Positions 1 through 64,000 of a stretch of DNA of 64,000 bases are shown piece by piece. Position 1 is the stretch's first letter; the number at the start of each line of letters is the position of its first letter. This stretch comes from Halorubrum sp. GN11_10-6_MGM. GTDB lineage: Archaea; Halobacteriota; Halobacteria; Halobacteriales; Haloferacaceae. Both the position numbers and the translations under genes were made by a program. The stretch is taken from assembly GCF_005435165.1 (NCBI RefSeq), contig NZ_SGUC01000016.1, forward strand, positions 1-64,000, written 5' to 3'. The notes beneath the pieces were generated by a model that ran no database searches, had not been told where the DNA came from, and saw only the letters and a list, made by a program, of their open reading frames with translations.

Positions 1-4
1 CGCG

Positions 5-2003
5 ATGGGTGTAGACGGGGCGAGCGCGACGGGCACGGACGCGGCCGACGCCCTCGCGACGGGCGGGCGACTGGCGGTCGTCGACCGCGTCTGCTACGCG
101 CTGTTCGCGCGCCACGCGAGCGACCGGCGGCACGACGCCGACCGGAAGCGGTACCGCGGGACCGCGCTCGGCACCGGCTTCGAGACGTACCTCGCGCGGG
201 CGTACGCCTGCTCGTGGGTCGTCGCGGTCGCCGCCTTCTTTCCCGCGCTGGTCGTCGCGACCGGCGCCGCGCCCGCGGTCGCGGCCGCGGTCGAGGCGCG
301 GTTCGGCGCGGCGCTGCTCTCCGCGGGGTCGACGGCGGTGCCCGCGCCGACGCCGGACTCGGTCGGCCCGCTGCGCACGGACCACGCCGCGCTGCTCGTC
401 GCCCTCGGGGTCGCGCTCCTCGCGAAGCGCGCGACCGTGGCGGCCGCCGGACTCGGCCTCCGGTGGGTCGTGGCGACGCGCCGGACCGACATCGAGCGCA
501 CGCTCCCCGGGGCGGTGCGGTACCTCGAACTGCTCTCCTCCGGGAGCGACGAGCCGCGGGCGATGCTCCGGAAGGCGGCCGACGGCGACGCGTACGGCGC
601 CACCGCCACCTCACTTCGGAAGGCCCTCAACGCGGCCCGGCTCGCGGGCAGCCTCGACGAGGGGCTCCGACGCGTGGCGCGGGACACGCCCTCGCGAGAG
701 CTGCTCGCCCCGTTCCTGCTGAAGTTCCGGAAGCGCGCCGCGGCGGGCGACGAGGCGCTCTCCGAGTTCCTCGCCACTGAGCGCCGCATGCTCTCCCACC
801 GGCAGGACCGCGCTCGGAAGCGCGCCCGCCGGTTCCTCGAACTGCTCACCGAGCTGTTCGTCGCCGTGCTGGTGTTGCCGGCGCTGCTCGTCATCGGGGC
901 GACCGCGCTGTCGGTGGTGATCCCCGAGCTGCTCCCGCCGGTCGCGACGCCGGTCGGCGTGGTCCCGACGCGGGCGGTGGTGCTGTACGGCGCGGTGGCG
1001 TTCCTCGTCGCGTTCGGTCTCGCGGCCGCGGTCGCGGTCGGTACGCTCCGGCCGCCGAGCCAGCGGGCGAGCTACGAGACGCCGACGAGCCCGCGGGCGG
1101 TCCTCGCGACGGCCGGACGCAACCCCGCCAGCACGGCGGTCGTCGCCGCGGGGCCGGCGGTCGCGGTCGCTGGCTGGCTCGCGCTCGCGGGCTACACGCT
1201 CGTCAACGTCGTCCTCGTCGGGTACGCGGCCTTCGCGGTGCCGGTCGGGATCGTCGCGGCGCGGCGCACCCGGATCGACGACGCGAAGGACCGCGAGCTG
1301 GCCGACTTCGTCCACGCCGTCTCCGGGCACGTCGCGCAGGGGCGCCCGCTCGAAGCGGCGGTCGCGGCGGTCGCGCGCGACGTCGACCTCGGCGTGCTCA
1401 ACGACGACGTGGCCGACCTCGCGTTCGCGCTGCGGTCAACGACGGCGCCCGAGAGCGCGGCCGCGGCGACCGGTTCGGAGACCGGCGGCGCCGAGGAACC
1501 GGCCGCGGGCGACGTCCGCGGGGCCGCGATCGAGCGGTTCGTCGACCGCGTCGACACGCCGCTGGCGACGCGGACGCTCGGACTCGTCACTGGCGCGCTC
1601 GACGCCGGGGGGGGACGCCGACGCCGTCTTCGAGACGCTCCGGATCGAGGTCGGGCGGCTGTACAGCGAGCAGCGCGCGCTCCGCTCGGCGATGCAGCCG
1701 TACATCGCGGTCGGGTGGGCCGCGGCGGTCCTCGTCGCCGGCGTCGTCGCGGTCGTGAACACGCAGGTCGTCGACGCCGCGCGCCTCGCGGAGATCGCGG
1801 CCGCCTCGGAGGCGGTGACGGAGCCGGAGGGCGTCTACCCCGAACTGGAGCGCTTCCGGCTGTACGTCGTCACGCAGGCGACGGTGCTGGCGTCGGGGTG
1901 GTTCGCCGGCACCGCCGCGCGGGGGCGGTACGCCGCGCTGCTCCACTCGGGCGCGCTCGTGGCGTGCTGTTACGTCGTGTTCACGGTCGGCGGGTTGGTG
2001 TGA
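5..2003 (+). CDS. TadC-like type II secretion F / archaeal pilus assembly membrane protein (apparent frameshift)
   Basis: Polytopic membrane protein of about 665 aa resembling archaeal PilC/TadC proteins, the membrane platform of type IV pilus assembly systems. The N-terminal half has a cytoplasmic T2SSF-like domain (residues about 160-270, ending just before a hydrophobic pair of helices), then further membrane segments around 285-350 and 380-415 and a second T2SSF-like half. The reading frame breaks at a run of eight G (1607-1614). Removing one G restores a continuous protein through two more membrane segments to the stop at 2001-2003. The ATG at 5 lies at the window edge, so the real start may be upstream, probably after a PilB-type ATPase gene that would normally precede it. 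Family assignment is from architecture and composition. Confidence 0.7.
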
Positions 2004-2092
2004 GGTCGCGCCGGGGGCGGGTAAGCGGTGCGCCGGGGAATCGGTGCGCCGACGCGAGGCTTTTCAGCGCCGCTCGCGTATCCTCTGGCGTC

Positions 2093-2734
2093 ATGGACGA
2101 GAAGACCGCCGACCTCCGCGACCTGTTCGTCGACGCCACCGGCTCGGAGACGGTCACCGAGGAGCAGGCCGCCGAGCGCGGCACGCTCGTCGACCGCGAC
2201 GACGAGGCGGTCGGCGAGGCGCTCCGCGAGCTCGTCGCCGCGATGCGCGAGCGGTACGGCTTCTCGACGGACCTCGGCGACGAGGCGTACGTCCTCGTCG
2301 CCCGCGGCCGGTTCGAGGAGGCGGACGACGGGGCGGTCGCCGCGGCGCTCCGGGAGGCCGACGACCTCGATGTCGACGGGGAGATCGACGCCGAGACGGT
2401 TCGCAAGGCGCGACTCGACCTCCATCTCGTGCGGGAGTCGGACCGAGAGGTGGACGGAAACGCGTTCGCGTACGCCGACCTGAAGCGGCTCACCGCCTCC
2501 GGGAACTCGATCGTGGAGTGCGCCGAGGAGCTGGGCGCCCAGCCCGACGTCGTCGCCCGGTACGCCGCGGTGGCGCGCACCGACATCGCTTCGACCCGGG
2601 CGAACGACCGCTTCCGCGACGCGTTCCGCGACCTGCTCACCGACGCCGACATCGAGGGATCGCTCGCGAGCGACGCCCGCAAGGACGGGCTGAAAGAGGC
2701 GACCGAGGACATCGAGACGGACGTTTCTTTGTAA
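2093..2734 (+). CDS. Conserved haloarchaeal protein, conditioned-medium-induced protein 4 (Cmi4)-like
   Basis: Soluble, very acidic protein of 213 aa. The N-terminus (MDEKTADLRDLFVDATGSE) matches my memory of the haloarchaeal family annotated as conditioned medium-induced protein 4, whose biochemical role is unknown to me. The middle contains a helix-turn-helix-like stretch (about residues 125-150, including GNSIVECAEELG and PDVVARY), so a regulatory role is possible but unproven. The ATG at 2093 is preferred because it follows the T2SSF stop by 89 nt; an upstream in-frame reading exists only because of the neighbouring frameshift. The gene ends 23 nt before repeat element A. Confidence 0.6.
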   Translation: MDEKTADLRDLFVDATGSETVTEEQAAERGTLVDRDDEAVGEALRELVAAMRERYGFSTDLGDEAYVLVARGRFEEADDGAVAAALREADDLDVDGEIDAETVRKARLDLHLVRESDREVDGNAFAYADLKRLTASGNSIVECAEELGAQPDVVARYAAVARTDIASTRANDRFRDAFRDLLTDADIEGSLASDARKDGLKEATEDIETDVSL

Positions 2735-2756
2735 GTGACTTCTCGCGGATCGTCGG

Positions 2757-3092
2757 AGAACACCTCCAAAACCCCAGCCGCTCGGTGATGCGCAGTTACT
2801 GTTGCGACTAACACCTCCAAAGCCCCAGCCGCGAGGACTCGCACGACTCGCTGCGCTCCTCGGTCGCTCACTCCGTTCGCTCCCTGCGGTGCTTACGTCG
2901 TCGGGCTTCGTCCTCGCGACTGCCCCTTTGAGTCCCACCCCGCACCGCACAGCGACCGCACCTCACGCCTCCCCAGCCTCGTCGCTCACGCCCTGCGGGC
3001 GTTCGCGACTCCCTCGCGCGTGCTCCTCGCGGCCGCCTTCGGCGGCACGCTCGGTGGCACGCGCCACCGCACCGCCGTCGTTCATTTATAAA
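2757..3092 (-). repeat. Dispersed intergenic repeat element, copy A (minus orientation)
   Basis: Fills the gap between the Cmi4-like and Cas4-like genes. Read on the minus strand it starts with the palindrome TTTATAAA (3085-3092), then a hairpin with a GAA loop (3032-3046), a helix with tandem G.A mismatches (2981-3009), the family block GAGGCTGGGGAGGCGTGAGG (2961-2980), a long inverted repeat (arms 2910-2918 and 2830-2838) and two tail units with cores at 2817-2828 and 2766-2777, 51 bp apart. It has no coding potential that I trust. The other copies are B, C, D and E. Confidence 0.85.
3085..3092 (+). promoter_or_regulatory. TATA box for the Cas4-like gene, shared with the head of repeat A
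   Basis: TTTATAAA is self-complementary and lies about 26 nt upstream of the GTG at 3115, the spacing of a leaderless haloarchaeal promoter. The same eight bases are the head of repeat A on the opposite strand, so one box may drive transcription in both directions. Confidence 0.6.
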
Positions 3093-3114
3093 CGATAACT
3101 CGGCCATTCCTCGC

Positions 3115-3810
3115 GTGACCCTCGTCCCGTTCAGCGACCTGGCCCGCGCGGCGTACTGCCCCCGACAGCTCTACTACGTGCGGCGCGACGACGAGCGAAG
3201 CGTGCCCCCGAAGGCCCGCGAACGCATCGACCTCGCCTTCCGGTACGACGAACTGGTCGACGCGCCGGACCGGGCGCTGCGGCAGCTTCCGCTCCACCGA
3301 TCGCCCGCCGCGTACCGCCGAAACCTCGACTCGCTGCGCGAGCGCGACGAGTACGACCGGCTCGTCGACCCCGCGAGCGAGCGCGGGTTCCTCTCGGGGA
3401 AGGACTGTCACGGCACCGTTCACAAGGTGCTGGAACCGGGCGACGGGCCGACCGATTCCGACGGCTCCGAGTCGTCGCCGCCGCCCGTGCCGACGCTCGT
3501 CTCCTCGGGCGAGCCGCCCGAGAACGGCGTCTGGGAGCCGCAGGCGGTCCGCGCGGTCGGCCTCGCGAAGGCGCTCGCGTGGGAGCGCGAGCGGGAGGTC
3601 GACCGCACCTTGGTCGAGTACCCGGCGGCCGGCGTCGTCCGCGAGGTCCGGCTTACGCTCCGGAAGAAGGCCGCGTACCGCAGGGCGCTCCGCGCGGCGC
3701 GGTCGATCGACGGCCCGCCGCCGCGCGTCGACGACGATCGGTGTGACGCCTGCGACTACGCCGGCGAGTGCGGGACCCGGCGGCGGTCGCTGCGGTCGCT
3801 GCTGGGCTGA
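3115..3810 (+). CDS. Stand-alone Cas4-like Fe-S PD-(D/E)XK family protein with degenerate active site
   Basis: 231-aa protein with the Cas4 layout. One N-terminal cysteine sits in YCPRQLYY (C15) and three C-terminal cysteines in CDACDYAGEC (C210, C213, C219), as expected for a 4Fe-4S cluster. The core has the GKD...V strand and the downstream glutamine (PQAVRAVGLAKAL). Where Cas4 enzymes have P-V-E-x-K, this protein reads P-T-L-V-S-S-G, so the catalytic Glu and Lys appear to be lost. No other cas gene or CRISPR array is nearby. It starts with GTG, with a TATA box at leaderless distance. A non-nucleolytic DNA-binding role is an inference. Confidence 0.65.
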   Translation: MTLVPFSDLARAAYCPRQLYYVRRDDERSVPPKARERIDLAFRYDELVDAPDRALRQLPLHRSPAAYRRNLDSLRERDEYDRLVDPASERGFLSGKDCHGTVHKVLEPGDGPTDSDGSESSPPPVPTLVSSGEPPENGVWEPQAVRAVGLAKALAWEREREVDRTLVEYPAAGVVREVRLTLRKKAAYRRALRAARSIDGPPPRVDDDRCDACDYAGECGTRRRSLRSLLG

Positions 3811-3843
3811 GGCGGCGGTCGCTTCGGGAAACGCCCGTCGCCG

Positions 3844-4330
3844 TTACGGCGAAAACGTTGTGCCGCACTCTGTACAGGTGAACCGGAACCGTCCCTCGTC
3901 GGTGAGTTCGGTGTCGTGGACGCGCTCGCCGTCGCACTCGCGGCACTCGACGATCGACTCGATCCGGTCCCAGTCGTGGCGCGCGCCCGGGGCGCCGATC
4001 GCCCACGCCACCACCTCCTCGTCGGCGTCCTCGGGGACGAACCCGGACTGAAACTCGCCGGGCGAAAAGCGGATCAGTTCGTCCGGGCCGACCTCGACGC
4101 GGTCGCGCTCGCGGCCGACCTCGAACGTCGCGGTTCCGTCGAGCACGTAGAAGATCTCCTCTTGGTCGCCGTGGGTGTGGAGGCCGCCCGAGAACGCGTC
4201 CCCGGGCGCGAGCTCGAAGTAGTTCATCGCGACGTGGTCCGCGCCGAGCGCGCGCGACCGGCTTCCGGAGGTCGTGGACGTCCATGGGGTTCGTGACGAC
4301 GTCGACGTCGTCGATCGCGACTCGCTCCAT
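3844..4330 (-). CDS. Cupin-domain protein with C-terminal zinc ribbon (apparent frameshift)
   Basis: A single cupin fold with metal-binding residues in HTHGDQEE and a downstream PGEFQSG strand, followed by a zinc ribbon (CRECDGE...CTECG). It is probably a small haloarchaeal metal-binding cupin; the substrate is unknown. The family-typical N-terminus (MERVAIDDVDVVTNPMDVHD) starts at 4330 but is out of frame with the cupin domain. The break lies in a GC-dinucleotide stretch around 4246-4258, where gain of two bases or loss of one would join them. If translation began instead at the internal ATG near 4228, the protein would lose about 35 residues. A sequence error or a recent mutation are both possible. 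Confidence 0.7.
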
Positions 4331-4446
4331 GCGGGCCGATCGCAGGGGGATCTCCTAACGGTGTCGCCGACTCGCGCCGAGAGATCCTCGGCGATCCCCG
4401 GGGCCGCACCGAAGATCGGTCGGCCAAACCTGACGCGACCCGGCAG

Positions 4447-4463
4447 TTTATACGTGTGTACAC
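4447..4463 (+). promoter_or_regulatory. Promoter upstream of the cimA leader ORF
   Basis: TTTATAC at 4447-4453 lies about 30 nt before the ATG at 4481, the usual leaderless spacing. It is followed at once by the 8-bp palindrome GTGTACAC (4456-4463), a possible operator. No comparable box lies directly upstream of the cimA start at 4632, so the leader ORF and cimA are likely one transcript. Confidence 0.5.
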
Positions 4464-4480
4464 TGTTCGCACGGGTACGA

Positions 4481-4561
4481 ATGACGCGAGACGAACGCGT
4501 TCGTTCGGAGGATAGAGGAAGTCGCCTCACGGCGGCTGGCCGCGAAATTCTCCGGCGATAA
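4481..4561 (+). CDS. Possible 26-aa leader ORF upstream of cimA
   Basis: A 26-codon ORF beginning MTRDERVRSEDRG and ending GREILRR, placed at leaderless distance from a good TATA box and 70 nt before the TTG start of cimA. It is rich in Arg and has one Ile and two Leu codons near its end. The ORF is too short to judge by coding statistics. It might be a translated leader for the branched-chain amino acid gene, or the true cimA start may lie elsewhere with this ORF accidental. Confidence 0.35.
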   Translation: MTRDERVRSEDRGSRLTAAGREILRR

Positions 4562-4631
4562 CGACTCCGGGGCACGACCGCCCCGCGGCGGCACCGACCC
4601 CACGACCACCGACGAGCCGACGGACTCCCTT

Positions 4632-6206
4632 TTGACCCGAACCACACTCACCGACCGCGACGAGGTACAGCTGTTAGACACGACGCTGCGCGACGGCGAA
4701 CAGATGCCGGGAGTCTCCCTGACCCCCGGCGAGAAGGTCGACGTCGCCCGCGAGCTCGACGCCGCCGGCGTCCACCTGATCGAGGCCGGCTCGGCGTGCA
4801 CCTCGGAAGGCGAGCGGGAGGCGATCCGGAGGGTCGCCGAGGAGGGGTTGGACGCGACGGTGACGAGCTTCGCCCGCGGCGTGAAACGCGACGTCGACCA
4901 CGCGCTCGACTGCGGCGTCGACGGGGTGAACCTCGTCGTCCCCGCCTCGGACAAACACGTCGAGACGAAGGTGGGGTCGACCCGCGACGAGGTCGTCGAG
5001 ACGACGGTCGAGCTCGTCGAGTACGCGAAGGACCACGGGCTGTGGGTGGAGGTGCTGGGCGAGGACGGCTCGCGCGCCGACCTCGACTACCTCGAACGGC
5101 TGCTCGGCGCCGGCCTCGACGCCGGCGCGGACCGGATCTGCTACTGCGACACAGTCGGGGCGGCCGACCCCGAGCGCACCGCGGACGTGGTCTCGCGGCT
5201 GGCGGAGCTCGGGCCGACGAGCCTCCACACCCACGACGACCTCGGGTTCGGGCTGGCGAACGTTCACGCGGGCCTGAAGGCGGGCGCCGACACCGTCCAC
5301 GGCACCGTCCTCGGCGTCGGCGAGCGCGCGGGCAACGTCGCGCTCGAAGAGGTCGCGGTCGCGCTCGGCGAATCGTACGGCGTCGACACCGTCGAACTCG
5401 CGCGGCTCTACCGGCTCTGTCGAACCGTCTCGGAGGCGACCGGCGTCGCGCTCCCGCCGAACAAGGCCGTCTGCGGCGCCAACGCCTTCGCCCACGAGTC
5501 CGGCATCCACACCGACGGCACGCTGAAGGACGGGACGATGTACGAGCCGTACCCGCCGGAGACGGTCGGCCGCGAGCGACGGCTCGTCCTCGGCAAGCAC
5601 GCTGGGCGCGCCGGCGTGAAGGCCGCACTCGCCGAACACGACGTCGCGGTCGACGACGACGAGCTCCGCGAGGTCGTCGCCCGCGTGAAGGAGCTGGGCG
5701 AGCGCGGCAAGCGCGTCACCGACGCCGACCTGCTCGCGATCGCCGACGACGTGCGGGGCCGCGAGCGCGAGCGCCACGTCGAACTCGTCGACCTCTCGGC
5801 GACCTCCGGCGGCAACCTCCCGACCGCCTCGGTCCGGCTCCGCGTCGGCGACGACGAGCGCGTCGCCTCCGGCACGGGCGCCGGGCCGGTCGACGCCGGG
5901 CTGGAGGCGGTGCGCGCGGCGCTCGCGGGCGACGAGGGCGAGTCCGGAGGGGAGGGGACGGCCGACGGCGACGGCGTCGCCTTCGACCTCGACTCCTACC
6001 ACGTCGACGCGATCACGGGCGGAACCGACGCGGTCGTCACCGTCGAGGTCGACCTCTCGCGGGGCGACCGCTCCGTGAGCGTCTCGGCGTCGGACGCGGA
6101 CATCACCCGGGCGAGCGTCGTCGGGATGGTCGACGGGCTCGACCGCCTGCTGGCGGCGGAGGCGGACGCCGCGGGGGCCGAGCCGGGCGCGGTCGCCGAC
6201 GACTGA
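4632..6206 (+). CDS. cimA: (R)-citramalate synthase / 2-isopropylmalate synthase family
   Basis: 524-aa member of the LeuA/CimA/NifV family. The opening motif LLDTTLRDGEQMPGVSL, the metal-binding HTHDDLGFG and the HESGIHTDG motif are intact. A C-terminal LeuA dimer/regulatory domain follows (about 385-515, with SYHVDAITGGTDAVVTVEV). The sequence closely matches the haloarchaeal protein I know as (R)-citramalate synthase, which condenses pyruvate and acetyl-CoA in the threonine-independent isoleucine route. The start is TTG at 4632 because no ATG occurs in frame after the TGA at 4482. A 2-isopropylmalate synthase role is the main alternative. Threonine deaminase, the other isoleucine entry, is encoded at 11.5 kb. 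Confidence 0.8.
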   Translation: MTRTTLTDRDEVQLLDTTLRDGEQMPGVSLTPGEKVDVARELDAAGVHLIEAGSACTSEGEREAIRRVAEEGLDATVTSFARGVKRDVDHALDCGVDGVNLVVPASDKHVETKVGSTRDEVVETTVELVEYAKDHGLWVEVLGEDGSRADLDYLERLLGAGLDAGADRICYCDTVGAADPERTADVVSRLAELGPTSLHTHDDLGFGLANVHAGLKAGADTVHGTVLGVGERAGNVALEEVAVALGESYGVDTVELARLYRLCRTVSEATGVALPPNKAVCGANAFAHESGIHTDGTLKDGTMYEPYPPETVGRERRLVLGKHAGRAGVKAALAEHDVAVDDDELREVVARVKELGERGKRVTDADLLAIADDVRGRERERHVELVDLSATSGGNLPTASVRLRVGDDERVASGTGAGPVDAGLEAVRAALAGDEGESGGEGTADGDGVAFDLDSYHVDAITGGTDAVVTVEVDLSRGDRSVSVSASDADITRASVVGMVDGLDRLLAAEADAAGAEPGAVADD

Positions 6207-6238
6207 ACGGAGCGACGGTCCGGCGTCGACGGCGGAGA

Positions 6239-6267
6239 TTTATATCTGTTCCCACCGTACGTGGGAA
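6239..6267 (+). promoter_or_regulatory. TATA box plus inverted-repeat operator of the AbrB/PIN operon
   Basis: TTTATAT (6239-6245) is 27 nt before the ATG. Immediately downstream, between box and start, lies the inverted repeat TTCCCAC-cgtac-GTGGGAA (6249-6267) with 7-bp arms. Its position over the transcription start fits autorepression by the AbrB-fold protein encoded next, as is common for toxin-antitoxin operons. Confidence 0.55.
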
Positions 6268-6268
6268 T

Positions 6269-6616
6269 ATGCCGAAAGTGGACGCGAAGGGCCGCGTCGT
6301 ACTCCCGCAGGCGATCCGGGATCGGCTCGACATCGCGCCGGGAACCGAAGTCGAGGTCCGAGAAGAGGACGGTGAGGTGGTGATACGACCCGAGGACGAC
6401 CCGGACCGAATCGTCGAACGGTTGGAACGACTGGTCGAGGAAACCGCGTCGCGACCCGAAGCGACCGCGCCGCTCGGCGACGAGGGCGACCCCGATCCGA
6501 TCGCACGGAGACACCGGGACGCGATTCGGCGAGGAGCAGAGACGGGAGGAGCCGCGGAGACCGCCGAGACGGAGCCGGAAGACGATTCGGCGGAGCGGGA
6601 CGGGACGGATGAGTGA
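6269..6616 (+). CDS. AbrB/SpoVT-AbrB-domain antitoxin-like protein
   Basis: 115-aa protein. Residues 1-45 form a swapped-hairpin AbrB DNA-binding domain (VDAKGRVVLPQAIRDRL, then EVEVREEDGEVVIRP). The remaining acidic, low-complexity tail would be the toxin-binding part. It starts at leaderless distance from a TATA box and overlaps the downstream PIN gene by 8 nt, the arrangement of a VapBC-type toxin-antitoxin pair. It probably binds the 7-bp-arm inverted repeat just upstream of its own start. The function is inferred from family and context. Confidence 0.8.
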   Translation: MPKVDAKGRVVLPQAIRDRLDIAPGTEVEVREEDGEVVIRPEDDPDRIVERLERLVEETASRPEATAPLGDEGDPDPIARRHRDAIRRGAETGGAAETAETEPEDDSAERDGTDE

Positions 6617-7076
6617 CGCCGGCGGCCCGTACCTGTTCGACGTCGGCGTGATTGCGCTCGCGCACACCGACGCCCCCGTCCGAGACGCCGCGCTCTCGTA
6701 CGTTCGCGACGCGATCGCCGGCGAGATCGACGCCGTCGTTCCGTATCCGGCCGTGTACGGGGCACACACCGTTCTGACGGCGTACTACGGCCGGTCCAAC
6801 GCGGACGCCTCGCGGCTCCTCTCGAACTTCCTGGACGCGAAACGGATCCACTGGCACGACCGACTCCCGGAAGCGACGGTTCGCGGCGGCCTCGACAGAG
6901 CCGCCGACGCGAACGTCGGGGGCTGGGACGGTTACTACGCACAGGTCGCGATCGAAGAGGGAGCGGCGACCGTGTTGACGATCGACGACGACTTCGAACG
7001 GTTCGACGCGTTCGAAACCGAGGTGATCCTCTCCCGAGAGGAGTTCGAGACCCTGAACGAGTACCTCCGGGAGTGA
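6609..7076 (+). CDS. PIN-domain protein, VapC-like toxin candidate
   Basis: 155-aa protein with PIN-domain features: an N-terminal strand with the first acidic residue (YLFDVGVIALAHTD), and a C-terminal acidic cluster in the strand ATVLTIDDDFERFD that would complete the metal site. PIN domains are Mg-dependent ribonucleases, and VapC toxins cut tRNA or rRNA. The ATG overlaps the antitoxin-like gene by 8 nt, so translation is likely coupled. The usual Asn/Ser after the first Asp is replaced by Val-Gly (DVGV), and a clear second acidic residue in the expected helix is hard to place. Activity should therefore not be assumed. Confidence 0.7.
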   Translation: MSDAGGPYLFDVGVIALAHTDAPVRDAALSYVRDAIAGEIDAVVPYPAVYGAHTVLTAYYGRSNADASRLLSNFLDAKRIHWHDRLPEATVRGGLDRAADANVGGWDGYYAQVAIEEGAATVLTIDDDFERFDAFETEVILSREEFETLNEYLRE

Positions 7077-7127
7077 GCGCGCCGGCGTCTGACGAGGTTT
7101 TTACCCGAGGGCGCCCGATCGCCGGGT

Positions 7128-7439
7128 GTGAGCGTCGTCGTCGCCATCAAACCGTCCGCGCGCAAGCGGAACGCGAAGGTGGGCCGGCTCGTCTTCGAGG
7201 ACGGGACGCGGCACGCCTTCGAGAGCCGCGCGGCCGCCGAGCGGTGGGCCGACGACCTCTCGGCCGGCGACGGCCACGTCTGGGTCGCGAGCGCGCATCC
7301 CCGCGACGGCGACGACGCCGACTGTTACCTCGTCTCGCGGGCGACGAACGCGAAGCTGGAGGCGGCCTACGACAAGCGTCGGCGCCGTCTCAGGGGCGAT
7401 CCGGCGCCGGAACAGGAGTCGCTCGGCGGCGAGCCCTGA
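7128..7439 (+). CDS. Small conserved haloarchaeal protein of unknown function
   Basis: 103-aa basic protein starting at GTG 7128, 51 nt after the PIN gene. The N-terminus (VVVAIKPSARKRN) is positively charged, the middle has a short beta-hairpin-like segment (VGRLVFEDGTRHAFESR) and the C-terminus is Arg-rich (KRRRRLRG). The base composition and codon use resemble the neighbouring genes. No catalytic motif or membrane segment is seen. It may be a nucleic-acid-binding accessory protein, but that is only a guess from charge. Confidence 0.6.
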   Translation: MSVVVAIKPSARKRNAKVGRLVFEDGTRHAFESRAAAERWADDLSAGDGHVWVASAHPRDGDDADCYLVSRATNAKLEAAYDKRRRRLRGDPAPEQESLGGEP

Positions 7440-7467
7440 CCGGAGAGCCGCGTCCGCGGGGAGCGGG

Positions 7468-7845
7468 CTACTCGTTCGCCGGCCGGTCGCCGACGACGTC
7501 CCCTTCGAAGCCGGCGACCGCCTCCATCACGGCTTCGCGGTCGGCGTCGTCGACGTCGAAGGTCCTCAGCGCCTCGTCGAGGTGCGCCGCGACCGCATCG
7601 AACTCCGCGGGCGTGATAGCCAGGTCCTCGTGAGCGGTCGCCATCTCGTCGCCCTCGTATCGCATCGGGCCGTCGGTGACGGCGCTCAGGAACTTGGTCT
7701 GGTGCGAGCGCTGCTCGGCCATGTCGACGCCGTCGAAGTGGTGGCTCACCCGGTCGTCGTCGAGCACGCGGTCGTAGAACTCCTCGACGACCGCGCCGAT
7801 GGCCGGTTCGCCGCCGAGGCGGTCGTACAGCGTCTCGTTCGACAT
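7468..7845 (-). CDS. Group 1 truncated haemoglobin
   Basis: 125-aa protein of the 2-on-2 globin fold. The start LYDRLGGEPAIGAVVEEFYDRV contains the family's first glycine pair and the B-helix Phe-Tyr. The probable proximal haem ligand is H72 in MATAHEDLAIT. The length is typical. Truncated haemoglobins bind O2 or NO in the cytoplasm; here no partner gene (such as a reductase) is adjacent. The gene is convergent with the small gene ending at 7439 and stands alone. Confidence 0.85.
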   Translation of the reverse strand: MSNETLYDRLGGEPAIGAVVEEFYDRVLDDDRVSHHFDGVDMAEQRSHQTKFLSAVTDGPMRYEGDEMATAHEDLAITPAEFDAVAAHLDEALRTFDVDDADREAVMEAVAGFEGDVVGDRPANE

Positions 7846-7986
7846 ACGTCGGTGACGACCGCCGGCCGTATCACTGTTCCCCTCGACGGACCGCAGCGCG
7901 GGGCGACGGCGGCGCAGCGGCGCGTTCGCTCGGGTCGCGATCGGTCAGGAACGCACGACCAGTCGAGACTCGCGACCGGCCCGAAC

Positions 7987-9417
7987 TCACGGCGAGTCGT
8001 CCGCGCGCGGACCGTCGCCGGACGCGGCGTCGGGCTCCGGGCCGGAGCCGCGCGCGTCCATCATGTCGGCCGCCCGGCTCGCCCACCCGGAGTGGCGGAA
8101 GCCGACGGCGACGAGGAGCGCCATCCAGACGTACGCGGCGGAGACGCCGACGTACGCGCCCGTCGGGCCGAACCCGGCGGTGCGGCCGAGCAGCCACGAC
8201 AGGCCCAGAAACAGCCCGAACATGCCCGAGACGCGCGCGACAAGGGGGATCCGCGTCTCGCTGGCGCCCTGTAGCGACCCGGAGAGCGCGGAGAAGCAGG
8301 CGAGGGCGGCGCCGGCGACCCCGTACACTCGCGCGAAGTTGACCGCGGACGCGACCGTCGCCGCGTCGTCGGTGAACACCGGCACGATCCGCGGCGCGGC
8401 GACGACGAGCCCGAGCCCGATCGCCCCGACGGTGATCACGCCGAGGCTCGCGACGGCCCACCCGTTGAACCGCGCGGCCTCAGGGTCGCCCTCGCCGAGC
8501 GCCTGCCCGACCAGCACCGACGCCGCGACGTTGTACCCGCGCGAGAGGGGGCCGGTCACCTGCTGGTAGACGCGGCGGCCGATCTGGAAGCCGGCGTTGA
8601 CGGTCTCGCCGAACCCGAGCAGGAGGGCGTTGAACGGGAACTCCGCGATCTCGGAGCCGAACCCCTCCAAGACGCGGGGCGCGCTCACGACGAGGAGCTG
8701 TTTCGCGATCGTGAGGTCGCGCGGCCACGCGAAGCTCGCGTCGGTCCACGACCCCCAGATGGCGAGACAGAGCAGCCCGGCCGTCAGGACGTTCGCGCCC
8801 GCGGTCGCGAGGCCGACGCCGAGGACGTCCAGCCGCGGGAGGCCGAAGAGTCCGAGTCCGAGCACGACAGAGCCGACGATGTTGACGGAGTTGGCGGCGA
8901 TGTTGACGTACATCGGGGTCCGCGTGTCGCCGGTCCCCTGAAGCGCGCGGGCGCCGACCAGGGCGACGTGGCGAGCGGGGGCGGTCGCGAACACGACCGC
9001 GAGGTACGTCGAGCCGAGGTCGACGACGGCGGGCGAGGTCTCCTCGCCGACGAGCCGACCGAACACGTCGATCGCGAACTCGCCGAAGAGGAATCCGAAG
9101 AGGACGAACGGGACCCCCGCGAGCGCGCCGAGCAGGATCGCCTGCGTCACCGCCTCGTCGCGGTTCCCCGCCGCGCCCGCGCCGGTGTCCTGCGAGGAGA
9201 GCGCGATCGCGCCGCCGCCGAGCCCGAGCCCGATCCGCAGCGGGAAGCGGGCGTACAGGTCCGCCAGCCCGATCGCGACGACCGCGGCCGGCGAGAACAG
9301 CGCGGTGACGAGGATGTCGGTCGTCCGCATCGCGGTGCGGAACGTCTGCTCGGCCATCACGGGCCACGCGAGCGAGAACACGCGCTTCCAGACGCGCCGC
9401 AGCCGCGGGAAGTCCAT
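7987..9417 (-). CDS. MATE family multidrug/cation efflux transporter
   Basis: 476-aa integral membrane protein with about twelve hydrophobic helices in two similar halves. The N-terminal signature (VFSLAWPVMAEQTFRTAMRTTD) and the mirrored second-half repeat (residues about 245-285) are typical of MATE transporters, which expel organic cations or drugs using Na+ or H+ gradients. The C-terminus is a short acidic tail. It lies 30 nt downstream of the histidine kinase on the same strand, so the two may be co-transcribed. The substrate cannot be read from the sequence. Confidence 0.85.
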   Translation of the reverse strand: MDFPRLRRVWKRVFSLAWPVMAEQTFRTAMRTTDILVTALFSPAAVVAIGLADLYARFPLRIGLGLGGGAIALSSQDTGAGAAGNRDEAVTQAILLGALAGVPFVLFGFLFGEFAIDVFGRLVGEETSPAVVDLGSTYLAVVFATAPARHVALVGARALQGTGDTRTPMYVNIAANSVNIVGSVVLGLGLFGLPRLDVLGVGLATAGANVLTAGLLCLAIWGSWTDASFAWPRDLTIAKQLLVVSAPRVLEGFGSEIAEFPFNALLLGFGETVNAGFQIGRRVYQQVTGPLSRGYNVAASVLVGQALGEGDPEAARFNGWAVASLGVITVGAIGLGLVVAAPRIVPVFTDDAATVASAVNFARVYGVAGAALACFSALSGSLQGASETRIPLVARVSGMFGLFLGLSWLLGRTAGFGPTGAYVGVSAAYVWMALLVAVGFRHSGWASRAADMMDARGSGPEPDAASGDGPRADDSP

Positions 9418-9447
9418 CTGATCGCGTTCGACGGCCCGCCGCGGTTT

Positions 9448-10619
9448 TTACGTGTCGGAGCCGGCCGAGCCGGCCGGTGCGTGCTGAAGCGTCACCGCGA
9501 ACCGCGCGCCGCCGAGGCCCGACTCGCCGGCGTCGAGCGAGCCGCCGTACGCCTCGGCGAGCGTGGCGGCCAGTCGCAGCCCGCTGACGTTCCCACCGTT
9601 CGGGCCGTCGGTCCCGTCCTGAGCGCGGCCGTCGGCGAAGAACGAGCCGTCCCGGATCTCCGAGGGGAGGCCCGGACCGTCGTCCTCGACGACGAGGACG
9701 ACCTCGTCGTCCCCGCCCGACACGTCGCCGTCGCCCTGAAACGCGGCGCCGGCTCCGCCGACCCGGAGCGTGACGCGGACGGCGACGTCCGGCCCGGCGT
9801 GTTCGACCGCGTTCTCGACGAGGTTGTGGACGATCGAGCGCACGCCGTCGTTGGCCGCGACGGGGGCCGTCTCCGGGAGGTCGGTCTCGACGGTCACGCC
9901 CTCCTCGTCGGCGACGCTCGACAGCACGTTCCGGGTCATCTCCGCGAGGTCGACGCGGCTGGTGTCCGCGTCGCCGAGGATCGCGTCCGCGACCGCGCTC
10001 GTCGCCTCGATGCGGTCGAGCCCCTCGTCGGCCTTCGCGGCCACGGTCGCGGCGTAGTCGGTGCCGGTGGTGCCGGTGGTGCCGTCGGTACCGGTGGCGT
10101 GGTCGTCGGCGTCGGCGAGCAGATCGGCGTAGCCGCGGATCGTCGAGAGGTCGTTGCGGAGGTCGTGACGCAGGAGGTGGTTCACGAACGAGACGGCCCG
10201 GACCGCGTCCCGCGCGCGGCGGGTCTCGGCGGCCTGCCGAACCGCGTAGTACCCGGCGATCGCGCCGCCGAGACTCCCGGCGCCGGCGGCGACGAGCATC
10301 GGGAACAGCGGCTCGACGAGCGGCCGCCCCTCGAAGACGCGGACGGCGAGCGTGGCGGCGAAGGCGGCGACGGCGAGGACGATTCCGGCGGCGGTCCACC
10401 GCGCCACCCGCCACTCCTCGGCCCGAGAGAGGTCGCGCGCGGCGATCCGACGCCCGGCGACGACCACCCCGACCGCGATCCCGCCGTCGAGCGCCAGCGC
10501 CAGCAGCGGCCCCGTGGAGGACCGATAGCGTCGATTTCGGTGCCGTGGTGAACGACCGCGGCGACGAGAATCCCGGCGCCGAGCGCGGAGACGGCGTGAT
10601 GGCCGCGCAGCCTCGACAT
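9448..10619 (-). CDS. Membrane-anchored sensor histidine kinase (apparent frameshift near N-terminus)
   Basis: The kinase core is clear: H-box in NHLLRHDLRNDLSTI, N-box in HNLVENAVEHA, G1 box VEDDGPGLP and a G2-like SGLRLAATLAEAYGG. It is preceded by three or four membrane helices with little outside them, so it may sense membrane or cytoplasmic signals. No PAS domain or fused receiver is present. The natural start MSRLRGHHAVSALGAG at 10619 is out of frame with the rest. Frames meet near 10516-10523, where a one-base gain would give IGP followed by TGPLLALALDGG, a plausible joint. Without correction, the ORF would have to start at GTG 10467 and lose the first helix. Confidence 0.75.
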
Positions 10620-10818
10620 TACGGGCGGAACAGACGAAGCGAGTAAAATCGTTCCGGATTCGGTGAGCGACCGGCGACGGAGCGGCCGACGCGCGGTCGG
10701 CGACGCGGGAGCGACGTCGGGGCGTCTCGCGGTCGCGGATCCGGGTGCGGTCGGAGCCCGAGCGCGGACAGACCCCGATCGGCCGAACGTTGAAGCCCGC
10801 GAGCGACCCATCGGCGCC

Positions 10819-11226
10819 ATGGACGTCTTCGTCTACGGGACGCTGACCGAGCCGGAGCGGGTCGCCGAGGTCGTCGACTCGTTCGTCTTCGTCGGGCCCG
10901 CGACGCTCGACGGACTCCAGTTATTGGAGGGACGGTACCCGACGCTCGCGCCGGGCGGCGAGACGGCCGGGCGGCTCCTGCGGACCGAAGCGGTCGACGC
11001 GCTCGACGCGTACGAGGACATCGACGGCGGCCTGTACGTCCGCGAGACCGTCCCGCTCGACGCGCCGGACGGGTACCCGGAGACCGCCGCGGTGTACGTC
11101 GGCGACCCCGACCGCCTCGACGCGGACGCGACGTGGCCCGGGACCGGGCCGTTCCCGGACCGGGTCAGGTCGGTCCTCGACGACCGCGACGTCCGGGTGC
11201 GGTTGACTCCCCGAGATCCCGTCTGA
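10819..11226 (+). CDS. Gamma-glutamylcyclotransferase-fold (GGCT/AIG2-like) protein
   Basis: 135-aa protein beginning with the family's substrate-binding loop (FVYGTLTEPERV), with the conserved acidic residue region in LDAYEDIDGGLYVRETV. GGCT-fold proteins cyclise gamma-glutamyl amines or peptides, and many prokaryotic members have unassigned substrates. ATG at 10819 is chosen because the YGTL loop normally lies within the first ten residues. The 199-nt gap to the divergent kinase gene holds both promoters. Confidence 0.75.
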   Translation: MDVFVYGTLTEPERVAEVVDSFVFVGPATLDGLQLLEGRYPTLAPGGETAGRLLRTEAVDALDAYEDIDGGLYVRETVPLDAPDGYPETAAVYVGDPDRLDADATWPGTGPFPDRVRSVLDDRDVRVRLTPRDPV

Positions 11227-11459
11227 CGGGCGGATGACGGCGCCGCTGTCGTGCGGTTTTACTTTCGCTCTGGTAGCCTCACCTTTTTATGTTCACGCCG
11301 CCTCCCTTCACTCGCACGTCACACGCGTGCATTCCCCCTTTACTCACCGCGAGCCGCCGGGCCGTCGATACGGAATCGCAACACCGACCGGCGCGGCCGC
11401 CGCCCGGGTCGCCGAGACCGACCGGAACCGATTACCGGCCGGCGCGGCGACGAGGTGGC

Positions 11460-12671
11460 ATGCTCAGTCTTGCCGACATCCGCGAGGCGCGCGAGCGGGT
11501 CTCGGGCGTCGCCCGGCACACGCCCCTAGAGCGGTCGCGCTCGTTCTCGGAGATGAGCGGCGCCGACCTCCACCTCAAGCTGGAGAACTTCCAGCGCACC
11601 GGCGCGTTCAAGATCCGCGGCGCGATGAACCGGATCGAGACGCTCTCCGACGCCGAGCGCGAGGCGGGCGTCGTCACCGCGAGCGCCGGCAACCACGCGC
11701 AGGGCGTCGCGCTGGCGGCGAGCCGCGCGGGCGTCGACGCGACCGTCGTGATGCCGAAGTTCGCGCCCGTCTCGAAGGTGAAGGCCACCCGCGGGTACGG
11801 CGCGAGCGTCCGCTTGGAGGGCGTCGACTACGACGAGGCGCAGGCGTACGCCCACCGGCTAGAGCGCGAGGAGGGGCTGACCTACGTCCACGCGTTCGAC
11901 GACCCGGTCGTGATGGCGGGGCAGGGGACGCTCGGTCTGGAGATCGTCGACGACTGCCCCGACCTCGACACCGTGGTCGTCCCGATCGGCGGCGGCGGCC
12001 TAATCTCCGGGGTCGCGGTCGCGATAAAGGAGCAGCTGCCGGACGCCCGCGTCGTCGGCGTTCAGGCCGAGGGCGCCGCCTCCGCGGCGAAGTCGCTGGA
12101 GGCGGGCGAGGTCGTCGAGATCGACGGCGTCGACACGATAGCCGACGGGATCGCGACGCGCGCGGTCGGCGAGGAGACCCTCGAAGTCATGGCGGAGTAC
12201 GTCGACGAGGTCGTCACCGTCGACGACCGCGAGATCGCCTTGGCCCTCACGCTCCTCTTGGAGCGCGCGAAGACGCTCGTCGAGGGCGCGGGGGCGGTCG
12301 CGCTCGCCGCCGTCCTCTCCGAGGCGTTCGAGTACGACGACGGCGAGACGGTCGTCGCCGCGCTCTGCGGCGGTAACATCGACCTCAATCGCCTCGGCAC
12401 CGTGGTCCGCCGCGGACTGGTCCAGATGGGTCGGTACCTCAAGATCACGATCGATCTGAAGGACCGGCCCGGCGAGCTGGAGCGCGTCTCCAGCATCGTC
12501 GCGCGCACCGGCGCGAACGTGTACGCGGTCCACCACGACCGCACCTCCCGCGACGTGGCCGTCAACGCAGCCGAACTCGAACTCGAATTGGAGACCGACG
12601 ACGCCGAACACGCCGCCGACATCGTCGACGCGCTCGAAGCCGAGGGGTACGAGGTCGAGATCCTGTCGTGA
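11460..12671 (+). CDS. ilvA: Threonine ammonia-lyase (threonine deaminase)
   Basis: 403-aa PLP enzyme converting threonine to 2-oxobutanoate for isoleucine synthesis. The PLP lysine is K51 in NFQRTGAFKIRGA, the substrate loop is SAGNHAQG and the phosphate-binding glycine loop is IGGGGLISG. A C-terminal ACT domain (about 325-400, LKITIDLKDRPGELERV) suggests feedback control by an amino acid. A TATA-like CTTTTTATG (about 11282-11290) lies 170 nt upstream, so a leader of about 145 nt is expected. With cimA at 4.6 kb, both entries to isoleucine are present. Repeat B starts 12 nt after its stop. Confidence 0.88.
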   Translation: MLSLADIREARERVSGVARHTPLERSRSFSEMSGADLHLKLENFQRTGAFKIRGAMNRIETLSDAEREAGVVTASAGNHAQGVALAASRAGVDATVVMPKFAPVSKVKATRGYGASVRLEGVDYDEAQAYAHRLEREEGLTYVHAFDDPVVMAGQGTLGLEIVDDCPDLDTVVVPIGGGGLISGVAVAIKEQLPDARVVGVQAEGAASAAKSLEAGEVVEIDGVDTIADGIATRAVGEETLEVMAEYVDEVVTVDDREIALALTLLLERAKTLVEGAGAVALAAVLSEAFEYDDGETVVAALCGGNIDLNRLGTVVRRGLVQMGRYLKITIDLKDRPGELERVSSIVARTGANVYAVHHDRTSRDVAVNAAELELELETDDAEHAADIVDALEAEGYEVEILS

Positions 12672-12683
12672 GGCGGGGGCGAC

Positions 12684-13003
12684 TACTTATAAATAGGACC
12701 GCAGTGGCGCGCGCCTCCGAGTAGCCGCCGAAGGCGGCCGCGAGGAGCACGCGCGCGGTCGCCGGCGCTATGCGCCGGCTGCCAGAGTGACCTTCGATCC
12801 CCCGCTGGAGTCGCGAGCGGTTGGGCGACCGAAGGGAGCCCAGAGGGAGCGACGAGGCTGGGGAGGCGTGAGGTGCTGTGCGGTCGCGGTCGAGCGGGAC
12901 TCGAAGCGGCAGTCGCGGGGCGGTGTCCGTGTCGATCGGTCGCTTATAATCGATCACCACATCGTCCAGCCGAGCGACTGGGGCTTCGGCGGTGTGAGCC
13001 GCT
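12684..13003 (+). repeat. Dispersed intergenic repeat element, copy B
   Basis: Lies between ilvA and a convergent gene. The head CTTATAAAT is at 12685-12693. The hairpin with GAA loop is at 12724-12738, and an extra hairpin with 8-bp arms and TAT loop occurs around 12761-12779. The tandem-G.A helix is at 12810-12853 with an 11-nt loop nearly identical to copy E. The family block is at 12854-12873. Two tail units are spaced 69 bp apart (CGGTGT at 12921 and 12990); the first has lost its CTGGGGCTTC core but keeps CTTATAA at 12943-12949. Confidence 0.85.
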
Positions 13004-13011
13004 GCCACGAC

Positions 13012-13569
13012 TCACTCCGATGCGTTCGCGGCGTCGTTCGTCGGTTCCGAGGCCGAGACGCTTCCGCTCACGCTGGTCGATCCGCCGAGGAGGGAGTGCT
13101 CCGACTCGCCGCGCAGCGTCGTGATCGTCTCGCCGTCGTGTTTCACGATCAGGGTCCAGGGATCGTCGCCGGCGGGAACTCGCATCGTGCCGTTGTAGCG
13201 GACGACGCCCGAACACGACCGGGACGCGGTTCCGGCCTCCTCGGTCGGAACGTCGAGGGCGTAGGCGGACTCGTTCACCCGCTCGAACGTCGGGCCGCCG
13301 ACGGCGTACGAGGGCCCCGGCAGGGAGACGTTCCGAGCGTACGTTATCTCCGTGTTGTCGGGACCGGCAGACACCGCGGTCGAACTGTTGGCCGCGAACC
13401 CGTCGGGACAGCGGACCTCGTCGGTGTCGAAGTGAAGCAGCGCCGGCGGATCGCTCGCTCCGCCGAGGAGGCCGCCCGGCCCTCCCGACGCGGGACCGGC
13501 GAGGGCGACGGCGCTACCGGTCAGAAACAACGCGAGCGCGGCGACGACGACCAGACCACGTCCGTTCAT
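13012..13569 (-). CDS. Secreted protein of unknown function
   Basis: 185-aa protein. ATG at 13569 gives a short basic start and a hydrophobic Sec-type signal (GLVVVAALALFLTGSAVALA), so export is likely. The mature part is Ser/Thr/Asn-rich with several N-glycosylation sequons (NSS, NVS, NES, NGT) and two cysteines (RCPDG and SCSG) that could form a disulfide. The last 30 residues are Ser/Asn-rich, with no C-terminal anchor. No known domain is recognised. A TATA-like box occurs at about 13600-13609 on this strand. Confidence 0.65.
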   Translation of the reverse strand: MNGRGLVVVAALALFLTGSAVALAGPASGGPGGLLGGASDPPALLHFDTDEVRCPDGFAANSSTAVSAGPDNTEITYARNVSLPGPSYAVGGPTFERVNESAYALDVPTEEAGTASRSCSGVVRYNGTMRVPAGDDPWTLIVKHDGETITTLRGESEHSLLGGSTSVSGSVSASEPTNDAANASE

Positions 13570-13705
13570 CACGGGTCGAACGACGGAGGCGCCGCGGATA
13601 GTCCCGCGTATAACGCAAAGAGGGGTTTGAGTCACCGAGCGCCTCACCGGTGCGGACGGAGCCGTCGGGGGTGAGCCGAACGCGACGGAACGGACGGACC
13701 GCGGC

Positions 13706-14776
13706 TCAGTCGTCCGCGGCCGCGGCGTCGACCTCGGGCTCGTACAGCTCGCCGGCGCGCTCGCGGTCGGAGAGGTACTCGTCGGCGTCGAGCGCGGCCT
13801 TCACGCCCATGCCGCTCGCGGTGGCCGCCTGCTGGTAGTGGAAGTCGACCACGTCGCCCGCGCCGAACAGGCCCTCCACGCCGGTTCGGGTCTGTCCGCC
13901 GCCGCGGCCGCCCTCGGTGATCAGGTAGCCGTCGTCGTCGGTCTCGATCCCGGTCCCTTCGAGGAAGTCCGTGTTCGGCGTGTGGCCGATGGCGTAGAAG
14001 ACGGCGCCCACGTCGAACGCGTACTCGTCGACCTCGTCGGCGGTCGCCGGGTCGTCCAGCTTCTCGGTGGGGTGTCCGGCGGGGTGCTCCACCAGCGTCA
14101 CGGACTCGATCCCGTCCTCGGGCGTGCCGTGGATCTCGGTGAGCTCGGTGTTCAACAGGAGCTCGATCTCCCCGTCGTCGACCTTGTCCATCACGCGCTC
14201 GATCCACACGTCCTCGGCGCGGAACTCCTCGCGGCGGTGGGCGATGTACACCGTGTCCGCGAACTTCGTCAGGAAGTTCGCCTCCTCCATCGCGGCGTCG
14301 CCGCCGCCGACGACGAGCATGTCCTCGTCGCGGAAGAACGCGCCGTCGCAGGTCGCACACGTCGAGAGCCCGTACCCCATCAGTTCGTCTTCACCGGGGA
14401 CGCCGAGCGTCCGGGCGCTGGCGCCCGACGCGGCGATGACGGCGTCGGCGGTGTAGACGTCGCCGTCCGAAAGCGCGACGCGGAAGTGGCCCGCGGGCTC
14501 CTTCGAGACGTCCTCGATGACGCCGTTGCGCGACTCGGCGCCGAACTTCGTCGCCTGTTCTTTCATGTCGTTGATCAGGCTCGGCCCGGAGATCCCCTCG
14601 GGGAAGCCGGGGTAGTTCTCCACGTCGGTCGTCAGCGTGAGCTGACCGCCCGGCTCGTCGCCCTCGATGAGCAGCGGTTCGTTGTTGGACCGCGCGGCGT
14701 AGATCGCCGCGGAGAGGCCCGAGATACCGGTGCCGGCGATGATCAGTCGACGGTGTTCGACGATGTCGTCGGTCAT
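13706..14776 (-). CDS. trxB: Thioredoxin-disulfide reductase
   Basis: 356-aa flavoprotein of the low-molecular-weight TrxR type. The FAD site is GTGISGLSAA (15-24), the redox pair is C140-A-T-C143 and the second nucleotide-binding loop is VVGGGDAAMEEA. The final FAD motif is GLFGAGDV. It reduces thioredoxin using NAD(P)H. A candidate partner thioredoxin is encoded at 29.0-29.3 kb. The length is about 30 residues longer than bacterial TrxB, the excess being an acidic C-terminal tail. Confidence 0.9.
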   Translation of the reverse strand: MTDDIVEHRRLIIAGTGISGLSAAIYAARSNNEPLLIEGDEPGGQLTLTTDVENYPGFPEGISGPSLINDMKEQATKFGAESRNGVIEDVSKEPAGHFRVALSDGDVYTADAVIAASGASARTLGVPGEDELMGYGLSTCATCDGAFFRDEDMLVVGGGDAAMEEANFLTKFADTVYIAHRREEFRAEDVWIERVMDKVDDGEIELLLNTELTEIHGTPEDGIESVTLVEHPAGHPTEKLDDPATADEVDEYAFDVGAVFYAIGHTPNTDFLEGTGIETDDDGYLITEGGRGGGQTRTGVEGLFGAGDVVDFHYQQAATASGMGVKAALDADEYLSDRERAGELYEPEVDAAAADD

Positions 14777-14862
14777 GCCCGTCAGTTGGCCGGCGCGTCG
14801 TATGTACGTTGCGACCGTTGCGCGGTTCCCGCACGACCGTCTCTCGACGGACCGCGATCGGC

Positions 14863-16356
14863 TCAGTCCGTCGGGAACTCCGGCGGGAGCCCGGTCGGCT
14901 GAATGGGCGCGTCGTCGAGCGCCTCGAAGAACCGGCCGGCGACGAACGCCTCGACGACGTCCGCCAGCGACTCCGACTCGGAGACCTCGCTCAGGATGCC
15001 GAGCGGCACCTGCGCGCCGGCCATCGCGGCGTGGCCGCCGGCGGAGCCCACCGGGTCGAGCGCGTCGCGGAGCAGCTCGCCCGCGTCGACGTCGGCGCCG
15101 CGAGCGCGGGCGGAGCCGTAGATGACGCCGTCGACGTAGCCGTAGACGAACGTCACCGTCACGCCCTCTAAATCGAGGAGGCGCTCCGCCGCCTGCGCGA
15201 GCGCGTCGCGGTCGGCGATCTCGCCGACGCAGGAGGCCGCCACCGACCCGCGGACGTCGCGGTTCTCGATGGCGGCCGCGAGGACGCGCAGCGTCTCGGG
15301 GCTCACGCTCGGGCTCTCGACGCGTTCGAGCGTCGACTCGTCGGCGTGCGCGAGCAGCGCGGCCGCCGCCTCGAAGTCGTCGATGGCGGTCGCGCGCGTG
15401 AAGTCCTTCGTGTCGATCCGGATCCCGTACAGAAGCGCCGTCGCGAGGTCGCGCTCCGGCGCGATCCCGTACCGCGAGAGGTACTCCGCGATCAGCGTGC
15501 TCGTCGCCCCGACCGCCGGGCGGATGTCGACGAACGACCCCGCGACCGGCCCGCGCGGCGGGTGGTGGTCGACGACGACGTCGACCGGGTGGTCCTCGGG
15601 GAGGCTGTCGTTGATCCCCGCGCGGGAGTGGTCGACCAGGGCGACGCCCCCGTACGCGTCGAGGTCGACCTCGTCGAACGACCGGAGCCGGATGTCGAGG
15701 AGGTTCACCATCGCGCGGTTCTCCTGGTGGGCGATCTCGCCGCCGTAGCAGGCGTCGGCGTCGACGCCGATCGACGCCGCGATCCGGGCCAGCCCGAGCG
15801 CGCTCGCGATGGCGTCCGGGTCGGGGTTGTCGTGGGCGACGACCAGCAGCGGTCCCGGGAGCGATCTGAGCGTCGCGAGCAGCCGAGCCGGCTTCTCGCC
15901 GCCGTCGTCGGCGTCCGGGCGGGAGAACCTCGCGTCGGCGCCGCGACCCTCGTCGAGGCCGACCGCCTCGAAGACGCGGTCGGCGACCGCCTCAACGGGG
16001 TCGACGACGCGGTCGGCGACCCCCTCCACCGCCGCCCGCTGTTCGTCGGTCGGCGCCGCCCCGAGGTGGGCGACGATCATCGCCTCGGGGTACCGCTCTC
16101 GGGCCGCGCGCGCGGCGGCGACGTTGCGCGCGGCGTCGTCGCTCGCGATCAGCACGACCGCGGCGCTGTCGGGGTAGCTCCCGGGGTCGGTCGGGTCGGC
16201 CTCGACGGTCGCGACGTTGCGGTCCCGCAGCGTCGACACCCAGCCGGTGTCGTCGGTGATCGCGACGAGGTCGTCGCGCCCGCCGCGCTCGTTGCGAGCG
16301 TGTTCGACGAGCGCGCTCCCGACCGCGCTACAGCCGAGCAGCAGGCGCCGGGTCAT
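14863..16356 (-). CDS. TrkA-N-like plus DHH/DHHA1 family phosphoesterase
   Basis: 497-aa protein. The N-terminal 120 residues look like a Rossmann/TrkA-N (RCK) domain (LLLGCSAVGSALVEHARNE). A DHH phosphoesterase domain follows with HDNPDPDAI, the second-motif Asp in VDHSRAG and the DHH motif VVDHHPPRG. A DHHA1-type substrate loop GSAGGHAAMAGA lies near the C-terminus. Such proteins hydrolyse nucleotides, pAp/nanoRNA or cyclic dinucleotides in the cytoplasm; the RCK part suggests ligand control. It lies upstream of trxB on the same strand, 86 nt away. Confidence 0.8.
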   Translation of the reverse strand: MTRRLLLGCSAVGSALVEHARNERGGRDDLVAITDDTGWVSTLRDRNVATVEADPTDPGSYPDSAAVVLIASDDAARNVAAARAARERYPEAMIVAHLGAAPTDEQRAAVEGVADRVVDPVEAVADRVFEAVGLDEGRGADARFSRPDADDGGEKPARLLATLRSLPGPLLVVAHDNPDPDAIASALGLARIAASIGVDADACYGGEIAHQENRAMVNLLDIRLRSFDEVDLDAYGGVALVDHSRAGINDSLPEDHPVDVVVDHHPPRGPVAGSFVDIRPAVGATSTLIAEYLSRYGIAPERDLATALLYGIRIDTKDFTRATAIDDFEAAAALLAHADESTLERVESPSVSPETLRVLAAAIENRDVRGSVAASCVGEIADRDALAQAAERLLDLEGVTVTFVYGYVDGVIYGSARARGADVDAGELLRDALDPVGSAGGHAAMAGAQVPLGILSEVSESESLADVVEAFVAGRFFEALDDAPIQPTGLPPEFPTD

Positions 16357-16432
16357 ACGGGCGCGACGGGACCGCGAGCCAAAACGCTGCCGTCGGCGCG
16401 GCGGGACGCCGGGACCGGACGCCCGTTCCGGG

Positions 16433-19057
16433 TCACTCCGCGTCCTCGCCGCCGCGGGACGCCCCGTCGCGAAGCGACCCGTTCACCGCGGCGGCGACGT
16501 CGACCGCCGCGCGGTTCTCGGCGACGTCGTGGACCCGGACGATGTCCGCGCCGCGGTCGGCGGCGAGGGCGGTGGCCGCGACCGTCGCGTGCTCCCGGTC
16601 GCCGGCGTCGCGGCCGACCGCGCCGTACAGCGACTTGTGGGAGTGGCCGACGAGGACCGGGCAGCCGAGCGCCGAGAGCTCCCCGCAGCGAGCGAGCAGC
16701 TCGAAGTCCTCCGCCGGCGACTTGCCGAATCCGAGCCCGGGGTCGACGATGACGCGGTCGCGGTCGATGCCGGCGGTGTCGGCCAGCGCGAGCCGCTCGC
16801 GCAAGGCGTCGACGACCTCGCCGACCACGTCGTCGTACTCGGGGTCGGCGTCCGGGTCGACCGGCGCGTCGAGGCTGTGCATCACGATCACCGGGCAGTC
16901 GGCGTCGGCGACGACCGACCGCATCTCGGGGTCCTCCAGCCCGGTCACGTCGTTGATGACGTCCGCGCCCGCGTCGAGCGCCGCCTCGGCGACCGCCGGC
17001 TTCCGCGTGTCGACGGAGACGAGGACGTCTCCGGCCTCGACCGCGGGCACCGACCGAATCGCCTCGATCGTCGGGACGACGCGTTCGATCTCCTCGTCGA
17101 CGGGGACGGGCTCCGCGCCGGGGCGCGTCGACTCCCCGCCGACGTCGACGACGTCGACCCCGGCGTCGACCATCCGCTCGACGCCCGCGACAGCGTCGGC
17201 GAGGTCGGCGTGGCGCCCGCCGTCGTGGAACGAGTCCGGCGTGACGTTGAGCACGCCCATCACCGCGGTGCGGTCGGTCCACGGGAACTCGGGGGCGGAC
17301 TCGTCGCCCGCTTCGGACGCCGGACTGGTCGCCGGCGAGTCGATCCCGGCCGCCGCGGCGAGGTCGGCGGCCACGCCCCCCAGTCCGCCGCCGTCGGCCG
17401 CGGCGAGCCGGTCGACGAGCGCGCGGAGTTCGGCGACGGTGCCGGCGACGGTGACGGGCACCTGCTCGCCGCCGGCCCCGCGGTCCTCGCCTGCGCCCAG
17501 TCCGCCGAGCGCCGCGTCGCCGCCGACCGCACGGGCCTCGCTCGCGACGCGCTCGGCGCGGTCGCCGCGCAGCCGGAGCGTGAGGACGCGGTGGTCGACG
17601 CCGTCGCGGTGCGCTTCGACGGTCCCCGGCGGAGCCCCGGCCGTGTCGAGCGCGTGGGCCGCGTCGTCGGCGCCGCGGACCGCCCGCTCGCGGACCGTTC
17701 GGGTCCGGGCCGCGCGGGCCTCGGCGACCGCGAACAGCGAGCCGACGAGCAGCACGCAGTCGTCGGGGGCGGCGCGGTCGACCGCGCCCGCGAGCGCGTC
17801 CGCCACGTCGCCGCCCGCCGTCACGCGGTCGACGCCCGCCGATCGCAGCGCGGCCGCGAGCACGTCGGGGTCCTCGGCGCGGTCGATGGCGGGCCGACAG
17901 GTGACCGCGGAGGCGGCGTCGGGCAGCGCCGCGGCGGTCTCCGCGTGGTCCTTGTCGTGCATCGCGGCGTACACGAGGTGGAGGTCGTCGTAGTCGTACT
18001 CGCCGAGCGTCGCCGCGAGCGTGCGCGCGGCCGCGGGGTTGTGCGCGCCGTCAAGCACCGTCAGCGGCGCCGTGTCGACCACCTCGAAGCGTCCCGGCCA
18101 CGTCGCCCGCGCGAGCCCGTCGCGGACGGCGCGGTCGGGGAGCGCGTCGTCTGGCGCGGCCGCCGCTCCGGACGACGCGGCCGCCCCGTCCGGCAGCGCC
18201 GCCGCGGTCCGGTCCGCGAGCGCGACGGCGAGCGCCGCGTTCGCGGCCTGATGGCGGCCGACGAGGGGGATCCGGTAGGTTCCCTCGCGCTCGCCGGCGA
18301 GCGACACCTCGGCGTCGGTGGCGCTGACGCGGCCCTCGTAGGTCGCCGCGAGGGCGGGCAGATCGGACGAGTCCGGGTCGGACGCCCCCTCGTCGCCGGT
18401 CACCCGGGTCACCGGCGCGCCGGCCTCGCCCGCGACCTCGCGGACCACGTCGAGCGCCTCGCCCTCGCAGGCGGTGACGAACGGGGCGTCGGGGCGCGCG
18501 ATCCGGGCCTTCGTGCGGGCGATTTCGCCGATCGTGTCGCCGAGGACCGCGGTGTGTTCCAGGGAGACGTTCGTGATCGCGGTCGCGACGGGGTCGACCG
18601 CGCTGGTCGCGTCGTACTCCCCGCCGAGCCCGACCTCCAGCACCGCGACGTCGACGTCGCGGCGCGCGAACTCGCGGACCGCCATCGCCGTCACGACCTC
18701 GAAGAACGTCAGCGGCTCCCCCTCGGCCGCGCGGTCGATCAGCCACGGCCGGACCTCGGCGACGAAGTCGGCGACCGCGGCCTCCGTCATCTCGCGGCCG
18801 TCGACGCGGACGCGCTCGGTGAGCGCGGAGAGGTGCGGCGAGGTGTACAGCCCGACCGACAGCCCCGCCTCCCGGAGGACCGACTCCGTCAGCCGCGCCG
18901 CGCTGCCCTTCCCGTTCGACCCGGCGATCTGGACGAACGGCACGTCCTCTTGGGGGTCCCCGAGGTGCGCCAAAAGCGCCTCGACCCGCTCCGTGCCGGG
19001 CTTGACCGAGAAGCGGCGGAGGTCGAAGAGGAACGCCGCCGCCTCGTGGTAGTGCAT
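16433..19057 (-). CDS. folCP: Bifunctional folylpolyglutamate synthase (FolC) / dihydropteroate synthase (FolP)
   Basis: 874-aa fusion for folate synthesis. The N-terminal FolC part has the Mur-ligase P-loop AGSNGKGS (45-52), the YTSPHL loop and VLDGAHNPAA. The C-terminal FolP part begins about residue 610 with VMGVLNVTPDSFHDGG, followed by VDVGGESTRPGAE, DTRKP and DPGLGFGKS. Between them lies a linker of about 170 residues with no recognised domain. ATG 19057 is chosen because MHYHEAAAFLFDL is the natural FolC start; an upstream reading would add 28 Arg-rich residues. Such fusions are known in haloarchaea. Confidence 0.88.
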   Translation of the reverse strand: MHYHEAAAFLFDLRRFSVKPGTERVEALLAHLGDPQEDVPFVQIAGSNGKGSAARLTESVLREAGLSVGLYTSPHLSALTERVRVDGREMTEAAVADFVAEVRPWLIDRAAEGEPLTFFEVVTAMAVREFARRDVDVAVLEVGLGGEYDATSAVDPVATAITNVSLEHTAVLGDTIGEIARTKARIARPDAPFVTACEGEALDVVREVAGEAGAPVTRVTGDEGASDPDSSDLPALAATYEGRVSATDAEVSLAGEREGTYRIPLVGRHQAANAALAVALADRTAAALPDGAAASSGAAAAPDDALPDRAVRDGLARATWPGRFEVVDTAPLTVLDGAHNPAAARTLAATLGEYDYDDLHLVYAAMHDKDHAETAAALPDAASAVTCRPAIDRAEDPDVLAAALRSAGVDRVTAGGDVADALAGAVDRAAPDDCVLLVGSLFAVAEARAARTRTVRERAVRGADDAAHALDTAGAPPGTVEAHRDGVDHRVLTLRLRGDRAERVASEARAVGGDAALGGLGAGEDRGAGGEQVPVTVAGTVAELRALVDRLAAADGGGLGGVAADLAAAAGIDSPATSPASEAGDESAPEFPWTDRTAVMGVLNVTPDSFHDGGRHADLADAVAGVERMVDAGVDVVDVGGESTRPGAEPVPVDEEIERVVPTIEAIRSVPAVEAGDVLVSVDTRKPAVAEAALDAGADVINDVTGLEDPEMRSVVADADCPVIVMHSLDAPVDPDADPEYDDVVGEVVDALRERLALADTAGIDRDRVIVDPGLGFGKSPAEDFELLARCGELSALGCPVLVGHSHKSLYGAVGRDAGDREHATVAATALAADRGADIVRVHDVAENRAAVDVAAAVNGSLRDGASRGGEDAE

Positions 19058-19173
19058 ACGGCGTGGGTCGGGAGCGCATCGCTTAGGCGTAACGGACCGA
19101 GACGCGGCGGCCGCGAGAACGCGTCCGCCGCCGAAGAGCAACCCTTACGCGCGCGGCCCGCCGACCGGATCGC

Positions 19174-20301
19174 ATGGACGAAACGACAGCCGAGGCGGGC
19201 GCGTCGGCCGCGTCGGCCGAGGCGTCGTCGGGCAGGGCGTCGTCGACCGCGAGCGACAGGGGTGGTCCCGCCGCCGACCCCGTCGTCGTCGGCGAAGGGG
19301 TCCGGAAGGCGTACGGCGACGTCGTCGCGCTCGACGGGGTCGACCTCGACGTCGCGGCCGGCGAGGTGTTCGGCCTCATCGGTCCCAACGGCGCCGGGAA
19401 GACGACGCTGGTGCGCGCGCTCACCGGGACGACCGCGGCCGAGGGCGACCTGCGCGTCTTCGGCGAGCGCCCCGACGAGGTCGACCCCGCCCGGGTCGGG
19501 CTGCTCCCGCAGTCGTTCGACCCGCCGGCGCGGCTCACGGCCCGCGAGCTGGTCGACTACTACGGCGGGCTCTACGACGAGGCCCGGGACACGACGGCCG
19601 TCCTCGACGACGTGGGGATGGCGGACGACGCCGACGCGTGGTACGAGACGCTCTCGGGCGGGCAGCAGCGCCGGACCTGCGTCGCGACCGCCGTCGTCAA
19701 CGACCCCGACCTGCTGTTCCTCGACGAGCCGACGACCGGGATCGACCCCGCCGGGCGGCGGGCGATCCACCGCCTGATCGAGCGGCTCGCGGCCGGCGGC
19801 ACGACCGTCTTCCTCACGAGCCACGCGATGGACGAGGTCGAGCGGCTCGCCGACCGGGTCGCGCTGCTGCGCGGCGGGAAGGTGGTCGCCGCCGGGGCGC
19901 CCGACCGGCTCGTGGCCGAGCACGGCGGCGACCCGCGGCTCGACGCAGCGACCGCGGAGCCGGCCGCCGAAGGCGTCGTCGAGTCGGTCGCGGTCGGCGT
20001 CCGCGACCGACTCGGGGACGACCCGACCGTCGAGGCGACCGAGGACGGGCTCCGGGTTCGCGGGGTGCGGCCCGAGGCCATCGGCGCCGCGGTCGACGCG
20101 CTCGACGAGGCCGGGGTCGCCTTCGACTCGCTCTCGTGGTCGGAGCCGTCGCTGGAGGACGTGTACCTCCGTCTCACCGGCGAGGAGTACACGCGGCGGG
20201 GCGGCGAGAGTGGGGCGGCGGCCGACGGGCGTGGCACGGCCGACGGGGGTCGCACGGCCGACGGGCGGGGGACGATCGACGGCGACGGGGGTGACCGATG
20301 A
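19174..20301 (+). CDS. ABC transporter ATP-binding protein (ABC-2 exporter type)
   Basis: 375 aa. The nucleotide-binding motifs are complete: Walker A GPNGAGKT (70-77), signature LSGGQQRR, Walker B LLFLDEPTTGIDP and H-loop TSHAMDE. The first 35 residues are a Ser/Ala-rich extension. The last 25 or so residues are a TADG-type low-complexity repeat (GTADGGRTADGRGT), reflecting a short DNA direct repeat at 20224-20270. The gene overlaps the permease by 4 nt (ATGA). Together they resemble drug or lipid exporters of the ABC-2 class; the substrate is unknown. Confidence 0.88.
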   Translation: MDETTAEAGASAASAEASSGRASSTASDRGGPAADPVVVGEGVRKAYGDVVALDGVDLDVAAGEVFGLIGPNGAGKTTLVRALTGTTAAEGDLRVFGERPDEVDPARVGLLPQSFDPPARLTARELVDYYGGLYDEARDTTAVLDDVGMADDADAWYETLSGGQQRRTCVATAVVNDPDLLFLDEPTTGIDPAGRRAIHRLIERLAAGGTTVFLTSHAMDEVERLADRVALLRGGKVVAAGAPDRLVAEHGGDPRLDAATAEPAAEGVVESVAVGVRDRLGDDPTVEATEDGLRVRGVRPEAIGAAVDALDEAGVAFDSLSWSEPSLEDVYLRLTGEEYTRRGGESGAAADGRGTADGGRTADGRGTIDGDGGDR

Positions 20302-21053
20302 CCCGCCTCGGCCGGATCCGGACGGAGGCCGTCGCGGCCACGCGCTCGTTCACCCGCCGCCGGACCGCGGTGTTTTTCACCTTCTTCTTCCCGGTAATCT
20401 TAGTCGTCATCTTTGGCGCGCTGGTGCGGACGCAGCCGACCGGGGGCGGCCTCTTCGCCGAGCCCGCGGGCTACTACATCCCGGGCTACCTCGCGGTCGT
20501 CGTCCTGTTCACGCCGCTGTCGCGTGTGGGCTCGGAGATCGCGCGCCACCGCGACGGCGGGCGGTTCGAGAAGCTGGCGACGACGCCCCTCTCCCGCGCC
20601 GAGTGGCTGCTCGCGCACACGCTCGTCAACGTCGGGATCATCGGCGCCGCGAGCCTGCTCATCCTCGGACTCGTGTTGGCGGTGACGGACGCGGCCCTGA
20701 TCGTCTCGCCCGCGCTCGCCGTCCTCCCCGTCTTCGTCGCGGTCGCGGTCGCGCTGTTCTGCGGGCTCGGCGCCGTCCTCGGCGCGCTCGCGGACTCGCA
20801 GGACGGCGTGATCGCCGCGAGCAACACGGTCGCGCTCCCCCTGTTGTTCCTCTCCGAGACGTTCGTCACCCCGGCGCTGTTGCCCGAGTGGTTCCGGCCC
20901 GCGGTCGCCGCCTCCCCGCTGACGTACTTCGCGCGGGGGACCCGCGCCATCACCTTCGAGGGCGGCGCGTGGGCCGGCGATCTGCTCGTGTTGACCGCGC
21001 TCGCGGTCGGCTTCCTCGCGGTCGGCGCGTACGCGGTTCCCCGGACCGAGTGA
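20298..21053 (+). CDS. ABC-2 type transporter permease
   Basis: 251-aa membrane protein with about six helices. Features typical of the ABC-2 family are an N-terminal cytoplasmic helix followed by a Phe-rich first membrane segment (VFFTFFFPVILVVIFG) and the late motif LPLLFLSETFVTPALLPEWFRP. Translation is coupled to the upstream ATPase through a 4-nt overlap, so the two form one exporter. No binding protein is encoded, as expected for an efflux system. Confidence 0.87.
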   Translation: MTRLGRIRTEAVAATRSFTRRRTAVFFTFFFPVILVVIFGALVRTQPTGGGLFAEPAGYYIPGYLAVVVLFTPLSRVGSEIARHRDGGRFEKLATTPLSRAEWLLAHTLVNVGIIGAASLLILGLVLAVTDAALIVSPALAVLPVFVAVAVALFCGLGAVLGALADSQDGVIAASNTVALPLLFLSETFVTPALLPEWFRPAVAASPLTYFARGTRAITFEGGAWAGDLLVLTALAVGFLAVGAYAVPRTE

Positions 21054-21135
21054 CGGCGGGAACCGCGCACGCGCCGCTCCGGAACCGTTCATTTATGGTT
21101 ACAGCCCGCGCATCCGTGAACTGAGAGGGTAAGCG

Positions 21136-21279
21136 TTGACCACCGTTCACTTCACCTGCCCGGACTGCGCGCAGACCATCGAGGTCAACGACGAGATGCG
21201 GGAGACGATACTCCGAACCGGCTGTCCGGTGTGTACCGCGGCCGCGGCGGAGGCGGACTTCGCCGTGACCTGCGAGTGA
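21136..21279 (+). CDS. Small zinc-ribbon protein (47 aa)
   Basis: Short ORF starting TTG at 21136. It encodes TTVHFTCPDCAQTIEVND, then GCPVCTAA and a final TCE. Two CxxC pairs (C8/C11 and C30/C33) are spaced as in one-finger zinc ribbons that are abundant in haloarchaea (small DUF-type zinc-ribbon proteins). A TTTATGG box lies near 21092 and a GAGAGGG stretch, possible ribosome-binding sequence, just upstream of the start. The TTG start is inferred because no ATG precedes the first CxxC. The function is unknown; such proteins may bind nucleic acid or another protein. Confidence 0.65.
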   Translation: MTTVHFTCPDCAQTIEVNDEMRETILRTGCPVCTAAAAEADFAVTCE

Positions 21280-21368
21280 AAGGCGTCCGGCCCGGCCGGT
21301 AGGGGCGTGTTCACACACCGCGTCCGGTTGCTGAGGCTTTTTGCGTCGACCGCGACAACCGTTCGGCG

Positions 21369-22382
21369 ATGACGCCCGAACTCGAAGAGATGGATCTGGG
21401 AACCGTGCCGCTCGGCGGAACCGGCCTGCGGACGAGCGAGCTCCAGCTCGGCACGTGGCGGTTCGGCCGCGTGACCGAGGCGGGGAACGTCGAGATCGAC
21501 GAGGAGCGCGCCCACGAGCTGCTCGACGCCTACGAGACCGCCGGCGGCCGGTACATCGACACCGCCGACGTGTACGGCGGCGGCGACTGCGAGCGCTGGA
21601 TCGGCGACTGGCTCGCCGAGCGCGACCGCGAGCGCTACACGGTCGCCTCGAAGGTGTACTGGCAGATCCGCGACGGCGACCCGAACAGCCGCGGGACGAA
21701 CCGGAAGAACGTCCGCCACCGCGTCGACGCCCTCCTCGACCGGCTCGACACCGACTACGTCGACGTCCTCTACATCCACCGCTGGGACGACGAGACGCCC
21801 GCCCGCGAGCTGATGAAGACGCTGAACGGGCTCGTCGAGTCCGGCAAGGTCCACTACCTCGGCGCCTCCACGCTCCGCCCGAACGCCTGGAAGGTCGCCC
21901 GCGCCAACGAGATCGCCCGGAGCGAGGGGTGGGAGCCGTTCAAAGTTCTCCAGCCGCGGTACAACCTCGTCGACCGCGAGGTCGAGGGAGATTACTTGGA
22001 GTTCGCGCGTCAGCGCAACCTCGCCGTCTCCCCGTGGAGCCCGCTCGGCCAGGGCTTCTTGACGGGGAAGTACGACCGGGACGCCGACCTGCCCGACGAC
22101 TCGAAGGCCGCCGAGTCGAGCCGCTTCCAGGAGGCGTACCTCACCGAGGAGAACTTCGACGTCCACGACGAGCTCGACGCCGTGGCCGACGAGGTCGGTA
22201 CCTCCCCGGCCCAGACCGCGCTCGCGTGGCTCGCGCACCGCAACGGCGTCACCGCGCCCATCGTCGGCGCGCGGACCGTCGACCAGCTGCGCGAGAACCT
22301 CGCGGCCGCGACGATCGACCTCTCGGACGAGCAGGTCGAGCGGCTGACCGCGGCCAAGCCGGGTCCGTACGACGACTTATAA
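21369..22382 (+). CDS. Aldo/keto reductase
   Basis: 337-aa TIM-barrel NAD(P)H oxidoreductase. The catalytic tetrad is visible: Asp and Tyr in DTADVYGGG, Lys in TVASKVYWQ and His in LYIHRWDD. The C-terminal nucleotide-binding segment is PIVGARTVDQLRENL. The sequence resembles the AKR branch related to potassium-channel beta subunits and general stress reductases. The substrate is unknown. It is convergent with hisH, 18 nt between the stops. Confidence 0.87.
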   Translation: MTPELEEMDLGTVPLGGTGLRTSELQLGTWRFGRVTEAGNVEIDEERAHELLDAYETAGGRYIDTADVYGGGDCERWIGDWLAERDRERYTVASKVYWQIRDGDPNSRGTNRKNVRHRVDALLDRLDTDYVDVLYIHRWDDETPARELMKTLNGLVESGKVHYLGASTLRPNAWKVARANEIARSEGWEPFKVLQPRYNLVDREVEGDYLEFARQRNLAVSPWSPLGQGFLTGKYDRDADLPDDSKAAESSRFQEAYLTEENFDVHDELDAVADEVGTSPAQTALAWLAHRNGVTAPIVGARTVDQLRENLAAATIDLSDEQVERLTAAKPGPYDDL

Positions 22383-22400
22383 ACGAGTCGGGAGCGACGC

Positions 22401-23114
22401 CTACCGCTCGGCGCAGTACTCGACGAAGTTCCGCAGGATCGTCAGCCCAGTCTCGCCGCTCTTCTCGGGGTGGAACTGCGTGCCGAACACGTTGCCGGCC
22501 TCGTTGGCGACGACCGCGGGGAAGTCGACGCCGTAGTCGGCGGTGGCGACGACCGCGTCCGGGTCGTCGGGCTCGGCGTAGTAGGAGTGGACGAAGTAGG
22601 CGTACTCGCCGTCGACGGACCCGCCCGCGGGGCCGTCTGCCTGCGAGGTCTCCGACCCCGCTCCGTCGATCCCCGCGACGAGCGGGTGATCGCGCACCAC
22701 GTCGAGCTCGTTCCACCCCATGTGCGGCACCTTCCGGTCCACGTCGAACCGGACGTTGGTGCCGGGGATGAGGTCGAGACCGGTCACCTCGCCTTCCCCC
22801 TCGTGGTCCGCCTCCTCGCTCGTCGTGAGGAGCATCTGCATGCCGAGACAGATCCCGAAGAGTGGGCGACCGGCCTCGGCGTGGTCGGTCAGCGCCTCGC
22901 GCAGCGGGCCGGCGTTCTCCATCCCCTCGCGGAACGCGCCGACGCCCGGGAGGACGACCCCGTCGGCCGCGGCGAAGGCCTCGGGGTCGTCGGTGATCTC
23001 GACCGACGCGCCCGCGCGCTCTAACCCGCGGGTCGCGGACCGGAGGTTCCCGAGCCCGTAGTCGACGACGACGACGTCCGCCAGCGTCTCCGCGGGCGGT
23101 TCGAAAGTACTCAT
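22401..23114 (-). CDS. hisH: Imidazole glycerol phosphate synthase, glutaminase subunit
   Basis: 237-aa class I glutamine amidotransferase that supplies ammonia to HisF in histidine synthesis. The nucleophile is C89 in LFGICLGMQML, and the His-Glu pair is in FGTQFHPEKSG near the C-terminus. The oxyanion loop follows LPGVGAF. An insertion of about 25 residues rich in Gly/Ser (around 165-190) is unusual but is placed in a surface loop. hisE lies 7 kb away at 30.3 kb; the other his genes are outside the window. Confidence 0.9.
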   Translation of the reverse strand: MSTFEPPAETLADVVVVDYGLGNLRSATRGLERAGASVEITDDPEAFAAADGVVLPGVGAFREGMENAGPLREALTDHAEAGRPLFGICLGMQMLLTTSEEADHEGEGEVTGLDLIPGTNVRFDVDRKVPHMGWNELDVVRDHPLVAGIDGAGSETSQADGPAGGSVDGEYAYFVHSYYAEPDDPDAVVATADYGVDFPAVVANEAGNVFGTQFHPEKSGETGLTILRNFVEYCAER

Positions 23115-23281
23115 ACGTTCCCTCCGAGGGGGACGGAAAAGTCGGTTTCCCTTGCGACAGTCGGCACGCGGGGCCGGAGCGGAGGACGGGCGGGAAGACG
23201 GGGGGAAACTGGAGACAAAAACGGAGAGGAAAACGGGGACGGAAAAACGGAGCCGAAGAACGGAGCGAAAGGGCGCTCAGC

Positions 23282-24250
23282 TCACTTCAGCGCCGCCTCG
23301 GCCATCCGCTGCGGGAAGCCGAGGAGGAGCGCCACGAGCCCCTGCGCCTCGTCGCCCTCGCGGAGCGCCGAGCGGATCCGCTGGGAGACGATCTCCACGG
23401 AGATGATCAACACGAGGATGACGAGGATCGTCGCCATCATGTTCGTGAACCGGAAGAGCCCCTGCTGGACCGAGAGCACGTTCCCGAGCCCGCCGCCCCC
23501 GATGATGCCGAGCGAGACGGCGATCCGGACGTTGATCTCGAAGATGTACAGCGTCCACGCGATGAACGGGGTCGTCACCTGCGAGAGCATCCCGAAGGTG
23601 ATCAGCTGCGGCTTGTTCGCGCCGGTCGTCTCCATCGCCTCGATCGGGCCGTCCTCGATCTCTTCGAGCTCGTCCGTGAACAGGCGACCGAGGTTGCCGA
23701 CGGTGTCGGTGGCGATCGCGAGCGTCGCGGTCACCGGCCCGATCCCGCCGAGCGGGATGTAGATGAGCCCCCACACGAGCGCCGGGATGGCGCGGATGGA
23801 GGACATGAGCCCGCGGAAGATGAAGTTGAACGGGAACGGCGTCACGCGGCCCGAGCCGAGCACGCCGAACAGCAGCGCGAGCGGGAACCCCATCACGGTG
23901 CCGGCGAACCCCATCGCGAGGGTGATCCCGGCCTCGCCGAGCAGCGGCGTCTCGCCGCCGAACCCGCCCCAGATCAGGTTGCGCTCGCTGATGAACGCCC
24001 AGTAGTCGAGGAACCCGGTCGGGTCGATGAAGGGGAACGCCGGCGTGAGGAACGGGAAGAAGTCGCGCAGCGCGTTGAGAAAGTTCGGGAGGTAGTTGGG
24101 GATGTTCGCCGCGAAGAAGCCGACGGAGGTGAGCGCGTAGTAGAACAGCCCGGCGAGGACGCCGAGCCCGGCGAGCAGCACCACCGCCCGGACCCGGCGC
24201 GCGAGGACGATCTCTTCGTACCGGTCGCGAACGCTGTCGCCGTAGCTCAT
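23282..24250 (-). CDS. phnE: Phosphonate/phosphite-type ABC transporter permease
   Basis: 322-aa membrane protein with about six helices and the cytoplasmic coupling EAA-type loop (EEIEDGPIEAMETTGANKPQLITFGML). It is the last gene of a phnD-phnC-phnE operon and overlaps phnC by 4 nt. It forms the membrane channel of an importer for phosphonates or related oxyanions such as phosphite. The 167 nt downstream to hisH are purine-rich (GGAAAACGGGGACGG-like runs), with no gene seen. Confidence 0.87.
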   Translation of the reverse strand: MSYGDSVRDRYEEIVLARRVRAVVLLAGLGVLAGLFYYALTSVGFFAANIPNYLPNFLNALRDFFPFLTPAFPFIDPTGFLDYWAFISERNLIWGGFGGETPLLGEAGITLAMGFAGTVMGFPLALLFGVLGSGRVTPFPFNFIFRGLMSSIRAIPALVWGLIYIPLGGIGPVTATLAIATDTVGNLGRLFTDELEEIEDGPIEAMETTGANKPQLITFGMLSQVTTPFIAWTLYIFEINVRIAVSLGIIGGGGLGNVLSVQQGLFRFTNMMATILVILVLIISVEIVSQRIRSALREGDEAQGLVALLLGFPQRMAEAALK

Positions 24251-25074
24251 TGGCCCATCCCTCCGCCGGTCGCTCGGGTCGTCGACGAGTCGTCGGACCC
24301 GCCGGACGGGTCGGGGCCGTCGTCCGCCTCGCCCTCGGGCGCGAACATGCCCTCGGTGTCGATGTCGCCGTAGATCTCGTCTATCACGTCCATGTCGAAC
24401 TCGTCGCGGTAGCCGTCGAACACCTTCTTGCCGTCGCGGAGCCCGATGAACCGCTCGCCGAACTTCCGGGCGAGGTTCACCTGATGGAGGCTGATGACGG
24501 CGGTCAGGTCGCGGTCGGCCGCCGCCGTCCGGAGGTAGCCCATCACCTGCTGCGAGGAGCCGGGGTCGAGGCTCGCGACCGGCTCGTCGGCCAGCAGGAT
24601 CGTCGGATCCTGAACGAGCGCGCGTGCGATCCCGACGCGCTGCTGTTGGCCGCCGGACATCTGCTGGGCGTTCTGCTGGGCCTCGTTCAAGAGGCCGACC
24701 GTGTCGAGCGCGTCGAGCGCCTGGAGCTTGTCCTCCTCGCTCTGTCGCTGGAACAGCGAGTCCAGGAAGGAGTTACGGTTGAGCGAGCCGGTGAGCGCGT
24801 TCGAGTACGCGTTCATCTGCCCGATGATGTTGTGCTGTTGGAAGATCATCGCGATGTCGGGGCGGGGTTCGTCCACCGGCGTGTCGCCGATCCGGATCTC
24901 GCCGTCGGTCGGGGTTTCGAGTCCGTTCATACACCGGAGGAGCGTCGACTTTCCGGACCCGGAGACGCCGAGCACGATGACGAACTCTCCTTCCGGGACC
25001 TCGAAGGAGACGTCGTCGAGCGCGACGGTCTCGCCGAACCGCTTCGTTAGTCCATCGACTGTGATGCTGCTCAT
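24247..25074 (-). CDS. phnC: Phosphonate-type ABC transporter ATP-binding protein
   Basis: 275-aa ATPase with Walker A GVSGSGKS, Q-loop MIFQQHNIIGQ, signature MSGGQQQR and Walker B ILLADEPVASLDP, in the PhnC subfamily. It overlaps phnE by 4 nt and lies 27 nt downstream of phnD. The last 35 residues are a Gly/Asp/Ser tail not found in most PhnC proteins. It energises uptake by the membrane permease. Confidence 0.9.
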   Translation of the reverse strand: MSSITVDGLTKRFGETVALDDVSFEVPEGEFVIVLGVSGSGKSTLLRCMNGLETPTDGEIRIGDTPVDEPRPDIAMIFQQHNIIGQMNAYSNALTGSLNRNSFLDSLFQRQSEEDKLQALDALDTVGLLNEAQQNAQQMSGGQQQRVGIARALVQDPTILLADEPVASLDPGSSQQVMGYLRTAAADRDLTAVISLHQVNLARKFGERFIGLRDGKKVFDGYRDEFDMDVIDEIYGDIDTEGMFAPEGEADDGPDPSGGSDDSSTTRATGGGMGQ

Positions 25075-25101
25075 TAGGGCGAAATGGTGTTTTCGGGGGG
25101 T

Positions 25102-26148
25102 CTAGGAAAGGTCTTCGAACTCGAGGCCGAGCTGGTCGAGCACGTCCCGGATCATCTGGTAGTCGTCGAGCGATCCGTCCTGAACGCCGGTGAACCAGAG
25201 CGGCTCGCCGTCGTAGTCGTCACCGTGGCTGAGATCGTCTTCGCTGACGTTCAAGATTGCCTCTTCGAGCTCGCCTTTGACGGAGTTGTCCCAGTTGGAC
25301 CGGGTCACGAGCGGCGCGCGCGGGATCGGCTCGGAGACCGCGAGGAGGTCGAGCTGGGTGCCGGACGACTCGATCTCGTCGCCCGCGCCCTCGTACTCCG
25401 CGGAGATGTCGACGAAGTCCTGCGACATCTCCTCGAACTGCTCCTGGGGCACGTACGGCGCCGAGGAGAACGCGCCGGTCGTCGCGGCCATCACGTCCTG
25501 CCGCTGGACCATCTGCTCGCGCGCGGTCGTGTGGTCCGAGTACTCGGCCTCGAAGTTGCCCGCGTCGCCGTCGGGCGCGTTGCCGATGTCGAGGCCGGCG
25601 CTCTGAAGCACCGTGAGCGGGACGAGCGTGCCGGACACGGAGAGGATGTCGCCCATGTAGATGAGCTCGCCCTGGAGGTCCGACAGCGACTCGATGCCGC
25701 TGTCCGGCGTCGTCGTGATCGTCGAGAAGTACTGCGCGGCGCCGTACGCGATCCGGATACCGACGATGTCGAGGATGTCCTCGCCCGCGATGACCGCGGA
25801 CGGGGAGATGTCCGCGATCTCGCCCTGGTCGTTCCGGATGGCCTGGAGCGTCGCCGTGTAGCTCTCCGCGCGGCTCGGCTCGATCTCGACCTCGACCTCC
25901 GACTCGAGGTACTCGAACATCGGCTGGTACTGCTCCTCGATGGCGACGTCGGCCTCCGCCGGGTTCAGGACGAACTGCGCCGTCGGGACGGAGTCCGTCT
26001 CGCCCGCCGTGCCGCCGTCCGAACCGCTCCCGTCGCCCCCGTCGCCGCCGTCGCCCCCGCCGGAACACCCGGCGAGCGCGACCACACCGCCCGCGCCCGC
26101 TGTCTTGACAAACGTACGCCGGTCCGCCGACCACCTGTTATCGGACAT
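25102..26148 (-). CDS. phnD: Phosphonate/phosphite-type ABC transporter substrate-binding lipoprotein
   Basis: 348-aa protein with a Tat signal (DRRTFVKTAGAGG) and a lipobox ending at C28 (VALAGC), then a Gly/Asp/Ser linker. It is therefore exported folded and lipid-anchored. The mature part matches the PhnD periplasmic-binding fold (AEADVAIEEQYQPMFEYLE, then SPSAVIAG). It captures phosphonate, phosphite or phosphate outside the cell. It is first in the phnDCE operon; no C-P lyase or phosphonatase gene is seen in the window. Confidence 0.87.
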   Translation of the reverse strand: MSDNRWSADRRTFVKTAGAGGVVALAGCSGGGDGGDGGDGSGSDGGTAGETDSVPTAQFVLNPAEADVAIEEQYQPMFEYLESEVEVEIEPSRAESYTATLQAIRNDQGEIADISPSAVIAGEDILDIVGIRIAYGAAQYFSTITTTPDSGIESLSDLQGELIYMGDILSVSGTLVPLTVLQSAGLDIGNAPDGDAGNFEAEYSDHTTAREQMVQRQDVMAATTGAFSSAPYVPQEQFEEMSQDFVDISAEYEGAGDEIESSGTQLDLLAVSEPIPRAPLVTRSNWDNSVKGELEEAILNVSEDDLSHGDDYDGEPLWFTGVQDGSLDDYQMIRDVLDQLGLEFEDLS

Positions 26149-26180
26149 ACAGCCGGTTCTTTCGCTCGCACGACTAATCG

Positions 26181-26201
26181 TTTTCTATGTTTTCTATATA
26201 G
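26181..26201 (-). promoter_or_regulatory. AT-rich promoter region of phnDCE with 9-bp direct repeat
   Basis: In an otherwise GC-rich sequence, TTTTCTATG (26181-26189) and TTTTCTATA (26190-26198) form a direct repeat that merges with CTATATAG, a TATA-like box about 48 nt upstream of the phnD ATG. A leader of roughly 20 nt is expected. The repeat could be a regulator site, for example phosphate-responsive, but that is inference. Confidence 0.45.
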
Positions 26202-26243
26202 ATCGTGGACGACCGACGGGATCGAGCGCCGTCGACCGCCGGA

Positions 26244-26873
26244 TCAGAACTCACCCAATCGCGACTGTCCGTCGCCGCCCTCCCCTCGGGTCCCGGCACC
26301 GCTCAGTTCGGCCGCACGGGCGATCGTCTCGAAGAAGCCGTCGCGCTGGCTCCGGTCGTACAGCGTCGCCGCCGGGTGGACGGACAGCAGCACGCGACGC
26401 GACGCGCCCGCGATCCGGGCGTCGACCACGTCGCCCGATTCGGACGTGATCGCGACCGACCGGTCGAGGAGGTGTTCGCTCGGCACCTTCCCGAGGGTCA
26501 CGATCAGCTCCGGGTCGAGCCGTTCGATCTCCGTTTCGAGGTGGCCGCGGCAGTTCGCCAGCTCCTCGGTCGTCGGGTCGCGGTTGTCCGGCGGCCGGCA
26601 CCGCACGCAGTTGGTGATCCGGACGTCCGCGCGGGCGAGGCCGGCGTCTCGCAGCGCCTCGTCGAGGACGTCGCCCGACCGCCCCACGAACGGTTCGCCC
26701 TCCTCGTCCTCGGTGGCGCCCGGGCCCTCGCCGACGAACAGCAGGTCCGCGTCCGTCGGGCCGACGCCGTCGACGATCCGGCTCCGCGACTCGACCAACG
26801 CCGGGCACCGCTCGCAGGACGGCACGCGGAGGTCCTCGTCGAGCGCGGCGCCGTCGCCGCCGTGTTCGCTCAT
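26244..26873 (-). CDS. udg: Family 4 uracil-DNA glycosylase (Fe-S)
   Basis: 209-aa DNA repair enzyme that removes uracil from DNA. Four cysteines for a 4Fe-4S cluster are present as CERC near the N-terminus and NCVRCRPPDNR in the middle. The catalytic motif is GEGPGATEDEEG and the second motif SVHPAA; both are typical of family 4. ATG at 26873 places the first CxxC pair about 20 residues in, as in homologues. It shares its strand with the DUF99 gene 88 nt upstream. Confidence 0.88.
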   Translation of the reverse strand: MSEHGGDGAALDEDLRVPSCERCPALVESRSRIVDGVGPTDADLLFVGEGPGATEDEEGEPFVGRSGDVLDEALRDAGLARADVRITNCVRCRPPDNRDPTTEELANCRGHLETEIERLDPELIVTLGKVPSEHLLDRSVAITSESGDVVDARIAGASRRVLLSVHPAATLYDRSQRDGFFETIARAAELSGAGTRGEGGDGQSRLGEF

Positions 26874-26961
26874 ACAGTCACGGGTCCGAGCGCCGTCGTC
26901 TAAGTCCCGTCGGTCGGTCCGGGGCGATCGCTCGCCCGACGCGTCCACCGGCTCGTGACGC

Positions 26962-27550
26962 TCACGCGCTTGCCGCCGCCTCGCGGTGCGCGCTCGCGGC
27001 GAGCGCCGCGATCCGGAGCGGCTCGCAGCGCCGAAATCCGTCGCGGGTGAGTCCCTCGACCGCCGCGGCGGCGTCCGCGGGCTCGACGCCGACCGCGCGA
27101 ACGAACCGAGGGGAGCCGGAGTCCGGCGCGTCGTCGTCCGAGTCCGCCGAGCCGACCGGAACGCGAGGCGGCAGCGAGCGGTACGTCGCGAGGCGGTCGG
27201 CGAGCGCGTCGCCGTCGAACGCCTCCCGGAGGGGCCGGTTCGAGCCCGGGGCTGGACTCGTAGCTCACGGCGTAGACCGGGCGGTCGAGCGTTTCGGCGA
27301 GTCGGGGCAGATCGAGGAGGTTGAACCACGCCGGCGCGACGCCGGCGCAGGCGACGTGACGGACGTCCTCGCGGTCGAGCGCGCGCCAGCAGTCGACGAC
27401 GGCGTCGGTCGCGTCCGTCCCGCCGACGGTACAGGCCGCGAACGCGAAGCCGTCGGGCGTCCCGTCGGCGCGGACGACGACGCCGGCCGCGTAGCTCTCG
27501 TCGCGGGCGTCGGAGAAGGCGATGCCGAGCGTGCGGCTCGGCGGGGTCAC
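26962..27550 (-). CDS. DUF99 family protein (endonuclease V-like fold; apparent frameshift)
   Basis: The N-terminal part (LGIAFSDARDESYAAGVVVRADG, then GVAPAWFNLLDLPRLAETL and VYAVSYESSPGL) matches the DUF99 family, which has an endonuclease-V-like fold but unclear activity. The frame breaks at a four-G run on the plus strand (27231-27234). Deleting one base joins SPGLEPA to LREAFDGDALADRLATY and continues to a TGA at 26962-26964, giving about 195 aa. Without correction, translation would run on as an Arg-rich shadow. It starts GTG directly after the stop of the DUF5786 gene. Confidence 0.75.
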
Positions 27551-27733
27551 CTACGTCTCCTCGGACTTGATCTCCTGGAGCCGATCGAGAAGCTCGTCGT
27601 TCGAGGCGCCGGGCTCGTAGTCGACGGACCCCTGGTGAGTCTCTTGGGCAGCCCGAACGCCGTCGTCGTCGTCGAAGTCCGCGTCCAGGTCCTGGTTCTC
27701 CTGTTCGGACTCGTCGTAGCTGCCGAAGCCCAT
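27551..27733 (-). CDS. DUF5786 family small acidic protein
   Basis: 60-aa very acidic protein starting MGFGSYDESEQENQDLDADF, a sequence I recognise as the haloarchaeal DUF5786 family. The C-terminal half (ASNDELLDRLQEIKSEE) probably forms one helix. The function is unknown. Its TAG stop is followed with no gap by the GTG of the DUF99 gene, so the pair is likely one transcription unit. The promoter lies in the 149-nt divergent gap to the MBL gene. Confidence 0.8.
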   Translation of the reverse strand: MGFGSYDESEQENQDLDADFDDDDGVRAAQETHQGSVDYEPGASNDELLDRLQEIKSEET

Positions 27734-27882
27734 CTGTGCGTGACACTAGCAGGGGACGGCAGATAAATCCACGGCCGAGAGGACCGGCGCCAGCGAACGG
27801 AGCCGGCACCAGCGAACGGAGCCGGGCGCCGTCTTCCCGGCCGCGGCTGTACCCTTTTGTCGCTCCGCGAGCGAGTACGCGC

Positions 27883-28524
27883 ATGGAGCCGATCACCGTC
27901 ACCGCGGACGCGGAGGAGTTCACCTGCAACGCGTACCTCGTCGTCGGGGACGCGACGACGCTCGTCGACGCCGGAACGATGCCCGGCGTGGACGAGGTGG
28001 TCGCCGACGCGCTCGACGACGCGGGCGCCGACGGCCTCGACCGCGTCGTGATCACGCACCAGCACCACGACCACGTGGGCGAGCTCGACGCCGTCGTCGA
28101 CCGGTTCGACCCGCGCGTGTTCGCGTACGCGGACCACCCGCGCCGCGACGTGGCGCTCGAAGACGGCGACGAGGTGCTGGTCGGCGACGAGCCCTGCGAG
28201 GTCGTCTACACGCCCGGCCACGCCGACGACCACGTCTCGCTCGTCGGCGCAGAGCGGCTCTACTCCGGCGACGTCGTCGTCTACAACGACGGCGCCTTCG
28301 ACGACGGGTCGTTCGGCCGGACGGACATGGCCGGCCAGTCGCGCGAGCGCCTGATCGAGAGCCTCCACGACATCCTCGACCGCCTGCCCGACACCGCCGA
28401 GGCGATGTACCCCGGCCACGGCGACGTCTACCGTGCCGCAGACGGCCCGGACACCGTCCGCGAGGTGATCGAGCGCGCGACCGAGCGCGCCGAGCGCCGC
28501 GAGCCGAAGTACCCCGAGGAGTGA
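27883..28524 (+). CDS. MBL-fold metallo-hydrolase
   Basis: 213-aa protein with the metallo-beta-lactamase dinuclear zinc site: THQHHDHVGEL, then YTPGHADDHVS, the bridging Asp in YSGDVVVY and the late His in YPGHGDVY. It belongs to the glyoxalase II-like branch. Thioester or glutathione-like substrates are typical, but the actual substrate is unknown. ATG at 27883 is preceded by an ACCCTTTTG stretch. Repeat C follows its stop. Confidence 0.83.
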   Translation: MEPITVTADAEEFTCNAYLVVGDATTLVDAGTMPGVDEVVADALDDAGADGLDRVVITHQHHDHVGELDAVVDRFDPRVFAYADHPRRDVALEDGDEVLVGDEPCEVVYTPGHADDHVSLVGAERLYSGDVVVYNDGAFDDGSFGRTDMAGQSRERLIESLHDILDRLPDTAEAMYPGHGDVYRAADGPDTVREVIERATERAERREPKYPEE

Positions 28525-28536
28525 CCGGAAACCGAG

Positions 28537-28700
28537 TTTAAAACGAACGCCGACGCCGACCGCCCACGTCGGCGCGTGCCGGCGAGCGGTCCCTCGGACC
28601 GCGAGCCGCCCGCGTGAGGGAGGCGGCGGTCCGGCGCGGCCCCGCCCGCGCCGGGCCGCCCGCCGAGGCTGGGGAGGCGCGAGGCACACGCGCGGCTGGC
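28537..28700 (+). repeat. Dispersed intergenic repeat element, copy C (short form)
   Basis: Sits between the convergent MBL and L40e genes. It has a head with GTTTAAAAC, the shared segment GTCGGCGCGTGCCGGCGAG, a 7-bp hairpin with CTC loop (28586-28602), a long GC-only hairpin (about 28622-28662) where the other copies have the G.A helix, and the family block at 28665-28684. The tail repeats are absent, so this copy is truncated or a variant. Confidence 0.75.
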
Positions 28701-28720
28701 CGTCGAAGAGTGAGGTCCGT

Positions 28721-28740
28721 AAAAAGGGCCGAAGCGGCCC
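28721..28740 (-). terminator. Hairpin plus T-run terminator for the L40e gene
   Basis: On the minus strand the hairpin GGGCCG-CTT-CGGCCC (28726-28740) is followed by five T (28725-28721), 13 nt after the L40e stop. The hairpin is symmetric, so the plus-strand transcript would form it too, but without a T-run after it. Confidence 0.6.
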
Positions 28741-28753
28741 GAAATTGACCGGA

Positions 28754-28903
28754 TTACGCGGCGCGGCGCTCGGTCGCCTTCGGGCGGAGCTTGGTGTAGC
28801 CGCACTTGCGGCAGCGCTCGGCCTCGGAGGCGTTGCGGGCGTTACAGCGCATACAGATCTGTCGGTCGAGCATGCGACGTTCGGCGGCGTCGAAACTGGC
28901 CAT
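28754..28903 (-). CDS. rpl40e: Ribosomal protein L40e (eL40)
   Basis: 49-aa basic protein with the start [20 protein letters not shown] and a zinc ribbon of two CxxC pairs (CMRC and CRKC). It ends with a [12 protein letters not shown] tail. This is the archaeal L40e, a zinc-containing protein of the large ribosomal subunit. It is monocistronic and convergent with the MBL gene and repeat C. The length and motif spacing are normal for archaea. Confidence 0.92.
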
Positions 28904-29005
28904 ACGGCTACTGAGCGGGCGGTGCTGTAAAAGGTTGCGAGACGGCGCGACGATTGCGAGGAGAACGGCGAGTCGGCGCGAGCCGGCGTCGGACGAGTAC
29001 CGGCG

Positions 29006-29275
29006 TCAGGCGCCCGCTTCCGTGAGGGCGGCCTCGATGTCCTCGCGCTGCGTGACGCCGACGAAGCGGTCGACGACGCCGTCGTCGTTCTCGACGATGA
29101 GCGTCGGGAGCGAGCGGACCTGGTACTGGTTCGCGACGTCCTGCTCCTCGTCGACGTCGACCTTCTGGAGCTCGAACGCGTCGCCGAGGTCCTCCTGAAT
29201 CTCCTCCAGGATGGGGTCTTGGGTCTTACACGGGCCGCACCACTCGGCGTGGAAATCCAGCAGTCGGACGGTCAT
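29006..29275 (-). CDS. trxA: Thioredoxin
   Basis: 89-aa thioredoxin fold with the redox motif FHAEWCGPCKTQDP and the cis-proline loop VRSLPTLIVEND. Its short length, with a truncated N-terminal strand, is common in haloarchaeal thioredoxins. ATG at 29275 (MTVRLLDFHAEW) is preferred over a TTG four codons upstream. The likely reductant is the TrxR at 13.7 kb. The 231-nt gap to Sec61beta holds divergent promoters and no gene. Confidence 0.9.
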   Translation of the reverse strand: MTVRLLDFHAEWCGPCKTQDPILEEIQEDLGDAFELQKVDVDEEQDVANQYQVRSLPTLIVENDDGVVDRFVGVTQREDIEAALTEAGA

Positions 29276-29506
29276 AGTCGGCGACAACTACCGCCGGGCC
29301 GCGCATAAGGGTTTCCCACTCGCGTACGCGCGCTACCAGTCCGACCCGGAGACGGCGCCGCGAGATCCGTCCCCGATCCGGAGACGGCACCGCAGAACAC
29401 GTCCCCCGCGAATCCGACTGGAGCGGCGTCGACCTCGCTCACGCAGGCGATCGCGGCGCGAGCGACGAGCGAAACGTTTAGAACGCGGCGCCGTCCAGAA
29501 CGGAGT

Positions 29507-29668
29507 ATGAGTGGTTCCAACTCCGGCGGGCTGATGTCCAGTGCGGGACTGGTCCGCTACTTCGAGAACGAGGACCGGAACGCCATCGCGATCGACCCCA
29601 AGACGGTCCTCGCGTTCTGCGTCCTCTTCGGCGTGTTCGTCCAGATCCTCTCGCTGACGGTCGCGTAA
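29507..29668 (+). CDS. secG: Preprotein translocase subunit Sec61beta
   Basis: 53-aa protein with the archaeal Sec61beta plan: a Ser/Gly-rich cytoplasmic start ([19 protein letters not shown]), the conserved [10 protein letters not shown] stretch and one C-terminal membrane helix ([19 protein letters not shown]). It is part of the SecYE-beta protein export channel. A TATA-like CGTTTAGA (about 29474-29481) is 29 nt upstream, so the mRNA is probably leaderless. Confidence 0.9.
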
Positions 29669-29755
29669 GGCACAGTACACCGGTCGCGTTGTTCCCGTCG
29701 TCCGACGCCGCCGCGTAGCGCGCCCTTTTTCCACGCGCCCGCCCCATCGATCCGT

Positions 29756-30349
29756 ATGAAAGCAGGCGTCATCGCCGTTCAGGGCGACGTGGCCGAACAC
29801 GCCGCCGCCGTGCGCAACGCCGCGGCCGCCCACGACGAGACCGCCGAGGTCGTCGAAGTCCGGGAGGCGGGGATCGTCCCCGACTGCGACGTCCTCCTCA
29901 TGCCGGGCGGAGAGTCGACGACCATCTCGCGGCTGATCCGCCGGGAGGGGATCGCGGCCGAGATCGAGGCACACGTCGCGAGCGGGAAGCCCGTCCTCGC
30001 GACCTGTGCCGGGCTCATCGTCTGTTCGACCGACGCGAAAGACGACCGGGTCGACCCGCTGGGGCTGGTCGACGTCTCCGTCGACCGCAACGCGTTCGGT
30101 CGGCAGAAGGACTCCTTCGAGGCGAAGGTCCCGGTGGCGGGACTCGACGAGCCGTTCCACGCCGTGTTCATCCGGGCGCCCGCCATCGACGAGGTCGGCG
30201 ACGGCGTCGAGACGCTCGCGACCGTCGACGGTCGACCCGTCGCCGTGCGCGACGGCCCGGTCGTCGCCACCGCGTTCCATCCAGAACTCACCGACGACCC
30301 GCGGATCCACGACCTCGCCTTCTTCCCCGAGCGGGAGGTGGTCGCGTGA
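29756..30349 (+). CDS. pdxT: Pyridoxal 5'-phosphate synthase glutaminase subunit
   Basis: 197-aa amidotransferase that feeds ammonia to PdxS in PLP synthesis. The opening AGVIAVQGDVAEH, the oxyanion loop LMPGGESTTISRL, the nucleophile C84 in VLATCAGLIV and the His-Glu pair in TAFHPELTDD are intact. The gene overlaps hisE by 4 nt (GTGA), so the two are co-translated although they serve different pathways. PdxS is not in the window. Confidence 0.92.
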   Translation: MKAGVIAVQGDVAEHAAAVRNAAAAHDETAEVVEVREAGIVPDCDVLLMPGGESTTISRLIRREGIAAEIEAHVASGKPVLATCAGLIVCSTDAKDDRVDPLGLVDVSVDRNAFGRQKDSFEAKVPVAGLDEPFHAVFIRAPAIDEVGDGVETLATVDGRPVAVRDGPVVATAFHPELTDDPRIHDLAFFPEREVVA

Positions 30350-30693
30350 GCGAGCCGACCGCGAGCGACGATCCGGACCCCGGGCCCGACGAGGATCCGG
30401 ACGTCCCGTCCGAGGCCGTCCTCGACGAGCTGTTCGCGACCATCGAGGCCCGGAAGGAAGAGCTGCCCGAGGGGTCGTACACCGCCTCGCTTTTCACCCA
30501 CGAGAAGGGGGAAAACGCCGTCTTAGAGAAGATCGGCGAGGAGTCGACGGAGGCCATCCTCGCGGCGAAGGACGACGACCGCGAGGAGCTGACTGCGGAG
30601 AGCGCCGACCTCGTCTACCACCTGCTCGTGCTGTTCGCGATGAAGGACCTCGACGTCGACGACTTACGCGACGAGCTTCGAGACCGCTTTTAG
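30346..30693 (+). CDS. hisE: Phosphoribosyl-ATP pyrophosphatase
   Basis: 115-aa all-alpha MazG-type enzyme for the second step of histidine synthesis. Typical segments are GSYTASLFTHEKGENAVLEK, IGEESTEAILAAK and ESADLVYHLLVL. The first 25 residues are an acidic extension. GTG start at 30346 overlaps pdxT. Its stop is only 4 nt from the convergent SHOCT gene, leaving no room for a separate terminator. Confidence 0.92.
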   Translation: MSEPTASDDPDPGPDEDPDVPSEAVLDELFATIEARKEELPEGSYTASLFTHEKGENAVLEKIGEESTEAILAAKDDDREELTAESADLVYHLLVLFAMKDLDVDDLRDELRDRF

Positions 30694-30697
30694 CTCC

Positions 30698-31099
30698 CTA
30701 CCGTTCCCGTTCGAGTTCGCGGTCGATGTCGTCCAGCTCCTCGGTCTCCAGCTCCTCGCCGATGCGGCGCTCGAACTCCGCCTCGCTGATCTGCCCCTCA
30801 ACGTACTGCTGCCGGAGGCGGTCCTGACGGCTGCTGCCGGCGTCGACCGCGGTCGACGAGTCCGCGCCGATCGAATCGAGCGACGAGTCGAGCGAGGACG
30901 AGTCGTCGTCGCCGAGCAGCCACGAGCCGGTCTTGTACGCGACGTAGACGATCCCCGCCAGCACCGCGAGCGAGACGATCCCGGAGACGATCGCCCACGC
31001 GAGGCTCAGGAGCGCCGAGACCACGCTCACGACGATGCTGACCCCGATCAACACCGCGATCGCGATCGCCGCGTAGTAGAGGGCCTTCTTCCCGTCCAT
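30698..31099 (-). CDS. SHOCT-domain membrane protein
   Basis: 133-aa protein. Two hydrophobic segments lie in residues about 8-55 (ALYYAAIAIAVLIGVSIVVS and the following helix), then an acidic Ser/Asp linker. A C-terminal SHOCT motif follows (DRLRQQYVEGQISEAEFERRIG). SHOCT domains are short oligomerisation motifs found at protein ends; no enzyme function is implied. ATG at 31099 (MDGKKALYY) is chosen over an upstream in-frame ATG because it sits just before the first helix. Confidence 0.75.
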   Translation of the reverse strand: MDGKKALYYAAIAIAVLIGVSIVVSVVSALLSLAWAIVSGIVSLAVLAGIVYVAYKTGSWLLGDDDSSSLDSSLDSIGADSSTAVDAGSSRQDRLRQQYVEGQISEAEFERRIGEELETEELDDIDRELERER

Positions 31100-31210
31100 A
31101 CCCCGAGGTCGGGCGGCGGGCCGCAAATACCTTCTCCCGCACGCGACCGCGGGCGGTCGGCCCGCCCCGCGGTCTTTTCTCCGTCGAACCGAACGTTCAG
31201 GGGAGACCTC

Positions 31211-32122
31211 GTGAGCGACACCGAACCGAACGGGTCAGACGCCGAGTGGACCTCGACTCGCAGAGCGGTGCTGCGGCGGAGCGGGTCGCTCACGGTCGGG
31301 GCGGCCGCCCTCGCCGGCTGCGTCGGTCGCGGAGCCGACGGCGACGCGGCGGCGATCGACGCGGGCGGCGGGCGCGACGGTCCACCCCTGATCGCGCACC
31401 GCGGCTTCGCGGCCGAGAACCCGGAGAACACGGTCGCAGCCGTCGAGGCGGCGGCCGCGGTCGTCGACCGGATCGAACTCGACGTGCGCCGCTGCGGGAC
31501 GGGCGAACTCGTCGCCTTCCACGACGCGACGCTCGGCCGGGTGACGGAGGCCACCGGGCGCGTGGACGAGACGCCCTACGAGCGCCTCGCGGACCTCTCC
31601 GTCGGGGGATCGGGCGAACCGGTGCCGACGCTCGCCGACGCGCTCGACGCCGTCCCCTCCGGCGCGTGGGTCATGCTCGACCTGAAGGAACGGGGCGTGG
31701 CGGCGGACGCGGTCGCCGTCGGTCGGAGGGGTGACCACGGCCTCGCCGTCGCGAGCGACGACCCCGCGGTGATCGAGGCGGCGACCGCTGCGGACCCGGA
31801 CGTGCCGACGATCTACGGCGTCCGCGAGTCGCCGCTCGCGCGGCCCCTCCGGCCGCTGATCCCGGGGGGCCGCGGCGAACCGCGACTTCCCGAGTGGGCG
31901 TACCCGCCGCAGGACGCCGCCGGGACGGTCGAAACGGCGACCGGGTTGGGGTGTGCGGCGGTGTCGCCGCGGTACGAGCTGTGTCTGCGGACCGACGTCG
32001 TCCGGCGGGCGCGTGAGGCCGGGTTACGCGTGCTGCCGTGGACGGTCGACTCGGGCCGCGAGTACGAGGCGGTGGCGGCGGTCGACGGCGTCGACGCGGT
32101 CGTCTCGGACGTCTCGCGCTGA
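31211..32122 (+). CDS. Glycerophosphodiester phosphodiesterase lipoprotein
   Basis: 303-aa protein. A Tat-type start (STRRAVLRRSGSLTVGAAA) ends in a lipobox cysteine C37 (ALAGC), so it is exported and lipid-anchored. The GDPD catalytic start LIAHRGFAAENPENT, the Glu-x-Asp in RIELDVRRC and FHDATLGRVT are intact. It would hydrolyse glycerophosphodiesters from lipids outside the cell. GTG start at 31211. It is followed after 84 nt by another predicted lipoprotein. Confidence 0.87.
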   Translation: MSDTEPNGSDAEWTSTRRAVLRRSGSLTVGAAALAGCVGRGADGDAAAIDAGGGRDGPPLIAHRGFAAENPENTVAAVEAAAAVVDRIELDVRRCGTGELVAFHDATLGRVTEATGRVDETPYERLADLSVGGSGEPVPTLADALDAVPSGAWVMLDLKERGVAADAVAVGRRGDHGLAVASDDPAVIEAATAADPDVPTIYGVRESPLARPLRPLIPGGRGEPRLPEWAYPPQDAAGTVETATGLGCAAVSPRYELCLRTDVVRRAREAGLRVLPWTVDSGREYEAVAAVDGVDAVVSDVSR

Positions 32123-32206
32123 CGCCGAGGGACGTGACAACCGAACCGGATGTGTGCCGTGGGGGCGGCAGAAGCGTTATTCGTCCGGGTCTCGTCGCCC
32201 GAGAAA

Positions 32207-34535
32207 ATGGATCGGGACGCCGACGGCCGCGCCGACGCGGGGGGGGGCCGACCGAGGGGGAGTCGGCTCGGAGGGAGCGAGCGACGGAGCGACCCCGACC
32301 CGGGTCGACCGCCGGACCGTCCTCGGCGCGCTCGCGGGCGCCGGGAGCGCCGCGGTCGCGGGCTGTTCGGGGTCGGAACCGGACGACGCCGCGACGACCG
32401 GTCTCGACGCGGACCGCCTCGACGAGCTCGCGGCGCGGTTCGCCCCGACGCTGTACTTCGACGCCGCGGAGCCGTGGTTCCCGACCGACCCGCGGCCGTA
32501 CACCGTCGAGGAGGACGGCGAGACGGTCGTCGACGGGTTCGCGGCGTTCGACGGCTACCACGAGCGGTACGACGAGGCGGGCGAGCCGCCGAACCCCACC
32601 GTGTTCTACAACGGGATGCGGTACGAGGACTCCCCGCTCGCGGTCGTCCAGTTCTGGTTCTACTCCGCGTTCGACCAGTTCGCGACGAACTTCCACTGGC
32701 ACGACTGGGAGGTGCTCCACGTGTTCGTCGACCTCGACACCGGCGATCCGCAGCTGTACGTCGCCAGCTCGCACTCGCGGAGCGTCCCGAACAACGAGTT
32801 CCTCGACCCCGACCCGAGCGTCGTCCCCCGAATCCTCCCCGAGCTCGGCTCGCACTCCAGCACGCTCTCGGTCAACGAGATCCCCGACGGCTTCCGGCGC
32901 GTCGGCGAGGAGGGTCTGCTCGCCGACATCACGAACACGACGATCGACACGGTCGAGGACCTCCTCGGTATCCCGATCGCGTACGGGCTCCCGCGCGACG
33001 AGGGGGCCCGACTCCCCTTCGTCGTCCCCGAGTACGAGGGCGAGCCGATCTACGAACATCCCGACCTCCCGTCCGTCACCGAGGAGTCGCTCGTCGACGG
33101 CGCCCTGACGATACGCTCGCTCGACGCCCTCCGGTCGCCGCCGACCGACCTCCCGCTCCGGGAGACCGGGATCGCCTACCGCCACCGCGAGCGCTCGGCC
33201 GACGACGGGACCGCCGACGGCGACGACGCCGCGCTCGCCGACGAGGTCGCCGACGCCGTCGTCGAGTACGACCTCGTCGAGAGCGCGGAGCTGGAGGAGA
33301 TCGCGGCGTTCACCGGCCCGCAGCTCAGCTTCGAGTTCGCGGTCCCCGAGGCCGTCGAGGACGCCGTCGCGGGCCACATCACGACCACCGGCGTCCCGTG
33401 GGAGCAACCCCGCTACGAGAACCCCGCGCTCGACGTCACCGCCGGGAACCACCGCTCCGAGCTCGCCTCCCGGTACGACGCGATCGCCGACGACGAGTCG
33501 TTCGGCGCCGGCGCGGCCGGAGCGCTCGATTCCGTCGTCGCCCGGGTCACCGAGGCGACGGAAAGCGACGAGGCGCCCGACGGCGAGGGGCTGACGACGA
33601 CCGAGGCGAGCGTCGAGTCGGTCGTGCTGATCGAGAGCGACCCGGAGGCGATCCCGACGTTCGCCGGCGGCGTCGCGGTCGCGAACGGCGTCCCCGAGGG
33701 CGACCACCGCCTGACGGTGAACGGCGCCGGGCGGGCCCCGCACAGCGAGGAGCTGACCGTCTCGGCGGACGTGCCGCTGACGAGGGCCGGCGTCGACGGC
33801 GAGATCCCGCTGGTCGCCCGCGAGAACGCGCGGAAGGTGGAGCTGTCGGACGAGGAGAGCGACGTCGACGTGACCCGGTCCGCGATCGAGGACGACTTCG
33901 CCGGGCGGATCTACGACTCCGCGATCGACGGGAGCGACGCCGTCTACGTCCACGCCGGCGGCGCGTACACGGCGGAGATCCGCGACGCCGACGACGAGAT
34001 CGGCGCGTATCGGGTCAACCCCGACCCGTCCGCCGGGGGCGGAGGCGGCGGCGAGGACGGCGACGCGGGCGAGACCGGAGAGCCGATCCGGATCGAGCGC
34101 CCGGAGACCGGTGCGGCTCCGCTCGCCGGCTACGTCGCCGACGTGGCCGAGGAGACGCGGGCCGCGGTCGCGGCCGCGGCGGACGGGGACGACGGTGACG
34201 GCTCCACGGACGACGACTCCGGCGGCGGGGGCGATTCCGGCGGTAGTTCGAGTGACGACGACTCTGGCGGGCCGTCGAACGCGGTCAACGGGCTCGAACG
34301 CGCCCTCGCCGCCGCGGTCGAGGCCGCCGAGCGGGCGGAGGAGCGCGCCCGGGAGGGCGACGCGCCGGGGACCGAACGCCAGCTCGCGAACGTGCTCGAC
34401 CGGATCGCGCGGATCGAAGAACGACTCGCGGCGGCGCGCGAGGGACTCCCGCCCGGGCTCGCGAACGCGACCGGGAAGCGCGTCGAGCAGGCGACCCGAC
34501 GCGTCGAACAGGCCCGAAACGCCGAGACGCTGTAG
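32207..34535 (+). CDS. Large Tat lipoprotein with Vps62/NPP1-like motif (apparent frameshift near start)
   Basis: About 775 aa after removing one G from a nine-G run (32239-32247), which joins MDRDADGRADAGG to the Tat/lipobox segment (DRRTVLGALAGAGSAAVAGC, C53). Residues 75-210 contain FAPTLYFDAAEPWFPTDP and FHWHDWEVLHVFVDLDTGDP, resembling the Vps62/NPP1 fold and its H-D-W-E metal motif (HWHDWE near residue 163). A long beta-rich region follows, then an Asp/Gly/Ser linker (about 660-685) and a C-terminal helical, Glu/Ala/Arg-rich stretch that may form a coiled coil. No membrane anchor exists at the C-terminus. The function is unknown; a polysaccharide or lipid ligand is possible. Confidence 0.65.
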
Positions 34536-34680
34536 ACGAGCCGGACTCGGCCGTCGTCGCCGACGTCGCCCCGCTCCCTCCGCGCTCCCCTCTCACGCCC
34601 TCCGCGCGGGCCGGTGTGCCACGGCCCACCACTGGATGGAAAGCTATACGACGCCGAACCGACCACGGGTATATAAGCAG

Positions 34681-37374
34681 ATGTCTCAGGAGGGATACGA
34701 CCACGCGACGGTCGAAGAACGCTGGCAGGAGGCGTGGGACGACGCCGACGTGTACCACGTGCCGGACGACGCCGAGGATCCGACGTACGTCCTCGGCATG
34801 TACCCGTACCCGTCCGGAAAGCTCCACATGGGCCACGTCCGCAACTACACGATCACGGACGCGTACGCCCGCTACCGCCGGATGCAGGGCGACGACGTGC
34901 TCCACCCGATGGGATGGGACGCGTTCGGCCTGCCCGCCGAGAACGCCGCGAAGGAGCGCGACACCAACCCCCGCGACTGGACGTTCGACTGCATCGACAC
35001 GATGCGGGGACAGATGAAGTCGATGGGGTTCGGCTACGACTGGGACCGCGAGGTCACCACCTGTACCCCCGACTACTACCGGTGGAACCAGTGGCTGTTC
35101 CGCCGCTTCCACGAGGCCGGCCTCGTCGAGCGCCGCGACGCCGAGGTGAACTGGTGCCCCTCCTGCGAGACCGTCCTCGCCGACGAGCAGGTCGAGGGCG
35201 ACGCGGAGCTGTGCTGGCGCTGCGACACGCCCGTCGAGACCCGCGAGCTGGACCAGTGGTTCCTGAAGATAACCGAGTACGCCGACGAGCTGTTGGACGC
35301 CATCGACGAGCTGGACGGGTGGCCGAACTCGGTCCGGCAGATGCAGCGCAACTGGATCGGCCGGCAGCACGGCAGCGAGGTCGACTTCGAGGTCGAGGGG
35401 CACGGTCCGGTCACTGCCTTCACCACCCGGATCGACACCATCCACGGCGCGACGTTCTTCGCGATCGCGCCCGACCACTCGATCGCGCAGGAGCTGGCCG
35501 AGGCGGACGACGACGTCCGACGGTTCGTCGAGGAGGAGGCCGACCCCAACGGCGACGAGCCGAACGGCGTCGCGACCGGACTCACGGCGACCAACCCCGC
35601 GACCGGCGAGGAGATCCCCGTCTTCGTCGCGGACTTCGTCCTCTCGGACGTGGGGACGGGCGCGCTGATGGCCGTGCCCGCCCACGACGAGCGCGACCAC
35701 GCGTTCGCGACGAAGAAGGGCGTCGAGATCCGCCCCGTGATCGCCCCCGATTCGGACGGGGAGGCCGACTCGGACGGCGGGAGCGATCCCGACGCGCCGG
35801 ACGTCGAGGAGGGGGCGTTCACCGACGACGGCGTCCTGATCGACTCCGGCGACTACTCCGGGCTGGACAGCGAGACCGCCCGCGAGCGGATCACCGAGGA
35901 CGTCGAGGGCGCCGAGTCGGCGACGCAGTACCAGCTGCGCGACTGGGGCATCTCCCGCCAGCGCTACTGGGGGACGCCGATCCCGATGGTCCACTGCGAC
36001 GACTGCGGGGCGGTCCCGGTGCCCGAGTCGGACCTGCCCGTCGAGCTGCCCGAGTTCATCAACACGACCGGGAACCCGCTGGACGCCGCCGAGGAGTGGC
36101 AGTCGACGACCTGTCCCGACTGCGGCGGGGAGGCGACCCGCGAGACGGACACGATGGACACGTTCGTCGACTCCTCGTGGTACTTCCTGCGGTACGTCTC
36201 GCCGGGCCTCGACGACGCCCCGTTCGACCTCGACCGCGCGAACGACTGGATGCCGGTCGACCAGTACGTCGGCGGCATCGAACACGCCGTGATGCACCTG
36301 CTGTACTCGCGCTTCTTCACGAAGGTGCTCGCCGACGAGGAGGGGCTGGAACACCGCGAGCCGTTCACGAACCTGCTGGCGCAGGGGATGGTCCAGTTGG
36401 AGGGCGAGAAGATGTCCAAGTCGAAGGGGAACGTCGTCTCGCCCCAGCGGATCGTCGACGAGTACGGCGCCGACACCGCGCGGCTGTTCATGATGGAGGC
36501 CGCCCAGCCCGAGCGCGACTTCGACTGGTCCGAGGAGGGGGTCAAGTCCACGCACCGGTTCCTGACCCGGCTCAGCGACCTCGTCGAGGGGTACGCCGCG
36601 GGCGACGTGGCGCTCGCCGGCGGGAGGGACGCCGCGGCCGCCGACCGCGACGAGATCGACGACTACGTCGCCGACGAGACGGACGCCGCGGTCGCCATCG
36701 CGGGCGCCGAGTACGACGACCTGACGTTCAACGTCGCGCTGCGCGAGGCGCAGGGGCTCGTGCGAACCCTCCGGAGCTACCGCGAGTTCGCCGACCCGCA
36801 CCCCGCCGTCTTCGAGCGCGGGCTCGACGTCGCGGTCCGTCTGCTCGCACCGGTCGCGCCCCACCTCGCCGAGGAGCTGTGGGAGGCGCTCGGCCGCGAC
36901 GGGTTCGTCGCCGAGGCGGAGTGGCCGACCGCGAACGTCGACCGCGACACCGTCGAGAAGCGCCGGCGACTGGTCGAGAACACCCGCGAGGACGTGCGCG
37001 ACATCGTCGACGTCGCCGGGATCGACGACCCCGAGCGGATCGACGTGGTCGTCGCGCCCGACTGGAAGTACGACGCGCTGTCGATCGCGATCGACAGCGA
37101 CGCCGACAACCTGATCTCGGAGCTGATGGGCGAGAGCCACATCCGGGAGCAGGGGGACGCCGCCGCCTCCTACGGCCAAGACCTCCAGGCGAACCGCGAG
37201 GCGCTCCGGGAGACGCTCGACGGGGACGCCGAGTTCGACGCCTTACGCGCCGCCGCGTGGCTGATCGAGCGCGAGTTCGACGCGCCGGCCCGGGTCGAGC
37301 GCGCCGCCGACGCCGACGAGAGCGTCGTCAACAAGGCCGATCCGGGCCGACCCGCGATCGACATCGTCGAGTAG
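34681..37374 (+). CDS. leuS: Leucyl-tRNA synthetase (bacterial-type)
   Basis: 897-aa class I synthetase. The HIGH-type motif is YPYPSGKLHMGHVRN (H49-H52) and the KMSKS motif is at 577-581. Zinc-binding cysteines occur in WCPSCETVL/CWRCDT and in CDDCG/CPDCGG. The sequence MGWDAFGLPAENAA and the C-terminal layout are bacterial LeuRS features, consistent with an old transfer into haloarchaea. An acidic insertion (around 355-385) lies in or next to the editing domain. ATG 34681 is the natural start (MSQEGYDHATVEERWQEAW), although the best TATA-like box (TATATAA, 34670-34676) is too close to serve it. Confidence 0.92.
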   Translation: MSQEGYDHATVEERWQEAWDDADVYHVPDDAEDPTYVLGMYPYPSGKLHMGHVRNYTITDAYARYRRMQGDDVLHPMGWDAFGLPAENAAKERDTNPRDWTFDCIDTMRGQMKSMGFGYDWDREVTTCTPDYYRWNQWLFRRFHEAGLVERRDAEVNWCPSCETVLADEQVEGDAELCWRCDTPVETRELDQWFLKITEYADELLDAIDELDGWPNSVRQMQRNWIGRQHGSEVDFEVEGHGPVTAFTTRIDTIHGATFFAIAPDHSIAQELAEADDDVRRFVEEEADPNGDEPNGVATGLTATNPATGEEIPVFVADFVLSDVGTGALMAVPAHDERDHAFATKKGVEIRPVIAPDSDGEADSDGGSDPDAPDVEEGAFTDDGVLIDSGDYSGLDSETARERITEDVEGAESATQYQLRDWGISRQRYWGTPIPMVHCDDCGAVPVPESDLPVELPEFINTTGNPLDAAEEWQSTTCPDCGGEATRETDTMDTFVDSSWYFLRYVSPGLDDAPFDLDRANDWMPVDQYVGGIEHAVMHLLYSRFFTKVLADEEGLEHREPFTNLLAQGMVQLEGEKMSKSKGNVVSPQRIVDEYGADTARLFMMEAAQPERDFDWSEEGVKSTHRFLTRLSDLVEGYAAGDVALAGGRDAAAADRDEIDDYVADETDAAVAIAGAEYDDLTFNVALREAQGLVRTLRSYREFADPHPAVFERGLDVAVRLLAPVAPHLAEELWEALGRDGFVAEAEWPTANVDRDTVEKRRRLVENTREDVRDIVDVAGIDDPERIDVVVAPDWKYDALSIAIDSDADNLISELMGESHIREQGDAAASYGQDLQANREALRETLDGDAEFDALRAAAWLIEREFDAPARVERAADADESVVNKADPGRPAIDIVE

Positions 37375-37446
37375 CGAGGGTCGAGGGTTTTTCAAGCGGC
37401 CGCGGGCGCCCGGAAGGGATTTGTCCGCGGCGACGCCCGACTCCGT

Positions 37447-38856
37447 ATGGACGAGCCGTACGCTCCCGCGCGCGATGCGCTCGGCGGTGACGGGCTGGCC
37501 GGCGACGCCGCCGACACCGACCCCGCCGTCCTCGCCGCGCGCCTCGACGACGCCGACCCCCTCTCCGGGTTCGCGGACCGGTATCGGATCCCCGACGACC
37601 TGCTGTACATGGACGGCAACTCGCTCGGTCCCGCAAGCGACGCTGCCCTCGCGAACCTCGACCGCGTCGTCGACGAGTGGCGCGAGTTGCTGATATCGGG
37701 CTGGACCGACGCCGACCCGCCGTGGTTCGAGGTCGGCGAGCGGCTCGGCGACGCGCTCGCGCCGCTCGTCGGCGCCGACCCGAGCGAGGTCGTCGTCGGC
37801 AACTCGATCACGGTGAACATCCACACCCTGATCGGCACGTTCCTCGACGAGCTGTTGGCCGGGAACGGCCCGGAACGCGAGGGGTTCGAACGCGCCGACG
37901 GGACGTGGGCACCGAACGGGGACCCCGACATCGACCCCGCGGTCCTCGTCAACGAGTTGGACTTCCCCTCCGACCACTACGCGATCCGGGCGCAGCTCCG
38001 GGGGCGCGGGATCGACCCCGACGAGAAGCTCCGGGTCGTGCCGAGCCGCGACGGGCGGACGATCGACCCCCGCGACGTCGAGGCCGCCCTCGAAGCGCAC
38101 GACGACGTCGGGATCGTCTGGATGCCGACCGCGCTGTACCGGTCGGGCCAGCTGTTCGACGTGGAGCGGATCGCGGAGGCGGCCCACGAGGCGGGCGCGT
38201 ACGCCGGCTTCGACGCCGCTCACTCCGCGGGCGCCGTCCCGCACGAGTTCGACGCGGCTGGCGTCGACTTCGCGGTGTGGTGTACGTACAAGTACCTCAA
38301 CGCCGGACCCGGCTCGATCGGCGCGCTGTTCGTCGCCGAGCGGCACCACGGGCTCACGCCCGCGCTGGCGGGGTGGTGGGGCCACGAGAAAGAGACGCAG
38401 TTCGAGATGAACATGACGTTCACCGCGGCCGACTCCGCGGGCGCGTGGCAGATCGGGACCCCGCCGCTGCTCGCGGCCGCGCCGCTCGAAGGCTCGGTCG
38501 AACTCCTGCGCGAGGCCGGGATCGAGCGCTTACGGGAGAAGTCGCTCGCGCTCACCGATTTCCTGATCGCGCTCGTCGACGACCGACTGCCCGAGGTCGA
38601 CATCGGCACCCCCAGAGACCACGCGGCCCGCGGGGGGCACGTCGCGCTCGAACACTCCGACGCCGAGCGACTGAGCGAGGCCCTGAAAGACCGCGGCGTG
38701 GTGGTCGACTTCCGCCCGCCGAACGTGGTCCGCGTCTGTCCCGCGGCCCCGTACACCTCGTTCGCCGACGTGCTCGGAGTCGTCGACGAGATCGAGGCGA
38801 TCCTCGAATCCGGCGCGCACGAGGCGTACGCGACGAGCGACGGCGGCGTGACGTAG
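37447..38856 (+). CDS. kynU: Kynureninase
   Basis: 469-aa PLP enzyme of the aspartate aminotransferase fold that cleaves kynurenine to anthranilate and alanine. Typical segments are the substrate loop YMDGNSLGPAS, the GFDAAHSAGAVPHEF motif with the PLP-contacting Asp, and the lysine-bearing WCTYKYLNAGPGSIGALFV. The length is slightly above the usual 415-430 aa; extra residues are in an acidic loop near 140-150. No kynurenine formamidase or tryptophan dioxygenase is adjacent. Repeat D follows 8 nt after the stop. Confidence 0.87.
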   Translation: MDEPYAPARDALGGDGLAGDAADTDPAVLAARLDDADPLSGFADRYRIPDDLLYMDGNSLGPASDAALANLDRVVDEWRELLISGWTDADPPWFEVGERLGDALAPLVGADPSEVVVGNSITVNIHTLIGTFLDELLAGNGPEREGFERADGTWAPNGDPDIDPAVLVNELDFPSDHYAIRAQLRGRGIDPDEKLRVVPSRDGRTIDPRDVEAALEAHDDVGIVWMPTALYRSGQLFDVERIAEAAHEAGAYAGFDAAHSAGAVPHEFDAAGVDFAVWCTYKYLNAGPGSIGALFVAERHHGLTPALAGWWGHEKETQFEMNMTFTAADSAGAWQIGTPPLLAAAPLEGSVELLREAGIERLREKSLALTDFLIALVDDRLPEVDIGTPRDHAARGGHVALEHSDAERLSEALKDRGVVVDFRPPNVVRVCPAAPYTSFADVLGVVDEIEAILESGAHEAYATSDGGVT

Positions 38857-38864
38857 TCGGACAT

Positions 38865-39120
38865 TTATAAACACACCGCGGTGGCGCGTGCCTCCGAGGC
38901 CGCATCGCGGCCGAGGAGCGCGCGCGAGGGACGCCGCGAGCGCGGAGCGCGAGCGGCGAGGCTGGGGAGGCGCGAGGTGCGGTGCTGTGCGGTGCGGGGC
39001 GGGCCTCGCGGCTGGGGCTTCAGCGGTCGTGTTGGAGCCGGTGACCGCGTAGTGCCGAGCGGCTGGGGCTTCGGCGGTCGTGCTCTCGACACCGACCGCG
39101 TCGTAGCGAACGACTGGATT
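38865..39120 (+). repeat. Dispersed intergenic repeat element, copy D
   Basis: Lies between kynU and the helicase gene. The head TTTATAAA is at 38867-38874 and the hairpin with ATC loop at 38898-38912. The tandem-G.A helix (38932-38958) is perfectly symmetric: CGCCGC-GA-GCGC-gga-GCGC-GA-GCGGCG. The family block is at 38958-38977. Three tail units start at 39012, 39063 and 39114 (51-bp spacing), the last one degenerate. From 39121 to 39252 I see only a TATA-like box near 39213-39219, likely for the helicase. Confidence 0.87.
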
Positions 39121-39252
39121 TCCCGAAGCGTTCGCCGCCGATGTACCGGTAGCCGTTGGGAACCGACCGATAGCACCACCAACCACCTAGTAGCGTATTT
39201 CGTACAGCGACGGGCTTAATCGCCCGAGCCCCCAACGTCCGACGATCAGTTA

Positions 39253-42183
39253 ATGGCGGAACCGTCGGGCATGGACGCGTTCGCGCACCTCGGGAGCGAA
39301 GTCCGCGAGGCGCTCTCGGACCGCGGGTTCACCACGCCCACGGAGCCCCAACGCGAAGCCATTCCGCCCCTCGCCGACGGCAAGAACGCCCTCGTCTTAG
39401 CCCCCACGGGCACCGGGAAGACGGAGACCGCGATGCTGCCGGTGTTCGACGCGCTCGTCGAGGCCCGGGACTCGCCCGGCGACCCGCCCCGGGAGGGTAT
39501 CTCCGCGCTGTACATCACCCCCCTCCGCGCGCTCAACCGCGACATGATGGACAGACTGGAGTGGTGGGGCGAGACCCTCGGCGTCGAGGTTGCGGTGCGC
39601 CACGGGGACACGACGCAGTACGAGCGGAGCAAACAGGCGGACGACCCGCCGGACGTGCTCATCACGACGCCGGAGAGCCTCCAGGCGATCCTCACCGGTT
39701 CGAAGATGCGCGTCGCCCTAGAGGACGTCGCGCACGTCGTGATCGACGAGGTTCACGAGCTCGCGGCCGCGAAGCGCGGCGCGCAGCTCACGATCGGCCT
39801 CGAACGCCTCCGCCGCGTCGCCGGACCGTTCCAGCGCGTCGGCCTCTCCGCGACGGTCGGCGACCCCGAGGAGGTCGGGCGGTTCCTCGTCGGGGCGGGG
39901 AGACGCGACCCGAACCGCGAGGGCGACCGCGCGTTCGAGACGGTCGAGGTCGCGGCCGGGACGCGGACGGACGTGCGCGTGCTCGACCCCGAGATCACCG
40001 ACCGCGACGCGACGCTTGCGGGAGAACTCGCCGTCGACGAGACGACCGCGAGCCACGTCCGGGCGATCCGCGAGATCGTCGCGGCCAACGAGTCGACGCT
40101 GATCTTCGTCAACACGCGACAGACCGCGGAGGCGCTCGGCTCGCGGTTCAAGACCCTCGCCGAGAACGAGCGGGAGGCGGCGGACGGGGACGGCGACGCC
40201 GACGGCGTCACCGAGATCGAGCTCCACCACGGCTCGCTGTCGAAGGAGGTCCGGATCGACGTGGAAGGCCGGTTCAAGGCGGGCGAGCTCGACGGACTCG
40301 TCTGTACCTCCTCGATGGAGCTCGGGATCGACGTGGGGCGGGTCGACCACGTTGTCCAGTACGGGAGCCCCCGCGAGGTCGCCCGCCTGCTCCAGCGCGT
40401 CGGGCGCGCGGGCCACCGTCGCGACCTCGTCTCCGAGGGGACCGTCGTGACGCAGGGCGGCGACGACACGCTCGAAGCGCTGGCCATCGCCCGCCGCGCC
40501 GGGGAGGAGCTCGTCGAGCCGGCGAACATCCACCACGGCAGCCTCGACACGGTCGCCAACCAGATCGTGGGCGTCGTGATGGACGAGGGGGAGGTTCACG
40601 CCCGCGAGGCGTACGAGACGATCACGAACGCCTACCCGTTCGCGGACCTCTCGGAACCGGAGTTCCAGGAGGTGGTCCGCGAACTGGACGGGAACCGCCT
40701 GCTGTGGCTCGACGAGGAGACGGACACGCTCGAAAAGTCGGGCGGGACGTGGCAGTACTTCTACGCGAACCTCTCGATGATCCCCGACGAGGCCACCTAC
40801 GAGGTGTACGACATGTCCTCCAGACGGCAGATTGGCACCCTCGACGAGCAGTTCGTCGTCAACTTCGCGGGGCCGGGCGAGACGTTCGTCCAGCGCGGCG
40901 AGATGTGGAAAATTACGGAGATCGACGAGGAGGAGGAGCGCGTGAACGTGACGCCGATCCCCGACCCGACCGGCGAGGTCCCCTCGTGGGTGGGTCAGGA
41001 GATCCCCGTCCCGAAGCCCGTCGCGGAAGAGGTGGGTCGGATACGCGGCGAGGCCGCGGCCGCGCTGGCAGCCGGCTCGACGCCGGCGGCGGTCGCGGCC
41101 GACCTCACCGAGCGGTACCCGACCGACCGCGAGACCGTCGCCGCGGCGCTGAAACCCGTCGTCGACCACGTCGAGGCCGGCCACCCCGTCCCGACGGACG
41201 AGCGGATCGTGATCGAGGGGAGCGCCCGCACCGTCGCGGTCAACGCCGCCTTCGGCCACGAGGTCAACGAGACGCTCGCGCGCCTGCTCGCGGCGCTGGT
41301 CGGTCAGCGCGCCGGGTCGTCGGTCGGGATGGACGTCGACCCGTACCGGATCGAGTTCGAGGTCCCGAACGGCGTCGCCCCCGGGACCTTCCGCGAGGTG
41401 CTGGAGACGACCGACCCCGAGCGACTGGAGGCGTACCTCGAACTCGCCGTCAAGAAGTCGGACGCGCTGAAGTTCACGCTGGCGCAGGTCGCCGCGAAGT
41501 TCGGCGCCGTCAAGCGGTACAAGGAGGGGCGAGGGAAGTTTGGCGGCGACCGCCTGCTCGCCGCCCTAGAGGACACGCCCGTCTACGACGAGGCGCTCCG
41601 CGAGGTGTTCCACGCCGACCTCGCGGTTCCGGAGACGGCCGACCTGCTCGCCGGGATTCAGGACGGCTCCCGCGACCTCGCGATCGCCCGCGAGCGCACC
41701 CCGCTCGGCACGGCCGGGCGGTCCGCCGGCACGGAGTTCCTCGTTCCCGACAACGCCGACGCCGACGTGATCGAGACGGTCAAGGAACGGATCCGGGACG
41801 ACCGCGTCATACTCTTCTGTCTCCACTGTACGGACTGGAAACACACCACGAAGGTCAGGCGCGTCCGCGACCAGCCGGAGTGTCCCGAGTGCGGCTCGAC
41901 GCGGATCGCGGCGCTGAACCCGTGGGACGACGAGACGGTGGCCGCGGTCCGCGCGCCGGAGAAGGACGACGAGCAGGAGCGCCGTACCGAGCGCGCCCAC
42001 CGCGCCGCGAGCCTCGTCCAGACGCACGGGAAGCGGGCGGTGATCGCCCTCGCGGCGCGCGGCGTCGGCCCCCACAACGCCGCGCGGATCATCAACAAGC
42101 TCCGCGAGGACGAAGACGAGTTCTACCGCGACGTGCTCCGACAGGAGCGCGAGTACGCCCGGACGCAGTCGTTCTGGGACTGA
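39253..42183 (+). CDS. lhr: Lhr-like ATP-dependent helicase
   Basis: 976-aa superfamily 2 helicase. Motif I is APTGTGKTETA (50-60), motif II DEVH (165-168), motif III LSATVGDPEEV and motif VI LLQRVGRAGHR. After the two RecA domains follow the long Lhr-core winged-helix/beta-barrel part (about 400-780) and a C-terminal zinc-finger-like segment (CLHCTDWKH...CPECGST). Lhr proteins unwind DNA or RNA-DNA hybrids in repair or restart; the exact substrate in haloarchaea is not evident. A second ATG at 39271 is an alternative start. Confidence 0.87.
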   Translation: MAEPSGMDAFAHLGSEVREALSDRGFTTPTEPQREAIPPLADGKNALVLAPTGTGKTETAMLPVFDALVEARDSPGDPPREGISALYITPLRALNRDMMDRLEWWGETLGVEVAVRHGDTTQYERSKQADDPPDVLITTPESLQAILTGSKMRVALEDVAHVVIDEVHELAAAKRGAQLTIGLERLRRVAGPFQRVGLSATVGDPEEVGRFLVGAGRRDPNREGDRAFETVEVAAGTRTDVRVLDPEITDRDATLAGELAVDETTASHVRAIREIVAANESTLIFVNTRQTAEALGSRFKTLAENEREAADGDGDADGVTEIELHHGSLSKEVRIDVEGRFKAGELDGLVCTSSMELGIDVGRVDHVVQYGSPREVARLLQRVGRAGHRRDLVSEGTVVTQGGDDTLEALAIARRAGEELVEPANIHHGSLDTVANQIVGVVMDEGEVHAREAYETITNAYPFADLSEPEFQEVVRELDGNRLLWLDEETDTLEKSGGTWQYFYANLSMIPDEATYEVYDMSSRRQIGTLDEQFVVNFAGPGETFVQRGEMWKITEIDEEEERVNVTPIPDPTGEVPSWVGQEIPVPKPVAEEVGRIRGEAAAALAAGSTPAAVAADLTERYPTDRETVAAALKPVVDHVEAGHPVPTDERIVIEGSARTVAVNAAFGHEVNETLARLLAALVGQRAGSSVGMDVDPYRIEFEVPNGVAPGTFREVLETTDPERLEAYLELAVKKSDALKFTLAQVAAKFGAVKRYKEGRGKFGGDRLLAALEDTPVYDEALREVFHADLAVPETADLLAGIQDGSRDLAIARERTPLGTAGRSAGTEFLVPDNADADVIETVKERIRDDRVILFCLHCTDWKHTTKVRRVRDQPECPECGSTRIAALNPWDDETVAAVRAPEKDDEQERRTERAHRAASLVQTHGKRAVIALAARGVGPHNAARIINKLREDEDEFYRDVLRQEREYARTQSFWD

Positions 42184-42231
42184 GCCGGACGGCGCGAACC
42201 GCCGATGGGGACGCCGCCGTCGGTACGACCG

Positions 42232-42239
42232 TTTTTAAG
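42232..42239 (+). promoter_or_regulatory. TATA box of the SpoIIM-family gene
   Basis: TTTTTAAG at 42232-42239 lies about 28 nt before the ATG at 42264, giving a leaderless transcript. The helicase stop is 48 nt upstream of the box, so the two genes are probably transcribed separately. Confidence 0.55.
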
Positions 42240-42263
42240 TGTCGCACGACCGAACCGTGCGGC

Positions 42264-43769
42264 ATGGACCTCTCCGCCGCCGTCACGGCAACGACAGCGA
42301 CCCTCCGCCGGCACCCCGCCGCCGTCCTCCCCTTCTACCTGCTCGGGACCGCGATCCCGGTGATCGCCCGCCTCGGGACGTTCGCGGCGCTCGCGGGGAT
42401 ATACCTCCACCTCGAACTCACCGGGCGGCTCGCGGCCGCGCGCGACGCGCTGGCCGGCGTCGAGCCGCCGCCGGAGACGCAGGACCCGGAGGCGCTCCAG
42501 GCGTGGGCCGACGGCGTAGCGCCCGCGTTCGAGCCCCTCCTCACGCCGACCGTCGCGGCCCTCTTTATCGTCGGCGTACTCCTCACCGTCGTCCTCTCGA
42601 TACTCGCGTACGCCGTCGTTTCGGCCGGGCAGCTCTCGGCGGTCATCGCGAGCCTCCGCGACGAGCGGGGGCTCGTCGGCGGGATCGCGGGCGCCCGGTC
42701 GCGCTGGCTCACGTTCCTCGGGCTGTACGTCGCCGAGCTGCTCCTCTGGGTCGGCGTGGTCGCGCTCGGGTCGATCGCGGTCGGCGCCGCGTTCCTCGCG
42801 AACCCGTTCCTCGGGGCCGCGGTCGCGGTCGTCGCCCTGCTCGTCGGCTTCGTCGCGCTCGCGCTCGTCCGGATTCTCTTCGCGTTCGCGCCGGTGGCCG
42901 TCGTCGTCGACGACGCGGGCGTGGTCGGCGGCGTCGAGGGCGCGGGCGGCTTCGTGCGCTCGAATCCCGTCGACGCCGCCGCCTACCTCGTGGTCGCGAT
43001 CGGGACGCTGGTCGCCGTCGCGTCGGTCGCGTCCGGGATCGCGTTCATCGGCGGGGGGCCCGTCGTCGCACTCGCCAGCGCGGTCGTCGTCGCACCCGCG
43101 CTCGACCTGCTGAAGACCGTCCTCTACGGCGACTACCGCGGGACGGTCGACCCCGTCTCGTCACCCGAGGCGGGCATCCGCGCCCAGTTCGTCGGCGGCC
43201 TCCGCCGCGGGTGGCGGGAGCTGAGCGGGTTCGTCCGGTCAACCCCGGGGAGCCACGTGCTGGCGCTCGCGGTCGCGGTCGGGTTCGGCGCGCTCGGATG
43301 GGTCGCCGCCGCGCCGTTCGCCGAGACGGTCCCGACCTCGATCGAGGCACGACTCGTCGGACACATCCCGCCCGTCGCGGCGCTGACGTTCTTCGGGAAC
43401 AACTGGGGGGTCGCGATCGCGACCGCCTTCTCCGGGATGGGGTTCGTCCTCCCCGCGCTCTCGTCGCTCGCGTTCAACGGGCTCGTGCTCGGCGCGACCG
43501 CCGCCTTGGAGGAGAACCTCCCGGCGCTCGTCGCGTTCGTGGTCCCGCACGGGGTCTTCGAGATCCCCGCGCTCGTCGTCTCGGGCGCGCTCGGGGTCCG
43601 TCTCGGCGCCGTCTCGTGGCGGACGTTCCGCGGCCGCGCGAGCCGCGAGCGACTCGCCGACGCCCTGGAGACCGCCTTCTGGGTGACCGTCGGGCTCGGA
43701 ATCTTGTTCGCCGTCGCCGGCGTCATCGAGGGGTTCGTCAGCCCGTACTACTGGCGGCCGTTCCTCTAG
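42264..43769 (+). CDS. SpoIIM-family integral membrane protein
   Basis: 501-aa, strongly hydrophobic protein with about ten membrane helices. The C-terminal half matches the stage II sporulation protein M (SpoIIM/DUF95) family (FFGNNWGVAIATAFSGMGF, then GVFEIPALVVSGALGVRLG). The N-terminal half resembles a separate multi-helix membrane domain that carries a loop rich in Glu/Pro (VEPPPETQDPEALQAW). In archaea such proteins are of unknown role, and sporulation is not implied. It may help shape membranes or act as a transporter-like partner. Confidence 0.78.
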   Translation: MDLSAAVTATTATLRRHPAAVLPFYLLGTAIPVIARLGTFAALAGIYLHLELTGRLAAARDALAGVEPPPETQDPEALQAWADGVAPAFEPLLTPTVAALFIVGVLLTVVLSILAYAVVSAGQLSAVIASLRDERGLVGGIAGARSRWLTFLGLYVAELLLWVGVVALGSIAVGAAFLANPFLGAAVAVVALLVGFVALALVRILFAFAPVAVVVDDAGVVGGVEGAGGFVRSNPVDAAAYLVVAIGTLVAVASVASGIAFIGGGPVVALASAVVVAPALDLLKTVLYGDYRGTVDPVSSPEAGIRAQFVGGLRRGWRELSGFVRSTPGSHVLALAVAVGFGALGWVAAAPFAETVPTSIEARLVGHIPPVAALTFFGNNWGVAIATAFSGMGFVLPALSSLAFNGLVLGATAALEENLPALVAFVVPHGVFEIPALVVSGALGVRLGAVSWRTFRGRASRERLADALETAFWVTVGLGILFAVAGVIEGFVSPYYWRPFL

Positions 43770-43861
43770 GCCGCGACCGAGCGCCGGCTCGCCCGCAGGA
43801 GCGCCGATCACACCGGCCCGACTCGCCCGCAGCCTTATTACTACGCACCCGAAGCGTCGGT

Positions 43862-44212
43862 ATGCAGCCGCTCGTCGCCGTCATCCTCGTCGGCGTCCCG
43901 CTCGCGTGGCTGGTCGGCTTCGCCGCCTACGCGTACGTCGACGCGCCCAAGTACGGAATGGACCCGCGCAAGTGGGCGCTCATCTCCTTTGCCGTCCCCC
44001 TGTTCGGCTTCCTCGCGTACGTCTTCGAGCGTGACGAACAGGAGTACGATCCCGAGACGGACCCGTACGCCGGCGGGAGCGACGGCCGGACCGGCGGCTT
44101 CGCCGTCCACGAGTCACGACAGGGAGAAGCGCGGCTCGGCCCGGCGGGAACAGAGGCGGACGACGATGACGGCGACGACGAGTGGAACGACCCCGACGGC
44201 GTCGACCTGTGA
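43862..44212 (+). CDS. Small two-helix membrane protein of unknown function
   Basis: 116-aa protein. The N-terminus has two hydrophobic helices (LVAVILVGVPLAWLVGFAAYA and WALISFAVPLFGFLAYVF) joined by a short charged loop (DAPKYGMDPRK). A long acidic tail (PETDPYAGGSDGR ... DDDDGDDEWNDPDGVD) follows. The shape resembles phospholipase D N-terminal-like membrane proteins of archaea, but no catalytic motif exists. It is 92 nt from the SpoIIM-family gene and may be expressed independently. Confidence 0.6.
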   Translation: MQPLVAVILVGVPLAWLVGFAAYAYVDAPKYGMDPRKWALISFAVPLFGFLAYVFERDEQEYDPETDPYAGGSDGRTGGFAVHESRQGEARLGPAGTEADDDDGDDEWNDPDGVDL

Positions 44213-44260
44213 GCGTCCGGCGGACCGCGGCGTGCGAGACGCGTCGGTACCGCCGACGAC

Positions 44261-44650
44261 TCAGAGCGCGTCGAGCAGGGCCTTCCGTCTGCGGTCGAGG
44301 TCGAAGGCGGCGTCCGCCGCGTCGAGTCGACCGAGAAAGGCGAACACGTCCGCCCCCGCACCCTCCGCGTGGCGGATCAGCGCCTCGATAGACGCGCGGT
44401 TGAGCGCGAACGACTCCAGTTTGCCACAGCAGAGCGCCAGCGCGACCCCGCCCTCGCCGGACGGGAACGCCGGGTCGACGCGGGCGAGATCGGGGTCGTC
44501 GGTCGCGTCGCCCGCAACCCCCGCCTCGTCGGCGGAGGCGACGCGCAGGCAGCGGGTACAGATCGCGGACGATTCGGCCGGTGCGTGCTCGCGGAGCGCG
44601 GGCGGCACCGCGAAGGCGACGACCGCGGCGTCGCAGTGGGGACAGGACAC
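44261..44650 (-). CDS. DUF6276-like small zinc-ribbon protein
   Basis: 129-aa protein with a zinc ribbon formed by CPHC at the start and CTRC at residues 32-35, then a family segment with a Cys pair (LALCCGKLESFALNRASIEAL). I recognise this as the haloarchaeal DUF6276 family, often next to the ATP synthase genes; function unknown. GTG start at 44650 has a TATA-like GTTTTTAAG box (44676-44684, minus strand) at leaderless distance. Confidence 0.7.
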   Translation of the reverse strand: MSCPHCDAAVVAFAVPPALREHAPAESSAICTRCLRVASADEAGVAGDATDDPDLARVDPAFPSGEGGVALALCCGKLESFALNRASIEALIRHAEGAGADVFAFLGRLDAADAAFDLDRRRKALLDAL

Positions 44651-44771
44651 GACCGTAGTTACGGAGCGCTCGGGACTTAAAAACGACCGTCTCAGGGGCG
44701 AACGAGCGCGGCGAAGGAAAACGGACAGATGTGGAGATCCGCAGAGAGAGCGGCCGACGCGCGGCGAGGCG

Positions 44772-45473
44772 TTAGTCGGCGGCCTCGGCCTCTTCCGTCT
44801 CCGCGGCCGCGACCTCGGCGGCCTCGGCCTCCGCTTCGGCCCGCTCTTCCTCCTCCTTTTTCGCTTTGATCTTCTTCATGCGGAAGATCTCCTCGCGCTC
44901 CTGCTCTTCGAGCTTCTGTTCGATGTACTCCTGGTTCTCGTACAGGTTCGGGAGGAGCGTGAACTCCAGGGCGTTCACGCGGCGCTTCGTGGTCTCGATC
45001 TCCGTGAGCATCTTCTTCATCGCCGTCTCGACCTCGGCGGCGAGGATGATCTTCTCTAACAGCTCCTCGTAGGCGTCGGCCGCCTCGTCGATCCGCGCCG
45101 ACGAGCCGAGCAGGCCGTAGCCACGCTCGTCGAGGCTCTTTTTCACCTTCGAGGACTCGATCTGGGGGACCACGACGCCCATGATGTTCTTCGACTGGGT
45201 CGTGATCTCGGGGTGTTCTTTCAGCGCCGCGGCCGCGCCGCGGACGGCGACGTCGCCCTCCATCGCCCGGGCCATGTCGATCTTGCGCTGGGCCGTTTCG
45301 TAGTTCTCGGAGACCTCCGACCGGACGTCCTGCGCCTGATCGAGAATGTCCATGAACTCCATGATGAGCCCGTCGCGCTTCTGTTCGAGCGTGTCGTGAC
45401 CGCGCTCGGAGAGCTCGATGCGGTCCTCGATCGCCATCAGGTTCTTGCGCGTCGGTTTGACGTCCTCGGCCAT
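44772..45473 (-). CDS. atpD: A-type ATP synthase subunit D
   Basis: 233-aa coiled-coil central-stalk subunit. Long helices at both ends ([20 protein letters not shown] and [19 protein letters not shown]) pair to form the rotor shaft inside the A3B3 head. The last 40 residues are an Ala/Glu-rich acidic tail. It is separated from atpB by 135 nt and has its own TATA-like box, so it is likely a partly independent unit downstream of the main atp operon. Confidence 0.92.
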
Positions 45474-45501
45474 CTTGAGGGTAGCTTCCGCTCCGAGGCG
45501 G

Positions 45502-45508
45502 TTAATTC
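45502..45508 (-). promoter_or_regulatory. Possible promoter of atpD
   Basis: AATTAA on the minus strand (45502-45508) lies about 30 nt upstream of the atpD ATG, in the only large gap at the 3' side of the atp operon. The spacing fits a leaderless promoter; the box is weaker than the consensus. Confidence 0.4.
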
Positions 45509-45608
45509 TTTTCAGACGCGTCGGATCGGGAGGTCGGCGGCGACTGCGGGCGGCAGTGAGACGCGCGGCTGGCGGGATGCGTCGGGGCGCAAAAAGTGAA
45601 TCGAGGTC

Positions 45609-47033
45609 TCAGTCGGCGGCTTCGACGACTTCGCGCTCGGAGTCGTCCTCGCGGTAGTACTCCTCGATGAACTCCTCGTCGATCCGGTTGAGGGCGTCCT
45701 TCGGGAGCATCGAGAGCAGGTCCCAGCCGATCGAGAGCGTCTCCTCGATGTCGCGGTTCTGTTCGAAGCCCTGGTCGATGAACTCGGACTCGAACGCGTC
45801 CGCGAAGTCGAGGTACTTGTTGTCGAGCTCCGAGAGCGCCTCGCGGCCGACGATGTTCACGAGGTCGCGGAGGTCCTCACCTTCCGCGTACGCCGCGAAC
45901 ATCTGGTCTTTCACGTCGGCGTGGTCCTCGCGGGTGAGCCCCTCGCCGATCCCGTCGTCCATCAGCCGCGAGAGGCTGGGAAGGACGTTGATCGGCGGCT
46001 GGAGGCCCTGGCTGTTGAGGTCGGGGTCGACGTAGATCTGGCCCTCCGTGATGTACCCGGTCAGGTCCGGGATCGGGTGGGTGTCGTCGTCGCCGGGCAT
46101 CGTGAGGATCGGGATCTGCGTCACCGAGCCGTCACGACCCTTGATCCGGCCCGCGCGCTCGTACAGCTGCGCCAGGTCCGTGTACATGTATCCGGGGTAC
46201 CCGCGGCGGCCGGGCACCTCCTCGCGGGCCGCCCCGATCTCGCGGAGCGCCTCGCAGTAGTTGGTCATGTCCGTCAGGATGACGAGGACGTGGTAGTCCT
46301 TCTCGAAGGCGAGGTACTCGGCCGTGGTGAGCACCATCCGCGGCGTGACCGTCCGCTCGACGGCGGGGTCGTCCGCGAGGTTCATGAAGACCACCGAGCG
46401 CTCCAGCGCGCCGGTGCGCTCGAAGTCCTCCATGAACTCGTTCGCCTCCTCCTGCGTGATCCCCATCGCGCCGAAGATGACGGCGAACTCGGAGCCCTCC
46501 TCGTCGTCGCCGCCCTCCTCCTCTTCGGGCACGCTGGCCTGCCGCGCGATCTGCATCGCGAGCTCGCTGTGCGGCTGGCCGGAGCTGGAGAAGATCGGGA
46601 GCTTCTGCCCGCGGACGAGCGTGTTCATGCCGTCGATGGCGGAGACGCCCGTCTCGATGAACTCCTCGGGGTACTCCCGGGAGTACGGGTTGATCGCCGC
46701 GCCGACGATGTCTTGTCGCTCCTCGGGAACGATCTCCGGGCCGTCGTCGATCGGCCGGCCGGAGCCGTCCAGCACCCGCCCGAGGAGGTCCTCGGTGACG
46801 GGCATCTTCATCGTCTCGCCCAGGAACCGGACGGACGCGTCTCTGTCGATGCCTGAGGTGCCCTCGAAGACCTGGATCGCGACCACGTCCTCCGAGGATT
46901 CGAGCACCTGTCCGCGCAGCGTCTCCCCCTGTGCCGTCTCGATCTCGACGATCTCGTCGTAGCCGATCGCCTCGTCGACCTCGGCGTACACGAGGGGGCC
47001 GCTGATCTCGGTGATGGTTTGATACTCTTTCAT
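45609..47033 (-). CDS. atpB: A-type ATP synthase subunit B
   Basis: 474-aa non-catalytic nucleotide-binding subunit of the A3B3 head. In place of a P-loop it has [17 protein letters not shown], the normal degenerate form for B subunits. Other conserved parts are [14 protein letters not shown] at the start and [20 protein letters not shown] at 47033, 2 nt after the atpA stop. A long in-frame upstream reading in another gene's antisense frame is not part of it. Confidence 0.95.
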
Positions 47034-47035
47034 GG

Positions 47036-48799
47036 TCAGTAGAGGCTCCGGAGCTCTTCGGTGATCTCCGCTTTGAGATCCTCGACGTACTCCTCGTAGT
47101 CCTCTTGGACGCCGATGCGGTTGATCCGGGGAGCCGACTCGATGTCGATGATCTCCTCGATCGGGACGCCGGCGTCGAGCGCGTCGAACGCCTCGTCGTT
47201 GAACGTCTGGATCGTCGTCAGCATGAGGTACGTCTTCTCCGGCGGACAGAACGTGTCGACCGGGTGGAACGCGTTCTGCTGGAGGTACGCCTCGCGCAGG
47301 TAGCGCGCGACCTCCAGCGTCAGCTGCTGGTCGTCGGGCAGGGCGTCCTTCCCGACGAGCTGGACGATCTCTTGCAGCTCCGTCTCCTCGTCGAGCACGT
47401 CGACCGCCCACTGGCGCCGCTCGGCCCAGTCGTCGGCGACCTCGTCTTCGAACCAGGGGTCGAGCTGATCCTTGTACAGCGAGTACGACTCGTTCCAGTT
47501 GATCGACGGGAAGTGGCGACGCTCCGCTAAGTCCGCGTCGAGCGCCCAGAACGTCTTCACGATCCGCAGCGTGTTCTGGGTGACCGGCTCGGAGAAGTCG
47601 CCGCCGGGCGGCGACACCGCGCCGATCGCCGAGACCGACCCCTCGGTCCCGTTGATGTTCTCGAAGTAGCCGGCGCGCTCGTAGAACTGCGCGAGCCGGG
47701 CGGCGAGGTACGCGGGGTACCCCTCCTCGCCGGGCATCTCCTCCAGCCGGGAGGAGATCTCGCGCATCGCCTCCGCCCACCGCGAGGTGGAGTCGGCCAT
47801 CAGCGCGACGTCGTACCCCATGTCGCGGTAGTACTCGGCGATCGTGATCCCGGTGTAAATACAGGACTCACGCGCCGCGACGGGCATGTTCGAGGTGTTC
47901 GCGATGAGCGAGGTGCGGGCCATCAGCGGGTTGCCGTTGGCCGGGTCCTCCAGCTCGGGGAAGTCCTCGATGACCTCGGTCATCTCGTTGCCGCGCTCGC
48001 CGCAGCCGACGTAGACGATGATGTCCGCGTCGGCGTACTTCGCGAGCTGGTGCTGCGTGACCGTCTTCCCGGAGCCGAAGGGACCGGGAATCGCGGCCGT
48101 GCCGCCCTTCGCGATGGGGAACAGGCCGTCGAGGATGCGCTGGCCGGACACCAGCGGCGTCCGGGGCGTCTTCTTGTCGTTGGCGGGGCGGGCCTCGCGC
48201 ACCGGCCACTCCTGGTGCATCGAGACCTCCTCGCCGTTGTCGAGTTCGACGACCGTTTCCGTCACGTCGAAGCTCCCGGACTCGACGGCGACGACCTCGC
48301 CGCCCTCGTAGTCCGGCGGCACCATGACCTTGTGGTCGATGGTGACCGTCTCCTCGACGACGCCGACGACGTCGCCGGGCTCGACGACGTCGCCTTCCGC
48401 GACCTCGGGCTCGAACTCCCACTCCTCTTCGAGGTCGATGCCGGGCGCGTCGACCCCGCGGTCGAGGTAGGGACTTCCCATCTTGCCCTCCAGCACGTCC
48501 AGGGGGCGCTGAACGCCGTCGTAGATGGCGTCAAGCATCCCCGGACCGAGGTCGACCGACAGCGGCTCGCCCGTGTTCTCGACGGGTTCACCGGGGCCGA
48601 CGCCGGAGGTCTCCTCGTACACCTGAACGGTCGTGAGGTCGCCCTCGATCTCGATCACTTCCCCCATGAGCCCTTCGTCGCCGACGTAGACGACGTCGTT
48701 CATGCGGGCGTCGAGATCGCGGGCGGTCACGACCGGACCGCTCACGCTCTGGATGACGCCGCTGTCTGTCGCGGCGTCGGTTGTGTCTGCTTTGCTCAT
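47036..48799 (-). CDS. atpA: A-type ATP synthase subunit A (catalytic)
   Basis: 587-aa catalytic subunit with P-loop [12 protein letters not shown], the Walker B region [18 protein letters not shown] and the A-subunit-specific non-homologous insertion near the N-terminus (about 115-190). It starts ATG at 48799, 1 nt after atpF. It hydrolyses or makes ATP using the ion gradient set by respiration or light-driven pumps. The length is normal; no intein is present. Confidence 0.96.
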
Positions 48800-48800
48800 A

Positions 48801-49130
48801 TTAGTCGTCTTCCTCCATCAGGTCGATGCCGATGGCGCGTTTGATCTGGTCGCGCAGGCCGCCGCTACCGGCGCCGGAGCCGCCGAGGGTCACGAGGACC
48901 GGCTCGATGCTCCCCTCGACCGACTCGCGGGTCCCCCGCGAGAGGTGGTCGAGGTCGTCGTCGTGCATCACGATGATGCCGACGCTCTCGTCGTCGAGCG
49001 TCCGCTCGACGGCGTCGTCGAGCTTCTCGTCTTTCTCGTCGTCCGGGACGTTCTCGAACGCCCGGACGCCGGCGAGCCGGAATCCGGTCGTGAACTCCGG
49101 ACTGCCGACGACCGCTATCTCCTGGCTCAT
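48801..49130 (-). CDS. atpF: A-type ATP synthase subunit F
   Basis: 109-aa central-stalk subunit with a Rossmann-like fold ([22 protein letters not shown]) and a C-terminal helix that contacts the head ([20 protein letters not shown]). It overlaps atpC by 4 nt and ends 1 nt before atpA, so translation of the three is coupled. Confidence 0.92.
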
Positions 49131-50173
49131 GTTATCACCAGCTCCGATTCGATCTCGTCGGGCGAGAGGCCGGCCTCCTTCCCGCGGGCGATCGCCCGGA
49201 TGTTCTCCGTCTCGCGCTCCTTCGCCAGGATGTACGAGATGACCGGGGTGACCGACACCGGGTGGATCGTGCCGAGCCGGTCGCCGTACGCTAACAGCGC
49301 GGCGTCGATCGCGTGTTCGAACGCGATGAGGCTGTCCGCCTCCTCGAGCTCGCGCAGTGCGGGACCGAGCTCGTCACCGTACTGGCTGTCGCCGATGTAC
49401 TCGACCAGCTCGTCGAGGTTCTGCGCCAGCCGCGCGAGCGACGAGCGGGTGAACAGGTCGCCCCCCTCGATGAAGTACGCAGCGGGGTCGATGTCGGCGC
49501 CCGAGCGGGCGAGCCGGAGCGCGTTCGTCGCGTTCCGGAAGTCGACCTCCGCAACGAGGAACGACTCGTACTGCCGGGTCGGCTCGTCGCCGCCGAGCCC
49601 GGAGAGGAGCCGCTCGTAAAACGCGCGGTCGACCGCGTTCTCCAAGGGGACCAGCACGTCCGTCTCCTCGAACTCCGCGTACGCCTCCCGCAGCGGCTCC
49701 CCATAGATCGTGTCTTCGAGGATCTCGATCACGCCGTCGATCGAGTCCGCCTCCAGCAGCCGGCGGATCCGGCGGTCGTCGAACTCGCCGGCGCGGATCA
49801 GGTCGACCTCGACGGCCGACTGCTCCGCGTCGGTGTAGACGCCGCGGATGACCGTCTTCACGTTCCAGGCGTCGAACTTCCGGAGGTACCGAGCGATCAG
49901 GTCGTACAGCGACCCCTCGCTCCAGTCGAGGATGGCGTCGAACTGCTCGGCGAGATTCCGGTTCAGCGCGTACTCGATCAGGTCCACGCCGCCGTGGCGG
50001 CTGCCGAGGGCGTTGATCTCCTCGCCGTAGCTCGACTCCTCCATGAACCGAGCGATCTCGGCCGGACCCATCCGGGTGAGCTTGCGGTACTCTTCGTCCC
50101 CGTAGAGGCCGCCGCGGCGGGCACGAACCCGCGCGACGACGTACTCGGGGTTCGGGCTGCCGGCGGCGCTCAT
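49127..50173 (-). CDS. atpC: A-type ATP synthase subunit C
   Basis: 348-aa all-helical V-ATPase d/C-type subunit that links the central stalk to the membrane ring. Typical segments are YVVARVRARRGGLYGDEEYRKL and the repeated ARYLRKFDAWNVKTVIRGVY. It overlaps atpE and atpF by 4 nt each. The length is normal for archaea. Confidence 0.92.
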   Translation of the reverse strand: MSAAGSPNPEYVVARVRARRGGLYGDEEYRKLTRMGPAEIARFMEESSYGEEINALGSRHGGVDLIEYALNRNLAEQFDAILDWSEGSLYDLIARYLRKFDAWNVKTVIRGVYTDAEQSAVEVDLIRAGEFDDRRIRRLLEADSIDGVIEILEDTIYGEPLREAYAEFEETDVLVPLENAVDRAFYERLLSGLGGDEPTRQYESFLVAEVDFRNATNALRLARSGADIDPAAYFIEGGDLFTRSSLARLAQNLDELVEYIGDSQYGDELGPALRELEEADSLIAFEHAIDAALLAYGDRLGTIHPVSVTPVISYILAKERETENIRAIARGKEAGLSPDEIESELVIT

Positions 50174-50748
50174 TGGTCGAACAGCCGCTCCGAGATGTTC
50201 TTCAACTCGTCGTCCCAGACGGACTCTAAGACCGAGTCGAACGTGTTGTTCACGCGAACGCGGGAGGTGTCGCTCTCGGCGACGACGCCGCCGAGACAGT
50301 CGACCTCGCCGTCGACCTCGGCGTTGCGGTCCGCGACGAGGTCTTCGAGCAGCTCGACGTCCTCGGCGCGGGTGTAGACGGCGACGTCCTCGTCGTCGTC
50401 GAACTCCGCGAGGGTCGCGTCGAGCAGGGCCTCGGTGAGCTCCCGGCGGTCGTCGCCGTCGAGGGCGGCTATCGCTGCCTCGACCTCGTCGTGGACGTCT
50501 TCGAGGACGTCTCGACGGGCGCCGAGCCGCTCCTGTTTGGCCTCAAGCTTCGCCGAGGAGAGCGTCTGTTCGCGCTCCTGGTCGATCTGGTTTTCGACCT
50601 CGGCGAGTCGCTCCTCGCGGATGCGCTCCGCGTCGGCCTCCGCCTCGGAGACGATCTCGTCCGCCTCCGCATCGGCCTGTTCGCGGATCTCCTCCGCACG
50701 CGCGCGGGCCTCATCTTCAACGTCCTCAACGACGGTTTCCAAACTCAT
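50170..50748 (-). CDS. atpE: A-type ATP synthase subunit E
   Basis: 192-aa peripheral-stalk subunit. A long charged N-terminal helix (RARAEEIREQADAEADEIVSE) pairs with subunit H. A globular C-terminal part (VYTRAEDVELLEDLVADRN) binds the head. It follows atpK by 21 nt and overlaps atpC by 4 nt. Confidence 0.92.
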   Translation of the reverse strand: MSLETVVEDVEDEARARAEEIREQADAEADEIVSEAEADAERIREERLAEVENQIDQEREQTLSSAKLEAKQERLGARRDVLEDVHDEVEAAIAALDGDDRRELTEALLDATLAEFDDDEDVAVYTRAEDVELLEDLVADRNAEVDGEVDCLGGVVAESDTSRVRVNNTFDSVLESVWDDELKNISERLFDQ

Positions 50749-50769
50749 TGGTTGAAAAACGCTGGAGAG

Positions 50770-51024
50770 TTACCCGACGATGAAGACGACGACGAGCGCG
50801 AGGATGACAATCGTCTCGGGAAGGACCGTCAGGATGAGCCCGTTGACGAAGAGGTCGTCGTCCTCGGCCATCGCGCCGACGGCGGCCGACCCGATACCGC
50901 GCTCCGCGTAGCCGGCGCCCAGCGCCGCGAGCCCGACGGCGAGCGCCGCCGCGGCGTTGGGGTCAGTCAGCGTTCCACCGGTCGACAGTACGAGGTTCCC
51001 GAGTTCGTTGGTAGCTTCAAACAT
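50770..51024 (-). CDS. atpK: A-type ATP synthase rotor ring subunit K (c)
   Basis: 84-aa proteolipid of two membrane helices (AAALAVGLAALGAGYAERG and FVNGLILTVLPETIVILALV). E70 in the second helix is the expected ion-binding carboxylate. The polar loop GAMAEDDD joins the helices. It is separated from atpI by 200 nt containing its own promoter, unlike the tight spacing of the rest, which fits a need for several copies per enzyme. Confidence 0.92.
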   Translation of the reverse strand: MFEATNELGNLVLSTGGTLTDPNAAAALAVGLAALGAGYAERGIGSAAVGAMAEDDDLFVNGLILTVLPETIVILALVVVFIVG

Positions 51025-51080
51025 TGGTAGTAGTTGCTGTTGCTCGTCTCCGAACGGTTGCTAATTGCCCCTAGAGGAGT

Positions 51081-51088
51081 CATAAAGC
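51081..51088 (-). promoter_or_regulatory. Internal promoter before atpK
   Basis: On the minus strand GCTTTATG (51088-51081) forms a TATA box in a short AT-rich patch of the 200-nt gap between atpI and atpK. The expected start is near 51057, giving a leader of about 33 nt. The rest of the gap shows no gene. Confidence 0.5.
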
Positions 51089-51224
51089 TTCCCAAAACGA
51101 CCGAACAGAATCCGGAACGCGGGAGGAGAAAGCGGACGCTGTTCGCGTCAGAACCCGGCTGAATCACCGGGTTCGACCGCAGTCGAAGCGGCGAGGCCGA
51201 GCGGCGACCGACGACCGGGCGTCG

Positions 51225-53450
51225 TCAGTCGTCCCGCGTGTACTTCCGGTCGCGGCCGAACGGCAGGTAGGCGCGACCGCCGCCCTCGTAGAAGTTCCCG
51301 AAGAACTCCACGTACTCGAGGCGGACCGCCTGGATGCCGGCGGACGTGACCCCGAGCAGCAGGACGACGATGTGCCCGATGAGCGCGACGAGGATCCCGC
51401 CGACGAGCGCGACGACGCCGACGAGCCCGATCGAGGCGGGGTCGAACGCGGTGGTGATCCCCGCGAAGACCAGCTCGTAGTCGGCGGTGTTCTGTACCTC
51501 GGCGAGGTAGTCGGCGCTGAAGATGAAGTGGAAGCTCCCGTCGCCGCCGTCGTCGATGTAGGCGCCGAACGCGAGCAGGTTCACCGCGAGCGCCATTCCG
51601 CCCTTCGCGAGCAGGACGGCCATGAGCCGGGCGTACGAGATGACGTTGACGACCGGCGAGAGGAACTCGGCCAGCTCCGGCGGCTCGCCGATGCCGAGCA
51701 GGACGAGTCCGAGCCCCGCCGCGGCCGCGCCGGCCCAACCGATCAGGACCGGGAACCCGCTGAACGAGACGGCACCGAACGTCAGCACCGAGACGGCCTC
51801 GAACAGGAAGTCGGGCTTCGCGTTGGGGAACACCTGACTGAAGATCCAGATCCACGCGCCGTTGAGGATCAGCAGCCACGAGCCGGCCTCGTAGACGGCG
51901 TGTTTCAGGTCGTGCTGCTGGGACGTGCTCACGAACGAGAGCACGTGGCCGACGTTGAGGTGGAGGATGCCGAACACCACGCTCACGACGAGGAACGAGA
52001 GCCCCCAGTCGAGGTCGGCGGGCGAGAGGCCCTTCCCCTCGACCGGCCAGTGGATCCCGAGCAGCTGGTACGCGTGGTAACCGAACAGGTCGATCCCGTA
52101 GTAGATGCCGAACAGTATCGTGAAGCCGCCGGCCCACATCGCGACGGAGCCGAGTTCGCGGAACGCCCCGTCGAACTTGGTGTACATGAAGAACCCGATG
52201 GCGGTGTACAACACCCCGTACCCCACGTCGCCGATCATGAACCCGAACATCGCCGGGAACGTGAGGAAGACGAGGAGCGTCGGGTCGAACTCGGAGTACT
52301 TCGGGCGCCCGAACGCCTGGACGAGCAGTTCGAAGGGACCGGCCGCGCTACCGTTGTCTTGGACGACCGGCGGGTCGTCGGTGCCGTGGGCCGCGTGGCC
52401 GCCGTCCGTGGCCGCCGCGCGTTCGGCGGTCGCGTCCTCGGCGTCGCCGGCAGCGGACTCGCCCGCGCCGCCGCTCTCGTCGCCGACCGGCTCGGCGTGG
52501 TGGTCGCCGTCGGGCGTGAACGAGGCGCGTTCGAGCTCCTCGACCTCGACGTGGTCGCCGACCGCGTCGACGATCGCCGCCTCGAAGTCGGGGTACGTCT
52601 CGGTGGGGACCCACCCCTCAGCGACGAACGCGTTCTCCGTCGTCGCGAAGGAGAGCGGCGCCTCCTTCTTCTCGGCCTCGATGGTGAGCTCTTCCTCGGC
52701 GCGCAGCAGGAAGCCCGCGGCCTCCTCTTTCACCGATTCGAGCTCGCGTTCGACGCCGTCGAGCTCGTCGCGGAGGTCGGCCTGTTCGGCCTCCAGCTCC
52801 GCGACGTACTCCTCCGGGCTCGCGTCGGCGTCCGGCACGTCGAGCAGCGCGATGTCGACGCCCACGAGCGCGTCCTGAACGACGCCCTCGGCGTCGGGGT
52901 CCGTCGGCCGCGCGACGATGGCGACGACGTCGCCGCCGGCGAAGACGTCGAAGACGTCGATCGTCTCGGCCCCTTCGAGCGCCGCTTCGACGGCGGCGGG
53001 CTTCGCCTCGCCGACGACGACTTCGACCGAGTCGTAGCCGCGCAGGTACGCCAGGTCGATCCCGAGCTCGGCGAACGGCTCCAGCCGGTCGATCTCCTCC
53101 TGCCGGTCGCGGATCGCCGCCTGAAGCTCGTCGCGCTCGTCGTTGAGCTCGTTGACCCGCTCGCGGACCCGTTCGAGCTCGTCGACGAGCTCGTCGTCGT
53201 CCAGCGACCGAGCGACCTCGGCGTCGTCCTCGTCGACGTCGAGGATGCTCTCCAGCGACCGAACGGTCACGAGCCGCTCGTTGACCGTCTCGGCCCCGTC
53301 GAGGGAGGTTCCCGGCTCGAACCCCTCGTACCGTTCGTCGTAGTCGGTGACGTGCAGGGAGTGGTGGGTGTACGCCGCCTCGATGACGTCGTCGATGACG
53401 CGCTTCGAGCCCGTCACCGACACCCGGCTCATCTGCTCAGGCCTGAGCAT
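51225..53450 (-). CDS. atpI: A-type ATP synthase subunit I (a-type stator)
   Basis: 741-aa stator subunit. The N-terminal half is soluble with coiled coils (ELERVRERVNELNDERDELQ and ELEAEQADLRDELDGVEREL), and residues about 385-720 form seven or eight membrane helices. It carries the proton or sodium half-channels facing the K ring. An acidic Asp/Glu/Gly insertion (about 310-355) is typical of haloarchaea. It overlaps atpH by 14 nt. Confidence 0.94.
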   Translation of the reverse strand: MLRPEQMSRVSVTGSKRVIDDVIEAAYTHHSLHVTDYDERYEGFEPGTSLDGAETVNERLVTVRSLESILDVDEDDAEVARSLDDDELVDELERVRERVNELNDERDELQAAIRDRQEEIDRLEPFAELGIDLAYLRGYDSVEVVVGEAKPAAVEAALEGAETIDVFDVFAGGDVVAIVARPTDPDAEGVVQDALVGVDIALLDVPDADASPEEYVAELEAEQADLRDELDGVERELESVKEEAAGFLLRAEEELTIEAEKKEAPLSFATTENAFVAEGWVPTETYPDFEAAIVDAVGDHVEVEELERASFTPDGDHHAEPVGDESGGAGESAAGDAEDATAERAAATDGGHAAHGTDDPPVVQDNGSAAGPFELLVQAFGRPKYSEFDPTLLVFLTFPAMFGFMIGDVGYGVLYTAIGFFMYTKFDGAFRELGSVAMWAGGFTILFGIYYGIDLFGYHAYQLLGIHWPVEGKGLSPADLDWGLSFLVVSVVFGILHLNVGHVLSFVSTSQQHDLKHAVYEAGSWLLILNGAWIWIFSQVFPNAKPDFLFEAVSVLTFGAVSFSGFPVLIGWAGAAAAGLGLVLLGIGEPPELAEFLSPVVNVISYARLMAVLLAKGGMALAVNLLAFGAYIDDGGDGSFHFIFSADYLAEVQNTADYELVFAGITTAFDPASIGLVGVVALVGGILVALIGHIVVLLLGVTSAGIQAVRLEYVEFFGNFYEGGGRAYLPFGRDRKYTRDD

Positions 53451-53793
53451 TCACCGCCTCCTCGGCCTGGTCGTGAACGGCCGCCTCGAACCGCTCGACG
53501 GCGTAGTCGACGGCCGATTCCACACGGTCGCGGGCCTCGCTTTCGAGCTCGTCGCGGTCGGCACGTCCCGATTCGAGGATCTCCTCGCGCCGCTCCTCGA
53601 TCTCCTCGCGGGCCGCTTCGAGCCGCTCTTGGGCCTCCGACTCCGCCTCCGCTTCGGCCTCGGCGCGGATCTCGTCCGCGCGTTCTCGAGCTTCGGCGAG
53701 GCGCTCCTCGGCGTCCGATTCCGCGTCCGCGATGATCTCGTCCGCCGCCCGTTCGGCCTCCTTGATCGAGTTGAGCACCTCTGGTCTCGCCAT
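53437..53793 (-). CDS. atpH: A-type ATP synthase subunit H
   Basis: 118-aa peripheral-stalk subunit that is almost one continuous charged helix (KEAERAADEIIADAESDAEE and EREEIEERREEILESGRAD), with right-handed coiled-coil spacing expected for EH stalks. It is the first gene of the operon. A TATA-like CCTTATAC (53825-53832) lies about 35 nt upstream. Confidence 0.9.
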   Translation of the reverse strand: MARPEVLNSIKEAERAADEIIADAESDAEERLAEARERADEIRAEAEAEAESEAQERLEAAREEIEERREEILESGRADRDELESEARDRVESAVDYAVERFEAAVHDQAEEAVNAQA

Positions 53794-53824
53794 GCTACTA
53801 ATCGCCTGAAACTCTACAAGCGAC

Positions 53825-53832
53825 GTATAAGG
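53825..53832 (-). promoter_or_regulatory. Promoter of the atp operon (atpH)
   Basis: CCTTATAC on the minus strand, about 35 nt from the atpH ATG. It would give a leader of roughly 8-10 nt and drive atpH-I and probably the genes after them. Confidence 0.55.
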
Positions 53833-53951
53833 TGTTTGCGAAAGCCCGCGGGGTTGCGCGCCGATTCCGGGGCGATTCCGGGGCGGTTCCGGGCGCCTCT
53901 TCGCACCGGAACGCGGCCGCGCCGCCGGGGAGAGCCGGCCGTCGCCGCCTA

Positions 53952-53959
53952 CATTTAAG
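53952..53959 (+). promoter_or_regulatory. Promoter of the MinD4-like gene
   Basis: CATTTAAG at 53952-53959 is 28 nt upstream of the ATG at 53984, the leaderless spacing. It is divergent from the atpH promoter, with about 120 nt of GC-rich sequence between them. Confidence 0.55.
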
Positions 53960-53983
53960 TAGCAGTCGCCGGACCGTCACCGT

Positions 53984-55564
53984 ATGGCAACGGTGTATGC
54001 GGTCGCGTCGGCGAAAGGTGGCGTGGGCAAGACCACCACGACCGCGGCGCTCGCGACGATCCTGGCGGACTCGGGCGCCGACGTCGTCGCGATCGACGCC
54101 GACCTCGGCATGGCGAACCTCGCGGGCGCCGTCGGGGTGACCCCCGGCGAGACCACCCTCCACGACGTTCTCGCCGGCGAGGCGGAGCCCGAGGCGGCGG
54201 TCCGCTCGGGGCCGGGCGGGCTTCGGGTCCTCCCGGGGGCGACCGACCTTGACGCGTACGCGGCGGCGGACCCCTCGGGGCTCCGCCGGGTCGTCGAGGC
54301 GTTCGGCGACGCGGACTACGTGTTCGTCGACGCCGGCGCCGGGCTGTCGCACGACTCCACGCTGCCGCTGGCGGTCGCCGACGAGACGCTGCTCGTCTCG
54401 ACTCCCGAGCGGAGCGCCCTCGGCGACACCGAGAAGACCCGCCAGCTGACCGAGCGCCTCGGCGGGACCGTCGCGGGCGCCGCGATCACCCGCGTGACCG
54501 CCGACACCGACGAGGTCGTCACCGCCCTGCTCGACGCCCCCGTCCTCGGGCGAATCCCGGACGACGAGGCCGTGGGCCGGGCCGCGGCGGCGAACCGTCC
54601 GCTCACGGCCGTCGCGCCCGACGCACCCGCGACGCGGGCGTACCGCGATCTGGCCCGAGCGCTGACCGGCGCGGTCGTCGACGGGGCCAGGCTCGACGCG
54701 CCCGCTGCCGAGGCGGCGAGCGGGACCGGAGCGCGCGGCGGCGACGCCGGGGGAGCGGACGATGACGCCGAGAGGATGGACGACGCCGGGGAGACCGAGA
54801 TCGACGAGGTCGAGAGCGAACCGGACGCGCCCGACGACGACGCGGTGATCGTCGACGACGAGCCCGACGACGACAACGAGGACGGCGATGACCGAGCGGA
54901 ACCGGACGAAGCGGACGGTGACGACCGAGCGGGCTCCGACGAACCGGACGGCGTCGAACCGAAAGCGGAGGGCGACGCCGAAGACGAGGAGATCATCGTC
55001 GCGGACTCCGAGGCGACCGGGGTGGCGGAGCCGGACGACGGCGACGACATCATCGTCGCGAGCGAGACGGCGGACGCCGAGGCGACCGACGGCGACGAGG
55101 ACGAACGCGATCTCGTCGACGACGACGACGGAGTCGGTGAAGACGACGAAGTCGCCGTCAACAGCGAGGGCGACGAAGACGGCGAGGGCGACGAAGACGA
55201 TACCGCCGACGAGGACTCGGACGCGATCCCCGACGCGGACGAGACGGCACGCGGGTCGCCCGTCGGGCGCGGCGACGGAGAGGAGGGTCGAGCGAACGTC
55301 GAACAGACGGCGGCGGACGACATCGACGACGAACCAACGGCGGCTGAGGACGACATCGACGACGAACTCGCCGGCAGCATCCCGTTCCGCGACGACGACA
55401 CCGGGACGATGAACACCGTGCTCTCCGAGGGAGACGACGGGGACGCCGACGCCGAGACGGCCGACGACGAGGGCGCGGAAGCGGAACCCGAAGCGGAGTC
55501 GGCCGCGGACGACGAGGACACGGAGAACGGTGGCGGCTTCTTCAGCCGGCTCCTCGGTCGGTGA
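53984..55564 (+). CDS. minD4: MinD/ParA-family ATPase with long acidic tail, MinD4-like
   Basis: 526 aa. The first 250 residues are a MinD ATPase with the deviant Walker motif KGGVGKT (11-17) and AIDADLGMANLAGAVG. From about 255 on, the protein is an Asp/Glu-rich, probably disordered tail of over 250 residues, ending in a short amphipathic NGGGFFSRLLGR. In Haloferax, the MinD4 protein has an extended C-terminus and positions archaella and chemosensory arrays; its gene lies near the atp operon, as here. The name rests on this match and on synteny with tiaS. Confidence 0.75.
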   Translation: MATVYAVASAKGGVGKTTTTAALATILADSGADVVAIDADLGMANLAGAVGVTPGETTLHDVLAGEAEPEAAVRSGPGGLRVLPGATDLDAYAAADPSGLRRVVEAFGDADYVFVDAGAGLSHDSTLPLAVADETLLVSTPERSALGDTEKTRQLTERLGGTVAGAAITRVTADTDEVVTALLDAPVLGRIPDDEAVGRAAAANRPLTAVAPDAPATRAYRDLARALTGAVVDGARLDAPAAEAASGTGARGGDAGGADDDAERMDDAGETEIDEVESEPDAPDDDAVIVDDEPDDDNEDGDDRAEPDEADGDDRAGSDEPDGVEPKAEGDAEDEEIIVADSEATGVAEPDDGDDIIVASETADAEATDGDEDERDLVDDDDGVGEDDEVAVNSEGDEDGEGDEDDTADEDSDAIPDADETARGSPVGRGDGEEGRANVEQTAADDIDDEPTAAEDDIDDELAGSIPFRDDDTGTMNTVLSEGDDGDADAETADDEGAEAEPEAESAADDEDTENGGGFFSRLLGR

Positions 55565-55635
55565 GTTCGGCCGGCGAGCGAGACGGCACCTCGACCGAAC
55601 GGAACGCGAAAATCGAACGAATGGCGGCGCCGCGG

Positions 55636-56607
55636 TCAGGCTTCCGAGGGCGCCCGGGCGCGGTCGCGGATCAGCTCGCGGATCTCCTCGGGGTCGGTGA
55701 CTTCGGCGAGCTCCTCACAGGAGACGAGGGCGGTGCCGTCGACGGACTCGCGCTTCTCGTCCTCCTCGGTGAAGTACACCGAACGGGTCCGGGCCACCTC
55801 GCCGATGGAGGACATGATCCGAGCGCGCTTCTCGGCCGCGGGGGTGAACGCCGAGTGGCCGGTGAGCACTCGCGTCGCCGGGCTGTCCTCGTCCTCCGAG
55901 ACGGCCTTGAACGGAGCCCGGGCGGTCGGGTGGACCGTGAAGCCGGCGCTCGTGAGCACGTGGAGGACGTGCTCGTCGTCGGGGTCGGCCGCAGGCGCCG
56001 AGGGCGTCGGGTCCGAGTCGCGAACTTCGTCCGCGCCGTCGAGCACGTCGACCGGGCTGGAGAAGGGCTGGTCGAACAGCTCCTCCAGTTGGATCGCCAC
56101 CTCGATGGAGGCGTTCATCCCGTCCTCGTACTTCGAGACGGTGCGGCGCGAGACGCCCAGCTCGTTCGCGAGGCGGCCGAGCGACCACCCGCGCTCCTCG
56201 CGCTCGTCGGCGAGCAGGTCGCCGTCGAGGCTGACGTACAGTCCTCCGGGGGCCGCGTAGATGAGCGGGGGCATGCCCTCGACGAACAGGTCGTAGGCTG
56301 TATCGGGGTTGATCACCGGCACGCCGTGGCGGAAGTAGACGACGCCGGGCTTCAGCTCCTCGTCGCGGGTGCGGATTCCGATCACCATCGGCGTCCCCCT
56401 GAGGTACTCGCCGAGCCGGCGCATCTCCGCGCCGGTCTCCGCGTCGAGCGCGTCGACGTTGCCGAGAATTTTCAACAGCAGTAGGTCCTCGTCGCGGCGG
56501 GCCGCCACGTCGAAGCTCTTGGGCCGGACCGCACACCGGTCGCTGACGAGGAAGCCCGCGTCCTCCAGCATCGCGGTGACGTTCCCGATGAGCGCAGTCC
56601 GGGACAT
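55636..56607 (-). CDS. HTH-type transcriptional regulator (MTH967-like family)
   Basis: 323-aa protein. Residues 132-165 form a Cro/C1-type helix-turn-helix ([20 protein letters not shown], then TVSKYEDG). The N-terminal 120 residues form an alpha/beta domain ([26 protein letters not shown]) typical of the archaeal putative HTH regulators annotated after MTH967. The C-terminal part has a similar alpha/beta look. The TATA box lies 26 nt upstream. It is adjacent and divergent to tiaS, a placement seen in other haloarchaea. Target genes are unknown. Confidence 0.8.
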
Positions 56608-56628
56608 AGCCGAGATAAGCGGCTCGCC

Positions 56629-56637
56629 GTATATATG
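56629..56637 (-). promoter_or_regulatory. TATA box of the HTH regulator gene
   Basis: CATATATAC on the minus strand (56637-56629) is about 26 nt upstream of the ATG at 56607, giving a leaderless mRNA. Confidence 0.6.
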
Positions 56638-56707
56638 CGTTGTGTCGTTTCGCCAGCGACGAAACCGCTGCCCGCGTGCGATTTTCGGCGTCCGAGCCGA
56701 GAAACGG

Positions 56708-56715
56708 TTATATAC
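56708..56715 (+). promoter_or_regulatory. TATA box upstream of tiaS
   Basis: TTATATAC at 56708-56715 is the best box on the plus strand in the divergent region. With the tiaS ATG at 56807, it implies a leader of about 65-70 nt, longer than most in this window. Confidence 0.5.
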
Positions 56716-56806
56716 GCGGCCGATTCGGAGCGCGCTACCGCCGTCGGCGGCCCTCCCCGCGACCGCCCTCGAAAGGGGCTTGACCCGCCGCGCCGAACCC
56801 CGTCGC

Positions 56807-58186
56807 ATGCCGATCGTCGCCGTCGACGACACCGACTCCCGCGAGCGCGGGATGTGTACGACGTACGTGGCGACGCGGGTCGCGGAGCGGCTCGCGGACG
56901 CCGGCGGCCGCGTCCAGCGGCGGCTGCTCGTCCGCCTGAACCCGGCGGTAAAACACAAGACGCGCGGGAACGCCGCGGTCGCGCTCCACGTGACCGGAGT
57001 CGACGCGGAGACGGCCGCGACGACCGCCGTCGAGACGGTCGAGGAGTTCGCCGCCGCGTCGGACCCGCGGACCTCGCCCGGCGTCGTCGTCGCCGACCGC
57101 GACGTCGCCGGCGACCCCTTCGATCCGACCGGATCGCCGATCCCCGACGCGGTCGCGGCGTTCGCGCGCCGCGCGCTCCGCGAGCGCCTCACCGTCGCGG
57201 AGGCTGTCGAACTCGCCGACGAACACGGCTTCCGACACGCCGCGATCGGGTCGGCGGGCGGCGCGAGCGAGACGGCAGCGGTCGCCGGCCGGGGGCGGAT
57301 CGGCGCGCTCGCGGCGGTCGGCGCGCCGGCGGCGTTCGACGAGTGGACGTTCGAGCGCATCTCGTACCGGGCGCTCGACCGCTGCGGCACGCCCCGCGAC
57401 GTCGACGTCGAGAGCGCCTTCGCCGCCGCCGAATCGGGGTACCCGACGGTCTGGGACACCGTCGACCGCGAGACGGGGACCCCCGTCTGCGTCCCCAACG
57501 CTCCGGGACCGATCCTCTACGGGATCCGCGGCGACGACGCGGGGGCGTGCCGGGAGGTCGCGGCCGCGATCGACGGCGAGACGGTCGACCGCGCCGCGAC
57601 GTTCCTGACGAACCAGGGCACCGACGCCCACCTCGCGCCCGGGCGGATCGGGAATCTCCGCGACGGCGCGGGCTACCGCGTCGCCGGAACGGTAGCGAGC
57701 GCGCCGGAGACGAAACGAGGGGGCCACGTTCACCTCGACGTCGCGGGCGACCGCGACGGAGCCGACACCGACTCCCGTGACCCTCTCCGGGTCGTCGCGT
57801 TCGCGCCCACTGGCCGATTTCGCGACCGCGTCCGGGCGCTCCGGCCCGGCGACCGCGTCACCCTCTGCGGCGAACACGAGGTGCGGCCGGAGGTGGACGG
57901 ACCCGAAAGCACCCTGAAGCTCGAAAAGTTCGCCGTCCGCGACCTCGTCCGGACTGCGCCGGCGGTCCCCGCCTGTCCCGACTGCGGGCGCTCGATGTCG
58001 TCCGCGGGGAGCGGGCAGGGGTACCGGTGTCGCGACTGCGGGACGAGCGCGCCGGGGAAGGTCGAGGAACCGATCGAGCGCGACCTCGACATCGGGTGGT
58101 ACGAGGTGCCGCCGAGCGCGCGCCGCCACGTCGCGAAGCCCCTCGTCCGGGGCGGATTCGACGCGCCGGTCCACCCGGAGCGGTGA
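56807..58186 (+). CDS. tiaS: tRNA(Ile2) 2-agmatinylcytidine synthetase
   Basis: 459-aa enzyme that attaches agmatine to C34 of tRNA-Ile so it reads AUA. The start [18 protein letters not shown] is the conserved phosphate-binding region. A central FTH/kinase-like part follows, then an OB-fold ([20 protein letters not shown]), and a C-terminal zinc ribbon (CPDCGRSM...YRCRDCG). The length is normal. Start at ATG 56807 agrees with homologues. Confidence 0.9.
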
Positions 58187-58264
58187 GACCCACCGGGAGC
58201 GGGACGGCGCCGTCGGCCCCGGGCGCCCGGAGCGGTGAAGTACCCCGGGCGAGAGCGGGTGGCC

Positions 58265-58618
58265 GTGACCGGAATCGTCTTCCACGCGACGGAGCGGCGC
58301 GACGACGTCGTCGACTTCTACCGCGACCGACTCGGCGCGACCGTGCGGCTCGAACAGCCCGACTGTACGATACTGGCGTTCGACGGGTTCCTGTTCGGGT
58401 TCTGCGAGCGCGAGGCGGCCGCCGACTGCGGCATCCTGACGTTCGTCTACCCGGACCGAGCGGGGGTCGACGCGGCCGCCGACGCCCTCGGCGACGCCGT
58501 CGTGACGGAGCCGCGAGAGAACGAGACGTACGACATCTACCAGTGCTTCGCCGAGGACCCGGAGGGACGAACCGTCGAGTGCCAGGTCTTCCTCGACGAC
58601 GGCGTCGACATCGAGTAG
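58265..58618 (+). CDS. VOC-superfamily (glyoxalase-like) protein
   Basis: 117-aa single-module VOC fold (GIVFHATERRDDVVDFYRDRL, then FAEDPEGRTVECQVFLDDG). The terminal ECQVF would carry a metal-binding Glu, and the first strand has a His (FHAT). GTG at 58265 is preferred because it sits at the start of the fold; other GTG codons at 58235 and 58259 are possible. The function cannot be assigned within this broad superfamily. Confidence 0.7.
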   Translation: MTGIVFHATERRDDVVDFYRDRLGATVRLEQPDCTILAFDGFLFGFCEREAAADCGILTFVYPDRAGVDAAADALGDAVVTEPRENETYDIYQCFAEDPEGRTVECQVFLDDGVDIE

Positions 58619-58628
58619 GCAGGTGGGT

Positions 58629-58680
58629 GCCGGCGTTCGACCGCGGACTTGCCGGCGTTCGACTTGGGCCGGCGTTCGAC
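58629..58680. repeat. Short direct repeat GCCGGCGTTCGAC, three copies
   Basis: The 13-mer GCCGGCGTTCGAC occurs at 58629-58641, 58651-58663 and 58668-58680, in the gap between two convergent genes. The spacing is 22 and 17 bp. It may be a site for replication slippage or a 3'-end structure; no related copy was noticed elsewhere. Confidence 0.7.
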
Positions 58681-58685
58681 CCGGG

Positions 58686-58916
58686 CTACTCGTCGAGCGC
58701 GCGCTCGTCGCGCCACGCCGCCGCGCGCTCCTCGGCCGCGTCGCGGTCGCCGAACCGCTCCCGCTCGTAGGCCGACTCGTCGGCCGCCTGCTCCATCACG
58801 TCGAGGCGGACGACGAACTCGCCGTCTCCGCGTTCCCGGAGTCTGACGGTCGCGTACCTGTCCGATCGCTCCCACTCGGTGACCGTGCCGTCGTCGCGCT
58901 CCAGCGACCAGCTCAT
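58686..58916 (-). CDS. Small conserved haloarchaeal protein of unknown function
   Basis: 76-aa acidic protein beginning MSWSLERDDGTVTEWERSD, then a probable three-strand sheet (YATVRLRERGDGEFVVRLDVM) and a C-terminal helix (DRDAAEERAAAWRDERAL). It looks like one of the small haloarchaeal DUF families with one beta-sheet domain. ATG 58916 is chosen over an upstream reading that would add 29 Arg-rich residues. Confidence 0.6.
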   Translation of the reverse strand: MSWSLERDDGTVTEWERSDRYATVRLRERGDGEFVVRLDVMEQAADESAYERERFGDRDAAEERAAAWRDERALDE

Positions 58917-58939
58917 GGCCGGGCCGACGGCCCGCGCGG

Positions 58940-59107
58940 CTAAAGCGGTGCGGTTCCGCGACCGCGGTGACGCTCCGCGTGCGGCGCGGCCGCGTACCCG
59001 CACACCGGACAGACGACGTAACCGAGCGAGTCGTACGGCACCGACGTCGAGGGGGCGCTCACGTCGCAGTCGGGGCAGTCGAACGTCGCCGCGTTCTCGG
59101 TCGACAT
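58940..59107 (-). CDS. Small zinc-ribbon protein
   Basis: 55-aa protein with two CxxC motifs (FDCPDCDVS and YVVCPVCGYA), forming a single zinc ribbon, and a basic His/Arg tail (HAERHRGRG). The start is ATG at 59107 (MSTENAATFDCPDC). It ends 23 nt before the start of the 76-aa gene on the same strand, so the two are probably co-transcribed. The function is unknown. Confidence 0.65.
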   Translation of the reverse strand: MSTENAATFDCPDCDVSAPSTSVPYDSLGYVVCPVCGYAAAPHAERHRGRGTAPL

Positions 59108-59172
59108 GACACTCCGTAGCAACCGGTCACGGGTAGTTATGGACCGCTTGCCGCGGCATCAACGCCACCCTA

Positions 59173-59180
59173 CTTATATA
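59173..59180 (+). promoter_or_regulatory. TATA box of the M24 peptidase gene
   Basis: CTTATATA at 59173-59180 lies about 26 nt before the GTG at 59201 and supports that start and a leaderless mRNA. Confidence 0.6.
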
Positions 59181-59200
59181 TCGAGGTCGAACCGCGGCGC

Positions 59201-60361
59201 GTGACCGACGACGAACACGCGGACTGGGCGACGGGAGGGGAGTCGGCCGGACCGCACGAGCGACGACGCGAGCGGGCCGCTGGCCGGCTCGACGCGGTCG
59301 GGGCGGCCGGCCTGATCGCGTTTCCGAGCCGGAACCTCCAGTACCTCACCGGCTTCGCCGAGGAGCCCGGCGAGCGCCACTTCTTCCTCGTCGTCCCGGC
59401 GGCGGCCGCGGGTGAGCCCGAGCCGGCGCTGCTCGTCCCGGCGCTGTACGAGACGCAGGTGCGGGAGGCGACGACGATCGGGGAGATCCGGACGTGGAGC
59501 GACGGCGACGACCCGGTCGCGGCGACGCGCGAGCTGCTCGCCGACCGGGGGCTGGACTCGGGGCGCCTGCTCGTCGACGACACGATGTGGGCGCGGTTCA
59601 CGCAGGACCTGCGCGCGGCGGCGCCCGACGCGACGTGGGGGCTCGCGGGCGAGGCGCTCGCCGACCTCCGAGTCCGGAAGGACGAGGCCGAACTGGCGGC
59701 GCTGCGCTCGGCGGCCGGGGTCGCGGACGCGGTCGTCGGCGACCTCCGAGACCTTGGCGCCGACGCGGTCGGGATGACCGAGGCGGCGCTCGCCGATTGG
59801 ATCGCGGACCGGCTGGCCGAGCGCGGCGGGCGCGGCGTCAGCTTCGAGACGGTGGTCGCCGCCGGGGAGAACGGCGCGAAACCCCACCACGGCCACGGCG
59901 ACCGCGAGATCCGGGCGGGCGAGCCGGTCGTCCTCGACTTCGGGACGCGCGTCGACGGCTACCCCTCGGACCAGACGCGGACGCTCGCCTTCGGCGGGGA
60001 CCCGCCCGAGGCGTACCGCGAAGTCCACGAGGTCGTGCGCGAGGCGCAGGCGGCCGGCGTGGAGGCCGTCGGCCCCGGCGTCCCCGCGTCGGCCGTCGAC
60101 CGCGCCGCGCGCGAGGTGATCGAGGCGGCCGGGTACGGCGACGCGTTCGTCCACCGGACCGGACACGGGGTGGGGCTCGACGTCCACGAGGAGCCGTACC
60201 TCGTCGCCGGGAACGACCGCCCGCTGGAGCCCGGTATGGTCTGCTCCGTCGAGCCGGGGGTCTACCTCGACGGGCGGTTCGGCTGTCGGATCGAGGACCT
60301 CGTGGTCGTCACCAAGGACGGCTGCGAGCGGCTGAACCGGACCGACCGCGGCTGGGAGTAG
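59201..60361 (+). CDS. M24-family Xaa-Pro aminopeptidase
   Basis: 386-aa pita-bread metallopeptidase. The dimetal ligands are visible: the two Asp in VLDFGTRVDGYPSDQTRT, His in HRTGHGVGLDVHEEPYL, Glu in MVCSVEPGVYL and Glu in GCRIEDLVVV. The N-terminal 130 residues form the creatinase-type domain (FPSRNLQYLTGF). It probably removes N-terminal residues before proline in the cytoplasm. The hairpin CGTGCCGA-gcg-TCGGCACG (60446-60464), 85 nt downstream, may mark its 3' end. Confidence 0.87.
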   Translation: MTDDEHADWATGGESAGPHERRRERAAGRLDAVGAAGLIAFPSRNLQYLTGFAEEPGERHFFLVVPAAAAGEPEPALLVPALYETQVREATTIGEIRTWSDGDDPVAATRELLADRGLDSGRLLVDDTMWARFTQDLRAAAPDATWGLAGEALADLRVRKDEAELAALRSAAGVADAVVGDLRDLGADAVGMTEAALADWIADRLAERGGRGVSFETVVAAGENGAKPHHGHGDREIRAGEPVVLDFGTRVDGYPSDQTRTLAFGGDPPEAYREVHEVVREAQAAGVEAVGPGVPASAVDRAAREVIEAAGYGDAFVHRTGHGVGLDVHEEPYLVAGNDRPLEPGMVCSVEPGVYLDGRFGCRIEDLVVVTKDGCERLNRTDRGWE

Positions 60362-60445
60362 CGACCGGCGAGCGCGGCGAACTGACGGGCGGCGAGCGCG
60401 GCGGCTCACCGGAGTCGGACGCGACGCAGAAACCGCGGAGACCGG

Positions 60446-60464
60446 CGTGCCGAGCGTCGGCACG
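60446..60464 (+). terminator. Perfect 8-bp hairpin downstream of the M24 peptidase gene
   Basis: CGTGCCGA, a GCG loop and TCGGCACG form an 8-bp stem. No T-run follows, so termination is uncertain. The rest of 60362-60638 holds an AT-rich patch (60508-60545) with CCGAATTATTTCGG, and a TATA-like box near 60606 for the next gene. Confidence 0.35.
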
Positions 60465-60638
60465 CGAGTACGGGAGTCGTGTGCCTGCCCCCAACCGGAA
60501 ATTACGGCCGGATAATATAACAGTATTACCGAATTATTTCGGGTATGTTCTCTGAGTCGGACCGAGGGCGCGGATCGCCCCCACAGACGCTCGCGCGGCA
60601 TCGAAACCATTAGTGTCGCCCGAGCGGAACCGCGAGCC

Positions 60639-60941
60639 ATGAGCGACACCGATGCGGACGAGGGGGACGAAGAGGCGGAAGCGGAGCCGGCCGTCGAACT
60701 CGGCGACGGCCCGGACGTGGCCGGCGAGCCGGTCGCCCGCGTCGCGTCGCGACTCACCTGGCCCGCGACGCGCAGCGACGTCCGCGAGCAGGAGGGCAAC
60801 GCCGAGCTCCGGACGCCCGACGGGCCGCAAACGCTCGACGATGTCCTCGCGGAGAGCGAGGTCCCGCTGTTCGAGAGCCGGAGCGACTTCCTTCAGGCGG
60901 TCGAAGACGTCGTCGGCAGCGGTCCGGTCGCGACCGAGTAA
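60639..60941 (+). CDS. DUF5789-like small acidic protein
   Basis: 100-aa acidic protein. After a 30-residue Asp/Glu-rich start, the segment PVARVASRLTWPATRSDV followed by DGPQTLDDVLAESEVPLFES and FLQAVEDVVG matches what I know as the haloarchaeal DUF5789 family. This looks like a small winged or helical domain of unknown function. The ATG at 60639 has a weak box 30 nt upstream. Repeat E follows about 50 nt after the stop. Confidence 0.7.
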   Translation: MSDTDADEGDEEAEAEPAVELGDGPDVAGEPVARVASRLTWPATRSDVREQEGNAELRTPDGPQTLDDVLAESEVPLFESRSDFLQAVEDVVGSGPVATE

Positions 60942-60992
60942 GCCCCGAGCGCGACGAATCTAGTTATAAATAGTCGCCGAGACGACAAGAGG

Positions 60993-61475
60993 CATTTATA
61001 TACCGGCGGTCGGCGCGTGCCGGCGAGCGGCGCTTCGCGCCGCGAGTCGCACGCGCGAGGGACGTCGTGAGTGACGGGCGACCGGAGGGAGCCCGGAGCG
61101 AACGGCGAGGCTGGGGAGGCGTGAGGCTGCGGTGCGGGGCGGGACTCGAAGGGGCAGTCGCGAGGCGGGCGCAGGCGACGTAAGCACCGCAGGAACGAGC
61201 GGAGCGAGTGACGAGGAGCGCAGCGAGCGTGCGCCCGCCTCGCGACTGGGGCTTCGGTGGCGTTCGTGTCGATCAGCAGTTTACAAGCAGAACCGATCTC
61301 GTACAGCCGAGCGGCTGGGGCTTCGGCAGTGTTCGTGTGGCTCAGTGATTCATAAGCGAAGAGAACATCGTATAGCCGAGCGGCTGGGGCTTCGGCGGTG
61401 TTCGTGACGATCAGCGATTTATAAGAAACAGCTACGTACTGCCGAGCAGGTCGGGCTTCGGTGGTCTCCGACTCG
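60993..61475 (+). repeat. Dispersed intergenic repeat element, copy E (longest copy)
   Basis: Lies between convergent genes. The head CATTTATATA is near 60993; another TTATAAATA lies at about 60963. It has a 7-bp hairpin with TTC loop (61027-61043), the helix with two tandem G.A motifs (61063-61107; 11-nt loop 61080-61090) and the family block (61107-61126). A 15-bp inverted repeat (61159-61173 with 61230-61244) encloses 56 nt. Four tail units follow. The remaining bases to 61537 contain nothing recognisable. Confidence 0.87.
61246..61461 (+). repeat. Tandem 69-bp repeats in the tail of element E
   Basis: The core CTGGGGCTTCGG starts at 61246, 61315, 61384 and (altered) 61450, so the spacing is 69, 69 and 66 bp. 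Each of the first three units has a TATA-like sequence about 34 nt after the core: TTTACAAG, TTCATAAG and TTTATAAG. Each unit can form a small stem of GCCGA with TCGGC around the GGCTGGGG loop. The 69-bp unit equals the 51-bp unit of copies A and D plus 18 nt that include this box. Confidence 0.85.
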
Positions 61476-61537
61476 TTCGCGTCGGAATCTCGTAAGCGGT
61501 CGACCGCGGCGTCGACGGGGGTCAGCGCGCCGCCAGT

Positions 61538-62773
61538 CTATCCCAACGACTCACCGTCACCGGCGTCAGCTGAGTCCAGCCACGAAGTCGCGACCGACTC
61601 GAACGGCGCGGAGTAGCTCATCAGCGTCGTGCCCAGCACCGCCATGACGAGGACGTAGCCGACCGCGAACGCGTTGATCGTCCCCGCGAGCGCCGGGTCG
61701 AACGCGCCGCCAGTCGCGCCGGTGACCGCGACGGTCGCGATGATCAGCGAGAACTCGCCGCGCGTGGTCATGCCGAGCCCGACCCGCGTCGACCGCCGGA
61801 CGTCGAGGTCGAAGGCGCGCCCCGCGAGGTAGCCGGTGACGAGCTTCGACGGCGTGGTGACGACGACGGCGAGCGCGACGAGCGCCGCGACGTCGGGGAA
61901 CAGCGCGGGGTCCGTCACGAGCCCGATCCAGAAGAAAAAGACCGCGGCGAACACGTCTCGGACCGGCTCCAGAATCGTCTCGATGGCGTGGACCCGATCC
62001 GTCGCGGAGAACGCCATCCCGACGAAGAAGGCCGCGACCGCCTCGCTGACGCCGAGCGCGAGCGCCGCGCCGGCGACGAACACGACCGCGGCCACGGCGC
62101 GCAGCGCCACGAACTCGCGGTTGTCGGTCGCGACGAGCCGCTCGAACAGCGGGCCGCCGAACCGGACGACCGCGAGCAGTCCGGCGATGAACGCGAGCGC
62201 GATACCCACGTCGACCGCGGCGGCCGCGACGTCGCCGCCGCCGAGCACGAGGGCGGACGCGACCGAGAGGTAGACCGCGATGAACAGGTCCTCGTAGACG
62301 AGGGTGCCGAGCAGCGGCTCCGCCTCGTCGTTGGCGATCCAGCCGAGGTCGATGAGCGACTTCGTGATCACCGCCGACGAGGAGATGTAGACGATGCCCG
62401 CGACGAGGAACGCCGGGAGGAACGCGCCGAAGACGAGCCAGCCGAGGACGAGCCCGACGCCGAAGTTCGCGAGGTCGATCGTTCCCGCCGTCCCGATCGG
62501 ACGCCACCGCGCGAGCAGCCGGTCGAGGTTGAACTCCAGCCCGAGGAAAAACAGGAGGAAGACGATCCCCAGCTCCGCGCCCAGCGAGATGAACTCCGTC
62601 TCGGGGACGTAGACGGACCCGACCGCGGGGAGCGCGACCCGCCCGAGGACGGACTCCCCGAGCAGCATCCCGACGAGGATGTACGCGGGGATCACGGACT
62701 GCCCGAGGCGGTTCGCGAGCGCGCCGGCGACCGCGACCGCGGCGAACATGACACCGACGTCGAGCAGCGCCAC
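61538..62773 (-). CDS. Monovalent cation:proton antiporter (CPA2 family)
   Basis: 411-aa membrane protein with about twelve helices and the CPA2 features (QSVIPAYILVGMLLGESVLG, then LGIVFLLFFLGLEFNLDRL and RVGLGMTTRGEFSLIIA). It likely exchanges K+ or Na+ for H+ across the cell membrane. GTG at 62773 is the start; its G overlaps the last base of the TAG stop of an upstream ORF. With the TrkA-C protein encoded further upstream, it forms a KhtTU-like regulator/antiporter module. Confidence 0.87.
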   Translation of the reverse strand: MALLDVGVMFAAVAVAGALANRLGQSVIPAYILVGMLLGESVLGRVALPAVGSVYVPETEFISLGAELGIVFLLFFLGLEFNLDRLLARWRPIGTAGTIDLANFGVGLVLGWLVFGAFLPAFLVAGIVYISSSAVITKSLIDLGWIANDEAEPLLGTLVYEDLFIAVYLSVASALVLGGGDVAAAAVDVGIALAFIAGLLAVVRFGGPLFERLVATDNREFVALRAVAAVVFVAGAALALGVSEAVAAFFVGMAFSATDRVHAIETILEPVRDVFAAVFFFWIGLVTDPALFPDVAALVALAVVVTTPSKLVTGYLAGRAFDLDVRRSTRVGLGMTTRGEFSLIIATVAVTGATGGAFDPALAGTINAFAVGYVLVMAVLGTTLMSYSAPFESVATSWLDSADAGDGESLG

Positions 62774-62994
62774 TACCGGCCACCCCCGGATCGAGGGGTC
62801 CGGACGACGGGGAACGGCGGGGAGCCGGAGCGAGTCGAAGCGCCGGGGCGGGTCGAGACGACTGCGGAGCGGGACACGACGGCAGAGCGGGACACGACGG
62901 CAGAGCGGGACACGACGGCAGAGCGGGACACGACGGCAGAGCGGGACACGACGGCAGAGCGAGTCGGGGCGCGTCCGGGGAACCGACCGCTCAT
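62773..62994 (-). CDS. Repeat-bearing 73-aa ORF between TrkA-C and antiporter genes
   Basis: The ORF starts MSGRFPGRAPTR, continues with six copies of RSAVVS and ends TPRSGGGR. Its ATG overlaps the TGA of the TrkA-C gene (ATGA), and its TAG overlaps the antiporter GTG by one base, so all three reading frames abut exactly. The peptide is very basic and Ser/Val-rich. No homologue is known to me. It may be a real small protein, or merely a bridge that lets ribosomes travel between the two genes. Confidence 0.45.
   Translation of the reverse strand: MSGRFPGRAPTRSAVVSRSAVVSRSAVVSRSAVVSRSAVVSRSAVVSTRPGASTRSGSPPFPVVRTPRSGGGR
62869..62958. repeat. 18-bp tandem repeat, five exact copies
   Basis: The unit GCGGGACACGACGGCAGA starts at 62869, 62887, 62905, 62923 and 62941, with partial units at both ends. 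Because 18 is a multiple of three, copy-number change keeps the minus-strand ORF open. It is unrelated in sequence to elements A-E. Confidence 0.95.
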
Positions 62995-63473
62995 CCGGTG
63001 AGTATCTCCTCGAACGCCTCGCAGTTCGCGGGCGTGCCGACCCCGATCAGGGTGTCGCCCTCGCTGAGGGTGGTCTCGGCGCCGGGGCTGTCGATGACCT
63101 CGTCGTCGCGCTGGATCGCGACGACGGCGAGCCCGGTCCGGTTGCCGATGTCGGCGCTCTCCAGCGTCTCGCCGACGAGCGGGGAGCCGGGCGGGAGCTC
63201 GTACCACTCCAAGAGGATCCCGCCCGGAAGCGTCGTCTCCTGCGTCTCCGGTTCGACGGGCTGGAAGTACGCCCCCTCGATGATCGACCCGATCGTCCGC
63301 GCGAGGTCGTCGGAGAACTCGAACGCCTTCTCGGAGTCGGCGTCGGGGTCGCGCCGGCGGAACACCTCGCGTTTGCCCGTGTTGTGGATGACGACGATCA
63401 TCGCTTCGCCGCCGCCTAACTCGATCTCGAACTTCTTCCCGACTCCCGGGAGGTCGGACTCGGTGATCGTCAT
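62991..63473 (-). CDS. Antiporter regulatory subunit with TrkA-C (RCK-C) domain
   Basis: 160-aa cytoplasmic protein. Residues 1-75 form an N-terminal region with MTITESDLPGVGKKFEIEL, a pattern typical of KhtT-like proteins. Residues 85-158 form a TrkA-C domain (LVGETLESADIGNRTGLAVVAIQR, then LSEGDTLIGVGTPANCEAFE). Such proteins bind ligands or ions and gate the partner antiporter. ATG 63473 has a TATA-like box at 63494-63502 on this strand. It is the first gene of the antiporter unit. Confidence 0.85.
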   Translation of the reverse strand: MTITESDLPGVGKKFEIELGGGEAMIVVIHNTGKREVFRRRDPDADSEKAFEFSDDLARTIGSIIEGAYFQPVEPETQETTLPGGILLEWYELPPGSPLVGETLESADIGNRTGLAVVAIQRDDEVIDSPGAETTLSEGDTLIGVGTPANCEAFEEILTG

Positions 63474-63705
63474 ACAGAGGGCAGAGAGTCCACGGTAATA
63501 TGTCTGTACGTCGCGCCGCGGGAGCGGACGCGCTCGACCCGAGGCCCCGCCGACGGGCGGACCGAGACCCCGTCCCGAGCCGCGATCCGAAGCGGCGCCC
63601 GACGGGCGGCTCCTCGCCCGCGTCCGGCGAGCGGACCGAGACCGCGTCCGACGCGCGTCGGCCGCCGCACCAAACGCTAAGTGGGGTGGGGCCGAGGTGA
63701 CGGAT

Positions 63706-64000
63706 ATGTGGCGCTCCCGGGGGAGTCGGGACCGGCGGACGGTGGTGTGCATCGCGTGCGGGGACTCGGTGTTGCGGGAGGACGCGCGCGAGTACGACAA
63801 GGAGGGCGACCGCTGGAACCGACGCGACAAGGAGTTCGAGTACCTCTGTGCCGACTGCGACGACGAGATATCCCACCAGCCCCGCGACGGCCTCGAATCG
63901 CTGATCCTCTCGATCGAATCGGACGGCCTCTCCACCGAGGAGTTCCTCGACCGCTACGCCGACGCGGTCGCGGACGACGCCGGCGACCGGACCGACGAGA
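63706..64000 (+). CDS. Zinc-ribbon protein of unknown function (partial, runs off window)
   Basis: At least 98 residues are in the window. It has a Arg-rich start (MWRSRGSRDRRTVV), CIACG and CADCD pairs forming a zinc ribbon, then a helical acidic part (DGLESLILSIESDGLSTEEF). The look is that of the small haloarchaeal zinc-ribbon DUF families. The 3' end is missing. The 232-nt gap to the divergent TrkA-C gene contains no other gene. Confidence 0.65.
   Translation, partial: MWRSRGSRDRRTVVCIACGDSVLREDAREYDKEGDRWNRRDKEFEYLCADCDDEISHQPRDGLESLILSIESDGLSTEEFLDRYADAVADDAGDRTDE

Follow-up and report, generated by a model that had tools for sequence, protein, structure and literature searches.

Two bacterial repeat families come closest to the element described here. 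BOX is a composite structure, enriched between convergent genes, that transposes slowly (PMC3049150), while bcr1 of the Bacillus cereus group carries TTTAT flanks and reaches up to 130 copies (PMC6542083). A repeat of this general kind occurs in the haloarchaeon Halorubrum sp. GN11_10-6_MGM, where it was encountered in a 64,000-nucleotide stretch of one contig (the window). A preliminary description of this stretch had singled out a helix with tandem G•A mismatches at 38932–38958 and in three other places; this helix is one hairpin, P2, of a structured interspersed element of ~250 nucleotides (nts) with more than 100 copies.

Every sampled Halorubrum genome carries about 40–150 loci, and relatives are found in many haloarchaea, yet the element is missing from Rfam. 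With thousands of diverged copies and one fold, it constitutes a rich natural data set for RNA structure, chiefly for the GA-ladder helix discussed below, and lets one ask directly whether structured prokaryotic repeats of high copy number are parasites or working RNAs. On balance, we regard it as probably a composite structured repeat, akin in kind to BOX and bcr1, that moves slowly and whose single-strand fold, probably of RNA, is under selection.

Architecture of the element and its copies in the window

Dozens of copies were reached through the 20-nt block that lies behind the P2 helix. Aligned, they share one order: hairpin P1, the linker GAGGGA, P2, the near-invariant block GAGGCUGGGGAGGCGUGAGG, a GC-rich linker, and the long hairpin P3. 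The family P1 reads GCGCGUGC-C-UCC-GA-GGCCGC...GCGGCC-GA-GGA-GCACGCGC. P3 opens with CRAAG/CUUYG and CAGUCGCG/CGCGACUG, in which GGG tracts face each other, and the GGGG tract of its 5′ arm is directly visible in the alignment. The 3′ tail can be tandemly repeated with a period of ~57 bp. Copies are often flanked by TATA-like boxes on both sides: upstream, such a motif lies at −45 to −8 in 107 of 214 copies versus 4 of 214 in a control interval, with a sharp mode at −20 (counted from GGCGCG) and a second at −51, and downstream boxes recur family-wide at +30/31 and +87/88. The build is modular, identical P2 modules of 27–33 nts being combined with differing P1 modules. In one copy of the same genome (L011, contig C119, at 1551, minus strand), the part of P3 enclosed by the arms is turned around and the 5′ GGGG tract reads CCCC, so the usual GGG/GGG internal loop is paired. 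Extra hairpins, for example CTGGCAGCCGGCGGC..GCCGCCGGCGAC, stand within variable parts of several copies (L155, L191, L272, and others) and resemble nested palindromic units.

Three covariance models were employed, of the 5′ part (R1), of P3 (R2), and of several genera together (R3). The copy that contains the helix first noticed, copy D, spans 38876–39023 on the plus strand and has a complete 5′ domain, matched by R1 at 38876–39014 with an E-value of 3.5e-23 (this and all E-values below rest on short calibrations). Most of its P3 is gone by deletion, leaving the 3′ arm GGCTGGGGCTTCAG as a remnant. Between copy D and the upstream TAG stop codon (38854–38856), a TATA-like box, TTTATAA, can be read at 38864–38870, with no strand assigned. 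P1 (38884–38925, plus strand) reads GCGCGUGC-C-UCC-GA-GGCCGC AUC GCGGCC-GA-GGA-GCGCGCGC, placing its tandem G•A at 38896–38897 opposite 38913–38914. P2 itself (38932–38958, plus strand; minimum free energy −19.4 kcal/mol) has its tandem G•A at 38938–38939 opposite 38951–38952, and is followed by the block GAGGCTGGGGAGGCGCGAGG at 38958–38977 on the same strand.

Two further copies are complete. Copy A occupies 2811–3072 on the minus strand (R1 E-value 5.3e-28, R2 4.2e-22), with P2 at 2981–3009, the block at 2961–2980, and P3 at 2811–2935; its P2, read on the minus strand, is GUCGC GA ACGCCC GCA GGGCGU GA GCGAC, and an orthologous copy is present in Halorubrum distributum. Copy E, at 61005–61263 on the plus strand (R1 1.3e-18, R2 6.6e-24), has P2 at 61063–61107 and P3 at 61142–61263, and behind it, at 61264–61440 on the same strand, stand tandem repeats of ~57–80 bp of the element's 3′ tail, GAGCGGCTGGGGCTTCGG..GTTCGTG..GATC..TTATAAG. 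Copy B (12699–12995, plus strand; R1 match 12770–12912, E-value 5e-10, R2 1e-4) is a variant with a long P2 (12810–12853) and a degenerate P3. Copy C (28564–28714, plus strand; R1 2.7e-6) is degenerate, and its site holds an intact counterpart in a nearly closed congener, G007.

The four stretches in A, B, D, and E read as had been claimed, and the phenomenon is larger than was then apparent. P2 of copy D, CGCCGC GA GCGC GGA GCGC GA GCGGCG, is indeed perfectly symmetric; in copy E, a second GA/GA follows two pairs deeper in the stem; and the inner loops of B and E, GACCGAAGGGA and GACCGGAGGGA, are one base apart. B is a poor example of the helix, as only its first GA/GA is in register.

Copy D follows a kynureninase-like gene and precedes an Lhr-type helicase gene, copy B lies behind a threonine-dehydratase-like gene, and copy E adjoins a Na+/H+ exchanger gene; no shared functional theme was found among these neighbors. 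Elsewhere in the window, a leuA-Halobacteria cis-regulatory RNA (4501–4553, plus strand; score 73.4 against a gathering cut-off of 47.9) lies directly ahead of the gene at 4632–6206, and an 18-bp tandem repeat, GACACGACGGCAGAGCGG, is present in ~6 copies at 62837–62979.

Distribution in haloarchaea

The window's genome holds at least 126 copies by R1 and at least 104 by R2, and 11 Halorubrum congeners have at least 38–147 matches each. Among named genomes, the 20-nt block is overwhelmingly found in Halorubrum, where the element lies between the same genes as in the window's genome. Under strict filters, R1 matched 71 of 243 genomes and 22 of the 77 genera of Halobacteriales, and six genomes from other genera gave at least 3–86 matches each. 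These outlying copies follow the same plan in genus-specific letters: GUGGCGCG..P1..GCGCGAGGGA, P2, CGGYUGGGGAGG, GGGAYUGAAAGGGG..GACGYAAGCACCGCAG..GAGGAGCGCAGCGAG..GGGGGCUUUC. A phylum-wide search with R3 found matches in Halobacteriales and none beyond.

In G007, which is assembled into two contigs, all 107 listed matches fall on the 3.22-Mb main contig, an unusual placement for a typical haloarchaeal mobile element. A few copies do reside on haloarchaeal plasmids, whose hosts include Halobaculum, Haloarcula, Halorussus, Natrinema, Halobacterium, and others. No exact match to the block occurs in 2.9 million viral contigs, and phages gave no hit. A virus or plasmid origin was rejected on these counts. 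Strict and permissive scans of Rfam 15 returned no match, and hence no family at its gathering cut-off, over any searched copy, their matches away from the element being the leuA-Halobacteria RNA and a tRNA only. In a targeted search of open-licence papers on haloarchaeal repeats and noncoding RNAs, the element was undescribed; an earlier description elsewhere is possible.

Covariation and the GA-ladder

That a single-strand fold is kept while its letters change, with base-pair covariation, is strongly supported. Across 31 copies of the window's genome, 94.1% of the cells of P1 and P2 are paired and 14 of 23 pairs are changed on both sides; for P3, the figures are 96.6% and 23 of 38. Combined, 37 of 61 tested pairs are doubly changed, 500 shuffles gave no equal, and controls in which the arms were slid reach at most 50% pairing. 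The CRAAG:CUUYG helix pairs in all 26 full copies, with A-U in 11 and G-C in 15. Since G•U cells outnumber A•C cells by 41 to 12, the plus strand is the folded strand. The fold is also maintained in place. Between species, copies that share a locus are only 65–77% identical, about as diverged as paralogs, and yet the B-locus set (10 genomes) is 96.1% paired with 14 of 23 pairs doubly changed, and the D-locus set (6 genomes) 98.4% paired with 13 of 23, both alignments having been fitted to the model such that these pair counts lean towards its structure.

The compensatory changes in the preliminary description are thus real in that the fold persists as the letters differ, and partly of another nature than supposed: part of the covariation comes from copies trading entire hairpin modules, as with the one 33-nt P2 module seen with seven different P1s, besides base-by-base compensation. 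Hairpin swapping preserves pairing, so the covariation speaks for persistence of the fold and not for the route by which any single change came about.

The tandem G•A motif extends well beyond the helix in which it was noticed. It is present as GA/GA in 142 of 176 distinct P1 hairpins (control, 0.1%). In P2, GA..GA or GNA..GNA stands just inside the outer stem in 101 of 173 distinct hairpins (3% in a loop-shuffle control), the remaining Halorubrum P2s being fully paired (23) or of other shapes (49); GA/GA is therefore common there and not universal. Stronger sites are P1, the P3 tip, and the P2 of other genera. At the P3 tip, 68 of 90 hairpins have at least two in-register rungs, versus 0.9% in the control, and in other genera at least one rung is found in 28 of 33 P2s, most having two or three, at a spacing of exactly two pairs. 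We call this arrangement, in which G•A/A•G alternates with two Watson–Crick pairs for up to three rungs, a GA-ladder, as in U-GA-GC-GA-AC-GA-CC-GAC-GG-GA-GU-GA-GC-GA-A. The two-pair steps of the ladder covary (GC/GC, GU/AC, AC/GU, CU/AG, GG/CC, CC/GG) while GA/GA stays constant, and the second G•A of copy E is an instance of this wider pattern. In the family as a whole, further copies retain the pairing and the GA/GA mismatches far beyond chance.

Tandem sheared G•A pairs form in DNA as well as in RNA, and the motif itself is consequently no proof of RNA. The earlier argument that selection acts on RNA is borne out as far as a single-strand fold on the plus strand is concerned, and its appeal to the motif is not.

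Chromosomal placement and turnover

Gene context was taken from gene calls made by a simple codon-usage script. By these calls, 79 of 195 copies lie between convergent genes versus 42 of 436 background intervals, and 22 of 195 between divergent genes versus 136 of 436. Most copies sit closely behind a stop codon: for those whose upstream gene runs in the same direction, the median distance from its stop codon to the element is 35 nts in the window's genome; in 71 of 195 cases (36%), the upstream neighbor is on the opposite strand. Even spacing or a strand bias along the chromosome was rejected: in G007, the coefficient of variation of the spacing is 0.98, equal to the random 0.98, with 62 copies on the plus strand and 40 on the minus.

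Occupancy varies from species to species. Among the Halorubrum genomes that hold the neighboring gene, the window's own included, the element is present at the D locus in 6 of 11, at the B locus in 12 of 15, and at the E locus in 7 of 15, in the same orientation across genomes at each locus; outside Halorubrum, 4–6 genomes have the gene, and the element is absent from their corresponding sites. Positional conservation computed from the fetched loci is biased upward, many having been chosen for holding a copy, and these three-locus counts are free of that bias. Clean empty sites were found, although ~6 of 14 candidate empty sites carry a variant copy on reading. At one intergenic site, shared by the window's genome (L010, contig C179) and Halorubrum aidingense (L178), the element is flipped. 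In G007 (L257, contig C1, near 1,007,000), the window regions at 28520 and 42181 are joined at an element copy; this junction is a rearrangement breakpoint at the repeat, one case of synteny break.

Within the window's genome, the best pair of copies is 93% identical over 163 nts and the median pair 78%. Near-identical copies are absent, and recent transposition or fresh insertions are accordingly not seen. Many contigs of this assembly begin or end within a copy (for example, C116:1-141, C179:1-126, C41:1-130, C149:1-133, C122:38895-39002, C130:28304-28398), indicating that the element breaks short-read assembly.

Origin and function

The family shares the hallmarks of the BOX/bcr1 class: tens to more than 100 dispersed, mainly intergenic, noncoding, structured copies of 100–400 bp, a modular build with variable repeat units, and empty versus filled sites as evidence of gain. 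The element would have spread slowly, as a non-autonomous element, with copies homogenized and hairpin modules swapped by recombination. Its fold may have been retained because a protein recognizes it in single-stranded form, most probably as a transcribed RNA, and the GA-ladder hairpins are candidate contact sites for such a protein. Neither a mobilizing enzyme nor a clean target duplication was found, the flanks being too diverged to define the ends or a duplication; by eye, no terminal inverted repeat of the kind that defines a MITE was seen, and TTTATAA-like boxes stand on both sides. A purely parasitic reading is countered by the order-wide fold, by retention at single loci with intact pairing, and by the main-chromosome placement in G007. 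In particular, that 12 of 15 species have kept copy B, its pairing intact, goes beyond what is expected of a neutral dead copy and favors function or steady conversion.

This invites the alternative, possible though in our judgment clearly less probable, that the copies are a family of functional noncoding RNA genes, trans-acting or chromosome-organizing, each selected in place. The order-wide architecture, the pairing maintained at the B and D loci, the TATA-like box at a fixed upstream distance in half of the copies, the 107 of 107 listed G007 matches on the main chromosome, and the absence of close duplicates within the window's genome all speak for it, whereas occupancy that differs between species speaks against it, ~100 diverged copies are odd for a single RNA gene, and module exchange alone could keep the pairing. 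The TATA position counts against it as well: the usual spacing from TATA box to start is ~25–30 nts, which for the main box position at −20 would place the start within the 5′ strand of P1. With dozens to ~150 loci per genome, GA-ladders, and a possible G-quadruplex core, such an order-wide family might, tentatively, be an abundant RNP or chromosome-associated RNA; as a conjecture, a G-quadruplex could form from the four conserved G-tracts (GAGGGA, UGGGGAGG, AAGGGG, and UGGGGCUU) given the KCl levels of haloarchaea. We place slow mobility with a single-strand, probably RNA, constraint ahead of a functional RNA family.

Selection could instead act on DNA, the element being a palindromic repeat of the IS200/IS605, PATE, or REP kind, whose single-stranded DNA hairpins are recognized by a Y1 transposase. 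This is unlikely. Haloquadratum is rich in transposase-free palindromic elements derived from IS605 (PMC3119063), tandem G•A is compatible with DNA, and the inverted P3 interior of copy L011 fits such a process, but in complexity the fold goes well beyond a pair of near-terminal palindromes, and Y1_Tnp (PF01797) has no match in three congeners (G002, G004, and G005) that hold at least 77, 74, and 106 copies, an absence that counts against current dependence only. More doubtful still is a cis-acting 3′-end element, be it a terminator, an mRNA stabilizer, or an insulator between convergent genes. The median 35 nts past a same-strand stop and the strong enrichment between convergent genes suggest it; insertion tolerance predicts the same pattern, as argued for BOX (PMC3049150), and a common theme is missing among the neighboring genes. 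Furthermore, an upstream neighbor on the opposite strand puts the fold outside that gene's transcript, and the idea of a fixed 3′-UTR element was rejected on account of these copies, 36% of the total. The slowly mobile repeat with a constrained single-strand fold thus remains our preferred reading.

Relation to known motifs and repeats

Tandem G•A pairs are also the signature of the kink-turn, and binding by L7Ae had been raised on that account. A kink-turn requires a 3-nt bulge beside its tandem G•A. In the present element this bulge is missing, P1 having only a single bulged C three pairs off, and the G•A pairs are symmetric, laddered, and flanked on both sides by covarying Watson–Crick pairs; a kink-turn or L7Ae target was rejected on this geometry. 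The PATEs and other transposase-free repeats of Haloquadratum walsbyi are, like the present family, haloarchaeal, noncoding, palindrome-rich, and of many copies (PMC3119063); they are tied to the ends of IS605, and strain-specific insertions of them occur, whereas the family described here has an elaborate covarying fold. bcr1 belongs to the same 100–400 bp class and is mostly chromosomal, its TTTAT flanks recalling the TTTATAA-like boxes (PMC6542083); sequence and domain of life differ, and the boundaries of the haloarchaeal element are putative. BOX occurs in a few streptococci, while the haloarchaeal element extends across many genera and is archaeal, with three hairpins, GA-ladders, and a near-invariant G-rich block. 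No homology to either family is claimed, nor is a sequence relation to BOX expected, and the likeness to BOX of Streptococcus pneumoniae is one of kind: both are built from modules of which one can be repeated, are predicted to fold extensively as RNA, occur in many copies, are enriched between convergent genes, and show little trace of recent transposition (PMC3049150).

Follow-up and report, generated by a model that had tools for sequence, protein, structure and literature searches.

A three-hairpin extragenic element with a variable-number tail in Halorubrum

Between the 3' ends of two convergent genes, near the end of the 64,000-nucleotide stretch of Halorubrum sp. GN11_10-6_MGM DNA analysed here (contig NZ_SGUC01000016.1, positions 1 to 64,000; hereafter the window), lies a tandem array in which the core CTGGGGCTTCGG occurs at 61246, 61315 and 61384 and, in decayed form, at 61450, giving spacings of 69, 69 and 66 bp. 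TRF describes this array, in what we call copy E, as a repeat of period 69 with a score of 248. Similar arrays are found in copy A, on the minus strand, with cores at 2817 and 2766 (a spacing of 51 bp); in copy D, with cores at 39012 and 39063 (51 bp) followed by a decayed CTGGATTTC at 39114; and in copy B, where a CGGTGT motif recurs at 12921 and 12990, 69 bp apart, together with one core at 12978. These tail-unit positions in the four copies had been given in a first-pass annotation of the window, and they were borne out by re-reading the sequence and by the TRF period in copy E. The boxes named there (TTTACAAG, TTCATAAG and TTTATAAG in copy E and CTTATAA in copy B) were all found as well, and among the tail units of the window copies such TTTATAA-like boxes occur in the long ones only. 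Taken alone, the 12-mer core is not commoner than chance, with 12 matches at two mismatches allowed against 10.2 expected from shuffles; it is nevertheless real, given the array, its context and its copies throughout the genome. A separate tandem repeat of 18 bp, ACGACGGCAGAGCGGGAC, lies at 62858-62961, with 5.8 copies and 97% matches by TRF.

The tandem units form the 3' tail, variable in number, of a structured element that is dispersed outside genes, measures roughly 330-500 bp and contains three hairpins (Table 1). Its head is followed by GGTGGCGCGTGCC with hairpin 1, then by hairpin 2, by the conserved block GAGGCTGGGGAGGCGTGAGG, by hairpin 3 and lastly by the tail. The 3' arm of hairpin 3 ends in the first tail core, and every tail unit holds another copy of the 3' half of this hairpin (CTG-GGG-CTTYG). 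In copy B, the tail core at 12978-12989 is the sole 3' partner left for the 5' arm, and the covariance model of hairpin 3 matches 12899-12989 at 33.1 bits.

Table 1. Coordinates of the element copies in the window and of the parts of copy E
Feature	Position	Strand	Remarks
Element copy E, whole	60964..61470	+	Head, three hairpins, tail; nhmmer score 196
Copy E head boxes	TTATAAA 60964-60970; TTTATATA 60995-61002	+	
Hairpin 1, copy E	61012..61056 (ends approximate)	+	GCGCGTGC...GCACGCG, inner tandem GA/GA loop; MFE fold
Hairpin 2, copy E	61063..61109 (ends approximate)	+	Variable stem, GA/GA loops; MFE fold
Hairpin 3, copy E	61144..61257	+	CGAAG-GGG-CAG ... CTG-GGG-CTTCG; class-wide module; covariance model
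Tail unit 1, 69 bp	61246..61314	+	Begins with hairpin 3 3' arm core; box TTTACAAG at 61280
Tail unit 2, 69 bp	61315..61383	+	Box TTCATAAG at 61349
Tail unit 3, 66 bp	61384..61449	+	Box TTTATAAG at 61418
Last decayed core and tail end	61450..61470	+	Core GTCGGGCTTCGG
Element copy A	2758..3091	-	Head TTTATAAA; three hairpins (hairpin 3 at 2817-2933); one 51-bp tail unit, no box
Element copy B	12687..12995	+	Hairpin 3 5' arm kept (from 12899); tail box CTTATAA
Element copy D	38865..39125	+	Hairpin 3 5' arm lost; 51-bp tail units without box
Weak decayed element remnant	28567..28684	+	30 bits; aligned remnant at the same site in a relative (G051)

The first and third hairpins covary. For hairpin 3, 40 distinct sequences from its commonest length class keep 97.8% of pairs, and both partners have changed at 24 of the 39; in controls, sliding the partner reduced pairing to 26-48%, and shuffling it to 86%. 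An alignment of 36 sequences of this hairpin shows compensatory changes at 22 of 37 pairs. Hairpin 1 keeps 98.5% of its pairs, with double changes at 9 of 17 (58 sequences, commonest length class). RNAalifold and our own pair counts agree. Hairpin 2 was compared by eye in the MFE folds of four copies (E, A, L002 and L004). Hairpin 3 is about 116 nt long and stands on a conserved foot, ACTCRAAGGGG / GGGGCTTYGG, in which the CRAAG/CTTYG covariation comprises 48 G-C, 142 A-T, 6 G-T and 1 A-C combinations; the apical loops have three bases in the folds. Additional short GC-rich hairpins lie within the element hairpins of L239, L244 and site G of G065, as if one hairpin had been inserted into another.

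The unpaired columns of hairpin 3 are also strongly conserved: GGG opposite GGG is invariant (40 of 40), and tandem GA faces GA in most internal loops, the main GA columns being kept in 37-40 of 40 sequences. Since these mismatches are conserved on the plus strand of the element only, and since hairpin 3 of copy E (model hit at 61146-61259) scores 123.4 bits on the plus strand against 38.1 bits on the minus strand, the plus strand is probably the one that folds, either as RNA or as single-stranded DNA. Template-switch correction at replication can keep long palindromes paired and thereby mimic compensatory change, which calls for caution, but the conserved mismatches speak against such correction as a full account. 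When the 5' arm was compared with tail cores, the bases formed Watson-Crick pairs in 104 of 125 comparisons (16 of 20 in the window's own genome and 88 of 105 in the named set), with 8 G-T wobbles and 13 A-C mismatches, kinship being included in these counts. A tracking of the 5' arm by the tail cores was considered, and we draw no claim from it because shared species origin is still contained in the 125 comparisons.

In the 864 kb sampled from the window's genome, the element is present in 45 copies and makes up 2.1% of the sequence. This sample consists of stretches of five large contigs together with the window and was not picked for tails; a profile search of it returned 50 hits, 47 once merged, of which 45 passed the score filter. 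A first look at the same genome had yielded 224 candidates, of which 40 places (43 rows) were scored and all matched. None of the 47 merged hits lies inside a called gene, although at two of them a few bases are shared with the end of a gene and a third has its start 4 bases within one. Gene calls came from a simple dicodon script, so the gene orientations given here are approximate.

By blastn, the element was detected in all 23 genomes of the same genus, the window's own included, and weak matches were obtained in other genera, in 3 of the 16 genomes searched. A much wider spread is seen with the covariance model of hairpin 3, which matches 60 of 77 haloarchaeal genera (214 of 292 genomes), every one of the 35 genomes listed for the window's genus being among them. 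When 60 genomes were drawn from the phylum, 6 of the 7 from the window's order matched, and none of the 53 outside this order did. Among the matches listed in an exact-motif scan, the record titles are nearly all Halorubrum. A Pyrinomonadaceae MAG contig (L085, JACDCK010000024.1, 5797-5816) carries an exact motif of the Halorubrum type and is possibly misbinned. The element is not viral on these searches: viral contigs searched with the exact pattern gave no matches, nor did a phage set searched for the element, and two plasmids carry an element match.

In G068, a genome of another genus, GACTGAAAGGGGC...GGGGCTTTC hairpins lie between genes, and the loci displayed are free of a tandem tail; at locus L305 of genome G029 the 3' motif is repeated. 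On the loci viewed, the tail is thus mainly a Halorubrum feature. Homologues of hairpin 3 at the G068 loci (L327-L332, L336 and L337) often lie in inverted pairs, head to head on either side of a conserved CCGG..CCGG spacer, in a REPIN-like manner. A comparison with Rfam gave no match to the element at the gathering score, the best chance match having an E value of 1.8 and none falling below 1; the only match in the window at the gathering score is the leuA-Halobacteria RNA (RF03001) at 4501-4553 on the plus strand, with 73.4 bits.

Comparison of individual sites in five relatives, over aligned blocks of mostly 83-95% identity, reveals both long retention and turnover between species. Where the site was covered, relatives carry the element at A in 3 of 3 cases, at B in 4 of 4, at E in 5 of 5 and at D in 1 of 4, and two further sites are empty in the window's genome and filled in relatives, site F in 2 of 4 and site G in 4 of 5. 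At site E the stems differ wholesale among species yet stay complementary. The 17 occupied loci at this site, including the window's own, have core spacings of [69,69], [57,57], [57,57,72], [63], [54] or none, as read with one strict fixed core pattern that misses decayed cores. Together with the near-identity often seen between adjacent tail units, this variety at an orthologous site backs the earlier suggestion that the array grows and shrinks by whole units. Sites F and G, when occupied and empty species with much-diverged flanks were compared by eye, showed no target-site duplication, terminal repeats or clean empty site. Within the element head at site G of G051:C1 (stretches L265-L267), there is an insert of about 200 bp with terminal inverted repeats CGGTCGCGTTAAGTTA, which is MITE-like.

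The tail units had first been described as existing in two forms, of 51 and 69 bp. A count over copies from several Halorubrum species, taking core-to-core distances within 40-90 bp, replaces these two forms with a ladder from 48 to 75 bp in steps of 3 bp: the 153 spacings are 48 (1), 50 (1), 51 (19), 54 (19), 56 (3), 57 (59), 60 (1), 61 (2), 62 (1), 63 (15), 66 (7), 69 (22), 72 (2) and 75 (1). Multiples of 3 account for 146 of the 153 spacings and for 80 of 87 clusters formed at 80% identity; binomial figures for this rule overstate its significance because the units share ancestry. Within the hairpin part no residue is preferred in this way, the distances dividing among the three as 73/59/59 from the start of hairpin 3 to the core and as 52/46/49 from the head to the core, and the 3-bp rule is therefore not a general bias of insertions and deletions. 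The step extends to the end of the tail, where the last core is followed by the next box at 33, 36, 39, 42 or 45 bp in 71 of 85 box-bearing tails (174 tails examined).

Such steps could be expected if the tail is, or once was, translated into a repeated peptide (frame ..WGFGGV..), and the restriction of the rule to the tail, with no counterpart in the hairpin-part distances, speaks for this reading. The units themselves argue against it. In the commonest type, differences between units are even over the codon positions (3523/3535/3481), and the bias that the 63-69-bp types do show falls elsewhere than on the third position of the WGFGGV frame. Stops in that frame interrupt 42 of 44 box-bearing 57-bp units and are depleted only in the 69-bp type (2/16 versus 6.3 expected, nominal P 0.014). 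The other nominal depletions concern, weakly, the 57-bp type in another frame (P 0.052) and the 63-bp type in a reverse frame (P 0.031); all these P values are uncorrected over about 42 comparisons, and most frames have stops near the expected rate. The one tail translation scanned contains no Pfam family at the cut-off. On the stop counts, codon-position differences and Pfam scan, a coding tail was rejected as the present state, the nominal stop depletions persisting, and we regard translation past or present as a highly improbable source of the ladder. We leave the 3-bp rule, a sharp regularity that no consistent codon signal accompanies, without explanation.

The TTTATAA box is concentrated in the element. 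Among 42 occurrences in the 864 kb, 29 lie in elements, 11 in other intergenic DNA and 2 in genes, a density 13-fold higher in elements than in other intergenic DNA (29 in 18 kb versus 11 in 89 kb). The box is absent from the clusters of 51- and 54-bp units (0 of 12 and 0 of 11), is present in 21 of 31 clusters of 57 bp at +42, which is 15 bp ahead of the next core, and in most clusters of 63, 66 and 69 bp is found at +34, which is 29, 32 or 35 bp ahead of the next core. The proposal that the longer form adds a TATA-like box holds in so far as short units lack the box and most long ones have it; because the box positions differ among unit types, the 69-bp unit is not simply a 51-bp unit plus a box. 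Unit lengths are not random, nor is a conserved box wanting, but the spacings form the 3-bp ladder in place of two fixed forms, and the tail is just the end of a far larger structured element. What does not stand from the picture of a modular array of conserved boxes is their fixed spacing: the enrichment is strong, 2.1% of the sequence holding 29 of the 42 occurrences, but box and core are 15 bp apart in one unit type and 26-41 bp (26, 29, 32, 35 or 41) apart in the other.

The first-pass annotation read the array as a set of promoters or binding sites, and an array in which each long unit is a promoter bound by TBP/TFB has a precedent. The class I intergenic repeats of the halovirus HF2, 56-58 bp long, carry AT boxes and act as promoters in Haloferax, where they drive a reporter with a start 26 bp after the box (PMC8707807). 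In keeping with such a function, TTTATAA is enriched, and a few genes of the 864-kb sample have a TTATAA 29-31 bp ahead of their start codon, the position of 7 among the 12 occurrences that lie within 60 bp of a start. Given the variable distance from box to core, however, an HF2-type start about 26 bp downstream would land at differing places, and units of 51 and 54 bp have no box at all. The head is no more suitable: a TTTATAA-like box is present there in only 23 of 40 copies of the window's genome (and in 65 of 115 other copies), mostly 15-24 bp ahead of the head motif, so that transcription beginning some 26 bp further on would do so within hairpin 1. Orientation points the same way, as only 4 of 20 box-bearing tails face a gene start and 16 point to a gene 3' end, compared with 13 of 23 boxless tails pointing to a 3' end (difference not significant, P 0.12). 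Overall, 14 of 45 tails are directed toward a gene start (P 0.008 versus one half) and 31 toward a gene 3' end. A fixed promoter geometry was rejected on spacing and orientation, the reading as a set of promoters is not supported for these units, and a promoter array in any form seems quite unlikely to us. The box is probably a constituent of the element and not a fixed-position promoter of the neighbouring gene.

High copy number, intergenic placement, three hairpins on one strand (hairpins 1 and 3 covarying), the presence of hairpin 3 across the class and turnover between species characterize this element, and we consider it probable that it is a REP-like structured extragenic repeat with a variable-number tail, working like the bacterial REP/BIME repeats. 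The strand with the purine mismatches would fold as RNA or as transiently single-stranded DNA and might be recognised by a host factor; recombination may exchange stems and tails among copies, and unequal exchange between cores could lengthen or shorten the tail. Tail cores may also supply alternative 3' arms for the single 5' arm, an arrangement of the kind seen in copy B. Some observations sit less well with a REP-like repeat: the 3-bp ladder (146 of 153) is not predicted for a passive repeat, neither a target-site duplication nor a clean empty site was seen at sites F and G, the Y1 transposase search described below gives no support for a RAYT-like mover, and a host function could underlie the long-term retention at sites A, B and E. 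The ladder would find a place in a tentative and rather unlikely extension, in which the structured element is bound on its purine-mismatch strand by a dedicated host protein or RNP and the Halorubrum tail is read by a machine that moves in 3-nucleotide steps and tolerates only 3-bp changes between cores. In that same tentative reading, such a machine might be a ribosome that translates the tail whatever the peptide, a recombinase filament with three nucleotides per subunit, or a modular 3-bp reader of DNA.

The strongest rival to the REP-like repeat is a family of functional structured RNAs that act in 3' UTR processing, stability or termination, or in trans, and are not selfish repeats. The covarying stems and mismatch motifs conserved on one strand, the class-wide hairpin 3, the old retention at sites A, B and E, and the 31 of 45 tail ends directed toward gene 3' ends are all consistent with this. 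Nevertheless, the head lies next to a gene 3' end in about half of the cases only (24 of 46), the wholesale rewriting of stems between near species also fits palindrome-correcting recombination, and Rfam is without a match, so we rate a functional RNA family as unlikely. A non-autonomous DNA transposon, either a MITE or an IS200/IS605-type PATE, would account for the high copy number, the intergenic positions and the presence or absence at the same site between species, and a PATE is reported in Halorubrum lacusprofundi (PMC10544981). Against mobility of this kind, by-eye comparison of sites F and G, with their diverged flanks, showed neither terminal repeats nor a duplicated target, no linked transposase was found, and the phage set gave no match. 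A search for the Y1 transposase (Y1_Tnp) found none in three element-carrying genomes (G015, G285 and G179), and of 13 Y1 loci in six other genomes, one has a hairpin 3 match inside its 1.5-kb flanks; a RAYT-like mover is thus not supported, and we hold a DNA transposon to be very unlikely. A CRISPR-like array was set aside because the sequences between cores are semi-conserved.

Several known systems resemble the element in part. Rfam structured RNAs such as leuA-Halobacteria share with it a covarying secondary structure in haloarchaea, and no family there matches the element. The HF2 class I repeats (PMC8707807) are likewise from a Halorubrum system, are similar in length (56-58 bp), conserved in position and provided with an AT-rich box; they are dispersed single promoters with a fixed start, whereas the tail units are tandem, have a variable distance from box to core and form part of a hairpin element. 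PATE and other IS200/IS605-derived elements (PMC10544981) are short palindromic repeats found in Halorubrum, from which our element appears to differ, as it has no phage-set match and no transposase link was found. In open-access full text (PMC), no description of the element was found. A covarying hairpin that occurs in most sampled haloarchaeal genera, is high-copy in every Halorubrum genome searched and has no Rfam entry would represent a class-wide annotation gap. The element also offers a direct way to test whether the extragenic repeats of prokaryotes are selfish DNA or serve as functional RNA, and a small set of experiments could resolve the 3-bp spacing rule.

The bacterial REP repeats have a short unit of about 20-40 nt with a GTAG/GGAG-type tetranucleotide at the hairpin foot and, in REP, BIME and REPIN systems, are found flanking a RAYT-type Y1 transposase. 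Our element is much larger (a hairpin of 116 nt in an element of about 330-500 bp), has several hairpins and a spaced tail, shows no linked Y1/RAYT gene in the genomes searched, and has a foot of the form ACTCRAAGGGG / GGGGCTTYGG in place of the GTAG/GGAG type. On size, foot motif and RAYT link it is therefore not a member of the REP family. With 45 copies in 864 kb and palindromic stems, it is a high-copy extragenic palindrome, as REP-type repeats are, and the likeness to REP/BIME/REPIN repeats extends to an extragenic location, copy numbers of the order of a hundred or more, palindromes mismatched on one strand, composite groups and, in G068, hairpins often paired as inverted repeats.
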